A stretch of DNA of 39,376 bases, taken from positions 1 through 39,376 of the IMG/VR virus record IMGVR_UViG_3300028706_000001. One strand, 5' to 3'. The stretch is from a virus. Position numbers and translations under genes: made by a program. Below the pieces are notes generated by a model, which was not told where the DNA came from, ran no database searches, and saw only the letters and a list, made by a program, of their open reading frames with translations. Position 1 is the first letter of the stretch. Every line of letters begins with the position of its first letter. Below are positions 1 to 39,376 of the stretch, one piece after another.

Positions 1-3000
1 CCAGAACTTGCGTGATTTCCCCATCCGTAGGCGGTGTTCCAACTTGACGAACTGGCAATATAGGCATCAGCAATAGCCGTACCCCACCATGTACCTGAAG
101 TGATTGTCCCCACAGTACTCAGGTCGGCTCCTATAGTGTTTAAGTGCGTACTGACAAAGTCACCCGCTCCGAAGTCATAGTATAATAAGTGCTTGTCGGC
201 TGGAGTACCTGTGTGCGTAACGTATCCAGCAGAGGCGTGATTGCCCCAACCGTAAGCGGTGTTCCAGTTAGCAGATGATGAGATGTAAGCATCAGCAATA
301 GCCGTACCCCACCATGTACCTGAAGTGATTGTCCCCACAGTACTCAGGTCGGCTCCTATAGTGTTTAAGTGCGTACTGACAAAGTCACCTGCTCCTGAAT
401 CATAGTACAACAGATGTTTGTCAGAGGGTGATCCTGAAACATCAGTCAGGCTTAACACACTCTGAGCAGTAATACTAGTTAAGTAACCAGAGTCATTGGT
501 AAACACCGAAATGTTATCACCAGATGAGGCATACCCAGAACTTGCGTGATTTCCCCATCCGTAGGCGGTGTTCCAACTTGACGAACTGGCAATATAGGCA
601 TCAGCAATAGCCGTACCCCACCATGTACCTGAAGTAATTGTGCCTACGGTACTTAGGTCGGCTCCAATGGAGTTCAAGTGGGTGCTTACGTAGTCACCCG
701 CTCCGAAGTCATAGTATAATAAGTGCTTGTCGGCAGGGGATCCCGAAACATCAGTTAAACTTAGTACGCTCTCTGAGGTTATCCCCGTGATGTATGCCCC
801 AAGGTCACTAATCTGAGACTCCGTAATAGTCAGCGTCCCACCCAAGGTGATTGTTCCTGTCGATGTGATGGGTCCACCAGTTAAGGTAATCCCATTGACG
901 CTACCAGCAGTGGCAACAGACTGAACCGTTCCTATGCCACCAGATGTGACGTATCCAGCACCATTGGCTATGTACTGGTTGTCAAGTGCGCCACCGTTAC
1001 CAGTGTACGTACCCGCCGCCACCTGATCAAGAGTGGCACTATGAGCCTGAACGTCTGTACCAACAACCAGACTAAGCTGTGCCGCCGTTACAGAGTGCGG
1101 GTTGTTTGTAAGCCCTGAGTGAGTCGTATTAGACGCTACGGATGTATTGTTGCTAACCTCAGTGTCGAAGTCGCTAATCGTAGATGCTGTCTGAGTGCCA
1201 GTGTGGTTTGCTCTAGCAAGGAAGTTGCTATCAGCATAGTCCACCCACGCAGTTCCGTTGTGCCTGAGGACATCACCAGATGCCGCAGATACTATCGAAA
1301 CATCTCCCAAGTCATTGATGTCAGTAGCTCCGCCACCACCTCCGGTTCCATTGTCGATCCAGTGAAGAGTGCTGTCAACACTCTTGAATGCGAGGACCTG
1401 ATTATCGGTAGGTGTGTCTGTGGACCACGTAAGAACGCCTGAGCCGTTCGTGTACAGAACTTGACCTGCCGTATTCCCATCAGCCTTTGGATACGTTACA
1501 GCACCAACCACAAGGCTACCAGAGGACGTTAGTGTAATATCACCCGTAGCGTCAATGATAACAGGGACCGCAGAGGTTATACTCCAGTCATCAATGGCGT
1601 GAATCCCTGCTACGCCATCATACGTAGTTGAGTACCCAAGTGATACCGCACTGCCAGCATTATCGTCTTCCCAGTCGACAGACACAACAGCGTCAGCCGC
1701 ACCAGCGGCTCTGTCAAAGACCAGATCAACACCTGAAGTAGAGAGAATCGTGCCATCGGTTGTCTCACCCATCACGATCTTGCCATCAGTGTCGAGTGCT
1801 ATGATACCACCCAAGCCCAGTCCAGAGGTGGTCAGACTGGAGTCGAAGATGTCAACACCGTTAGACTTTACCTTGATAGCCGCAGTTGCCTCATCCCAGT
1901 AGAAGTGATCAGTGGCATTACCGACCTTAAAGTGTACCGCGTCTGAGTCTACCTCGTCAATGAGCCAGTGATTATACAGGTTTATCCAGATACCGTGTTG
2001 CTTTAGAATGTCAAGGTCAGTACCAGTGTCATCCCAGTCACCCACGTCCTGACCAATGCGGATAGGAATAGACACACCCGCCTCAATCATCCCGCGAATA
2101 ATAATGTCATTAAACTCAGCATCTCCGTATCTGGTAATGATCCAACCATCTGTACTAGATGTGGTTATCTTGCCATAGGTAAGGCTATTTGGATTATCGT
2201 CAACAATGCCACCGCCATCCTCCCAAGAGTTCAGCCCGTCATTGGTGAGATGCGTGTTAACGATCTTAACACCATCCATGTCAATGCGCAAGCCGGAAAT
2301 AGAGCCAACTAGGATCGGATCGCCAACGGCAATAGTCTCCCCGTTACTACCAAAGTTTTCGTCAACGGTGAAGGTTGTAGCTCCCTCGTCAGCATTGGCG
2401 GCTAACTTGCGCTTGAATATGTGACCAGTATCCCTACGCTGGAAGTAGATAGGATCCCCATTCTTTAGATCCTCTGAGAGTGCCGTACAATTTACAGTGG
2501 CCCCAGAGCTACCTGAAGCCACCGTAGCGAGACGATCGTTCTCTTTGGCTAGTAGAGTATCAAAAGATGCCCCAATGCGATTGAAGAGGCTCCCAGAGGC
2601 ACTGTCGAGTCCGTTAGAGAACCCACCGACCATTGAGCTACCAGTAGAGATGCCTGTAGTCAGGTCATTGGTGAATATGTTCTCATCGGCATTGTACCAA
2701 GAGCCTGAGCTATACTCGCCCTGCCACATCGTATTGACGCTCCAGCAACCCCAGTTCTTGCTATCCCTGTTCAGCACATTGATAGGAGTAAGCGAACCGC
2801 CTATACCATAATAGGTTGCCTGATGCCTGCGCCTTGTCTTGTTCATCGACGTTAGCATCATCTCGCCAACGATCTGCGTGTGACTGACGTTCGTGTCGGT
2901 ATTGGAGTGACTAGCAGTAGACTCTTCCCAGTCCTGTGTAACTGTACTGAGGGAGGAGTCTGAGAACATAGATGACTTGTTGAACTTGGTTGGTCCATCA

Positions 3001-4793
3001 CCCAGCACAAAGCTCTTCGAGACAGGGCGCGGGTTGTCCCTGTTGATGAAGTTTACATAGGTGGTTGTCTCGCCATTCACTACGCCATCATCAAGGATCG
3101 GCACAATCTGCACGTTATCCCAGATAACACCAGACCACAAAGACCCACCCCTGTCATCATAGACGATAGGTCCAAGACTGACCGTGATAGCACCATCAGC
3201 GGTAGTTGTGTCAATGCCCGAGAGGAACACCTTGATCGTTGAGTAGAGTGCCGCGTTCTTTAGGCACAACCAGTTAACGGTTGCAGTCCAGCTCAGTGTT
3301 CCGTCATTCTCAAACTGTAAGTACTCGTTTTGCCCCTCGTGCTTGACCTGTAGTGCAATTAGGGAGTACCTTGTTCCGTCCCTTTCGTCATTGGAGTATG
3401 GATTGTCTGGCGGAGCGCCGCTGAAGAACGGAAGTACGCTTGCCACGAGACCAAGATTAGAGCCAGTTTGAATAGTCTGAGAAGTCTGGTCACTATACTT
3501 CCCGTTGTTGGTTGTTCTGATAAACTCGTCCATAGAGCCAGCACCATCTCCCGAGAGGTTGGCTCGCTTACCCGTAATCTCGCTAGTCTGCACAAGCTCG
3601 CTGTAGCCAGTAAAGTCAGTCAGGTAGTCTTGGTTCGATGTCTCAGCTATAAACATACCCCAGTCAGCCTTCTCCGTGTTCTTAGCGTACACGCCATTAA
3701 CCACATCGTGCCTCCAAGGAGATGTCGGATTAGAGCCGTTGTTGTAGAACGCCTCTGTGTCTGAGATATCAGGATTGAAGAAGTCAGGGCTACGCAGGAA
3801 CGCTACTGGACCGTGTTGGTACTGCGTCATAGCAGAGTTATACCCAGACAAGATCTCAGCGGTCGAGATTGTTCTGCTATACTCCTCGCTTGTTATTGTC
3901 TTTAGTGGGTTTACATCCTCATAGTCCGCACTAGCAGTCGTAGTGATGCCAGCACCAGAAGCATTGGATCCGTCTGCGGTCTTGCCAGCACCCGCACTGC
4001 TGTATCTCCACCTGCGGTAGGTAGACTTGGCAAAGTGGTTTGCCTGAGTTAGATGCCACGCACCGTCAGCCTGAAACAACTTCAGAGTCCAAGCGGAGCA
4101 TATGGATCGGATCACATCAAGAGCAGACACCAAGCCCTGATCACTATCCTTGTTCCTGTTTGTGAACGCCAGCTTGTTGGTCCAAGTGTACTCAAGTGGA
4201 CACTTCTCTATACCGCTATTAGACGCAAGCAACTCACTGCTTTTGTGATACAGCGATGATGATACATAGAAGTCTAGTCCAAATCCGGTGCTGGATAGGA
4301 TGTCAGCAATAACGCTAATAACGTTAACAGAGCCAGCCGTAAGTGGCGTACCATCTGTGTCATCAGCATAGGGTATCGTAGATAGTCTCCCCAGCCCATC
4401 CGTGGCAGAGAAAGACAGCTTGATTGGACCATCTTCCTCGAAGTACAGGCTCTCAGGATCAATACGACCAACCCACTTCAGGTTGTTTCCAGATCGGATA
4501 ACAAGGAGGTACTTATTGACGATGGTATCCAGTTGCTCCTCAAGGTCAGAGACCAGTGCTAGACCGTCATCATAAAGGCTTACAACAGTCTCACTGGTGA
4601 TCGTCTCGCCATACTCATTCTCCCCATCGTGAACCCATCTGGTTTCAATGGCACTGCGTCCATCAAGCTCTACTGAAGATGAGGTAGAAGCAAAGCCATC
4701 TTCGTGAACTTCAAGAACATATGAGTTGTTCTCATCCGTAGTGAATGAGTGTGTGTACTTCGCTGTAGTCCAATTCGTTAAGTCGAAACTCAA
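1..4793 (-). CDS. Giant tail-tip/central fibre protein, 5' part (gene continues across the window edge at 39376)
   Basis: The frame opens at a TTG start (4793-4791), directly after an in-frame TAA, with AGAGGG seven bases upstream as ribosome site. It stays open to base 1. If position 1 joins 39297, it continues to the stop at 38091 and makes exactly 2000 codons (1999 aa). The N-terminal several hundred residues look like a tail-tip hub (mixed alpha/beta, Trp/Tyr rich). They are followed by collagen-free fibre repeats with motifs such as WNTAYGWGNHASSGY and GTITSGTWWGTAIADAY. It follows the tape measure gene, the usual place for the tail-tip/receptor-binding protein. Function is inferred from position and repeat style; no enzymatic domain was recognised. 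Confidence 0.8.
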   Translation of the reverse strand, partial: MSFDLTNWTTAKYTHSFTTDENNSYVLEVHEDGFASTSSSVELDGRSAIETRWVHDGENEYGETITSETVVSLYDDGLALVSDLEEQLDTIVNKYLLVIRSGNNLKWVGRIDPESLYFEEDGPIKLSFSATDGLGRLSTIPYADDTDGTPLTAGSVNVISVIADILSSTGFGLDFYVSSSLYHKSSELLASNSGIEKCPLEYTWTNKLAFTNRNKDSDQGLVSALDVIRSICSAWTLKLFQADGAWHLTQANHFAKSTYRRWRYSSAGAGKTADGSNASGAGITTTASADYEDVNPLKTITSEEYSRTISTAEILSGYNSAMTQYQHGPVAFLRSPDFFNPDISDTEAFYNNGSNPTSPWRHDVVNGVYAKNTEKADWGMFIAETSNQDYLTDFTGYSELVQTSEITGKRANLSGDGAGSMDEFIRTTNNGKYSDQTSQTIQTGSNLGLVASVLPFFSGAPPDNPYSNDERDGTRYSLIALQVKHEGQNEYLQFENDGTLSWTATVNWLCLKNAALYSTIKVFLSGIDTTTADGAITVSLGPIVYDDRGGSLWSGVIWDNVQIVPILDDGVVNGETTTYVNFINRDNPRPVSKSFVLGDGPTKFNKSSMFSDSSLSTVTQDWEESTASHSNTDTNVSHTQIVGEMMLTSMNKTRRRHQATYYGIGGSLTPINVLNRDSKNWGCWSVNTMWQGEYSSGSWYNADENIFTNDLTTGISTGSSMVGGFSNGLDSASGSLFNRIGASFDTLLAKENDRLATVASGSSGATVNCTALSEDLKNGDPIYFQRRDTGHIFKRKLAANADEGATTFTVDENFGSNGETIAVGDPILVGSISGLRIDMDGVKIVNTHLTNDGLNSWEDGGGIVDDNPNSLTYGKITTSSTDGWIITRYGDAEFNDIIIRGMIEAGVSIPIRIGQDVGDWDDTGTDLDILKQHGIWINLYNHWLIDEVDSDAVHFKVGNATDHFYWDEATAAIKVKSNGVDIFDSSLTTSGLGLGGIIALDTDGKIVMGETTDGTILSTSGVDLVFDRAAGAADAVVSVDWEDDNAGSAVSLGYSTTYDGVAGIHAIDDWSITSAVPVIIDATGDITLTSSGSLVVGAVTYPKADGNTAGQVLYTNGSGVLTWSTDTPTDNQVLAFKSVDSTLHWIDNGTGGGGGATDINDLGDVSIVSAASGDVLRHNGTAWVDYADSNFLARANHTGTQTASTISDFDTEVSNNTSVASNTTHSGLTNNPHSVTAAQLSLVVGTDVQAHSATLDQVAAGTYTGNGGALDNQYIANGAGYVTSGGIGTVQSVATAGSVNGITLTGGPITSTGTITLGGTLTITESQISDLGAYITGITSESVLSLTDVSGSPADKHLLYYDFGAGDYVSTHLNSIGADLSTVGTITSGTWWGTAIADAYIASSSSWNTAYGWGNHASSGYASSGDNISVFTNDSGYLTSITAQSVLSLTDVSGSPSDKHLLYYDSGAGDFVSTHLNTIGADLSTVGTITSGTWWGTAIADAYISSSANWNTAYGWGNHASAGYVTHTGTPADKHLLYYDFGAGDFVSTHLNTIGADLSTVGTITSGTWWGTAIADAYIASSSSWNTAYGWGNHASS
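64..164. repeat. 101-bp exact direct repeat within the tail gene, copy A
   Basis: Bases 64-164 recur unchanged at 289-389 (period 225 bp), and bases 1-101 recur unchanged at 535-635. The repeats encode the fibre module with the GTWWGTAIADAY motif. Nucleotide identity, not only protein similarity, implies recent duplication or gene conversion, and makes the copy number in an assembly uncertain. Confidence 0.9.
289..389. repeat. 101-bp exact direct repeat within the tail gene, copy B
   Basis: Second copy of 64-164. The next repeat block at 488-635 also matches the last ~127 bases of the window (39250-39376), so the right edge of the window ends inside a repeat unit. Confidence 0.9.
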
Positions 4794-4821
4794 TTTTTAA
4801 CCCTCTGTTTTAAGTCTAGAT

Positions 4822-7179
4822 CTACCTGCTACGATCCTTAGCCAAGAACCCGCCGTCCCATCCGCTACCCATCTGCAAGGAAGCCTGACCAGCACCTACG
4901 CCACCACCAGACACGCCACCAGCACCAATGCGTCTTGACGATGCAGAATTCTCATTAGCAATCACGCTAACAAGGTTCCTGCCCGACGAAACAAGCTCAA
5001 CTCGCATTGACGTTCTGTCAGCCCTGTTAGATGCCGCATTCATTCCAGTCCAGTTACCCGTAAGTGTTGACGGTGCAAGCGCACTGCCCTGCATAGAGTT
5101 TATGCTGTCTACAGTCATTCCATTAGTGAACCACTGATCAAGCCCAGTTAGATTGCCTGTTGGCTTTCCGCCGCGACCACTACCACCACCCATAGAGGCA
5201 CTCTTCTCACTTGCCTTGGTGAGCTTCTTGGCTACAACAACAAGTGCCAGTCCTGCCGCCGCCGCCGCGAAGCCTCCGCCCGGCATTTTTATTGCTTGTT
5301 TGATCCATTCAATGAGCGCACCGAACTTCATTGCAAGAAGACCCTGCGTGATAAGGCTCTGCCCCCAGCTATCCAAGAAGCCACCAAAAGCCTCCACAAA
5401 ACTATCACCACCGATAGCCATATCCAGACTGGCATTGATCATATCAGCACCCATCTCAGAGTAGATCTCGCGCCTGCGCTGTCTTATGTCTTCTAATTTC
5501 TGATTGTGCTTCTCCTTTGCATTAAGCTCCTTCTGCCTCAGCTTAACCGCCTCTGCATTGTTCTTCGCTTGAGCGCGTAGCCTTTTCATCTGCTCCTCGT
5601 GGTCGAACAGATCTTTCTTAGCCTCTTTGCTTTCTTTACTAACCTCCTGTGGCTTGGGCTTAACCTTGACCCCAAACGTCTCGGTCAGAGAGCCGCTATC
5701 ATCCAAGACACCCTTCACTTTGAGGTCATTCAGTTGTGTCTGAAAGTTAATCTGGTCTTCCAGTGCGGCTGTCTGCGCCCTTAGATTAGCCAGAATCATC
5801 CCATCCGTTCCGAGAACCTTCTCTAGCTCAAAAGAAAGCTCTTCTACAGTGTACTTAGTAGCCTCCATCTTTTCAGCCCACTTTTCAGCAAGCGTCTTGA
5901 TCTCTTTCTTATCATCCTTTGCCTTCTTCAGCTTCTCTAGGTACTCATCAAGTGAGCCATCACCGACCATTTTAGCCCACTCTGAGCGAGTGATCTCCAG
6001 CTCAAGACCAGCATCAGTTACCGTCTGCTTGAACTCCATCCACTTCAAGTTCATCTCCTGCATAGCCGCCATAAACGAGACACCCCCGCCACCGAAGCCA
6101 CCAGCTAGAACGTCCTTGACCTTCTGCTCATACTTCGCCGCCGCGATGTTGGCAGGGTCCCACTGCGTTGCATACGAGACCTGAAGCTCGGCAAGACTGA
6201 GTTTGATCTCGTTATTGCGCTTGAGTATCCGAGCCTTTAGATTCTCTTCGGTAGAGATCCACGCTAAGTTCTCGCGTATCTGTTCATTATTATTTTTCTG
6301 TTGCTTTTCTAGATCCTCCAGAGAGATCTTCAGGTTCTTGACGTTTTCCCGCGCTTCCTTTAGCTCCGCCATTGTAAGCACATTGCCATCCTTATCCATC
6401 GCAATGTAGCCACCAAGCGTCTCCTTCAGCTCCTCTAACTTCCCTTTTGTATTGGAAATTTCCTGACCAAGCCTCTCCTGAGTCACAGCCATCTTGATTA
6501 CGGGATTAGCCGCAATGACCTCCATAAACGACTTAAACTCACCCTTGGCTTCCCTAGCCCTCTTAGCCGCCATCATCTGCTTGTTCATAAAGAACTCGAT
6601 GCCAGCGGTGACCAAGGAGAACGCAACAAGAAGACCTGCCGGTCCCGCTAGTGATGCTCCTAACTGCTTGAACGCCTTCTTCCACCCGCCCATCTGACCA
6701 GCCATATGAGTCATTGACTGGAAGAGCATCTGCACGTTGTTCGTAACGGCACGAACACCCTGTGCCGCCCCCATCCCAAACTGACCAGCATCCTGAAAGG
6801 TCTGACCAAGGGAAATGGCGGCAAAAGAACCAGAACCAGTTGCGTGGTTCATCTTAGAGAGCGCACCCTGAGTCTGGAGTGCCGCCTTCTCTGTCTTGCT
6901 AAGACCAGCTACTGCCGCCTCGTATGCTCGTGCCGAAGCTTGAGTAGCTCGTACCTGAGCCTGTAAAGCCCTCTTGATGGCATCAGACGCTTTAACAGCC
7001 TTTCCCTTGCTGTTGACCCACCGGTTCTGAGACTGGCTGAACCTGTACATTCCGCCAGTGGACTTCTGGATGAACCCATCTAGTTGAGCCATCTCGCCAC
7101 TAAGCTGGCTCATCGCAGTAATAGCCTTGCCAGCATTTGCGACAATCTCAATCCCAACTTGTGTCTTATTAATAGCCAC
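4822..7179 (-). CDS. Tape measure protein
   Basis: 785 aa. Long Lys/Glu/Ala-rich helical protein; charged coiled-coil stretches occupy roughly residues 210-600, a hydrophobic segment lies near residues 175-200 (LAGPAGLLVAFSLVTAG) and another Ala-rich one near 670-690. The C-terminus is Gly/Ser rich. These are tape-measure traits and the gene sits between the frameshifted chaperone pair and the tail-tip gene, the canonical siphovirus order. Using the family rule of about 0.15 nm per residue, a tail near 120 nm is expected (inference). Its start overlaps the stop of the upstream frame at 7179. Confidence 0.85.
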   Translation of the reverse strand: MAINKTQVGIEIVANAGKAITAMSQLSGEMAQLDGFIQKSTGGMYRFSQSQNRWVNSKGKAVKASDAIKRALQAQVRATQASARAYEAAVAGLSKTEKAALQTQGALSKMNHATGSGSFAAISLGQTFQDAGQFGMGAAQGVRAVTNNVQMLFQSMTHMAGQMGGWKKAFKQLGASLAGPAGLLVAFSLVTAGIEFFMNKQMMAAKRAREAKGEFKSFMEVIAANPVIKMAVTQERLGQEISNTKGKLEELKETLGGYIAMDKDGNVLTMAELKEARENVKNLKISLEDLEKQQKNNNEQIRENLAWISTEENLKARILKRNNEIKLSLAELQVSYATQWDPANIAAAKYEQKVKDVLAGGFGGGGVSFMAAMQEMNLKWMEFKQTVTDAGLELEITRSEWAKMVGDGSLDEYLEKLKKAKDDKKEIKTLAEKWAEKMEATKYTVEELSFELEKVLGTDGMILANLRAQTAALEDQINFQTQLNDLKVKGVLDDSGSLTETFGVKVKPKPQEVSKESKEAKKDLFDHEEQMKRLRAQAKNNAEAVKLRQKELNAKEKHNQKLEDIRQRRREIYSEMGADMINASLDMAIGGDSFVEAFGGFLDSWGQSLITQGLLAMKFGALIEWIKQAIKMPGGGFAAAAAGLALVVVAKKLTKASEKSASMGGGSGRGGKPTGNLTGLDQWFTNGMTVDSINSMQGSALAPSTLTGNWTGMNAASNRADRTSMRVELVSSGRNLVSVIANENSASSRRIGAGGVSGGGVGAGQASLQMGSGWDGGFLAKDRSR

Positions 7180-7454
7180 TAGCGTCCCCTTATCTTATAG
7201 CCAACACCCTCTATTTGTCGGCGGTTATCTTGCCAAGCAATAGCAAGCTCTGATTCTGTACACTCCCGTAGCTCACGCGCACGAAGCGGATCACCACCAG
7301 AGAGGCTGAGTCTGATTAGGAGCCACAGGTCAGTTTCACGGGCAAACTGTCGTGACCACCCAGCCTCTATCACATCCCGTGACGAACTCGGATCTATGGG
7401 CCTAATTGATCTAAGTCTTGACTCAGCATCTTCACGGTCTGAGCCAGCAATGTA
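7179..7454 (-). CDS. Tail assembly chaperone T-extension, expressed by -1 frameshift from the upstream gene
   Basis: The -1 frame is open from immediately after a TGA at 7463-7461 to the stop at 7179. The slippery run U UUU UUU (bases 7460-7454 on the minus strand) is the first thing in this open frame. Slipping there joins the first ~85 residues of the G-like protein to ~91 residues beginning YIAGSDRED and ending YKIRGR. A free-standing start (GTG at 7373) would give only 64 aa. This is the known gpG/gpGT arrangement, located right before the tape measure. The frameshift itself is inferred from frame and slippery site. Confidence 0.7.
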   Translation of the reverse strand, partial: YIAGSDREDAESRLRSIRPIDPSSSRDVIEAGWSRQFARETDLWLLIRLSLSGGDPLRARELRECTESELAIAWQDNRRQIEGVGYKIRGR

Positions 7455-7711
7455 AAAAAATCACGGATGACCTTCGCCTCCATACCATTTATTGCATTGG
7501 CAGGATCAAAGTCTGGTAACCCATCCAGAACGAGACGCACGAAGTCTATATCCTTCGCCCCCTCCTCGTCAATGAGTGCCAGTGCCTTGTCCCTTAGAGC
7601 GATTGTGGGAGCCTTCATCTTTCCCCATTGGTCAGGAGCAACTTCGTACTCGTCCCCAACACGGGGGTCATCGTGACCACCCAGAACCGCATTTAAATCA
7701 ATCTTAGCCAT
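7394..7711 (-). CDS. Tail assembly chaperone (gpG-like)
   Basis: 105 aa, MAKIDLNAVLGG start. Small, acidic, alpha-helical protein between the tail-tube gene and the tape measure. Codons GAT-TTT-TTT at 7462-7454 form the slippery heptamer for the -1 extension described in the neighbouring entry; without slippage translation ends at 7394 with QLGP. Chaperone role is inferred from position, size and the frameshift design rather than from a recognised domain. Confidence 0.7.
   Translation of the reverse strand: MAKIDLNAVLGGHDDPRVGDEYEVAPDQWGKMKAPTIALRDKALALIDEEGAKDIDFVRLVLDGLPDFDPANAINGMEAKVIRDFFTLLAQTVKMLSQDLDQLGP
7454..7460 (-). promoter_or_regulatory. Slippery heptamer U UUU UUU for programmed -1 frameshifting
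   Basis: Seven consecutive T on the minus strand in register N NNT TTT TTT of the chaperone frame. The -1 frame is closed by a stop just 5' of it and open for about 90 codons 3' of it, as expected for a used site. No clear pseudoknot was worked out downstream. Confidence 0.7.
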
Positions 7712-7730
7712 CAGATCCCTCTGTGTTTAA

Positions 7731-8558
7731 TTAAGGACTTGTAAGTGATACAACATCTGTTTCTGCATAGCCTCTGGCAGAAGCAGTCACCGCACATCCA
7801 GCGAAGTAGTCGCTTGGCGTTGCCACTCCAGCGCTACCATCGTGGTATGAAATGATGTCATTCCAGTTGTCAGCAACAGCCTTCAGGTGCAAGCGGGTTG
7901 AGCGTGGAGCAGAAGCATCCTCGTTCGTGTAATGCTTGAACGTGTAAACGTCATCAAAGCATAGCCAGTTACCATCCGGTAAGCGAATAGCAACATCACC
8001 CGATGATGCGTTCGTGATATCTGAGTAAACGTCTTCAGGAAGGATTAACTCCTCCATAAAGTTTACTGAGGAGTAGTATGGCAAACCACATCCTGTGCTT
8101 CCCTGAAACGCTAGGTCGAAGGTAGGAGCAGGAACATCAAGGGTAACACCCAAGTCAGTCCATACGCCAGTTGTTCCACCATATGCCGCGTCAAGACCAG
8201 TCTTGTCAGCACCAGCCGCACCTAAGAATACTTGGCAAGCATCAGGAACCTGATGGATCAACGGAACCACGGTGATGATGCAGTTAGCAAACGCCTGTGT
8301 CTTGCCATCCATATATGTGACCGTGACCGTACTCTTGGTTCTGGCTGTCATCAACGTGTTGAGAGCAGAGTACGCAGAGTAGTCAAGAACACTACACGTA
8401 ACGGTTTTAGTAATAGACCCACGCTCTACATCAAAGCCTAAGCCAGATGTGTACGTGTCAGGGGCATTGTCTACAGAGAGCCCCTCAATGTATGAGGCGG
8501 CAACGGTTGTTGCGCCAAATTGAACTTGGGTGATTTCACCCACTCCTAGCTGTGACAT
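7731..8558 (-). CDS. Major tail tube protein
   Basis: 275 aa, beta-rich, Thr/Ser/Val/Asp composition, starting MSQLGVGEITQVQFG. It follows small connector genes and precedes the chaperones, the usual site of the tube subunit. Abuts the upstream gene (shared base 8558). Assignment rests on position, size and composition. Confidence 0.7.
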   Translation of the reverse strand: MSQLGVGEITQVQFGATTVAASYIEGLSVDNAPDTYTSGLGFDVERGSITKTVTCSVLDYSAYSALNTLMTARTKSTVTVTYMDGKTQAFANCIITVVPLIHQVPDACQVFLGAAGADKTGLDAAYGGTTGVWTDLGVTLDVPAPTFDLAFQGSTGCGLPYYSSVNFMEELILPEDVYSDITNASSGDVAIRLPDGNWLCFDDVYTFKHYTNEDASAPRSTRLHLKAVADNWNDIISYHDGSAGVATPSDYFAGCAVTASARGYAETDVVSLTSP

Positions 8559-8791
8559 TAGTTGTCCTCTTTAGTTTTTTTAGGTTTTGGTTCCTGCTTA
8601 ATTGGCGCAGGCGGTGCGTAGAACTCCTTGTAAGCAGTTTCGCTGATCTTATTCTCTTCGAGCAAGATAGGTTGCTTCAGGTGTCTGTGAATAGACAGGG
8701 TTGTCCCCTTCGGTACTCGTACATCATATGTGCCATTACCGCCGAAGCAAGTAATGACCGCCATCTTGTCTGTAATAAATTTCTTCTTCAT
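8558..8791 (-). CDS. Small protein between tail terminator and tail tube, unknown function
   Basis: 77 aa. N-terminal part (MKKKFITDKMAVITCFGGNG) looks like a small beta domain, C-terminal 20 residues are Pro/Lys/Glu rich and probably disordered. Overlaps the preceding gene by four bases, so it is part of the same operon. No family recognised. Confidence 0.6.
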   Translation of the reverse strand: MKKKFITDKMAVITCFGGNGTYDVRVPKGTTLSIHRHLKQPILLEENKISETAYKEFYAPPAPIKQEPKPKKTKEDN

Positions 8792-9252
8792 CGTACTGGT
8801 TTGGCTGTGAATTCAACTTTGTGTGCAAGGTAGTCGGGGTTTGCATCCATTCTGATGCGCCTGTTGAACGCCCAACCCATTATTACGCTCTTGAAGTCTG
8901 TGGATCTCTCTGTGCAGGTAAATACAGAATGTACCATCTGATCAGTGATGTCCCACAGAAGCTCCCTAGATGCCGTGTAACGGCTTCGACCACTAGCCCT
9001 TACGATAACATAGATATCAACTTCAACGTCCTCACGGAGCGGCAGACCGCATCCATCGAGACGTTCTGGTGTAGTCTGTGGCATTCCTATGAAAATAGTA
9101 ACGTCACCTATGCCAGATTCGTTGGCTCTCTGCTCAATGGCTTGCCATAGCTCGCCGTCAAAGATGACAACAGAGTCAACCTCGCCACCAAAGAAGCGAT
9201 CAATCTGACCACCTACTGCATCAAATACGTCATTACTGGAGGTATACCCCAT
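8788..9252 (-). CDS. Putative tail terminator / tail completion protein
   Basis: 154 aa. The layout (N-terminal helix with DVFDAVGGQIDRFF, central beta-strands with DVEVDIYVIVRASGR, a helix, then paired strands) matches small tail-terminator type proteins, and it lies between the morphogenesis-type protein and the tube gene. Shares base 9252 with the upstream stop. Family assignment is tentative. Confidence 0.5.
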   Translation of the reverse strand: MGYTSSNDVFDAVGGQIDRFFGGEVDSVVIFDGELWQAIEQRANESGIGDVTIFIGMPQTTPERLDGCGLPLREDVEVDIYVIVRASGRSRYTASRELLWDITDQMVHSVFTCTERSTDFKSVIMGWAFNRRIRMDANPDYLAHKVEFTAKPVR

Positions 9253-9833
9253 TACATTAGCCTCATTGTGATCCGCTCGTTTGCTCCGGCTGTTCCAAAA
9301 GATTCAGTAACGAGCTTCTGGAAGTCCTGCTGGACCTCTTTTGCAATGAACTCAGGCTCTAGACCTAAGAATGGTCTGCGTGGCATAAAACCAGATGGAT
9401 TTCCAGCAGTGCGCCCTAAGTGGTGGTAGCCAGCTATATTAGCCTTCTTGGGATCATTCCAGCCAATCGTTACGCTAGAGGTTGAGCCAGCCTGATACGT
9501 CTTCCTTTTTGGGTCAATAAAGCGACCCATATTGCCACCGCCGTTAGAAGAGAATCCTGTACCCTCCGAAGTAGTCACGGTCAACTCATCCAGCATTCTA
9601 GACTGGTTTTTAGTCACCCTTCTGTTACCATATAGGTTAACGTTGGTTCTCTTTCTCCTGAGGTACTTAGGTGAGTACGCCTTAAAGGGACTACCTTTGT
9701 CATCCATCCCGCGGCGTGTCCTCTGGCGAATGTGAGGCACAGCCTTTCTAGCTAGGGTACTCATAACGTCCCCAAAGCCACCGACAACCCTGTTAAGGGC
9801 ATTAATTAAGTTATTTCCTATACGGTCGTTCAT
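9252..9833 (-). CDS. Head-tail joining / virion morphogenesis protein (HK97 gp10 or Mu gpG-like)
   Basis: 193 aa, basic. Contains the pattern typical of these proteins: an early helix with RKAVPHIRQRTRRG, then DDKGSPFKAYSPKY and a series of Lys/Arg-rich strands, ending with a helix around residues 155-180 after MPRRPFLGL. Overlaps the upstream gene by four bases (ATGA). Acts in connecting head and tail; exact family is not certain. Confidence 0.65.
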   Translation of the reverse strand: MNDRIGNNLINALNRVVGGFGDVMSTLARKAVPHIRQRTRRGMDDKGSPFKAYSPKYLRRKRTNVNLYGNRRVTKNQSRMLDELTVTTSEGTGFSSNGGGNMGRFIDPKRKTYQAGSTSSVTIGWNDPKKANIAGYHHLGRTAGNPSGFMPRRPFLGLEPEFIAKEVQQDFQKLVTESFGTAGANERITMRLM

Positions 9834-10306
9834 CCTACAAACGGTAAATCGTTGAACTTGGAGAGATCAGCAGAAGCCGTGGCTTCAATAGCATCAATAA
9901 AGTCTTCGTCCTGCTGAATGTAGATAATAAAGCCATTCAGGGTCTGGTCGAAGTCCATCTTGACCTCATCCCGCTTGATAGCGAAAAGGTCGCTGGTTCC
10001 AAACCGCTCCTGACCGTAGTAGTGCCACAGGAATGACAACCCAAGCATACGCTGGATCACCCCTGCAACATTTGAAATAGTTGTTGCCGCGTCCATAAAC
10101 TCGTTAGGACCATCAGCCTTTACAATCAAGGCAGGGACTGCGCCCAGTAGCCTTGTCTCAATGTAGTCTTTAGCCTGAGCCACGTACTCTGATGTCGGGG
10201 CATCCGTGTCGTACTCGCCAAAGTCAGGGTCACGTAGGTCTACAGGAGCAAGACCCTTCAGAGTCGTTGCAGATAACGCTAGGCTGTCCCAGTCTCCAAT
10301 AGCCAT
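9830..10306 (-). CDS. Putative head completion / adaptor protein
   Basis: 158 aa, acidic, mostly helical (MAIGDWDSLALS start). Located two genes after the capsid gene and before the morphogenesis protein, where gp6/gp15-like adaptors are encoded. ATGA-type overlap with the downstream gene. No motif is decisive. Confidence 0.5.
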   Translation of the reverse strand: MAIGDWDSLALSATTLKGLAPVDLRDPDFGEYDTDAPTSEYVAQAKDYIETRLLGAVPALIVKADGPNEFMDAATTISNVAGVIQRMLGLSFLWHYYGQERFGTSDLFAIKRDEVKMDFDQTLNGFIIYIQQDEDFIDAIEATASADLSKFNDLPFVG

Positions 10307-10656
10307 TATAGTTCACCCATTAGTTTTGTAGCATCCTCAAAGGACAGCCCCTTCGGGTTGACCTTGTTTCCGTCAGGGTCAATGATGTAGCACCACCTTC
10401 CCTTACGCTGAATGGTATAGCCAGAGGACGCTTTTTCCACGCCCTCCGGCATAACCAATTCTGTCGCATCGTAACCTACTAAGAGATCCTTGTAGAAAGA
10501 GTAGGCGATGTCGCAAGACTCTCGCTCTCTACGATCCGTTACCGGTATCGCACTTACCACACGGGCTGAGTTACCCCGCGAGATGAATAGATCTCGCAGA
10601 GTAAGCTCTTCGCCGTTAGGGGTCCCCTTGCATAGTATTACAATGTGACGCTTCAT
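10306..10656 (-). CDS. Small protein after the capsid gene, unknown function
   Basis: 116 aa, MKRHIVILCKGTPNGEEL start. Mixed alpha/beta with basic N-terminal half; C-terminal half has RKGRWCYIIDPDGN. Shares a base with the stop of the capsid gene. Possibly a head decoration or connector protein by position only. Confidence 0.6.
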   Translation of the reverse strand: MKRHIVILCKGTPNGEELTLRDLFISRGNSARVVSAIPVTDRRERESCDIAYSFYKDLLVGYDATELVMPEGVEKASSGYTIQRKGRWCYIIDPDGNKVNPKGLSFEDATKLMGEL

Positions 10657-11636
10657 TAGGTTGTCTGAATTACAACCCCACCTTTGTCCTTGTCATCAGC
10701 AACAACAGAGTCCCAGTTAGTACCTGTACCAATGGTTCCTGCTGTTGGGTTAGCACCACCGTTGGCAGTGTCCCACTTGAAGCCTTTGACTTCGACGTTG
10801 TAGGCGTGTTCTCCCTGAACGCGCATAACAAGGTTGTCCAAGCCTGTAATCAGGTCAGAAACCATTCGGCGGTTCTCAGACTCCTGTACAACAATGGCAT
10901 TGTCGGTAAGACCCAAGGTGTAGTAGTTGTCTGTGGTTGCATCAAGAACTAGCGAAGAAGAGTCAGTAACTACGACTGGCAATCCAAGCGTTCCTGCGTT
11001 ACCTTCGTAGATAGCGAAGTCAGCAACATTACCAGAAGCAACGCTAACCTGTGCGGCAACGAGATCGTGGTATGCTTTAGAGTGCATCACCCAAGCCTTG
11101 ATACGACCAAAGGCATCACCCATCTTGGCACGACCTGCAATCAGGGCGGCGTGAGATAGGTTACCAGTACCAGAGTAGTCATAGATCAAGTCCTGACTTC
11201 CAGTGGTCTGACTAAGGGCGGCAACACCAGCGGTAAGACCCGTGTTGAGAGCATCCTTCAGGAACTCATCAGCAAACATAATAGCAAGGTTGCTAGTCAT
11301 CTGCTCAGAGCTAATCTGGGCTTTCTCAAACGCATCTAGCGTCTGTGCGTAAGGACCGAATCCTCGTGAACACTTCACGGAGATCACTTCGTCCTGAGTC
11401 AGTGCTGTGTCGGTAGCCGAACTAACAGAGGTTGTATCGCGTCGAGCAACACCACCAGTTAAGCGATCAAAGAACCGAGTCTTTGCGTAGTCTCCTTCCA
11501 GCATTTGCGTAACAAAGCGGATAGAGTTAGCAGATGCCGTGTTGAATGCATTAACATTCTGGTTGATCTGCTCAATAAAAATTGTGTCAAACAGGTCATC
11601 ATTGATGACGAAATTCGACGCTTTTCCAATAGCCAT
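10656..11636 (-). CDS. Major capsid protein
   Basis: 326 aa. Follows the scaffold gene by 20 bases. Composition and the central segment with KAWVMHSKAYHDLVAAQ resemble major capsid proteins of the HK97 fold, with early helices (NSIRFVTQMLEGDYAKTRFF) and a beta-rich C-terminus. The absence of a protease domain upstream and the presence of a separate scaffold fit this type. Confidence 0.75.
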   Translation of the reverse strand: MAIGKASNFVINDDLFDTIFIEQINQNVNAFNTASANSIRFVTQMLEGDYAKTRFFDRLTGGVARRDTTSVSSATDTALTQDEVISVKCSRGFGPYAQTLDAFEKAQISSEQMTSNLAIMFADEFLKDALNTGLTAGVAALSQTTGSQDLIYDYSGTGNLSHAALIAGRAKMGDAFGRIKAWVMHSKAYHDLVAAQVSVASGNVADFAIYEGNAGTLGLPVVVTDSSSLVLDATTDNYYTLGLTDNAIVVQESENRRMVSDLITGLDNLVMRVQGEHAYNVEVKGFKWDTANGGANPTAGTIGTGTNWDSVVADDKDKGGVVIQTT

Positions 11637-11656
11637 TATTTCTCTCCGAAATTAGA

Positions 11657-12394
11657 TTAAGATATGATACTCATCCAAGCATCAATACCGTTAGAAGCGA
11701 TCCAAGCGTTTCGCTCTTCAGGAGACATATTGCGTGGGTCGGTCTTTCCAACCTTTGCGTCTGCTACACCAGCCCCACCTGCACCGCCAGCATTCTTCGC
11801 TGGTCGCTTCAGATAAGGAGTCCAAGCAGGATCTTCTGATAGAGACGAGATATGCTCAGTCACATTGCGAAATGGTTTCGCGCTCGTCGGGTCTGAGGAT
11901 TGGATAAAATTGCCAGCAGGGTCTACTGCGGCAACGTAGCCGTATTCCTCGTTGTATTCAAACTGGTCACCCAGTGCAAGTTGCATTGGCGATGGCTTGC
12001 CGTTTGGCAATGGTCGCGTATACTGCTCATCAAAGAACTCAGCCGCGTGTGCGTTAACCTCGGAGTTCCGTAGGTTGCCACGTAAGCGATCATACTTCTC
12101 TGACAGAGGCTTGAGTCTGCCTGCTTCCCACTGCTCCTTCGCCGCATCAATATCAGCACCTGCTGGTGTATGCGTCTCTAGAACACGGGCAATAACATCC
12201 TCACGCTCGTGAGCCTTGTCAATCTGGTTAGATACTGCTCTGTTGAGACGGTCTTCAAACGATGCCTTCATAACATATTCGCTTGACACCTTGTCTTTTG
12301 AGACGTATCCTGTTTCCAGTTCAGACTTTGAAAGAACAACTTTGTCCTCTGGTAGAGGCTCAAAACCATCGTCTGTCTTTACAACGATTTCCAT
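11657..12394 (-). CDS. Scaffolding protein
   Basis: 245 aa, acidic and Glu/Lys/Asp rich with long predicted helices (residues 25-100) and a Gly/Ala-rich, probably disordered segment near residues 195-215 (KNAGGAGGAGVADAK) before a short C-terminal helix. It precedes the capsid gene, as scaffolds do. Ribosome site AAAGGAG lies seven bases before the ATG. First gene after the promoter at 12504-12532. Confidence 0.75.
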   Translation of the reverse strand: MEIVVKTDDGFEPLPEDKVVLSKSELETGYVSKDKVSSEYVMKASFEDRLNRAVSNQIDKAHEREDVIARVLETHTPAGADIDAAKEQWEAGRLKPLSEKYDRLRGNLRNSEVNAHAAEFFDEQYTRPLPNGKPSPMQLALGDQFEYNEEYGYVAAVDPAGNFIQSSDPTSAKPFRNVTEHISSLSEDPAWTPYLKRPAKNAGGAGGAGVADAKVGKTDPRNMSPEERNAWIASNGIDAWMSIIS

Positions 12395-12497
12395 GTTTCT
12401 CCTTTGTTTTTATCGCCTAAGGGTAGGCGTTGAACACGGCATTTATCACTCTCTTAATCCTCTGCGCCGGTACAGAAACGCCCAGAGAGGTAGGCGA
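12395..12497 (-). promoter_or_regulatory. Leader of the scaffold-capsid transcript with hairpin
   Basis: About 100 untranslated bases separate the predicted start of transcription near 12497 from the scaffold ATG. The leader contains a perfect 6-bp hairpin CGCCTA-CCCT-TAGGCG (bases 12414-12429) just 5' of the ribosome site; a related CGCCTACC segment lies at its 5' end, so alternative pairing is possible. Capsid genes need high expression, and a stabilising or timing role is conceivable (inference). Confidence 0.45.
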
Positions 12498-12503
12498 TTT
12501 GGG

Positions 12504-12532
12504 AATATAGTGAATAAAATATGAATTGTCAA
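12504..12532 (-). promoter_or_regulatory. Promoter for the scaffold-capsid operon
   Basis: Minus strand TTGACA (12532-12527), 17-bp spacer, TATATT (12509-12504). The spacer carries TTCAT and TTCAC 11 bp apart, the second abutting the -10 box. Upstream there is an A-rich element (AATAAAAAAAGTGAAAAT) shared with the promoter at 16.7 kb. Confidence 0.85.
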
Positions 12533-12564
12533 GAGGCAAACCACATTTATTTTCACTTTTTTTA

Positions 12565-12774
12565 TTATTCTCCTTTATAGTTTAGCCCATCTTGTACGTG
12601 GAGTCTCGTATTCTTACCTGAAGGGTAGTCGCTCTTATGCCAACCAGACCCTTTTAGCGTGAATGCTGTACTTGAGAAGACTCTTTTAACAGGTCTTCCG
12701 TCGATTTCGGTCAAGCCGTATGAGTCAGCCTCTACGATCTCTTCCGTATCAGTAAATTTGTATTCGTATGTCAT
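12565..12774 (-). CDS. FmdB-like small protein that has lost its zinc-binding cysteines
   Basis: 69 aa. Start chosen at the ATGA overlap with the upstream stop (12774). N-terminal MTYEYKF and the segment PVKRVFSSTAFTLKGSGW followed by HKSDY match the FmdB zinc-ribbon family pattern (TYEY..C..C ... C..C ... VKR.ISS..F.LKGSG.Y..DY). All four expected Cys are absent: the first pair is replaced by FTDTEE and the second by TEIDGR. Probably a structural derivative no longer binding zinc. Function unknown; it sits between portal-linked and scaffold genes but is upstream of the scaffold promoter. Confidence 0.6.
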   Translation of the reverse strand: MTYEYKFTDTEEIVEADSYGLTEIDGRPVKRVFSSTAFTLKGSGWHKSDYPSGKNTRLHVQDGLNYKGE

Positions 12775-13019
12775 TCGCACTCGTTGCCTTTTTGTATGTT
12801 ATTTAGGCAATCTTTTATTTCTTGAGTAGCCAAGGCTAACTCTCTCCTCATTTTAATCTCCATAACAAGCGCATCTGCCTTGTTAAACCTAGAGTCCTCT
12901 ATAACCGTTAGTCTTGACTCAAGTTCTACTGTTTCAGACATAGTCCACCCTCCTAGTAGCATACTTAGTGTAGCGGTAACGCCTATGAGCCAAAAGAACG
13001 CCTCCTTATAGTGCGTCAT
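12771..13019 (-). CDS. Single-span membrane protein with coiled coil
   Basis: 82 aa. One hydrophobic segment near residues 8-25 (FFWLIGVTATLSMLLGGW) followed by a charged helix with heptad-like spacing (residues 30-75) ending in a Cys-containing tail. This resembles inner-membrane spanins or accessory lysis proteins in outline, but it lies in the head gene cluster, so the role is open. Overlaps the portal gene by 14 bases. Confidence 0.55.
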   Translation of the reverse strand: MTHYKEAFFWLIGVTATLSMLLGGWTMSETVELESRLTVIEDSRFNKADALVMEIKMRRELALATQEIKDCLNNIQKGNECE

Positions 13020-14568
13020 CTAGCACCTCCTCATCTTTATTTGTTTCTGGCTCTTCTTCGATTTCTGAAGGGGCATTGAATGAATTTAGAGCCGCAGGTA
13101 CTTCCTGCTTCTCTTTCTCTTTTAGCCCCTCTACAGCACCCTCGCGGGCAAACTGTAGTGCGCTATCAACTTCCAAGTGGTTTGCAACTGCCGCGAACGC
13201 ATCAGCCTGAGTCTTGATAAGACCCTGAAGATCCACAGGCTTGAAGTCACTGCTTCTCTTGACCCACGTAGCGTACCAGCCTGACGCATCCTCTGGTGAC
13301 TCCCATTGTGCCGCCAAGAAGTAGATGTCATTCTCAATGTCATCAATAGCACTAGCGAAGATACGCAAGAACGCTGTGCGACCTGCCGCCTCGTCGAACA
13401 GCACCTCTGTAGCACTCTTCTCAATGTTTGACCCGTTCATGCGCTGGTGATTAGCGATGTAGAACTGGCGAGTCTCCTCCGAGTACACCTTGTAAGCCGT
13501 GTGACCATTGGCTGAGTCTGGGCTAATGTACTTCCAGTCACCCTGCATAGCATTCACACCCTGCATAATGGTGTGCAGGGATCTGGTCCACTGACCGTCT
13601 TCGACGTTACCCGCTAGGCGTGGATGGTTGATCACGCGGAAGTTCCAACGTGCATCAGATAGCAGGTTGTACAGCATATTGTGATCCTGAGCCATCTGGT
13701 AGCCAATGTAGCGATCCAGAGGGAGCCTAGTGCGACCAAAAGGTAGTCTGCGCTTAGTCTGAGTTGCCTCAGTGAAGAACGGGAAGCGGAACTGCATATC
13801 TGCAACCATAACCACCTCACGCTTGCCAGTAGAGGAGTCCTCTTTGTCAACCTCGTGGTATAGCTCCCATCCGTCAACAGTCCACAGGCGGTAATACTTG
13901 GTCCACTTTCCCTTTGTCTTCAGGGTGGGTTGTTCCCACTTCATCTCGCTTTGCAGAAGCTCCACAAGCACGCCATCCTCTTCACGCCAGTTTAGGATAG
14001 AATCTGGGTCTACCCAGTATGCACGAATGGGATCATCCTCGCTGACACGATCAACACGATACCAGAACCAGTTATCAACGATCATGCGCTGACCTGCTGA
14101 GATCAGGAAGGACTCCATATTGATCCCTGTGCCATCGACATCACGCCGGAAGTGGTACATTGGATCACCAGCCACATCAGGATCGCCAAGGGGACCATCG
14201 TACTCGCGATACGCTGATCTCTCAACTGCAAAAACCCCGCCGATCTGAGAATCAACAAGGGCGGACATATGTGAGGGGAATCGTGTAATAGAGGCTCTTT
14301 CACCGAAGGCAACAGCCATCTCTCCATGCGCTCTACGCTTGAGGTAAGTGCCGTTCTTGTTACCACCTCCCATACTGTCGTAGACGCGGATGCCACCATC
14401 CTCACCGTCGATAGCAGAGACTACAGCCCTCTCATGAGCCATATTCTTAGCCTCTTGAAGCACCACCTCTAGAGCGTTTCCGCTGTACTGGTCGCGTGAG
14501 AACTTGCGTTTTCGTCGCAGTTCTTCGTAGTCAGGATGTCTATAGTCTACCCAGAGTTCTTCGCTCAT
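13006..14568 (-). CDS. Portal protein
   Basis: 520 aa. Located directly after the large terminase gene (2-base gap) and before the scaffold. Long mixed alpha/beta protein with Trp-rich crown region (IRAYWVDPDSILNW), a helical stem region near residues 290-420 and an acidic C-terminus (EEEPETNKDEEVLDDAL). Size and order match portals that thread DNA and dock terminase. Confidence 0.75.
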   Translation of the reverse strand: MSEELWVDYRHPDYEELRRKRKFSRDQYSGNALEVVLQEAKNMAHERAVVSAIDGEDGGIRVYDSMGGGNKNGTYLKRRAHGEMAVAFGERASITRFPSHMSALVDSQIGGVFAVERSAYREYDGPLGDPDVAGDPMYHFRRDVDGTGINMESFLISAGQRMIVDNWFWYRVDRVSEDDPIRAYWVDPDSILNWREEDGVLVELLQSEMKWEQPTLKTKGKWTKYYRLWTVDGWELYHEVDKEDSSTGKREVVMVADMQFRFPFFTEATQTKRRLPFGRTRLPLDRYIGYQMAQDHNMLYNLLSDARWNFRVINHPRLAGNVEDGQWTRSLHTIMQGVNAMQGDWKYISPDSANGHTAYKVYSEETRQFYIANHQRMNGSNIEKSATEVLFDEAAGRTAFLRIFASAIDDIENDIYFLAAQWESPEDASGWYATWVKRSSDFKPVDLQGLIKTQADAFAAVANHLEVDSALQFAREGAVEGLKEKEKQEVPAALNSFNAPSEIEEEPETNKDEEVLDDAL

Positions 14569-14570
14569 CT

Positions 14571-15986
14571 TTATATTGGGAATTGACCCCCTCCGATTGT
14601 TCTTTTAGGGGTGGCTTCATAAATTGCAAGTTCCAACGCATTACGCCTGTCGGGTGAGCGACCTAATAACCTACGCTCATCCTTCTTACTAGCGACACGA
14701 TTTCTTCCCTTCGCGTCTAAAGTATAGGTTGCAGACACAACCTCCTGTGTTAGTCTCTCATCTTTAGGCAGTGTGCCTCCGGCTTCGAGCCAGTCTCGTA
14801 GGTCGAAGCATAGCTGGGTACGCAAGTCTGCGTATACATCTGGATTGGATGATGCATGGGCTACGTTTACTGGTCGAACAACGACACCCAGATCCTTAGC
14901 CTCCTGCATGATGTTCAGAAAGTCCGTAGGGGACGCTCCCAAGCCAATAACGTCGATCTTCACGTAGATCTTGTCATCGGTGGGTCGCTTTAGTCGGCGA
15001 ATAACCTCTAGTACCTTTGCCGCGATCTGCTGACCATTCCAGTTAAAGCCTACAACAGGCTCTAGTGCCTTTACGCCACGCACAGCCCAGATAACAGTCT
15101 CATCCTCGCCGTACCTAGCAGGGTCAACGCCTATACGTAATGCACCCTCTGTAGGGGCATTCTCCCAGCGCATCTGAGCATCTGTGGCAAGGCTCAAGCC
15201 AATGACCGCATCATCACCCTGACTAGGGAAGTTGCCCTCCACACGCACCTGAAACATCGGAGATTTCTCTCCCCACTCCTCTTTCTTCTCCTGTACCCAC
15301 TTGGGTCCAGCTAGTCCCTTAATCTCTCGCTCACCCGTTACATTCGGGCTGTGCTGGCTGGAAATGTGTATGTTATGCCAGAATCTGCTCTTGCTGTGGA
15401 ACGAATCAAAGAAGGTTCCGATCATTCTGGTAGGGTTGGAGAACAGTACCATCTTAGCACCAGCCGCCATATTACCCTCCATAGCTTCAAATACGGCTTC
15501 ATCGACACCAGAGGCTTCATCAATGATGTAGAGTAGGTTCTCACCAGAGATACCAGCGGCACGTTCCGGCTGGTCGGTAGAGAAACCGAAGATCTCATTG
15601 CCATTAGGGAAGACAAGACCACTGCTGGGATCACGGTACATCTGCCCGCCCAAGGGTACGTTCAGGTTAGCCTTACGGTACATAGACGTTATTTCGCGCC
15701 ACAGGATCTTTACCACCTGATTGAAAGACGCTGATGTGATCGGTACACGGGCATCTCTCTTAGTGGTAGCCCACCACAGAGCCAATATAGCGGCGGAATG
15801 GCTTTTACTGACTTTATGACCAGAACGTATAGATATACGATCATGCTTCTGCACAGCCTCTAGGATCTCGCATTGCTTTGACCACGGAGTAACGCCTATG
15901 ACGTTTTCTGCATAGAAGATTGGATCAGCAAGCTGTTCGGCTATTGCTAGGACCTCATCATCTGATATTTCTAAAAGAGAAGAAAT
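14571..15986 (-). CDS. terL: Terminase large subunit
   Basis: Packaging ATPase/nuclease. Walker A region SGHKVSKS, Walker B LLYIIDEASG, coupling motif FSNPTRMIGT, then a RNase H-type nuclease domain beginning IGVDPARYGEDE. An ATG/GTG/TTG start is present only at GTG 15854, but terminase-like residues continue upstream in the same frame (DPIFYAENVIG, TPWSKQCEILEA) to a stop at about 16005. I therefore place the start at the ATT at 15986 (471 aa), which aligns with an ATG in the related origin sequence at 26.58 kb. Non-canonical initiation is inference; GTG 15854 would remove part of the ATPase domain. Confidence 0.8.
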   Translation of the reverse strand: MSSLLEISDDEVLAIAEQLADPIFYAENVIGVTPWSKQCEILEAVQKHDRISIRSGHKVSKSHSAAILALWWATTKRDARVPITSASFNQVVKILWREITSMYRKANLNVPLGGQMYRDPSSGLVFPNGNEIFGFSTDQPERAAGISGENLLYIIDEASGVDEAVFEAMEGNMAAGAKMVLFSNPTRMIGTFFDSFHSKSRFWHNIHISSQHSPNVTGEREIKGLAGPKWVQEKKEEWGEKSPMFQVRVEGNFPSQGDDAVIGLSLATDAQMRWENAPTEGALRIGVDPARYGEDETVIWAVRGVKALEPVVGFNWNGQQIAAKVLEVIRRLKRPTDDKIYVKIDVIGLGASPTDFLNIMQEAKDLGVVVRPVNVAHASSNPDVYADLRTQLCFDLRDWLEAGGTLPKDERLTQEVVSATYTLDAKGRNRVASKKDERRLLGRSPDRRNALELAIYEATPKRTIGGGQFPI

Positions 15987-16090
15987 AGATATTATTAACT
16001 TTGTTTATAAATTTGTTTATTATCTAGACACGGTTGTCGTGGGGGGCTAGACATGACTGTCGGTACTCCCTAGACACGGTTGTCTACCCC
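15979..16090 (-). other. Second origin-like element between the terminase genes: three iterons plus AT-rich tract
   Basis: Palindromes GACA-N4-TGTC are centred at 16032.5, 16055.5 and 16078.5, exactly 23 bp apart, each flanked by CTA and G/C runs. On the minus strand they are followed by an AT-rich tract (16024-15982) beginning TGTCTAGATAATAA. The same arrangement occurs on the plus strand inside the initiator gene at 26478-26582. The first iteron overlaps the stop codon of the terminase small subunit. It could be a second origin, or a packaging site bound by the same protein. Confidence 0.7.
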
Positions 16091-16659
16091 CCTTCGCCAG
16101 AACTAACCTTCAAAGCCCTACTCATAAGTGCCGCTAATCCGCCTACTTCCTCTTCCGTCTTGGTGGTGTATGCGCCCTGCGCTCTGAGAATCCTATCCTG
16201 TGCCTGATCCACATCACGAAACTCAATAATCTGATTACCATTGCGGTCTGTACTGATCTTCTTAATCTGATGACCTAAGCCCATCTCCTTCAGCTTCTTG
16301 ACGTTGATACGAGCGTGACCTTCCTCGAAGACCTCCTGCTCACAATGAGGGCAGACTAATGGATCCACCTCTAGAGCTTCACTAACATCGAAGCGACCTG
16401 CGGCGGTTTGCCTAGCTAAAGCCTCTTCTTTAGACATAACCATCTTGTTCATCCGCTCGCGGATAACGTGGTCTACACTTTCGTTGTATCGGATCTTATG
16501 AGCCGCCACATAAATAGCATTCTGGCTCGGTCCGCAGTAGTATCCTGCCTGTTTGTAGGCATCAGTATGAGTCAGACCATTCTCAACTATACCATCAACG
16601 AATGCTCGTTGCTTTGGTTTTAGTTCAGCATAAGTCCTTAATCCACGCTTTTTGGGCAT
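16084..16659 (-). CDS. terS: Terminase small subunit
   Basis: 191 aa from MPKKRGLRTYAEL. N-terminal helix-turn-helix of the Terminase_2 type (LKPKQRAFVDGIVENGLTHT followed by DAYKQAGY), a small CPHC-type cysteine pair near residue 115, and a helical C-terminus. Recognises DNA for packaging and feeds it to TerL. The upstream ATG-like start at 16692 would lie before the predicted transcription start (~16684), so 16659 is chosen; AAAGTGG precedes it. Confidence 0.8.
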   Translation of the reverse strand: MPKKRGLRTYAELKPKQRAFVDGIVENGLTHTDAYKQAGYYCGPSQNAIYVAAHKIRYNESVDHVIRERMNKMVMSKEEALARQTAAGRFDVSEALEVDPLVCPHCEQEVFEEGHARINVKKLKEMGLGHQIKKISTDRNGNQIIEFRDVDQAQDRILRAQGAYTTKTEEEVGGLAALMSRALKVSSGEGG

Positions 16660-16690
16660 ATCCACTTTGAAGATTGAATGAAGATGGCGC

Positions 16691-16719
16691 AATATAGTGA
16701 ATTAAAACTATCTTGTCAA
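16691..16719 (-). promoter_or_regulatory. Late promoter for the terminase-portal operon
   Basis: Minus strand TTGACA (16719-16714), 17-bp spacer, TATATT (16696-16691), preceded by ACTTACCCC and an A-rich block. TTCAC abuts the -10 box exactly as at 12.5 kb. The predicted start of transcription is ~25 bases before the terminase ATG. Confidence 0.85.
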
Positions 16720-16834
16720 GGGGTAAGTCAAAATAAATGTCACTTTTTTTATTTTTCTATCAACAAGCAGGAACTATACAACCCGCAGTGCTTATATTCC
16801 ACTGTTCTCATAATCAAAACAACAGGATTTACAA

Positions 16835-17173
16835 ATGGCTATTAACTCAGTAACAGTAAGCGGAAGACTAGGATCAGATGTTGAACTTCGTACCACAGGC
16901 GGTGGCGAATCAGTAGCAAGCCTTAGAATTGCCGTATCAGCAGGTAAGGACTCTACAGTCTGGCTTGAAACTACTGTTTGGAGCAAGCTTGCAGAGGTCT
17001 GCGCCGCTCACCTAAAGAAAGGATCGTTCGTAGTTGCCTCTGGGCGATTAAAAGATGACTCCTACACTAATAAGGATGGAGTCAACATCATCCGTACCGG
17101 AATGACTGCCTATGCGGTTGAATTTGGTCCAAACAGGATGGCAAGCACAGAACAAGATGATCTCCCATTTTAA
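16835..17173 (+). CDS. ssb: Single-stranded DNA-binding protein
   Basis: 112 aa OB-fold SSB. N-terminus MAINSVTVSGRLGSDVEL, strand motifs VASLRIAVSAG and WLETTVWSKLAEVCA, then GSFVVASGRLKDDSY. The C-terminal tail ends DDLPF, the acidic tip used by SSBs to recruit replication and repair partners. Short linker compared with cellular SSBs. First gene of the rightward early block, divergent from terS. Confidence 0.95.
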   Translation: MAINSVTVSGRLGSDVELRTTGGGESVASLRIAVSAGKDSTVWLETTVWSKLAEVCAAHLKKGSFVVASGRLKDDSYTNKDGVNIIRTGMTAYAVEFGPNRMASTEQDDLPF

Positions 17174-17190
17174 TCTAAACTAACAGTCTT

Positions 17191-17547
17191 ATGCGACTTT
17201 CTGAAGAGATTTCAGTATTATTGGGTGAAGAGCAGGTAGACAAGGTGTTTACCGCTGTAAGCAGGCTCTGGGACAACCTTTTTGATGAGGGTCACGATAT
17301 TTCGCCTCACAAGATGCTCTTAGCCTACTACATCTTAACCACAACACTCATAGCTTCATCAGTAACTGATCTAGATAAGTCTTCAGCAACGATCATTAGG
17401 CTCTTGGTTGAGGTTTTAGCCGAGGAAGCTCTAGAGGAGGGAGTCTTAATGGGAGAGGCTAACGTACTGGACGAACCTTTCCCTAGAGATGAGATGCAGG
17501 AGCTTCTAAAGCAGGCTAAAGACATAATTGGTGGCAATAATGAGTAA
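17191..17547 (+). CDS. Acidic helical protein, unknown function
   Basis: 118 aa, almost entirely helical and Glu/Leu rich (EVLAEEALEEGVLMGE). Eighteen bases after ssb and overlapping the next gene by 8 bases, so it is co-expressed with SSB. No family recognised. Confidence 0.65.
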   Translation: MRLSEEISVLLGEEQVDKVFTAVSRLWDNLFDEGHDISPHKMLLAYYILTTTLIASSVTDLDKSSATIIRLLVEVLAEEALEEGVLMGEANVLDEPFPRDEMQELLKQAKDIIGGNNE

Positions 17548-17713
17548 AACCAACGACTTCTGGATGCCTAGCAATTGGAGTCCTCCATCACACAGGAACC
17601 CCTACTCCTCTAAGTATAGAAATTATTTGCAACGAGTTGGGAACACCAAACACGCAGATGGGTTCACAGAAGAGGAGATAGTGGAGAGGGTCAAGCGTCT
17701 ACTTAGTAGGTAG
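17540..17713 (+). CDS. Small basic protein, unknown function
   Basis: 57 aa from MSKTNDFWMPSNWSPP. Aromatic/Pro-rich N-terminus, Lys/Arg-rich helix at the end (EEEIVERVKRLL). The ATG overlaps the previous stop region (8-base overlap). It ends 6 bases before the tRNA-like element. Confidence 0.55.
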   Translation: MSKTNDFWMPSNWSPPSHRNPYSSKYRNYLQRVGNTKHADGFTEEEIVERVKRLLSR

Positions 17714-17718
17714 ACAGA

Positions 17719-17767
17719 GAGGGGGCGGTTGGTACGCAGAGGGCAGGTTCGATTCCTGCGCCCCCTC
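17719..17767 (+). ncRNA. tRNA-like mini-element lacking an anticodon arm
   Basis: An 8-bp acceptor-like stem pairs GAGGGGGC (17719-17726) with GCCCCCTC (17760-17767). Inside it lie a D-loop-like GTTGGTA closed by GCG/CGC and a perfect T-arm, GCAGG-TTCGATT-CCTGC (17743-17759). The anticodon arm is missing, so the element is 49 nt rather than ~75. It is followed by CTA instead of CCA. It may be a deleted tRNA gene, a tRNA mimic or decoy, or an ancient attachment site; no integrase is present. Confidence 0.6.
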
Positions 17768-17807
17768 CTATGGTTACTGGCATAGCAGAATCTATGTATG
17801 TTCTTTT

Positions 17808-17938
17808 AAGACCTAGTAATTAACTAATTGCGTTTTAAATATTGTGTTGAATCTATGCTAATGATTTGTGCACTTTGTAAAACGGATGAGAACGGGATAG
17901 CGGTGGGACGCTAATAATCTCGAAAGGAACTAGGTCTT
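17808..17938 (+). ncRNA. Candidate structured RNA (three-way junction) upstream of the lipoprotein gene
   Basis: A perfect 10-bp outer stem pairs AAGACCTAGT (17808-17817) with ACTAGGTCTT (17929-17938). Within it a 7-bp stem CGTTTTA/TAAAACG (17831-17837 with 17878-17884) and a third arm GAGA/TCTC (17888-17891 with 17918-17921) containing TAGCG/CGCTA are nested without conflict. It lies 34 bases before the lipoprotein ATG. Could be a cis-acting leader or an independent small RNA. Confidence 0.5.
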
Positions 17939-17972
17939 TAACCGCAATCTTTACCAAAACAACAAGGAAATA

Positions 17973-18368
17973 ATGAAGAAGACCGCGCTACTGGCATTTT
18001 TACTGCTTTTAACCGCTTGTGATAGCGATCCAGCCTCTGATCAGCCGATTTCAGGCTCTTGGGAAGGGGTTATTTATGACTCTCCAACCTTCCAAAATAG
18101 GGTCAGCTTTACCATCTACAATGGCAATCTAGGCGATGCACAGAGCATCATTGGCGGTCATGAGCTTAAAAATAAGGCAGATGGAAGGATTTTATTCGAG
18201 ACGTTACGCGGAACAGTTGTTGGGGACGATAGTTTCTTTGATATGCACCTTCAGGTCGGCATTGACCAGAATAATGCGTGGGTATACACCGGATATGTAG
18301 ATACAGACGGTAAGTTGTGCATCTTGCGCGATCTATTACGCGAATATGTATGCTTGGAGGTCAAATGA
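17973..18368 (+). CDS. Phage lipoprotein
   Basis: 131 aa. Signal peptide MKKTALLAFLLLLTAC with lipobox LTAC, so Cys16 should be lipidated and the protein anchored in the inner or outer membrane. The mature part is a small beta-rich domain (SGSWEGVIYDSPTFQNRVSF) with two further Cys near the end. Such early phage lipoproteins are often involved in superinfection exclusion or surface change, but this one has no recognised relative. Ribosome site AAGG precedes the ATG. Confidence 0.7.
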   Translation: MKKTALLAFLLLLTACDSDPASDQPISGSWEGVIYDSPTFQNRVSFTIYNGNLGDAQSIIGGHELKNKADGRILFETLRGTVVGDDSFFDMHLQVGIDQNNAWVYTGYVDTDGKLCILRDLLREYVCLEVK

Positions 18369-18523
18369 ACCATCCCAAGCGACCAGAACTGGACCATATC
18401 GAACTCGCCATCAGCGGTGAGCCACAAACAACGCCAGAACAGGACGCATTAGTGCGTAGAATCAAGGTCTGGGGCATATTAACCAAGAAACGACTTAGGA
18501 AATGGCTCAAATTAACTTCATAG
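18365..18523 (+). CDS. Small basic protein, unknown function
   Basis: 52 aa from MNHPKRPELDHIELA; start set at the ATGA overlap with the lipoprotein stop. Ends with KKRLRKWLKLTS, a strongly basic amphipathic tail. Overlaps the next gene by 22 bases. Confidence 0.5.
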   Translation: MNHPKRPELDHIELAISGEPQTTPEQDALVRRIKVWGILTKKRLRKWLKLTS

Positions 18524-18720
18524 ACGGACCTCGAGAGGGTAACAGCTTGAATCTCGGCAAATCCCAAACAGCCGCGTTCAATGCGCACAACAGGGTTCGA
18601 GTACCTTGGAAGAATCCAGAATCAGGTGAGATGGAATATCCAATTTATGAGCGAATCTGGGAGAAGAATCCAGCGGGACAACACGTACCGACCATGAATT
18701 ATAAACTAGCGGAGAAATGA
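18502..18720 (+). CDS. Small protein, unknown function
   Basis: 72 aa, MAQINFIDGPREGNSLNL start. Beta-strand rich, with an aromatic C-terminal half (YPIYERIWEKNPAGQHV). Resembles the many small phage proteins with a central strand and loop, but no family is recognised. ATGA overlap with the following micro-gene. Confidence 0.6.
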   Translation: MAQINFIDGPREGNSLNLGKSQTAAFNAHNRVRVPWKNPESGEMEYPIYERIWEKNPAGQHVPTMNYKLAEK

Positions 18721-18803
18721 TAGATCTTTTACTAGCAATCATCGTGATAATTGTGTGTTCGCACTACTTTCATAAGATCTGGGAATCGGAGGAGTGGAAA
18801 TGA
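18717..18803 (+). CDS. 28-aa membrane microprotein
   Basis: MIDLLLAIIVIIVCSHYF followed by HKIWESEEWK. One transmembrane helix occupies nearly the whole N-terminal half. Start and stop both overlap neighbours as ATGA, which argues that it is translated by coupling. Role unknown. Confidence 0.55.
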   Translation: MIDLLLAIIVIIVCSHYFHKIWESEEWK

Positions 18804-18877
18804 CAGTTTTTTGGCTATACGTATTTGTACCAATAGCGATCCTAGTGATTGCCGCACTATTAGAGAACGAGAAATAA
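18800..18877 (+). CDS. 25-aa membrane microprotein
   Basis: MTVFWLYVFVPIAILVIAAL then LENEK. A single hydrophobic helix with a short charged tail. Its ATG overlaps the stop of the preceding microprotein (ATGA). The tandem layout suggests the two act together in the membrane. Confidence 0.55.
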   Translation: MTVFWLYVFVPIAILVIAALLENEK

Positions 18878-18879
18878 GG

Positions 18880-19251
18880 ATGACACGGATGACGAAGAAC
18901 GAGTTTAACGAGCTAGTCGCTCATACACTAGGCGATCTGATGGAAACGCTAAAGAAGAAGCAGAACGACTATACTGGTGGCGGAGATCCCTTTGCGAACT
19001 TCAGACTATCTACGCTAGAGGGCGTTGAGCCAACGACAGGGCTGATGATCCGTGTGCAGGATAAGATGCAACGCATCCGCACCTACCTGAAGAAGGGCGA
19101 ACTGTTCGTAGATGGAGAGGGCTTTGAGGACGCGATTGAAGACGTGATCGGGTATATGCTAATCCTAAAGGGACTCTTGCGTGAGCAAGCGACCATCCAC
19201 TATGTAGATACGATCGTTGACTTGGATCGCGACGATATGGGGGTCTTATGA
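18880..19251 (+). CDS. DUF1599/Nmad1-like protein
   Basis: 123 aa from MTRMTKNEF; ATG preceded by AAGG right after the microprotein stop. Motifs KKKQNDYTGG and FANFRLS, then MIRVQDKMQRI and DVIGYMLILKGL, match the small helical DUF1599 family that Iyer and Aravind discussed as nucleotide-modification associated. An all-helical MazG-like fold is expected. Followed by a 4-base overlap with a glycosyltransferase-like gene, which supports a shared pathway. Confidence 0.55.
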   Translation: MTRMTKNEFNELVAHTLGDLMETLKKKQNDYTGGGDPFANFRLSTLEGVEPTTGLMIRVQDKMQRIRTYLKKGELFVDGEGFEDAIEDVIGYMLILKGLLREQATIHYVDTIVDLDRDDMGVL

Positions 19252-19934
19252 TTAAGATAGCAGTATTCACTCCGGTGTGGAAGCGACCAGAGATGCGTCA
19301 GGCGTACCTTAAGCATATGGCGATGCACGTAAGAGAGGCTAAGGCTCACGGTGTCGACCTTAGTGTCAGCATCGCAGGATCTGAGGGCTTAGAAACGCAA
19401 CGTGAAGCAGAAGAGTTCGGATTTAACTACATTGAGTTCCCGAACCAGCCACTAGGAGCCAAGTTCAACGCGGCTATGAATCTGGGGATACAAAAGCACG
19501 ACCCAGATTACGTGATGCCTGTTGGTAGCGACACCTTCTTCTCACCCGACATCTGGGCGGTATACGCCGACCTTATCACTCAGGGCTATAAGTACATCGG
19601 CACTACCGATCTATTTATGTGGGACTGGGATGAGGACTATGCAGTCTACTGGGGCGGATACGTGGGTAGAAGAGCAGGGGAGCCTATCGGTCCTCTCAGA
19701 GCCATCAAGACAAGTCTCCTACCAGAGGACGGGAATCTCTATGGAGTCACGCTCTCAAGGAACCTTGATCAGTCTGCGTCTAATCAGCTACCACCAGCCA
19801 AGGTGTTCTCCAGTAAGAAGTTCCTGCTTACGTCTTGTAAGGTGGGTGAGAACCTAACGGAGATCAGTCGCTTCAATCAGGATGAGCTTACGCCCGTACC
19901 AGCAGTCCAGTTATCTGGTCTACTACGACTCTAG
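19248..19934 (+). CDS. GT-A-type glycosyltransferase-like protein 1
   Basis: 228 aa. Starts IAVFTPVWKRPEM, the nucleotide-sugar binding strand of GT2-like enzymes; NQPLGAKFNAAMN (residues 66-78) and VMPVGSDTFFSP (89-100) correspond to the acceptor loop and the DXD-like metal site (GSD). It is clearly paralogous to the protein at 30133-30798. Substrate unknown; sugar transfer to DNA or to a host surface are both possible. Confidence 0.65.
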   Translation: MIKIAVFTPVWKRPEMRQAYLKHMAMHVREAKAHGVDLSVSIAGSEGLETQREAEEFGFNYIEFPNQPLGAKFNAAMNLGIQKHDPDYVMPVGSDTFFSPDIWAVYADLITQGYKYIGTTDLFMWDWDEDYAVYWGGYVGRRAGEPIGPLRAIKTSLLPEDGNLYGVTLSRNLDQSASNQLPPAKVFSSKKFLLTSCKVGENLTEISRFNQDELTPVPAVQLSGLLRL

Positions 19935-19976
19935 TCAAATAAATGAAAAAAAGATGAATTATTTTGCCCTACCCCC

Positions 19977-20005
19977 TTGACAAGTTCACAGAAATTTCGT
20001 ATACT
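19977..20005 (+). promoter_or_regulatory. Promoter of the 49-aa gene, probably leaderless
   Basis: TTGACA (19977-19982), 17-bp spacer, TATACT (20000-20005). The ATG of the gene is at 20011, six bases after the -10 box, so the message should start at or within the first codon. The upstream region (AAAAAAAGATGAATTATTTT, CCCTACCCC) closely matches the late promoter at 16.7 kb. Confidence 0.85.
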
Positions 20006-20010
20006 CTTCT

Positions 20011-20160
20011 ATGTCGCTAGAGAAGAAGACCATATTAGTTAAGAGAGAGGACCACCCGCTACAGGATGGCGTGGAGATGAGAATGGCTGAGGCGAGAATG
20101 AAGTCCCTCAGATTCGAGCGACAAGAACTTAGAAGGCTCAACAAGAAGTTGGGCAGGTAG
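20011..20160 (+). CDS. 49-aa charged protein expressed from its own promoter
   Basis: Starts MSLEKKTILVKREDHPLQDG; the rest is an Arg/Glu-rich helix (MRMAEARMKSLRFERQELRR). Too short and charged for a catalytic protein; it could bind nucleic acid or another protein. It is alone on its transcript and followed by 800 bases without a gene. Confidence 0.6.
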   Translation: MSLEKKTILVKREDHPLQDGVEMRMAEARMKSLRFERQELRRLNKKLGR

Positions 20161-20330
20161 GAACATACGTCCTAAACAGCAAGCAGTATACTGGCACACT
20201 TCCCTTTGAGATAGCGGGTTGGATCAGGTAAATTAAAAGTCCATTCGAGATAGCGTGGTTCACCAGATTAGCTGGTGTGTATTTGGCAATTGTTCGCATC
20301 CCCCTAACCGCATCCTCATCGTCTGGCACA

Positions 20331-20375
20331 CCCCTAGTCATATATGTCTACCCCCTAGACATAGCTGTCGTGGGT
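20331..20375. other. Two iteron-like palindromes
   Basis: GTCA-TATA-TGTC (centre 20342.5) and GACA-TAGC-TGTC (centre 20363.5), each preceded by CTA and followed by a C- or G-rich run, 21 bp apart. They match the 23-bp-spaced sites of the two origin-like elements but without a comparable AT-rich tract next to them. Confidence 0.55.
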
Positions 20376-20518
20376 ATAGTAGATCTCTGGTTTCATTTCG
20401 ACCTTTTTCTAATATTGCATATAGGGGGCGAGATGTATTTTCTTGTTCCTATTGCAATAAAGTATGAAGATTGCATGAATCCCCTAAACCAGTGAAACAA
20501 AATTATTATTTCTTTGGA

Positions 20519-20569
20519 GGCTCATCAGAGCCGTAGCTCTTCCTCTAACACACGGCAGGAGCCGAGTGT
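20519..20569. other. Two adjacent stem-loops
   Basis: GGCTC-ATCA-GAGCC (20519-20532) is a perfect 5-bp hairpin. ACAC-A-CGGC-AGGA-GCCG-A-GTGT (20548-20569) is an 8-bp hairpin with one A/A mismatch. No U-tract follows either, so they are not simple terminators. Confidence 0.45.
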
Positions 20570-20802
20570 ATAAATCATCCACTTCGTGCATTGATTCTAT
20601 GAAGTTTCAGTTAACTTGCAACTTTCTGGGAACCTGCATAATTACTTATGTGAATATCTCGCGAACAGGGAACAATAATATTCAATGAAATCAACAAATC
20701 TAGCCCGTATGTGAAAAAAACTCTAATTTTTGGTATAGCACGCGTGAAAAAAGGGGGTGCTCTAGATGGGTAGGGGGAAAAAGACCCCTCCTACCCCCCT
20801 AA

Positions 20803-20888
20803 TGTGAAGATTAGACGAATAAATAGTGAAGATTGGGCGATGATTATGTGAATCTCTGATGAAGGGGAGAAGAAAAAGTAGTGAAGGG
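20803..20888. repeat. DnaA-box-like array 1
   Basis: RTGAA-type pentamers start at 20804, 20815, 20826, 20837, 20848, 20859 and 20881, i.e. six at exact 11-bp steps and one at +22. The best copies read TGTGAAGAT and TGTGAATCT; two are degenerate (GACGAATAA, GGCGATGAT). Same motif and step as the arrays at 22.3 and 23.0 kb. Confidence 0.65.
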
Positions 20889-20906
20889 GCCGCCCCAAAT
20901 CCCTTC
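20868..20906 (-). terminator. Terminator-like hairpin for the minus-strand block
   Basis: On the minus strand GAAGGG (20906-20901) pairs with CCCTTC (20888-20883), or alternatively GGGG with CCCC inside, followed by ACTACTTTTTCTTC. It lies 69-107 bases after the end of the HhH-like gene and would stop leftward transcription before the non-coding region. Confidence 0.5.
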
Positions 20907-20974
20907 TACTATACTGCCTTGACTGAATACGCATAGTCTTACTCTCGATTTCCATACTGTGCATCCTTAGTGGC

Positions 20975-21616
20975 TTACTTCTTAAGACCTACACGGGTCC
21001 GGAAGGATTCCCAAAGGATAGCCTGAACCTGACGCGGTTCTAGTCCCTCACGCTTTGCGAGCTTCTTGATTGCGCTTGATATGGTCCGGTATCTCTTCGG
21101 CGTCACGGATAGCTTCTGATGGAGTGTAGTTCGTGAACCGACTGCTAGGCCGAGCATATGTCGATCAATCGTAACCGCGTTCTCATTCCACATACCCGCA
21201 AGGTTCATCGCGAACGACGTTGTCTTTAGCCCGTTCCCTATGTGCTCGGGATTGCCCGTTGCCAGTATCAGGAACGCCTTGCGCACGTTGTTACCGTAGG
21301 TAGAGCAGGTCACTTGCTCGGAGTCCGTCACGCCACTGCTGTGGGCTTCTAACACGGTCCGCGCATCCTTGAGGTTCTGGATCCAACTGCAGGCCGGAGA
21401 CAGGCAGGAGACTACGCTAGCCACGATGAGCTTAGGTAGGTCAAATTCCCTTGACCAGTTCTCGCAAATTTGCTCACCGATACCGTACCAGATGGCACCG
21501 TCGAGACGGTCCTGATCGGTAGCGGTTTTGAGTACGTAGGACAGCTTCCGGTATATAGCGGTTTCGCTGTTGAGCGTGTCTTTCATGGCCTGCAGTTTCT
21601 TGTCAGTCGTTTCCAT
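20975..21616 (-). CDS. HhH-GPD DNA glycosylase-like protein (DUF7178-like)
   Basis: 213 aa helical protein. Motifs VVSCLSPACSWIQNLKDA (residues 68-85), NGLKTTSFAMNLAG (128-141) and VTIDRHMLGLAVG (148-160) follow the order of HhH-GPD glycosylases, where a helix-hairpin-helix and a conserved Asp in V-D-T/R-H handle an extrahelical base; here K131 and D151 are the candidate equivalents. No iron-sulfur Cys cluster is seen. A role in base removal or modification is inference. ATG has no clear ribosome site. Confidence 0.6.
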   Translation of the reverse strand: METTDKKLQAMKDTLNSETAIYRKLSYVLKTATDQDRLDGAIWYGIGEQICENWSREFDLPKLIVASVVSCLSPACSWIQNLKDARTVLEAHSSGVTDSEQVTCSTYGNNVRKAFLILATGNPEHIGNGLKTTSFAMNLAGMWNENAVTIDRHMLGLAVGSRTTLHQKLSVTPKRYRTISSAIKKLAKREGLEPRQVQAILWESFRTRVGLKK

Positions 21617-21648
21617 AGTGGTGATGTAGTCTTAAAGGTTGGATGGGA

Positions 21649-21957
21649 TTACTGAGCTATATAGTTCAGAACGGAGTTGGAGATAATCTCCTTAGTGCGG
21701 AAGGTTAAGTCAACGATGTCTACTGACTGGAAGGGCTGTAGACCCTTATCGAGAGGCGTGTTGTACCACTCGAGACCGTATGCTTCGCACAAGTCGCGGT
21801 ACACAGAGCAACGGAAGAACCCGTCCTTATCTTCCATCATATTGATAAAATTCAGCTCGGCTTGCTCTCGGGCGGCGACTTGAAGTGCTTCAGCAAGCTC
21901 ATCAGGACCCAGTGCGTATATGAAGGCGGCGGTAATCTGTTGGGCAGAAGTAGTCAT
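21649..21957 (-). CDS. Small helical protein, unknown function
   Basis: 102 aa. N-terminal half is an Ala/Glu-rich helix (DELAEALQVAAREQAELN), the middle contains Cys and Tyr residues (RCSVYRDLCEAYGLEWY). The start ATG follows an A-rich stretch without a clear Shine-Dalgarno sequence. Lies 32 bases before the HhH-like gene. Confidence 0.6.
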   Translation of the reverse strand: MTTSAQQITAAFIYALGPDELAEALQVAAREQAELNFINMMEDKDGFFRCSVYRDLCEAYGLEWYNTPLDKGLQPFQSVDIVDLTFRTKEIISNSVLNYIAQ

Positions 21958-21990
21958 TATTAAGTACCGTTTTTTTAGTTGGTTTGTCGT

Positions 21991-22128
21991 CTATCGGTTT
22001 ACAATCGTCCCAAGTGCTATGCTATATAGCCCAATTATCATCAATGGATTTAGATCTATCGAGATTGCCAAGGTAGCTACAGAGACTGTAAATGTTGAGA
22101 GTAGGATCTGAGTTAGTTTCGTTTTCAT
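21991..22128 (-). CDS. 45-aa membrane protein
   Basis: From MKTKLTQILLSTFTVSVATL; two hydrophobic segments (residues 7-20 and 24-40, IGLYSIALGTIV) separated by a short polar turn. A longer start at 22233 exists but lacks support. Possibly a small inner-membrane protein. Confidence 0.45.
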   Translation of the reverse strand: MKTKLTQILLSTFTVSVATLAISIDLNPLMIIGLYSIALGTIVNR

Positions 22129-22285
22129 CGGTTCGGCTTTTTTAGTTGCTGTCTGACCAGAACATAGTGATAAAAGGGACACGGTCAACCGATTCACACA
22201 ACTTTCATAAACCACCCTTTTTTTTACTCCCACTCCTGTGCCTTGCCATTTTAAGGCTTATCCAACTAAGAAACCCAACTTTTTG

Positions 22286-22532
22286 TGTGAAGATTGCGTG
22301 AAGATATTGTGTGAAGATACCGTGAATTTGTGTGAATATTTGATGAATCCCTTGACATTGTCGATTATGAAGATACGGTGAATTAATGTGAAGATTGTGT
22401 GAAGGCCTTGACATTGTCATTTATGAAGATCCGGCGAAAGTGGTAGGGGGCGGGGAAAAAAAGATTTGTGAATTTACGGTGAAACACTTGACATTGTCAT
22501 TTATGAAGGTCGTGTGAACATTTGGTGAAGGT
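22286..22532. repeat. DnaA-box-like array 2, modular with TTGACATTGTC cores
   Basis: RTGAA pentamers start at 22287, 22298, 22311, 22322, 22332, 22343, then 22367, 22378, 22388, 22399, then 22423, 22434 (GCGAA), then 22468, 22479, then 22503, 22514, 22525. Steps are 10-11 bp (one 13). TTGACATTGTC starts at 22352, 22408 and 22488, always nine bases after the start of the last pentamer of a block, and the next block begins 15 bases later. The reverse complement of TGTGAATAT is ATATTCACA, one mismatch from the DnaA box TTATTCACA. Confidence 0.8.
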
Positions 22533-22552
22533 GTGGCGGGGAAAAAAAGAGA

Positions 22553-22582
22553 ACAAGAAAAAAGAGGGGCGCGAACCCCTCT
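22553..22582 (-). terminator. Rho-independent terminator
   Basis: Minus strand AGAGGGG-TTCGCG-CCCCTCT (22582-22563) followed by TTTTTTCTT. It lies 25 bases downstream of the gene ending at 22607. Confidence 0.85.
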
Positions 22583-22589
22583 CTTCCTT

Positions 22590-22609
22590 TGTGAATGTAT
22601 TGTGAACTA
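22590..22609. repeat. Pair of DnaA-box-like repeats
   Basis: TGTGAATGT and TGTGAACTA, 11 bp apart, overlapping the 3' end of the gene that stops at 22607. They continue the array pattern across the terminator. Confidence 0.55.
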
Positions 22610-22924
22610 CTTCCTTAGTCGCTTCACCGAGACTTCAAACGTCTCGCCGTGAAGGTCAACCTTTATCGACTGGATCATGCCCTTTTTGTTTTCATACAAG
22701 CCCCAATCAAATGCTAGATCCTCTATCAAGTGTAACTCCGCTTCATCTATGGTCTGGCGCGCCTCTAGGTAGGTCGCCCTTTCGAGCCCCCTGTGAATGG
22801 CGTTATAGAGAGCCTCGCGGCTTCGTTGGATAGGCGTGGCTTCTGCCCAACGCTTTTCTGATGCGATCACCTCTGGTGATTTTTCGATGATGAAGTCGTG
22901 TTGAGAGAGTAGTGTAGCTTCCAT
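22607..22924 (-). CDS. Small charged protein, unknown function
   Basis: 105 aa from MEATLLSQHDFIIE; upstream TTG/GTG starts at 22972/22966 are possible but none has a clear ribosome site. Predominantly helical, with a C-terminal beta pair (SIKVDLHGETFEVSVKRLRK) that looks like a small nucleic-acid or protein-binding strand pair. Upstream lies array 3, downstream a strong terminator. Confidence 0.55.
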   Translation of the reverse strand: MEATLLSQHDFIIEKSPEVIASEKRWAEATPIQRSREALYNAIHRGLERATYLEARQTIDEAELHLIEDLAFDWGLYENKKGMIQSIKVDLHGETFEVSVKRLRK

Positions 22925-22985
22925 TTTGCTGTATGAAGTTTTGGTGGTGATGTCCCTTTTGAACACTAGCAATGTACGGCAGTAG

Positions 22986-23072
22986 TGTGAAGTACGTGTG
23001 AAGAGACCGTGAACGTTGTGTGAATCAGTATTATGAACCTCCCGTGAATTTATGTGAATTTAGTGTGAATCG
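22986..23072. repeat. DnaA-box-like array 3
   Basis: Eight pentamers at 22987, 22998, 23009, 23020, 23033, 23044, 23054 and 23065 (steps 11, 11, 11, 13, 11, 10, 11). TTGACATTG starts at 23074, nine bases after the last one, the same geometry as array 2. The element occupies the gap between the genes that end at 23147 and begin at 22924. Confidence 0.8.
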
Positions 23073-23146
23073 CTTGACATTGCGGGATCCAGTCCCGACC
23101 CGTGTGCGCCCCCGCATGGGCGGGGGGAAAAAAAGATTTGTGAGAC

Positions 23147-23431
23147 CTAGTTGTCTCTAGGAATGCAGAGGATTTTCTCTAGTCTCTTAGATATTGGCTT
23201 GTTATACATTATGCTCACTTGCTCTCCGTTCCTCCTGCTAAACTCTAGAGTGCCGTCTCGCCACTCCTTCAACGTCCATCTAAGGTCAGGGCTATACCGC
23301 TCCTTAAGCTCCTCGGCTGTCTGCTCAGTCTCAAGGTGCTGAACATCTACGAGTTTAAGGCTACCGTCATCCTTGATGTTGTAACGAGCGACCATCTTAG
23401 TGTACTGTGCGACCATTTTAGTGTGTCTCAT
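23147..23431 (-). CDS. Small basic protein, unknown function
   Basis: 94 aa from MRHTKMVAQYTKMVARYNI; the start lies one base after the previous stop with GGAG six bases upstream. The first 16 residues contain a duplicated TKMVA-Y unit, visible at DNA level too. Remainder is charged alpha/beta (RWTLKEWRDGTLEF). Confidence 0.6.
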   Translation of the reverse strand: MRHTKMVAQYTKMVARYNIKDDGSLKLVDVQHLETEQTAEELKERYSPDLRWTLKEWRDGTLEFSRRNGEQVSIMYNKPISKRLEKILCIPRDN

Positions 23432-23432
23432 C

Positions 23433-23636
23433 TTAGTCTCCGAAGTAGTTTTCCGAGTAGCGGATGACCCAGCAATTTGGCGTGCGAAGCGCACTCATTA
23501 CGACCGCATCACCCTCAAGACTGTCTGTGACCTTGACTGTCTCACTATCCCGCTCCACCTCGAACCGCTCAGGGTCGAAGTCACTAAGTAGGTCCAGCGC
23601 GTTCTGAACGTCTCTCATTTCTCCTATTCTAGTCAT
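23433..23636 (-). CDS. Small acidic protein, unknown function
   Basis: 67 aa, MTRIGEMRDVQNALDLL start with GGAGGG nine bases before the ATG. First gene of the leftward block, divergent from the gene at 23835. Helix then beta-strands (VVMSALRTPNCWVIRYSENY). Confidence 0.65.
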   Translation of the reverse strand: MTRIGEMRDVQNALDLLSDFDPERFEVERDSETVKVTDSLEGDAVVMSALRTPNCWVIRYSENYFGD

Positions 23637-23701
23637 AATGTTGCCCTCCGGCGTTGTTGTTTTGAACTGGCACTAATATATATAGACTGCAACTAATATG
23701 T

Positions 23702-23750
23702 TGTGAAGAGAGTGTGAAGAAATAAAATGTCAACTTCACGTTATCTTCAT
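23702..23750. repeat. Inverted DnaA-box-like repeats in the divergent intergenic region
   Basis: TGTGAAGAG and TGTGAAGAA (pentamers at 23703 and 23714, 11 bp) face TTCAC at 23735 and TTCAT at 23746 (11 bp) on the other strand, around a central TGTCAA (23728-23733). This symmetric arrangement lies between the divergent genes 23433-23636 and 23835-24110 and is a natural place for control of both. Confidence 0.55.
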
Positions 23751-23834
23751 TAGGATGCTAAATCTCAGCACCATAATATTGGGACAGATCAAACAACAAC
23801 ACGCCTCAACGGCGGGAAAAAAAAGAGAAAAAAA

Positions 23835-24110
23835 ATGATCAAAGAAACTGAATATAACGGTTGGACAAACCACGAGACTTGGTTGGTGAACCTGCACTTT
23901 GGGAATGCCCTCAGGAAGCACTCTGACTCTCTTGTAGGAGAAGGGTATACTAATAGCGTAACTGCTGACGAGTGCCGAGAGTACGTCATGGAAATTGGTT
24001 TCGATGAGGCTGTCGATGCCTCCGTCAACTACTTCGCCTATGACGCTATATCGTCGTTCATGAGTCGAGTGGACTGGAACGAAATAGCCGAACACGCTAA
24101 CGAGGTCTAG
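23835..24110 (+). CDS. NGWTNHETW family protein
   Basis: 91 aa. The N-terminal YNGWTNHETWLVNLHFGN matches a widespread small phage and plasmid protein family with a conserved N-G-W-x-N-x-E-T-W motif (DUF7249-like). The rest is acidic and helical. Function is not established. The ATG follows an A-rich leader (GGCGGGAAAAAAAAGAG). Confidence 0.7.
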   Translation: MIKETEYNGWTNHETWLVNLHFGNALRKHSDSLVGEGYTNSVTADECREYVMEIGFDEAVDASVNYFAYDAISSFMSRVDWNEIAEHANEV

Positions 24111-24112
24111 AT

Positions 24113-24199
24113 ATGGGTATCGTTGAGCGAGTTAACGGAACTTTTGTACCAGTAGAGGAAATGATCCTTGAACTGGAAGAAATGATGGACACATTCTAA
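24113..24199 (+). CDS. 28-aa acidic microprotein
   Basis: MGIVERVNGTFVPVEEMILE then LEEMMDTF. Starts three bases after the previous stop and is followed 15 bases later by the next gene. No ribosome site beyond AGGTCTAG; kept because of tight spacing and consistent composition. Confidence 0.4.
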   Translation: MGIVERVNGTFVPVEEMILELEEMMDTF

Positions 24200-24213
24200 C
24201 CGAGAAAAAAAAG

Positions 24214-24606
24214 ATGAAACGAGTAACCTATCACCTGTACTCACAAAGTGTGGAAACGAGATTCCAGTTTCAAGAGTATGCAACAATCGACCTGCCAGTA
24301 GGCGGGTTCCTGTTCGACACGGAAATCACTTCCATCGAAGATGCACCAGAACGCCTGACGTACCAAAAAGATGGGCGTTCCTACCTAGCTATGCGGTCAG
24401 ACCTGCTGACAAATACAGTCGTACTTGACTATGAAGAGATCGACGATGTGGAGATGAGCATTGATACGAGCGATGCTCCAGACTTCTGCAACTGCTACGT
24501 GGAAGCATTCACATACAAGGGCAGACCTGCCACAGAAGACGAAGTGGACGCTCTGAATGATGATGACCAATTTGTCTATGATCAAGTAATCTCTCACCTA
24601 TACTAG
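24214..24606 (+). CDS. Acidic protein, unknown function
   Basis: 130 aa, strongly acidic (DYEEIDDVEMSIDTSD), beta-rich N-terminal half, helical end. A-rich leader before the ATG. Acidic early proteins may mimic DNA, but nothing specific is seen. Confidence 0.65.
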   Translation: MKRVTYHLYSQSVETRFQFQEYATIDLPVGGFLFDTEITSIEDAPERLTYQKDGRSYLAMRSDLLTNTVVLDYEEIDDVEMSIDTSDAPDFCNCYVEAFTYKGRPATEDEVDALNDDDQFVYDQVISHLY

Positions 24607-24616
24607 GAGGAAAAAA

Positions 24617-24889
24617 ATGAGATTCGAATTGAAGTTTAAGGAGACACAGCACCCGTTCGGGATCCAAGCGATCCACCGTTTCGACAACGGCTACGGAGTG
24701 TCTGTAATACGCAACAACCTTTCAATGGGAGCAACGCTCGGATTGTTCGAGATCGCCCTACTAAACAAGGGTGATGACATCCAGTACGATCAGCAACCAA
24801 TTCCTGCCGGAGTGCTAGGTTGCCTGAAAATGCACGAAGTGCAGGACATTATGTCTGACATCAACGACTTAACACCAGAGGAAAAATGA
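24617..24889 (+). CDS. Small protein, unknown function
   Basis: 90 aa. AGGAGG precedes the ATG. N-terminal strands with GYGVSVIRNNLSMGA, C-terminal acidic helix. The pattern of a short strand, GYG and a conserved N resembles other small early phage proteins. Overlaps the next gene by four bases. Confidence 0.65.
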   Translation: MRFELKFKETQHPFGIQAIHRFDNGYGVSVIRNNLSMGATLGLFEIALLNKGDDIQYDQQPIPAGVLGCLKMHEVQDIMSDINDLTPEEK

Positions 24890-25086
24890 ACCAGTTAAAG
24901 AAAATCGGTCTTCACACAACATTCACGGTAGCTATTATAGCATTTGTCATAGGGATTGCCTATATTAGTTTTGAGATCGGGAGGATGGTAGGAGACGGTG
25001 AGGGTTGGCGAGAAGCCACAGAAGCCACCAACCTGCCCTCGGTATCAGAAATCAACAACCTAGCGAGCGTCTGCTCGCAACTATAA
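24886..25086 (+). CDS. Single-span membrane protein
   Basis: 66 aa. Transmembrane helix near residues 10-30 (TFTVAIIAFVIGIAYISFEI) after a basic N-terminus, followed by a polar, probably periplasmic 35-residue tail ending in a Cys. Translationally coupled to its neighbour (ATGA). Confidence 0.6.
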   Translation: MNQLKKIGLHTTFTVAIIAFVIGIAYISFEIGRMVGDGEGWREATEATNLPSVSEINNLASVCSQL

Positions 25087-25098
25087 ACGGAGAAAAAA

Positions 25099-25296
25099 GT
25101 GAATAACGAAGTAAGAACCAACATCGACGAAGTAGAAGCCCTACAGGTAGCCACAGTCCTAGCCAAACTGGTTGGAGCAATGAGCGTGGTTACAGAGGGG
25201 GATCGCATCGGCGAGACTCTACTTGACATCACAGGGGAAGCAAAGGATGCGCTCCTTCATGTATTCAACTACAACACAGAGGAGGTAGTAAAATGA
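25099..25296 (+). CDS. Small helical protein, unknown function
   Basis: 65 aa with a GTG start preceded by GGAGAAAAAA. Helical and acidic (DEVEALQVATVLAKLVG). ATGA overlap with the next gene of similar size and composition; the two may interact. Confidence 0.6.
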   Translation: MNNEVRTNIDEVEALQVATVLAKLVGAMSVVTEGDRIGETLLDITGEAKDALLHVFNYNTEEVVK

Positions 25297-25493
25297 ACGC
25301 AGAATCATCAGCAAAATTAGACCAGATACGAGAACTCTTAAATGAGATCACCCCACTAGCTACGTGGGAGAACGGTGCGGTGATCAGCATCGACAGTCTG
25401 GAAACACTAGAGCTAGCCCAGTCAATCCTGAACGATGAACCAGAGGGTGACCTTTTAGATTTATTGGACGGAGATGAAACATTCACGACCTAA
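25293..25493 (+). CDS. Small acidic protein, unknown function
   Basis: 66 aa, starts MNAESSAKLDQIRELLN with AGGAGG upstream. Two helices and an acidic tail (EPEGDLLDLLDGDE). Directly followed by a 17-bp palindrome (25496-25512) and the Rad52-like gene. Confidence 0.6.
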   Translation: MNAESSAKLDQIRELLNEITPLATWENGAVISIDSLETLELAQSILNDEPEGDLLDLLDGDETFTT

Positions 25494-25495
25494 CA

Positions 25496-25512
25496 ACGTA
25501 GAGGCTCTACGT
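25496..25512. promoter_or_regulatory. 17-bp palindrome before the annealing protein gene
   Basis: ACGTAGAG-G-CTCTACGT is a perfect inverted repeat around one central G, placed three bases after the previous stop and 36 bases before the ATG of the Rad52-like gene. A loop of one base cannot form a hairpin easily, so a protein-binding site is more likely. Confidence 0.4.
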
Positions 25513-25548
25513 AGACTTTTTAACAATTTCCAACTAGAGGAAGAAACA

Positions 25549-25938
25549 ATGCTTGAAAGAAAACCAACAAAAACCATTGCACAGATCCAAGCGGATCTAG
25601 CAAAGCCCTACCCCTCGCGGGAAAAAAGCAAAAGAATGGGTGGCAACACCATCAACTTCATTCCTTGGTATGAATGCGTCAGTATCGCCAACGCCGTCAC
25701 AGACGGGCAATGGGAGTACCGAATCGTCAAGAGCGGACACTCTGAGGTGTCAAAGAAGTTTGAAATGGTCGTTGAAGTGACTATACACGCATCTGATGGT
25801 AGCTTCAGCCGACAGGGTACTGGGTCTGAGGATTCATCCACGGACAACTACGGAGACTACCAGTCGATCGCAGAATCCATGGCCCTGCGTAGGGCCTTTA
25901 CCAAGTTTCAGCTTGGTGTCTATATGTACCGTAAATAG
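25549..25938 (+). CDS. Rad52-like single-strand annealing protein
   Basis: 129 aa from MLERKPTKT (GAGGAAG upstream); an earlier ATG at 25474 overlaps the previous gene and is less likely. Motifs FIPWYECVSIANAVTDGQWE, then VVEVTIHASDGSFSRQGTG and the signature SIAESMALRRAFTKFQLG with final VYMY match the Rad52/Sak group (xAESxALKRAxxxFGLGxYLY). It anneals complementary single strands and partners the RecE-like exonuclease a little downstream. Confidence 0.8.
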   Translation: MLERKPTKTIAQIQADLAKPYPSREKSKRMGGNTINFIPWYECVSIANAVTDGQWEYRIVKSGHSEVSKKFEMVVEVTIHASDGSFSRQGTGSEDSSTDNYGDYQSIAESMALRRAFTKFQLGVYMYRK

Positions 25939-25951
25939 GAGGGAAAAAAAG

Positions 25952-26188
25952 ATGTCAAAGATCAGAGACGAACCGACCATTAAACTAGGCCTGTGCGATG
26001 CGCTCCAGCTAATGAGGAACGTGAGGGTTTTCACCGACCCCGAAGCCGAGATGCGTCTTACACAAAGACCTGATGGATACTGGATGATTGAGGTCCTCAA
26101 TGACTCATACGTTTGGATAGACTCCACGGAAATTGTGCTTGAGATAGCAGTAAACGCCAATTCAATGACACTACCTGATTTATTTTAA
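25952..26188 (+). CDS. Small protein, unknown function
   Basis: 78 aa from MSKIRDEPTIKLGL; start defined by AGGAGGG eight bases upstream. Beta-strand rich (RLTQRPDGYWMIEVLNDSYV). Sits between the annealing protein and the initiator. Confidence 0.65.
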   Translation: MSKIRDEPTIKLGLCDALQLMRNVRVFTDPEAEMRLTQRPDGYWMIEVLNDSYVWIDSTEIVLEIAVNANSMTLPDLF

Positions 26189-26193
26189 CCACT

Positions 26194-26910
26194 ATGAGAA
26201 TATCAACCTATTACACAACCATTCCGAGCTACATTCGTCAGACTAAAGACCTGAAGCCACAGGCGAAGCTCATCTTCGGAGACATTGCCAACCTTGCGCA
26301 GAAAGAAGGCTTCTGCTACGCTAGTAATGCGTATATTGCAGGTCTAGCAAATCTAGACATTAGACAGGTCTCTCGGTACGTATCTGAACTCGTTAATGCG
26401 GGGTACATTGAGCGGGAAATCAAGGATGACGGAACGACCCGTTGGCTACGCATTCTACCCCCACCAGTTGTGACTACCCCCGACAATGAAGACGTGGGAC
26501 CCACGACAACCATGACTAGGGACCCCCGACAGTCATGTCTAGATAATAACAAAACTAAAAACAAAGAGAATAATAAAGATGTTTCTTTTCTTGACTTGGT
26601 CACTGACTACTTTGTTCATCGTGGCGTATCCCCGATTGATGCAGAAGATATGGCACACGGATTCCTAGCGTGGCACGAAGAGAACGACACCACCTATACA
26701 GGGGTAACGCCAACGAAGTTTAAAGCTCGTGCTAACACTTGGTATCAGAATGCTAAGAAGTTTAACAAGATTCAGGTTGAAGCCAAGGTGCTGACCAAGG
26801 AAGAGTTTGCAGACTTTATGCGGTTGACCAAACAGCAGAACAAAATGATTGACGCTGACGAGTGGGAACTAAGGAACGACCATTGGCATTACACACCAAA
26901 AGCTAAATAA
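26194..26910 (+). CDS. Replication initiator (lambda O-like organisation)
   Basis: 238 aa. N-terminal winged helix-turn-helix of the HTH_36 type (residues 15-90; LKPQAKLIFGDIANLAQKEG, ASNAYIAGLANLDIRQVSRY). A flexible linker (95-130, rich in Pro/Thr/Asn/Lys) is encoded by the iterons and AT-rich tract of the origin. The C-terminal part (130-238) is helical and may load the DnaB-type helicase encoded downstream. Binding of its own gene, as for lambda O, is inferred from this design. Confidence 0.8.
   Translation: MRISTYYTTIPSYIRQTKDLKPQAKLIFGDIANLAQKEGFCYASNAYIAGLANLDIRQVSRYVSELVNAGYIEREIKDDGTTRWLRILPPPVVTTPDNEDVGPTTTMTRDPRQSCLDNNKTKNKENNKDVSFLDLVTDYFVHRGVSPIDAEDMAHGFLAWHEENDTTYTGVTPTKFKARANTWYQNAKKFNKIQVEAKVLTKEEFADFMRLTKQQNKMIDADEWELRNDHWHYTPKAK
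26478..26582 (+). other. Origin of replication inside the initiator gene: three iterons plus AT-rich tract
   Basis: Sites centred at 26487.5 (GACA-ATGA-AGAC), 26510.5 (GACA-ACCA-TGAC) and 26533.5 (GACA-GTCA-TGTC) are exactly 23 bp apart; a weaker fourth site lies near 26468. They are followed by 26540-26582, an A/T-rich stretch with very few G/C. Iterons plus adjacent unwinding element inside the initiator gene is the lambda ori layout. The element recurs at 15979-16090 in opposite orientation. Confidence 0.75.
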
Positions 26911-26927
26911 GCAGGTAAATAAGCATT

Positions 26928-27809
26928 ATGTATACAGACATCACAGAACACATCGGTTGCACTCAGGCGGAATACTTCGCAATGGACGGTATCAGCAACT
27001 CAGACGTTAACCTCTTCCAACGCTCACCGTACTTGTACAAGGCTAAACTGGAGGGGATGTACTCTAACCCAGTATCAGATCCTATGCGAATGGGTTCAGC
27101 CTTTGACTGCTTGCTACTGGAGCCACACTTGTGGGCTGACCAGTATGTGGTTACTCCGCTCGGTATGGATACGCCAACAACATCCAAGCAGGTCGGCTTG
27201 GTAAAGGCTATGCGCTCTGGTTTGGATATGCAGGAGTGCTTCACACTAGCGGGCTACGCTCGCCCTGACCCAAAGACCTTCCATAAGCTGAAGCCGTATG
27301 TAGACTTTCTTGCTGAGGTTGGCTCTAGAACGACGATCTCCGCAGATGAGTACTCTACGTTGGAAAATATGTTAGACTCCGTTAGGGACAATCCTGTGGC
27401 TTCTCAGAGCCTGTCAGAGACTACCAAGCAGATCGTTTACACGGCAGTCCACGAAGAAACCGGATTAACCGTTAAAGGAATGCTTGATATGGTAGGCACT
27501 AAAGAAGCATTCGTGTGCGACCTCAAGACAACGGGTGAGGAAGTCAGTAGATTCCCACGTAAGATATGGAATTACAACTACGACAGGCAGATAGCCCATT
27601 ACGCATCTCTTGCAGGTGTCGAGTGCTGTCGGTTTATCGCTGTGGAACGTGGTCACCTAAACGAGTGTGACGTATTCGAGTTGCACATAGACCGCGTGGA
27701 GTCAGGAAGGGAAAAAATGAATCAGGCTTTACTTGACATCCACGCATCTAGTCAGGATGGCTTTAAGCACCGTCCACATTTCTACACAACTAAATGGAAA
27801 CTAATATGA
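26928..27809 (+). CDS. RecE-like 5'-3' exonuclease (PDDEXK, DUF3799-like)
   Basis: 293 aa. Conserved N-terminal block with MRMGSAFDCLLLEP (residues 54-67), then the PDDEXK core KGMLDMVG (D187) and VCDLKTTG (D198, K200), and the QIAHYASLAG helix with Gln/Tyr. Processively degrades one strand of duplex DNA ends, feeding the Rad52-like protein. Paired exonuclease and annealing protein form a complete phage recombination module. Overlaps the next gene by four bases. Confidence 0.85.
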   Translation: MYTDITEHIGCTQAEYFAMDGISNSDVNLFQRSPYLYKAKLEGMYSNPVSDPMRMGSAFDCLLLEPHLWADQYVVTPLGMDTPTTSKQVGLVKAMRSGLDMQECFTLAGYARPDPKTFHKLKPYVDFLAEVGSRTTISADEYSTLENMLDSVRDNPVASQSLSETTKQIVYTAVHEETGLTVKGMLDMVGTKEAFVCDLKTTGEEVSRFPRKIWNYNYDRQIAHYASLAGVECCRFIAVERGHLNECDVFELHIDRVESGREKMNQALLDIHASSQDGFKHRPHFYTTKWKLI

Positions 27810-28162
27810 GCGCAAAAAACAAAGTGCGTGGCAACGTAGCTGAGACGTACATCGTCAAGATGGCTGAGGAATACGGGGTAGACGCACAGCGGGCGTGGGC
27901 ATCGGATGGTAGGTCGATGGGCTTATGCTACAAAGACGATGGAACCATTGGTCCATACCGTTGGCAGAGTAAACGCTTCATGTTCAAGAACGTAGTGAAG
28001 TGGTTTGTCAAGAACTGCATAGACTACTTGCAAGGCGATCAGGAGCTAATAACATTCTACATCGACCGCTCCAAGGGCAGACCAAGACAGGTGTACACGA
28101 TTATGGAACTAGAAGAGTTTTTCAAATTACTAAAGAAAGCAGAGGAAAAAGATGAGTGCTAA
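27806..28162 (+). CDS. Hjc-like PDDEXK nuclease, putative Holliday junction resolvase
   Basis: 118 aa from MSAKNKVRGNVAETYIV at an ATGA overlap. E13 in GNVAETYIVKMAEEYG, Asp residues in SDGRSMGLCYKDDG and the QSK triplet in YRWQSKRF follow the E-D-(E/Q)xK pattern of archaeal Hjc-type resolvases found in phages. The helical C-terminal region is typical too. Would resolve branched recombination intermediates. Confidence 0.6.
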   Translation: MSAKNKVRGNVAETYIVKMAEEYGVDAQRAWASDGRSMGLCYKDDGTIGPYRWQSKRFMFKNVVKWFVKNCIDYLQGDQELITFYIDRSKGRPRQVYTIMELEEFFKLLKKAEEKDEC

Positions 28163-28454
28163 AAAAGCAGACCTTGTATCAGCGATACTTGACCACCTAA
28201 TTGATGCAGTACCGGAAGTGCAGAATACAGCAAAAGAAGCCTGTGAGTTTTGGGAAGATTACCTAGACCGCACAGACTATGACCTCAACACGAAGCAGAA
28301 TACTGGATGGACTCCAAGTGAGCAAGCAACCTACTGGACTGGCGTTGCTGAGGGTCTTAGCCTACTAGCGAGTTACAACTCTCGCAAGATAGCATTACTA
28401 CTGAATAAGAAACAACTAGAGGCAATCAATGAGATCATTCAACAGGTGGGATAG
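28152..28454 (+). CDS. Small helical protein, unknown function
   Basis: 100 aa. Three or more helices (DLVSAILDHLIDAVPEVQNT; TPSEQATYWTGVAEGLSLL). Embedded in the replication block with overlaps on both sides (11 and 26 bases), so a replication accessory role is plausible. Confidence 0.65.
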   Translation: MSAKKADLVSAILDHLIDAVPEVQNTAKEACEFWEDYLDRTDYDLNTKQNTGWTPSEQATYWTGVAEGLSLLASYNSRKIALLLNKKQLEAINEIIQQVG

Positions 28455-28842
28455 GGCAAGCCGATGGGCAGGAAAGAAGGTCACCCCTAAGGGGAAAAAA
28501 GGCTTTGCAGTAAACTGGAGCGATACGGAAGAGGTGTCAAATTTTATACTTGCGTTTCAGGAATTTCACCGCCTGTACTGCTCTGAGATTGGAATCGATA
28601 TACAAGACCTGATTGGCCCACTGCGGGTGCAGGAAATTGTTGACGCTAGACACGTAGCAATGGTAGCAATCCGCAGACAGGGTGCAACTTTACAGGAGAC
28701 AGCCCGTATATTCGGAAGAGTTAATCACACAACAGTCCTCCACGCCGAACAGCGTGTGAGGGAGCAAATCGAACTGTATGGGCAGGGTAGTCACCTGTCT
28801 GACCTTTTAAACACAGCACTAGAAGTCTATGTACTCCAATAA
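28429..28842 (+). CDS. Stand-alone DnaA domain IV-like DNA-binding protein
   Basis: 137 aa. Residues 60-112 follow DnaA domain IV closely: the basic loop region VQEIVDARHVAMVAIRR (R74, H75) and the signature FGRVNHTTVLHAEQRV (97-110; H100, T101, T102 match the DnaA residues that contact the DnaA box). The AAA+ ATPase and domain I are absent; the N-terminal 40 residues are basic. It should bind DnaA-box-like DNA without ATP-driven filament formation. Lies next to the DnaB gene. Confidence 0.85.
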   Translation: MRSFNRWDRASRWAGKKVTPKGKKGFAVNWSDTEEVSNFILAFQEFHRLYCSEIGIDIQDLIGPLRVQEIVDARHVAMVAIRRQGATLQETARIFGRVNHTTVLHAEQRVREQIELYGQGSHLSDLLNTALEVYVLQ

Positions 28843-30136
28843 TGAACGCGCACTACTAGGTGCGATCCTTAATGACCCTGATGTCTTCATTGATGTTATC
28901 GGTATCGTGACCCCTGATTCCTTCAGGGTAGCGGACAATAAACTGGTCTTCAAGACAATGGTGGAGCTATTTGATGCCTCCATCCCTATCGACTACGTAA
29001 CTGTATCGGACAGAGCGTCTAAGGCTCCTGACTCTAAGGGTATCGTAACCTACTGCGCTGACCTAGTGGGTAGTGAGTTTGGCACGAACGCTGTACACTA
29101 TGCCAGTCTCATTAACAGGGATGACAAGTGGCACAAGCTCAACACAGCAGGTCGTGAGATCATCACGATAGCTGACGAGCAGACCGACAGCGTAGAGTCA
29201 GCCATTGACGAAGCTGAGAGCCTCATCTTCAACATTGCTACGGAGGGGAAAAAAGAAACAGGCGGATACATCTCCTCGCTCCTGAAGCCCGCCTTAGATG
29301 AATTGGAAATGGCTCGTGCATCCGATGGTGGCATCATTGGCATCTCATCAGGATTCTATCAGGTGGACAGCATCACGGCAGGGTTTAAGAATACAGACCT
29401 AACGATTGTCGCGGCTCGCCCAGCTATGGGTAAGTCAGCATTCGCAATGCAGGTAGCTCTGAACTCAGCCAAAGCAGGAAAAAAATCCGCATTCTTCTCA
29501 CTAGAGATGGGCGGAACGCAACTCGTTCAGCGTCTACTCACGCAGGTTGCTGACGTTGATCCACAGAGAGCAAGAAGGGGATTTACAGATGATGAAGACT
29601 GGAGCAGGCTGACACGGGCGGCAGGAATGTTAGACGCACTACCCCTGTACATTGACGATGATTTCTCAATGACACCTACTGAGCTTCGCGCCAAGTGTCG
29701 CAGACTCAAGATGAAGGGCGGACTAGACTTCGTGGTCGTGGATTACCTCCAGCTTATGACAGTCAACGGCGAGACATCCAGAGAGCGTGAGGTTGCTAAG
29801 ATCAGCCGTAGCCTCAAGGGACTAGCAAAGGAACTGGATATCCCAGTAGTGGCTCTAGCACAGCTTAACAGGGGCGTTGAGAGTCGCGGAGCTAACGCAC
29901 GACCCATGCTTTCAGATTTACGAGAGTCTGGTGCGATCGAACAGGATGCAGATAATGTCATGTTTATCCATAGACCCGAATACTACGGCGTTACGATGGA
30001 CCATGACACAGGCAGAAACCTCGCCAACATCGGTGAGGTCATTGTGGCGAAGCAGAGAAGCGGCCCAACAGGAACGGCAGAACTCTACTTCAAGGATGGT
30101 AAATTTTCTAATCTAGACAGAACGGTGCAGGTATGA
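28829..30136 (+). CDS. dnaB: Replicative DNA helicase, DnaB family
   Basis: 435 aa. N-terminal helical domain (NERALLGAILNDPDVF), RecA-like motor with Walker A ARPAMGKSA (residues 196-204), the SLEMGGTQLVQR motif, Walker B VVVDYLQLM and C-terminal FIHRPEYY and KQRSGPTG arginine-finger region. Unwinds DNA 5'-3' at the fork as a hexamer. With the initiator and SSB it can set up replication with host polymerase and primase. Overlaps both neighbours. Confidence 0.95.
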   Translation: MYSNNERALLGAILNDPDVFIDVIGIVTPDSFRVADNKLVFKTMVELFDASIPIDYVTVSDRASKAPDSKGIVTYCADLVGSEFGTNAVHYASLINRDDKWHKLNTAGREIITIADEQTDSVESAIDEAESLIFNIATEGKKETGGYISSLLKPALDELEMARASDGGIIGISSGFYQVDSITAGFKNTDLTIVAARPAMGKSAFAMQVALNSAKAGKKSAFFSLEMGGTQLVQRLLTQVADVDPQRARRGFTDDEDWSRLTRAAGMLDALPLYIDDDFSMTPTELRAKCRRLKMKGGLDFVVVDYLQLMTVNGETSREREVAKISRSLKGLAKELDIPVVALAQLNRGVESRGANARPMLSDLRESGAIEQDADNVMFIHRPEYYGVTMDHDTGRNLANIGEVIVAKQRSGPTGTAELYFKDGKFSNLDRTVQV

Positions 30137-30798
30137 AATTAGCAATATGCATCCCCATCTGGGGAAGGGACGATTTAACTCAGCAGGTACTGGATTACTA
30201 CCGAGACTTGCGTGAGGAATTTGGATTTAAGATCATCGTAGGGCTATCAGAAATGGTAGCCTTTGATCTTTCTGATTGTTACGTAGTGTTCTCCGAGAAT
30301 GCTCCATTGTCTGCCAAGTTTAACAACATCTTCGAAGCGGTTCCGCGTGACTACGAAGGTGCGATGATCATAGGGTCAGACAACCTCATCCACCCTGAGT
30401 ATTTCCGTTGGGTAGCGGGGAAAAAACCCGTGTTCAGCGAGCTAGGCAGATGCTTCTACTTTGAGCAAGCCACGGGCGAAATGCTACTCCACTACAGGGC
30501 TGTACTGGGAGCGGGAAAATACCTGTCTCGAAAGGTGCTAATGCGTTGCGACTACCGCCCCTATGAGGAGAACCTGAATAGGAACGTGGATGGTGGTCCT
30601 AAACGCTTTGTGGCGGATGGTGAGTGCGTACACCTGACAGGGCAGAACTGGGCTATAGATATTAAAACGCCCGAAGAGAATATGTGGAGCTTCGACCACA
30701 TCAAGAGGAAGTACAAAAACACCGAAAACGCCAAAGCCGAAGATGTGTTTAATACCTTCGACCTTGACGTTAATAGTTGGTTACTTGGAGGGGATTAG
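30133..30798 (+). CDS. GT-A-type glycosyltransferase-like protein 2
   Basis: 221 aa. LAICIPIWGRDDLTQQ, NAPLSAKFNNIFEA (residues 57-69) and MIIGSDNLIHPEYF (78-91) line up with PVWKRPEM, QPLGAKFNAAMN and MPVGSDTFFSP of the protein at 19248-19934. GSD is the probable metal/nucleotide-sugar site. Start overlaps the DnaB stop (ATGA); the end overlaps the convergent exonuclease gene by 18 bases. Target unknown. Confidence 0.65.
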   Translation: MKLAICIPIWGRDDLTQQVLDYYRDLREEFGFKIIVGLSEMVAFDLSDCYVVFSENAPLSAKFNNIFEAVPRDYEGAMIIGSDNLIHPEYFRWVAGKKPVFSELGRCFYFEQATGEMLLHYRAVLGAGKYLSRKVLMRCDYRPYEENLNRNVDGGPKRFVADGECVHLTGQNWAIDIKTPEENMWSFDHIKRKYKNTENAKAEDVFNTFDLDVNSWLLGGD

Positions 30799-31680
30799 TC
30801 CTTGCTTCTTTGGATTAGCAACGCTAGATGAGTTCCTAGACCTGCTGATCTTACCACAGCCACCACATCTAAATGTTGGGTACTGCTGTGTCTGAGTCAT
30901 ATAGAACTTACCAGTGGGTGTAACATCACCACTTGAGCATACTGGGCAGACTATCTCCTCTTTGGAGAAGGCTCCCAAGTTCGGGTGGTGATGATCCCAT
31001 GAACGGAGGATCTTGTAAACACGCTCAAGCTCTAGAACGTCTACATCATTGTAGTCCTGCATATTTTGCAGAGCCTCAGCGTCTCCCTGAAGACACTTCT
31101 CCCACATCCCAAACCCTTCGTGGCTTAGTTTACCCTCGCCACCAGTAACCTTACTAATGTAGTCCAGTCTATTGCTGGCAAAGGAGAACTTACGCTTCGC
31201 TATCTTCAGCGTGTCGATACTGCGGTAAGGTGAAGGCTCAGGAAGCCCAAGTAGTAGGAAGCGAGTGTTCATACGCTTTACGTCGAACTTGTCACCGTTA
31301 TGTGCAACAACAATATCTGCCTCGTCAAACAGTTGCCACAGCTCCTCTACGACATCGAAGTCATCTCTAGGGGCAGATGGGTCTACGCTCGCGTTCATCA
31401 TTGTAGGGCTATCTAGCCACTTCGCTGACCACGTTAGCACAGTCCACGACTGCTTCAGTTGATTCGTGCTGATAAACTTAGGATACAAGTTCCAGACATA
31501 AGCCTCCATAGGGGCAGTCTCAATGTCGAACACCAGCACCTTAGCATCATTCAAGGGTAGATCCCTAAAAGGCTTTAGGTAGTCAGCCACCGTGGACTTA
31601 GCCACGTTAAGCCTCTTACCTATCTTCCTAACACTCAAACCTTTCTTGAACAGATCATACGCCTCTTCTTGCCAAGTCAT
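30781..31680 (-). CDS. HTH-DnaQ-like 3'-5' exonuclease with zinc ribbon
   Basis: 299 aa. Residues 1-35 form a helix-turn-helix (GLSVRKIGKRLNVAKSTVAD). The exonuclease domain carries VFDIETAP (D52, E54), VVAHNGDKFD (D130, D133) and YNDVDV (D212/D214), i.e. the DEDD-type acidic set. A zinc ribbon CPVC (C245, C248) with CGGC (C272, C275) ends the protein. Three fused modules suggest a site-directed nuclease acting on phage or host DNA. Last gene of the leftward late block. Confidence 0.75.
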   Translation of the reverse strand: MTWQEEAYDLFKKGLSVRKIGKRLNVAKSTVADYLKPFRDLPLNDAKVLVFDIETAPMEAYVWNLYPKFISTNQLKQSWTVLTWSAKWLDSPTMMNASVDPSAPRDDFDVVEELWQLFDEADIVVAHNGDKFDVKRMNTRFLLLGLPEPSPYRSIDTLKIAKRKFSFASNRLDYISKVTGGEGKLSHEGFGMWEKCLQGDAEALQNMQDYNDVDVLELERVYKILRSWDHHHPNLGAFSKEEIVCPVCSSGDVTPTGKFYMTQTQQYPTFRCGGCGKISRSRNSSSVANPKKQGLIPSK

Positions 31681-31681
31681 A

Positions 31682-32107
31682 TTATAAACTCCAACGCCGA
31701 TCCGCGCTATATATGTCTACGTGCGTGAACGTCTTATACCGACCAACTCCACCAATGTTCAGATCCTCTGCATAATCTGCAACCTTAGTTGGGTACGTGT
31801 TAGGAGTCCATATGTCTGCCGCCATTCCAAGTAGGTGCTTGGATCTGGGCGCACCACCTATGGATAGGTTATACGAATGGGTCCTGTACGCTGAGTTAAT
31901 AAACAACGGACCCCCAAACTTGAGACGCATAGCCTCAAGCAGGGGGATCAACGCTGGATGTATAAGCACAATGTCGCTTCCGTCATTACAAGCAAACTCC
32001 CCAAGGGTGAAGTTAGCAGAGACGTTGTAGTCCCTACCAAGCTCCATCAGGGAGTAAACCTGAAGATCAGATATTGATGCGTTACGGAAGACTGGGAAGC
32101 AAGTCAT
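31682..32107 (-). CDS. M15-family endolysin (peptidoglycan endopeptidase)
   Basis: 141 aa from MTCFPVFRNAS, one base after the previous stop; a longer start at 32146 is possible. Motifs FTLGEFACNDGSD, INSAYRTHSYN and SKHLLGMAADI (zinc ligands His and Asp) with FTHVDI (third ligand His) define Peptidase_M15_3. Cuts peptide cross-links of peptidoglycan at lysis. Located directly after a membrane protein of holin type. Confidence 0.85.
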   Translation of the reverse strand: MTCFPVFRNASISDLQVYSLMELGRDYNVSANFTLGEFACNDGSDIVLIHPALIPLLEAMRLKFGGPLFINSAYRTHSYNLSIGGAPRSKHLLGMAADIWTPNTYPTKVADYAEDLNIGGVGRYKTFTHVDIYSADRRWSL

Positions 32108-32108
32108 C

Positions 32109-32474
32109 CTACCCGTCAGAAGGTTGAGACAAATCAGCCCTAGCATTCTTGCGGAAGAAGGCGGCTACAACAGCACCCAATGCAAGAATAGCCTCGCCAA
32201 CTTGCAGACCATCGGCGGCTGAAATGAACTCTCCTAGGTTGATGTCAAGCCCCAATAGGCTGACCAAAACGAAGCCGAGTATAGACACGGCTACCGAGAT
32301 GATTGTTCGTGAACGGAAGATTGTCTTCTTCTTCCATTCCTGTAGTTTCTCATTCATAATATAGTCCTTTATTTGTTGACCGTCATTGGGAAGCTCTAGA
32401 TCAGGGTCCTGAGTAGGCAACTCCTGTGGCGGTATTGGCTTGATAGGTTCCATAGAAAAAAAAGGGCAAAGCAC
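32109..32474 (-). CDS. Putative holin / lysis membrane protein
   Basis: 121 aa if GTG 32474 is used, 114 aa from ATG 32453 (MEPIKPIPPQELP). Pro/Glu-rich cytoplasmic N-terminus, then two hydrophobic segments (TIISVAVSILGFVLVSLLG and AILALGAVVAAFF) and a charged tail RKNARADLSQPSDG. Position before the M15 endolysin supports a holin role. Either start lies inside or at the U-tract of the terminator at 32455-32516, so initiation is unusual. Confidence 0.65.
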   Translation of the reverse strand: MLCPFFSMEPIKPIPPQELPTQDPDLELPNDGQQIKDYIMNEKLQEWKKKTIFRSRTIISVAVSILGFVLVSLLGLDINLGEFISAADGLQVGEAILALGAVVAAFFRKNARADLSQPSDG

Positions 32475-32516
32475 CCACGCAGAGGGATCGGTGGGTTGTG
32501 GGTACTTCGTTGCCCT
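32455..32516 (-). terminator. Strong intrinsic terminator before the lysis genes
   Basis: Minus strand: AGGGCAA (32516-32510) pairs with TTGCCCT (32469-32463), with an inner GTACCCAC/GTGGGTGC pairing, followed by eight or more T. The ATG of the holin-like gene (32453) is directly after the T-run and the GTG alternative is in the 3' arm, so termination and lysis gene expression are linked. Confidence 0.85.
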
Positions 32517-32545
32517 ATATTTGTGCGCCCCTCAACGCGGTAGGC

Positions 32546-32929
32546 TTATACAGCCTCGGTAGTTAGTTGCATAAGTGCGCCCTCCTGATTGATGTCAATG
32601 CCATCAATGAAGTCCATCACTTCCTCTGTCATACGGTAAGGCTCAACTTCGTACTCCGTATCCACCAAGAACTTAGAAAAGGCTTCTAGTGCCTCTCTGC
32701 CGTTGTCTGGGTCGAACTGGAACGACTGAACATCACCCTCAGGTGACTTCTGTACCTTTACGCCCTCAAAGTCATCCTCGTAGTCACCAGCCCATCCTAT
32801 GATCTCATCATAAGGGGTTGAGAACCGCTTCTTATTGATGCGTATAAACTTACGCCCTTGACCCTTGGTTGAATTAGCGGCACTTAGACTCGCCACGATA
32901 CCAAAGATCTCCTTTCCTGTAAACTTCAT
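32546..32929 (-). CDS. Protein upstream of the lysis genes, unknown function
   Basis: 127 aa, acidic. Start MKFTGKEIFGIVASLSAANS with GAGGGATCACAA before the ATG. The middle contains GRKFIRINKKRFSTPYDEI and an acidic C-terminus. Separate from the fibre genes by a gap with a possible operator, and followed by the terminator. No family recognised. Confidence 0.65.
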   Translation of the reverse strand: MKFTGKEIFGIVASLSAANSTKGQGRKFIRINKKRFSTPYDEIIGWAGDYEDDFEGVKVQKSPEGDVQSFQFDPDNGREALEAFSKFLVDTEYEVEPYRMTEEVMDFIDGIDINQEGALMQLTTEAV

Positions 32930-32960
32930 TTGTGATCCCTCACTTTAGCTAGAACAATGC

Positions 32961-32982
32961 GTGAATATAGGATATTCATCCT
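32961..32982. promoter_or_regulatory. Inverted repeat upstream of the gene at 32929
   Basis: GTGAATAT-AGG-ATATTCAT is an inverted pair of DnaA-box-like half sites. On the minus strand it contains TATATT followed by CAC, the same -10 context as at 12.5 and 16.7 kb. A convincing -35 at 17 bp is lacking. Candidate regulated weak promoter. Confidence 0.35.
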
Positions 32983-33011
32983 GTAAAAAAACTGTGGTGT
33001 TGACAAGTTTC

Positions 33012-33455
33012 CTAGTCCCAGAATGGACTATTCTCTATGTCATATGCACCCGCTTCAGCATCTGTTAGCGTCGCCAAGTGTGCTTCAATCATGTTTGATT
33101 TTTTCCTGATAACATCAATCTCGGAAAATATAGCATCACTAGGGTTTTCCCTTGCGGCGTTCATCTGCTTCCACAAAGGAGCTATTGCGTCTATGCGTCT
33201 ACGGGCTTCGGCTTTTACTTCCGCTATCTTTTTATCGGCATGGTCGAAGAACGGAACGTGAGCATCAAGTACCGATTGAACGGTGGATCGCTGGGATTCG
33301 TCTACGTCGATGGTAAGGGCGCGGGAATGTCCTTTCTGAACCTTGCCGTCGATGATTCGGCGGGTAGTCATCCCGAACGCGGCGGGAAGCCCTGCGGCTT
33401 TCAACTCTGCCGAAATCGAATTGCTGAATGTCTTGTCGGTTTCTAAGTATATCAT
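33012..33455 (-). CDS. Putative tail fibre-associated chaperone-like protein
   Basis: 147 aa. The C-terminal part (helices RRRIDAIAPLWKQMNAAREN and EIDVIRKKSNMIEAHLATL) resembles the end domain of small proteins that follow tail fibre genes in many phages. Located after the fibre gene as expected of a fibre assembly factor. Function is inferred. Confidence 0.5.
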   Translation of the reverse strand: MIYLETDKTFSNSISAELKAAGLPAAFGMTTRRIIDGKVQKGHSRALTIDVDESQRSTVQSVLDAHVPFFDHADKKIAEVKAEARRRIDAIAPLWKQMNAARENPSDAIFSEIDVIRKKSNMIEAHLATLTDAEAGAYDIENSPFWD

Positions 33456-33467
33456 GTTATCATGTTA

Positions 33468-34868
33468 TTATGAGTATTCTATAAATGCGTTAACAACCAA
33501 AACAATTTCGCTCCCCGTTCTTTCTACGGCGATTTGAACCGTATCGCCAGCGGCCGCGCCGGTCATCAAACTCGAAATGTCAAATTTTGACAAATCGTAT
33601 GTTGCGCCCGGCGTGTACCATGTGCTTGATGTAAGCGTGTTTAGGCTCCCGCCTGCCTCGAAGTCTTCTCCTGCTGACGCGAAATTTACCGTTATTCTTA
33701 GTTCGCCTTCAGTGGCATTCCCCGACGATAACCATATATATGCGCTGTCGATACTTGTAAGACCGCTCGGCAAGGTAGTGTTTCCAAGGACAAAATAGCC
33801 AGTGCCTAACATCCACGCGGCCGCCCCCGCTTCGGTTGCGGAGGCATAACCGAGAGTGCCGAGCATTTGATTGTCAGAAGAATTGTATGAGTGAACCATC
33901 GGAACGACCAAAATACCTCCTCCGCCACCACCTGCATCCGCCCATTTAACGCCTGATGCTTCAGCCGAGTCTGCGGTTAATACTTGATCATTCGTGCCAA
34001 CGGCAACGCGACCGAGAGCAGAAGCACCGCGCACCAGAAGATCACCCTTCGTTGTTGCGGTAGCATTGGGATCGGCTACGGCAGACGTGGCCCCGCCTGT
34101 AATCTTTACCAGCCCAGAGTACGCAGAAACATCTGCTTCCAAACCGCCACGCTCATGAGCTATCGTCCCACTACCAACATCAGCACCCGCAATGGTAATC
34201 GTATTACTGGCTGTATTGATCGTCTTGTTGGTCAGCGTCTGTGTGCCACTGTCAGTGTACGCCTTAACGCTTTGCTGGGTAGGGACTTTTGTAGCGCTGT
34301 CTGACGTTAGATCATCTTCATCTACTACCCACGTATTTCCTGACACATCAGCGTCAGTGTTCATTGTGGCACCAGCCGCGTTCACGTTTGTTGCGTCTGT
34401 TACGTCAGCTAAAGCCTCAACTCCGTCTAGTTTACTGTGGTCAGCATCAGTAAAGGCGTTTGTATTAGCGTTGGACTCGTAAAGCGTCTTGATCTCTGAG
34501 GCACCAAGGGCTGCGGTAGTCTGTAGTTTACCGTCTGTGCCGATGATTTTTATGTCTCCACCGTCAATGACAACAGAATACCCTGCACCTAGACTCAAGT
34601 CTTTTGGGATAACCCTACGCGCCGTACCTCCGCTTGGAGTGTGATACAGGTTTACTGTACGCGCAACTGAGTCCGTATTAACTAACGTGATTGTAGTCGC
34701 CGCATCTGTGGATGCAGAAGTGTACAGGTCGCCAATCGTTGCAGCAAGTTGACCGTCAGCAAGATTTTTTAATGTGGTGCCACCTGTGATACCGCTAATG
34801 TGGTAGTCAACAACCGTTGCCGCGCTTGCGTCGCCTTGTAGTTTATCTCCGTTCTCAAGTACAAACAT
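33468..34868 (-). CDS. Tail fibre / receptor-binding protein
   Basis: 466 aa. Begins MFVLENGDKLQGDAS. Central fibre motifs FTDADHSKLDGVEALADVTD and TKVPTQQSVKAYTDSGT plus LTNKTINTASNT are common in tail fibres. A Gly stretch (AGGGGGGI, about residue 320) separates a C-terminal 150-residue beta-sandwich region likely to bind the host. This C-terminal part differs in base composition from the rest (two GCGGCCGC sites at 33550 and 33817). Confidence 0.7.
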   Translation of the reverse strand: MFVLENGDKLQGDASAATVVDYHISGITGGTTLKNLADGQLAATIGDLYTSASTDAATTITLVNTDSVARTVNLYHTPSGGTARRVIPKDLSLGAGYSVVIDGGDIKIIGTDGKLQTTAALGASEIKTLYESNANTNAFTDADHSKLDGVEALADVTDATNVNAAGATMNTDADVSGNTWVVDEDDLTSDSATKVPTQQSVKAYTDSGTQTLTNKTINTASNTITIAGADVGSGTIAHERGGLEADVSAYSGLVKITGGATSAVADPNATATTKGDLLVRGASALGRVAVGTNDQVLTADSAEASGVKWADAGGGGGGILVVPMVHSYNSSDNQMLGTLGYASATEAGAAAWMLGTGYFVLGNTTLPSGLTSIDSAYIWLSSGNATEGELRITVNFASAGEDFEAGGSLNTLTSSTWYTPGATYDLSKFDISSLMTGAAAGDTVQIAVERTGSEIVLVVNAFIEYS

Positions 34869-34871
34869 AAG

Positions 34872-37427
34872 TTAAAATATGATTGAGTAGACAAGGGCTG
34901 TGCCAGCGTCTACATAGTTCCCTAGGTCACTGACCTGTGATTCAGTAATAGTTAAAGCACCCTCGTGGGCGGTAACAGCCGTTTCGCCAACAGTAGTCAC
35001 ATTGGATGATCCGCTCCACGTAGATAACGCCGTGTTCTCTACGTTACCCAAGCCTACTTGGGTAGCAGTAACGCTGTGTGGGTTTGCCGTACTTCCAGCG
35101 TGAGAAGAAAGAGTAGCCGCACTTGCTATGTCTGCCTCGGCTAATGTGTTGTTAATCCACGCTGAACCGTTCCATTTCAGCAACTCGCCTGATGCGATGG
35201 ATGTAATTGTAACATCCGTGATCGAAGCGATCGAGGCCACTGACGTGAGGTATGACCCAAGGTCCGAGATCTGACTTTCAGTGATAGAAAGCGCAGCCTC
35301 ATGCTGAGTAACATTACTCTCTGCTACGCGAGCATCTGCCCACGTGCCACTCGTTACGTCAGACGTTGCGTGAACATGAGACGCGGCGGCTATGCCTGCC
35401 TCCGCTAGGGTGTTATTGATCCAAGCAGAACCACTCCATTTGAGTATTTCGCCAGAAGCAACAGCTGTAATAGTAGCGTCTGATAAATCAGAAAGAGGCT
35501 CTCCTGTAATACCCGTTATGTAGGACTGAAGATCGCTAATCTGAGACTCTGTAATAGAGAGAGCGGACTCATGCTGCGTAACACTTGACTGGGAGATACG
35601 AGCGTCAGCAAAGGTGCCACTAAGGATATCACCAGCTGCCAATGCCCGCTGCTCATTGCCAGAAGCCCCGCCAATAAATACGTGTGTATTCGTCAGGTTG
35701 GGGATGTCGTTAGCACGACCAGATCCAGATACAATGATAATACCGTTGCTGTCAGCGCGAGCGACTTTGCCAATGTTTTGTACCGCATCAGCACTAGACG
35801 TTGGGCGTGTGCTTGTAAGCGCACCAGCAGTTGACGAGAGATAGAGAACGTCACCAACGTTGTAAGAGCTTGTGTCTACTCCCGCAAGCTCTCCATAAAC
35901 CGTTACCTCTCCATCGCTGTTGTTTGCAATCGCGCCAGCTGCAAGCCCGATAGCAGGGTACTTACCGCTTGCATCAGCATCAGCAAGGTCAATCAGGATC
36001 TTGTTGCCACTGTGACCGCTAATATAAACCGCTGCGCCCTTTAGAATTGTGGAGCCAGTAGTGTTGCGTACCTCAAGCGTAACAGAATTGGCATCTGCTA
36101 CCGTTGTCGGTGACACATAGGAGAAAACACCAGTGCCGCTGTCGTAGGAAAGCTCAGATGAGTCGGTTGTCGTCAGGCTAATCGCAGAGCGCGAGCGGGC
36201 ATTGGTGAAGTACTGATTGGTCGCACCCTCAGTGAGGTCATCAGTGTCCTTGCCACTAAATGCAGTGTCAAATCTGCCGCTTGTGTAGTAGAGGTTCGTT
36301 CCCTCACCAACATCGCTTGTCGTGAGCGACACAGTGCCCGTATATCCATTGACAGACGTTACTGCATCAGCAGGGGTCTGAAGCTCAGTGTAGTCCGCCA
36401 TTGTGCCAGCCGAACCACCGTTATGAATGTAGCTCTTGCTTTCATCCGTGCGGACTACAACGTCACCCTCTTGGGCTGTTAGCGCAAGCTGTGCAGACTG
36501 ACTGCTAACAACAAAAACCTCAGAGAGTGCAATAGCAGGGAGCTGAGATGACGGAACCTTGCCAGACCCATCCAAACTTGCTACGCCATTGGCAGATGCC
36601 TTGTCGCTAATTTGTGACGAGGTGATAGAGAGCGCGTCTTCATGTTGCGTTACGCTGCTCTCAGAAATGCGTGCATCAGCAAGCGTTCCGCTTGTAATAT
36701 CTGAGGCTGTGGTATTAGAGTTCAGTAGCGTCGATATAGATGATAATCCTGTACCGCCATTAGCAGCAGAGAGAACCGTACCGCTCCAATCAGCATTATT
36801 TATAGCAAGCGTACCACCTAGCGTAATCGTACCAGATGTGGTAATCGTGCCACCAGTAAGCGTTAATCCATTTACCGATCCAGATGTGGCAACAGAGGTC
36901 ACGGTGCCTGTGCTGGTTGAATACCCTGCGGTAGAGTGATCTCCCCAACCGTAAGCGGTGTCCCATGTGCCTATATCGGCCGTGGTCACACCGTAAACAT
37001 CGGAGGCAACAAACACAGGGTCTGATTCTGTATAGGAAGTTAGGTAGCCCTCCGTGGAATGATCGCCCCAACCATATGCGGTGTTCCAGTTTGTAGAACT
37101 ATCCGTAAAGTCTGTTACGTCAGCAATTACGTGTGTATGGGAGCCGATGTTGCCAGAGGCTAGTGTGCCTGTAACATCTGTTGACAGGTCTATCTGTCCA
37201 AGTGTAATAACTTGACCAGAAATTGTCAGGTAATCATACGAGCCAGCAAGCGTTACATTAGTATTGCTTTCAATCACACTGATGACATCGGTGGACCCAA
37301 TGAGGTTGGCTACCGTAATCTTCTTCGATATGGGGGTGCCAGACGGGTCATCTACCGTCAGTATCAAGTCTTCCGCTGCAACAGATACAGCAGTCGCAAT
37401 CGCGCTGTCAGTCCATTTATACGCCAT
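34872..37427 (-). CDS. Long tail fibre protein
   Basis: 851 aa. Multiple repeats of SSVTQHEDALSITSSQISD and similar, and of NTAYGWGDHSTAGY, the same fibre motifs as in the 1999-aa protein. Ends in a short beta segment. The N-terminus MAYKWTDSAIATAVSVAAED probably attaches to the tail. Overlaps the preceding gene by 11 bases. Likely a side fibre; no enzymatic domain seen. Confidence 0.7.
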   Translation of the reverse strand: MAYKWTDSAIATAVSVAAEDLILTVDDPSGTPISKKITVANLIGSTDVISVIESNTNVTLAGSYDYLTISGQVITLGQIDLSTDVTGTLASGNIGSHTHVIADVTDFTDSSTNWNTAYGWGDHSTEGYLTSYTESDPVFVASDVYGVTTADIGTWDTAYGWGDHSTAGYSTSTGTVTSVATSGSVNGLTLTGGTITTSGTITLGGTLAINNADWSGTVLSAANGGTGLSSISTLLNSNTTASDITSGTLADARISESSVTQHEDALSITSSQISDKASANGVASLDGSGKVPSSQLPAIALSEVFVVSSQSAQLALTAQEGDVVVRTDESKSYIHNGGSAGTMADYTELQTPADAVTSVNGYTGTVSLTTSDVGEGTNLYYTSGRFDTAFSGKDTDDLTEGATNQYFTNARSRSAISLTTTDSSELSYDSGTGVFSYVSPTTVADANSVTLEVRNTTGSTILKGAAVYISGHSGNKILIDLADADASGKYPAIGLAAGAIANNSDGEVTVYGELAGVDTSSYNVGDVLYLSSTAGALTSTRPTSSADAVQNIGKVARADSNGIIIVSGSGRANDIPNLTNTHVFIGGASGNEQRALAAGDILSGTFADARISQSSVTQHESALSITESQISDLQSYITGITGEPLSDLSDATITAVASGEILKWSGSAWINNTLAEAGIAAASHVHATSDVTSGTWADARVAESNVTQHEAALSITESQISDLGSYLTSVASIASITDVTITSIASGELLKWNGSAWINNTLAEADIASAATLSSHAGSTANPHSVTATQVGLGNVENTALSTWSGSSNVTTVGETAVTAHEGALTITESQVSDLGNYVDAGTALVYSIIF

Positions 37428-37689
37428 CGAATATCATCCTGTTTCCGTTCTCAAATAGCATTATCTCCCCGTCCTCAAAAAACATGATCTGGTCCAGAAT
37501 CTCCGTGCTAAAGTTCAAGCAGTATTTTCCGTAGTACAGCCCAAGAGATGAGCCAGAGCCATAAAGCGACATCGTGTACGCAGAGGAGTACGTGCCAAGC
37601 GCAAGAGATGAGGAATACAAGTCTGCGGTGTAACCAGAGGACATGACCCCCATTCCGTAGTTCGATCTATACTCACTGCAATCTGACAT
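37417..37689 (-). CDS. Tyr/Ser/Gly-rich virion-associated small protein
   Basis: 90 aa. Residues 1-55 are Tyr/Ser/Gly/Met rich with quasi-repeats (YSSSLALGTYSSAYTMSLYG). Residues 62-90 repeat an F-E-D/N-G pattern (IMFFEDGEIMLFENGNRM). The next fibre protein (34868) starts with a similar VLENGD motif, so this may be a short tail adaptor or decoration. Function unknown. Confidence 0.55.
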   Translation of the reverse strand: MSDCSEYRSNYGMGVMSSGYTADLYSSSLALGTYSSAYTMSLYGSGSSLGLYYGKYCLNFSTEILDQIMFFEDGEIMLFENGNRMIFDGV

Positions 37690-38025
37690 TTATGATGTTG
37701 CCGTAGGGATGGGGACAACGTAAACCATGATTTTGTCGGCTGTATTTTTATTAGGTAGAACCCTTATGGGTGTACCAGCAGGGTTGGCAATTACGATCAG
37801 TTCATACCAGTCACCAGAGGTGACAAGCCCCCAGTCTGTAGTAATGGTGATGTCTGTGGCGGCAACAGCACCAGCACCTGACCCAATCACTACATCAACC
37901 CCCGCCTCACTCCTTGCGTAAGCGTATAGCGTCAAGCCAGACGTAGATTGAGTTGTGGACGTAATATCCACTTCAATCGCCTCACCAGCCCCAATAACGT
38001 GTTTATCTACTTTGTTTATAGCCAT
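37690..38025 (-). CDS. Small beta-rich structural protein
   Basis: 111 aa, MAINKVDKHVIGAGEAIEVD start. Thr/Val/Ile-rich strands consistent with a small beta-sandwich (tail or fibre adaptor). It is the first gene after the promoter at 38032-38060; the ATG is six bases after the -10 box, so the message is probably leaderless. Confidence 0.6.
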   Translation of the reverse strand: MAINKVDKHVIGAGEAIEVDITSTTQSTSGLTLYAYARSEAGVDVVIGSGAGAVAATDITITTDWGLVTSGDWYELIVIANPAGTPIRVLPNKNTADKIMVYVVPIPTATS

Positions 38026-38031
38026 GATGAT

Positions 38032-38060
38032 AATATAGTAATAAAATGTTTCATTGTCAA
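38032..38060 (-). promoter_or_regulatory. Promoter for the fibre gene cluster
   Basis: Minus strand TTGACA (38060-38055), 17-bp spacer, TATATT (38037-38032), with an A/T-rich stretch upstream. Predicted start of transcription coincides with the ATG at 38025. Confidence 0.85.
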
Positions 38061-38090
38061 GACCCTTTTCATAAAAAGTTCATATTTATT

Positions 38091-39376
38091 TTATGCAACG
38101 ACCACCGTAGTCCAGCTACCCCAAGTGCCAAATGCGGTGATCTGCCCATCCGTAACTGTCACTGTTCGTTGCCTGTACTCGGTTTGTGTGCCACCGTCTA
38201 CTGTCTGGAACTCCGTGTCCTTAAATGTGTCTGTTGCCCCGTCATCTTCCCATAAGAAGTTGCCACCAGAGAGGGCGTAGGCATCACCAGCGGCTGATTC
38301 ATAGGCGAACGACCCTGACTTGGCTCCCGAAACGCTTCCCGCAGTCTGTGACGAGAATGAATTGATGACCATCTCGGAAATGGCAGTCTCAGATGTCACC
38401 CCAGTACCTCCCCTTGCCACCGCGAGTGTTCCAGAGGTGATGTCGGTGGCTGAGTGGTTATGAGTGCCGATATAGGCAGACGTAATGGCTGTGCCTTGCC
38501 ACGTTCCTGAGGTAATTGTTCCAGTAGATGTTATCCAAGTGCCAGAGGACACGTTGATTGCACCTGCACTATGCGACAGTCCTGTGCCAAACTCCAGCGT
38601 GGCTGGGGCTGTTGCAGGGCTTTCTGGCATATAGACAATCTTATCATCTCCAGCATTAAGGAGGTTAGAGAAGCCCGTTAGCATTGCACTATAAGCCTGA
38701 ACATCCACCCCTACCTCGACATTCAGAGATTGTTGCGTGACATTAGAGTTAAGTAGCGTAGATAGTGATGTTAGCCCAGTGCCTCCATTGGCAACAGGCA
38801 GTGTTCCTGTGACATCTGCCGTTAAGGATACGCTGGCATAGAGGTTACCGCCAGATATGGTTACATTAGACCCTAGCTCCACCACGGAAGCTCCAGAGGC
38901 AGGAGTCTGTGGCATATAAACCAGTTTGTCATCACCAGAGTTGACCATATTTGCAAAACTGGTCAGCATCGTCGATGATGCCTGATACCCAGCAGTGCTA
39001 TGGTCCCCCCAACCGTATGCCGTATTCCAAGTAGCGGATGACGATATGTAGGCATCGGCGATAGCTGAACCCCACCACGTACCCGAAGTGATCGTTCCCA
39101 CCGTCCCAATGTCAGCACTAACGCTGTTAAGGTGGGTGCTAACATAATCCCCAGACCCTGCGTCATAATAGAGTAGGTGCTTATCAGCCGGAGTACCCGA
39201 TACGTCAGTTAGGCTTAATACGCTCTCCGAGGTTATGCCTGTGATATACCCAGAGTCATTGGTAAACACCGAAATGTTATCACCAGATGAGGCATACCCA
39301 GAACTTGCGTGATTTCCCCATCCGTAGGCGGTGTTCCAACTTGACGAACTGGCAATATAGGCATCAGCAATAGCCG
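38091..39376 (-). CDS. Giant tail-tip/central fibre protein, 3' part
   Basis: Continuation of the gene that begins at 4793. In this part, fibre repeats (SSATWNTAYGWGDHSTAGY; GTLPVANGGTGLTSLSTLLN) lead to a C-terminal region ending VTVTDGQITAFGTWGSWTTV and VVA. The frame continues to the right edge without a stop, and 4793 plus 1207 bases (39297-38091) is 6000, exactly 2000 codons. Confidence 0.8.
   Translation of the reverse strand, partial: AIADAYIASSSSWNTAYGWGNHASSGYASSGDNISVFTNDSGYITGITSESVLSLTDVSGTPADKHLLYYDAGSGDYVSTHLNSVSADIGTVGTITSGTWWGSAIADAYISSSATWNTAYGWGDHSTAGYQASSTMLTSFANMVNSGDDKLVYMPQTPASGASVVELGSNVTISGGNLYASVSLTADVTGTLPVANGGTGLTSLSTLLNSNVTQQSLNVEVGVDVQAYSAMLTGFSNLLNAGDDKIVYMPESPATAPATLEFGTGLSHSAGAINVSSGTWITSTGTITSGTWQGTAITSAYIGTHNHSATDITSGTLAVARGGTGVTSETAISEMVINSFSSQTAGSVSGAKSGSFAYESAAGDAYALSGGNFLWEDDGATDTFKDTEFQTVDGGTQTEYRQRTVTVTDGQITAFGTWGSWTTVVVA
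39298..39376. repeat. 79-bp terminal overlap with bases 1-79
   Basis: Exact identity with the first 79 bases, which argues for a circular map. The same sequence also occurs at 535-613 and the match there extends further left to 488, so a break within a repeat is an alternative. Confidence 0.75.

Follow-up and report, generated by a model that had tools for sequence, protein, structure and literature searches.

A candidate second origin between terS and terL of a phage genome and its match to initiator type in related viruses

In origins of the lambda O type, of which lambda itself has one, dyad iterons lie inside the initiator gene and are followed by an AT-rich tract. Initiator-binding repeats can also be located away from an origin, as in the iteron titration or handcuffing arrays exemplified by P1 incA. 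In phage SPP1, oriL lies inside the initiator gene, whereas oriR, with similar direct repeats and an AT-rich tract, is found ~12-13 kb away, among the late genes for virion assembly, and the same initiator, gp38 (G38P), binds both origins (PMC6316719, PMC3485210). SPP1 also encodes an annealase, an exonuclease, an SSB and a DnaB, and gp38 bound to oriR has been proposed to stop forks and to start the switch to concatemers together with the exonuclease, annealase and SSB (PMC6316719, PMC3485210); this theta-to-concatemer switch is itself described in the literature as a proposal. SPP1 was the sole phage with two origins read by one initiator in the literature that we searched, and the same search (most subscription papers being outside it) did not turn up any description of an origin copy at the terS-terL junction.

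Here, we analyzed a stretch of 39,376 nucleotides from an uncultured phage (IMG/VR record IMGVR_UViG_3300028706_000001; hereafter, the window), for which a reading of the letters alone (the original prediction) had proposed such a copy. Compared with SPP1 as published, the window has the same combination of a site within the initiator gene and a copy in the late region, here ~10.4 kb apart. However, oriR is located further down the late region, in the segment with the gene 8-10 morons, whereas the window copy sits exactly at the terS-terL junction, is inverted relative to the initiator-gene site and is apparently exchanged together with the initiator type. As in lambda, dyad repeats spaced by ~23 bp are found in the linker of a winged helix-turn-helix (wHTH) initiator gene, followed by an AT-rich tract; unlike lambda, the window phage has two origin-like sites. 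Unlike P1 incA, the window copy includes the AT-rich tract and sits in the packaging operon.

The initiator-gene site and its copy

The 238-aa product of the putative initiator gene matched PHROG families of replication initiation proteins (1e-18) and O-like replication initiation proteins (1e-8), and repeats followed by an AT-rich tract, as in the SPP1 and lambda O systems, occupy positions 26482-26590 inside the gene (Table 1). The original prediction had placed here the same array of palindromes as at the terS-terL junction. The 23-bp step is indeed kept, but only the unit at 26528 is a perfect GACA-N4-TGTC palindrome, those at 26505 and 26482 (GACAATGAAGAC) having one and two mismatches, respectively. 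Pattern scans of IMG/VR for paired palindromes returned many loci with 3 to 5 units at 21-25 bp. In 27 of 66 unrelated IMG/VR loci with at least three GACA-N4-TGTC units at 20-26 bp, the array was located 3-127 bp behind an initiator wHTH detectable by tblastn as a relative of the initiator domain of the window or of the type B viruses described below, and the 60 bases behind the array had a median AT content of 80% (29 wHTH loci, including two of the ATCA type). In many unrelated phages, the same array follows immediately after the part of the initiator gene that encodes the DNA-binding domain; on this basis it can be assigned to the initiator-type origins, and the 26.5-kb site would be an unremarkable origin of the lambda-O kind, embedded in the initiator gene.

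Between terS and terL, the three exact GACA-N4-TGTC palindromes that had been predicted on the minus strand were recovered by pattern matching at 16027-16084, with a start-to-start distance of 23 bp; the whole window contains 6 exact matches versus 0.88 expected by chance. On the minus strand, the order from the terS stop (16084) to the terL start is TAGACAACCGTGTCTA-GGGAGTAC-CGACAGTCATGTCTAG-CCCCCCA-CGACAACCGTGTCTAG and then ATAATAAACAAATTTATAAACAAAG, and the AT fraction is 0.74 in the 35 nt that precede the terL frame. Named phages yielded no close DNA match to the element, and no prophage relatives were found in the bacterial genomes scanned.

As predicted, TGTCTAGATAATAA and an AT-rich tract are present at both sites, inverted relative to each other, and two inverted repeats, I1 (58 nt at 74%) and I2 (38 nt at 87%), pair one site with the other. 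When the element was aligned locally with the initiator-gene site (26.48-26.58 kb), the match extended over ~90 bases in inverted orientation with a score of 67, far above chance (at most 32 in 100 shuffles), and continued past the AT-rich tract into the first terL codons. According to the original prediction, the element also takes the place of the usual terL start. In four relatives (L002, L003, L004 and L005), terL starts with TTG, which indeed aligns with ATT in the window, and the origin-like sequence enters the first codons, but the terL frame is intact. No ATG, GTG or TTG is found near the start of the window TerL (15984-15986, minus strand), and the gene may use a non-canonical start codon or be translated by coupling.

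Two arrays are not a general habit of phages with such origins: in 19 of 20 unrelated near-complete phages carrying the array, no second copy rose above background. The exception, G049 (L332), is a viral contig with two GACA-N4-TGTC arrays of a different layout (5203-5260 and 13464-13521, 8.2 kb apart), both intergenic and behind terminator-like hairpins, one of them upstream of a ParB-like/terS/terL gene set.

The window also encodes the recombination set of exonuclease, annealase, SSB and DnaB helicase (Table 1); no homologue of a helicase loader or a Holliday-junction resolvase was recognized among its genes. Within the replication operon, just before the helicase gene, lies the gene of a small phage protein with DnaA domain IV (28429-28842, plus strand; Bac_DnaA_C, 1.5e-13), a diverged relative of which (33%) is encoded in contig L133. 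DnaA boxes (TTATNCACA) are absent from the window, and two are present in L003, at 3194 and 3205. Tandem TGTGAA-rich repeats at 22283-22530 and 23034-23089 (families D5 and D7), several followed by TTGACA, resemble promoters repeated together with operator sites; GTGAA repeats of a similar kind occur at 350-420 of L372. A promoter-like segment, AATATAGTGAAT...TTGTCAAG, found at 12504-12571, at 16691-16758 and, inverted, at 19941-19984 (D8, I3), precedes the late genes and terS and is possibly a shared regulatory site. An identical 79-base segment recurs at 1-79, 535-613 and 39298-39376, and this internal repeat may be the reason why the contig appears circular. The sign of GC skew switches near 16 kb, but the switch follows gene direction, and the third-position values were inconsistent; skew was therefore set aside as evidence for an origin at this position.

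Table 1. Coordinates of the two sites and of the genes considered with them in the window
Feature	Positions	Strand	Basis
terL (large terminase), ATT start at 15986-15984 by homology	14571-15986	-	phrog_2; alignment with relatives
AT-rich tract of the second copy, putative unwinding element, extending into the first terL codons	15980-16026	-	alignment to the initiator-gene AT tract
Palindrome 3 of the terS-terL array, GACAACCGTGTC, adjoining the AT tract	16027-16038	-	exact pattern match
Palindrome 2 of the terS-terL array, GACAGTCATGTC	16050-16061	-	exact pattern match
Palindrome 1 of the terS-terL array, overlapping the terS stop codon	16073-16084	-	exact pattern match and sequence
terS (small terminase), stop codon at palindrome 1	16084-16659	-	Terminase_2; phrog_51
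Single-strand binding protein	16835-17173	+	Pfam SSB 2.5e-18
Rad52-type annealase	25474-25938	+	Pfam Rad52_Rad22 2e-5
Replication initiator, N-terminal winged HTH and C-terminal domain common to type B initiators	26194-26910	+	Pfam HTH_36 6e-10
Three 23-bp-spaced palindromes inside the initiator gene, putative primary oriL-like origin	26482-26539	+	pattern matches, alignment
AT-rich tract beside the initiator-gene array, putative unwinding element, AT 0.83	26540-26590	+	sequence
Exonuclease VIII-like PD-(D/E)XK nuclease	26928-27809	+	DUF3799 2e-16; phrog_412 1e-37
DnaB-type replicative helicase	28829-30136	+	Pfam DnaB_C 5.5e-95

The same junction in related viruses

We read the terS-terL junction in viruses found as TerL relatives. 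The element of L013 is identical to that of the window and comes from a separate sample, on which ground an assembly artefact was rejected, and that of L001 is nearly identical, with one half-site lost (GGCA) and 2 differences in 87 compared bases. These elements are referred to as type A. In L002, L003 and L005 (TerL 78-84% identical), the late-region site likewise consists of repeats and an AT-rich tract, but the array is a different one, ATCA-N4-TGA at 24-25 bp steps (type B); its AT tract contains TTATACTAAAGAGTCC repeats in L002 and L003 and is diverged in L005. Alignments of type A with type B elements scored 12-16, within the range of shuffles, whereas type B elements scored 74-94 among themselves. 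It could be supposed that the noncoding copy as a rule has the more perfect palindromes; by inspection, this is so in the window and L002 but not in L003.

The element is absent from L004 and L007, in which terS ends six bases before the TTG start of terL, and is thus dispensable at least in the L004/L007 virus. Because L004/L007 are sisters of L003/L005 in the TerL tree, its loss is likelier than its never having been acquired. Among more distant relatives (within L008-L014), no array was found at the junction.

A search with the helicase gene recovered contigs L372 and L373, from the samples of L002 and L003, respectively, as well as the other initiator contigs of the clade. Type B initiator genes have the same gene order, with the adjoining exonuclease gene. 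Type A and type B initiators are 36-39% identical in the C-terminal domain, and no significant match was detected between their N-terminal DNA-binding domains. The initiator genes of L372 and L373 hold the type B array with the same AT tract. The L002 element scored 118 against the site in the L372 initiator gene, 89 and 80 against those in other type B genes, and 16 against type A. For the L003 element, the scores were 106 with L373, 107 with L133, 90 with L372 and 17 with the window, which clearly separates type A from type B but does not separate L373 from its near relative L133. The four central bases of the units tend to match as well, being CCAG in L002 and L372 and mostly AT-rich in L003 and L373.

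L003 and L373 have end sequence in common (137 identical 25-mers, with a repeat-flanked difference of ~0.4 kb in between) and are therefore very probably one genome. Repeated promoter modules before small early genes are found there (L003 1-560 and the start of L373), and the ~0.4-kb difference looks as if genes had been gained or lost between promoter repeats. L002 with L372 and L001 with L023 were paired only by sample and by the similar shapes of the TerL and helicase trees. L004/L007 were found in the same two samples as L133/L330, so that the element-free virus probably has a type B initiator origin.

Unrelated sequence at the site in related phages, which the original prediction had taken as a point against itself, does occur in the sense that L002, L003 and L005 carry a different array, but that array resembles the initiator-gene origin of their own virus. 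This tracking across relatives gives good support to the proposal that the terminase operon holds a second copy of the initiator's origin, and the element has apparently been exchanged within the clade as a unit with the DNA-binding domain of the initiator. Furthermore, the noncoding elements of L002 and L003 are 80% identical (83/104 aligned bases, AT tract included) where four-fold degenerate sites of TerL are 38% identical, and the element therefore appears to be under constraint. In the initiator gene, the type B AT tract is coding (YTKESLKSPKE); the terS-terL AT tracts differ from that version by single-base insertions and deletions, and hence their similarity does not stem from coding.

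Possible roles of the element

The resemblance of the element to the initiator-gene site of each phage suggests a working second origin. We put at roughly 0.6 the probability that it is a second, initiator-bound origin-like site acting as a late origin and/or a fork barrier like SPP1 oriR. The sequences themselves supply the duplication and its position, the agreement of element and initiator types, the retention of the element, and the SSB, annealase, exonuclease and DnaB genes. The wHTH initiator would bind the three palindromes in its own gene, beside the AT-rich tract where the strands would open, in the layout of lambda O and SPP1 oriL, and the same protein would bind the duplicate of palindromes and AT tract at the start of the late operon. 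So bound, the second site would fire late, block forks or do both, and would aid the turn from circle replication to recombination-dependent synthesis of concatemers, which the terminase, encoded by the genes flanking the element, would take as its substrate.

Alternatively, the junction might hold an initiator-binding operator, which would repress or time terL and the late genes until replication consumes or titrates the initiator. The element is indeed located within the late operon, between terS and terL and downstream of a promoter-like site (16719-16691), and tracking of the initiator type would be expected of an operator as much as of an origin. However, a pure operator needs no AT-rich tract, and this tract is conserved too, including its TATACTAAAGAGTC repeats, which belong to the coding sequence in the initiator gene; moreover, L004 manages without the element. 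Consequently, we regard an operator as unlikely. Quite unlikely, too, is a more direct coupling of replication to packaging, in which the bound initiator would stall forks and make a DNA end, or mark new DNA, so that concatemers would form and packaging would begin at one place, the site being swapped with each initiator swap.

Little credence is given to an initiator sink, an incA-like titration array whose extra sites would restrain the primary origin or bring about handcuffing between it and the element. The three additional, more perfect palindromes of the window and the tracking with the initiator are compatible with it, but it would leave unexplained why the AT-rich tract is copied and why both types keep one orientation relative to terL. 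It is because the AT tract has been copied too that a full origin is favoured over an operator or a sink. We find it equally hard to credit that the element is a neutral leftover of module exchange, a piece of the initiator gene pasted at the junction by illegitimate recombination. Although the copy extends into the start of terL, no canonical start codon is found for TerL and the element is missing from one lineage, the 80% identity is retained beyond synonymous saturation, two unrelated types occupy one junction, each matching its own initiator, and the window copy has a perfect array. As RNA, all elements gave folds slightly more stable than those of shuffled sequences (z -1.8 to -3.1), with differing structures as expected of palindromic repeats, and an RNA hairpin as the main function was set aside as the less likely reading.

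Finally, the idea, also part of the original prediction, that the element is a pac site or another mark at which TerS starts packaging is disfavoured and highly improbable: the element lies directly at the terS end, and pac sites are often in or near terS (that of SPP1 overlaps the start of gene 1; PMC6316719), but between viruses that have unrelated elements, or of which one has none (as in L004/L007), TerS remains 73-82% identical, so that the sequence goes with the initiator gene rather than with the TerS that would read it.

The apparent exchange of the late site in step with the initiator, in a second phage group, provides evolutionary support for a function of the second site. The natural variants, with type A, type B or no element, would allow tests of the role of this site, and its position among the packaging genes makes a link between replication and packaging directly testable.
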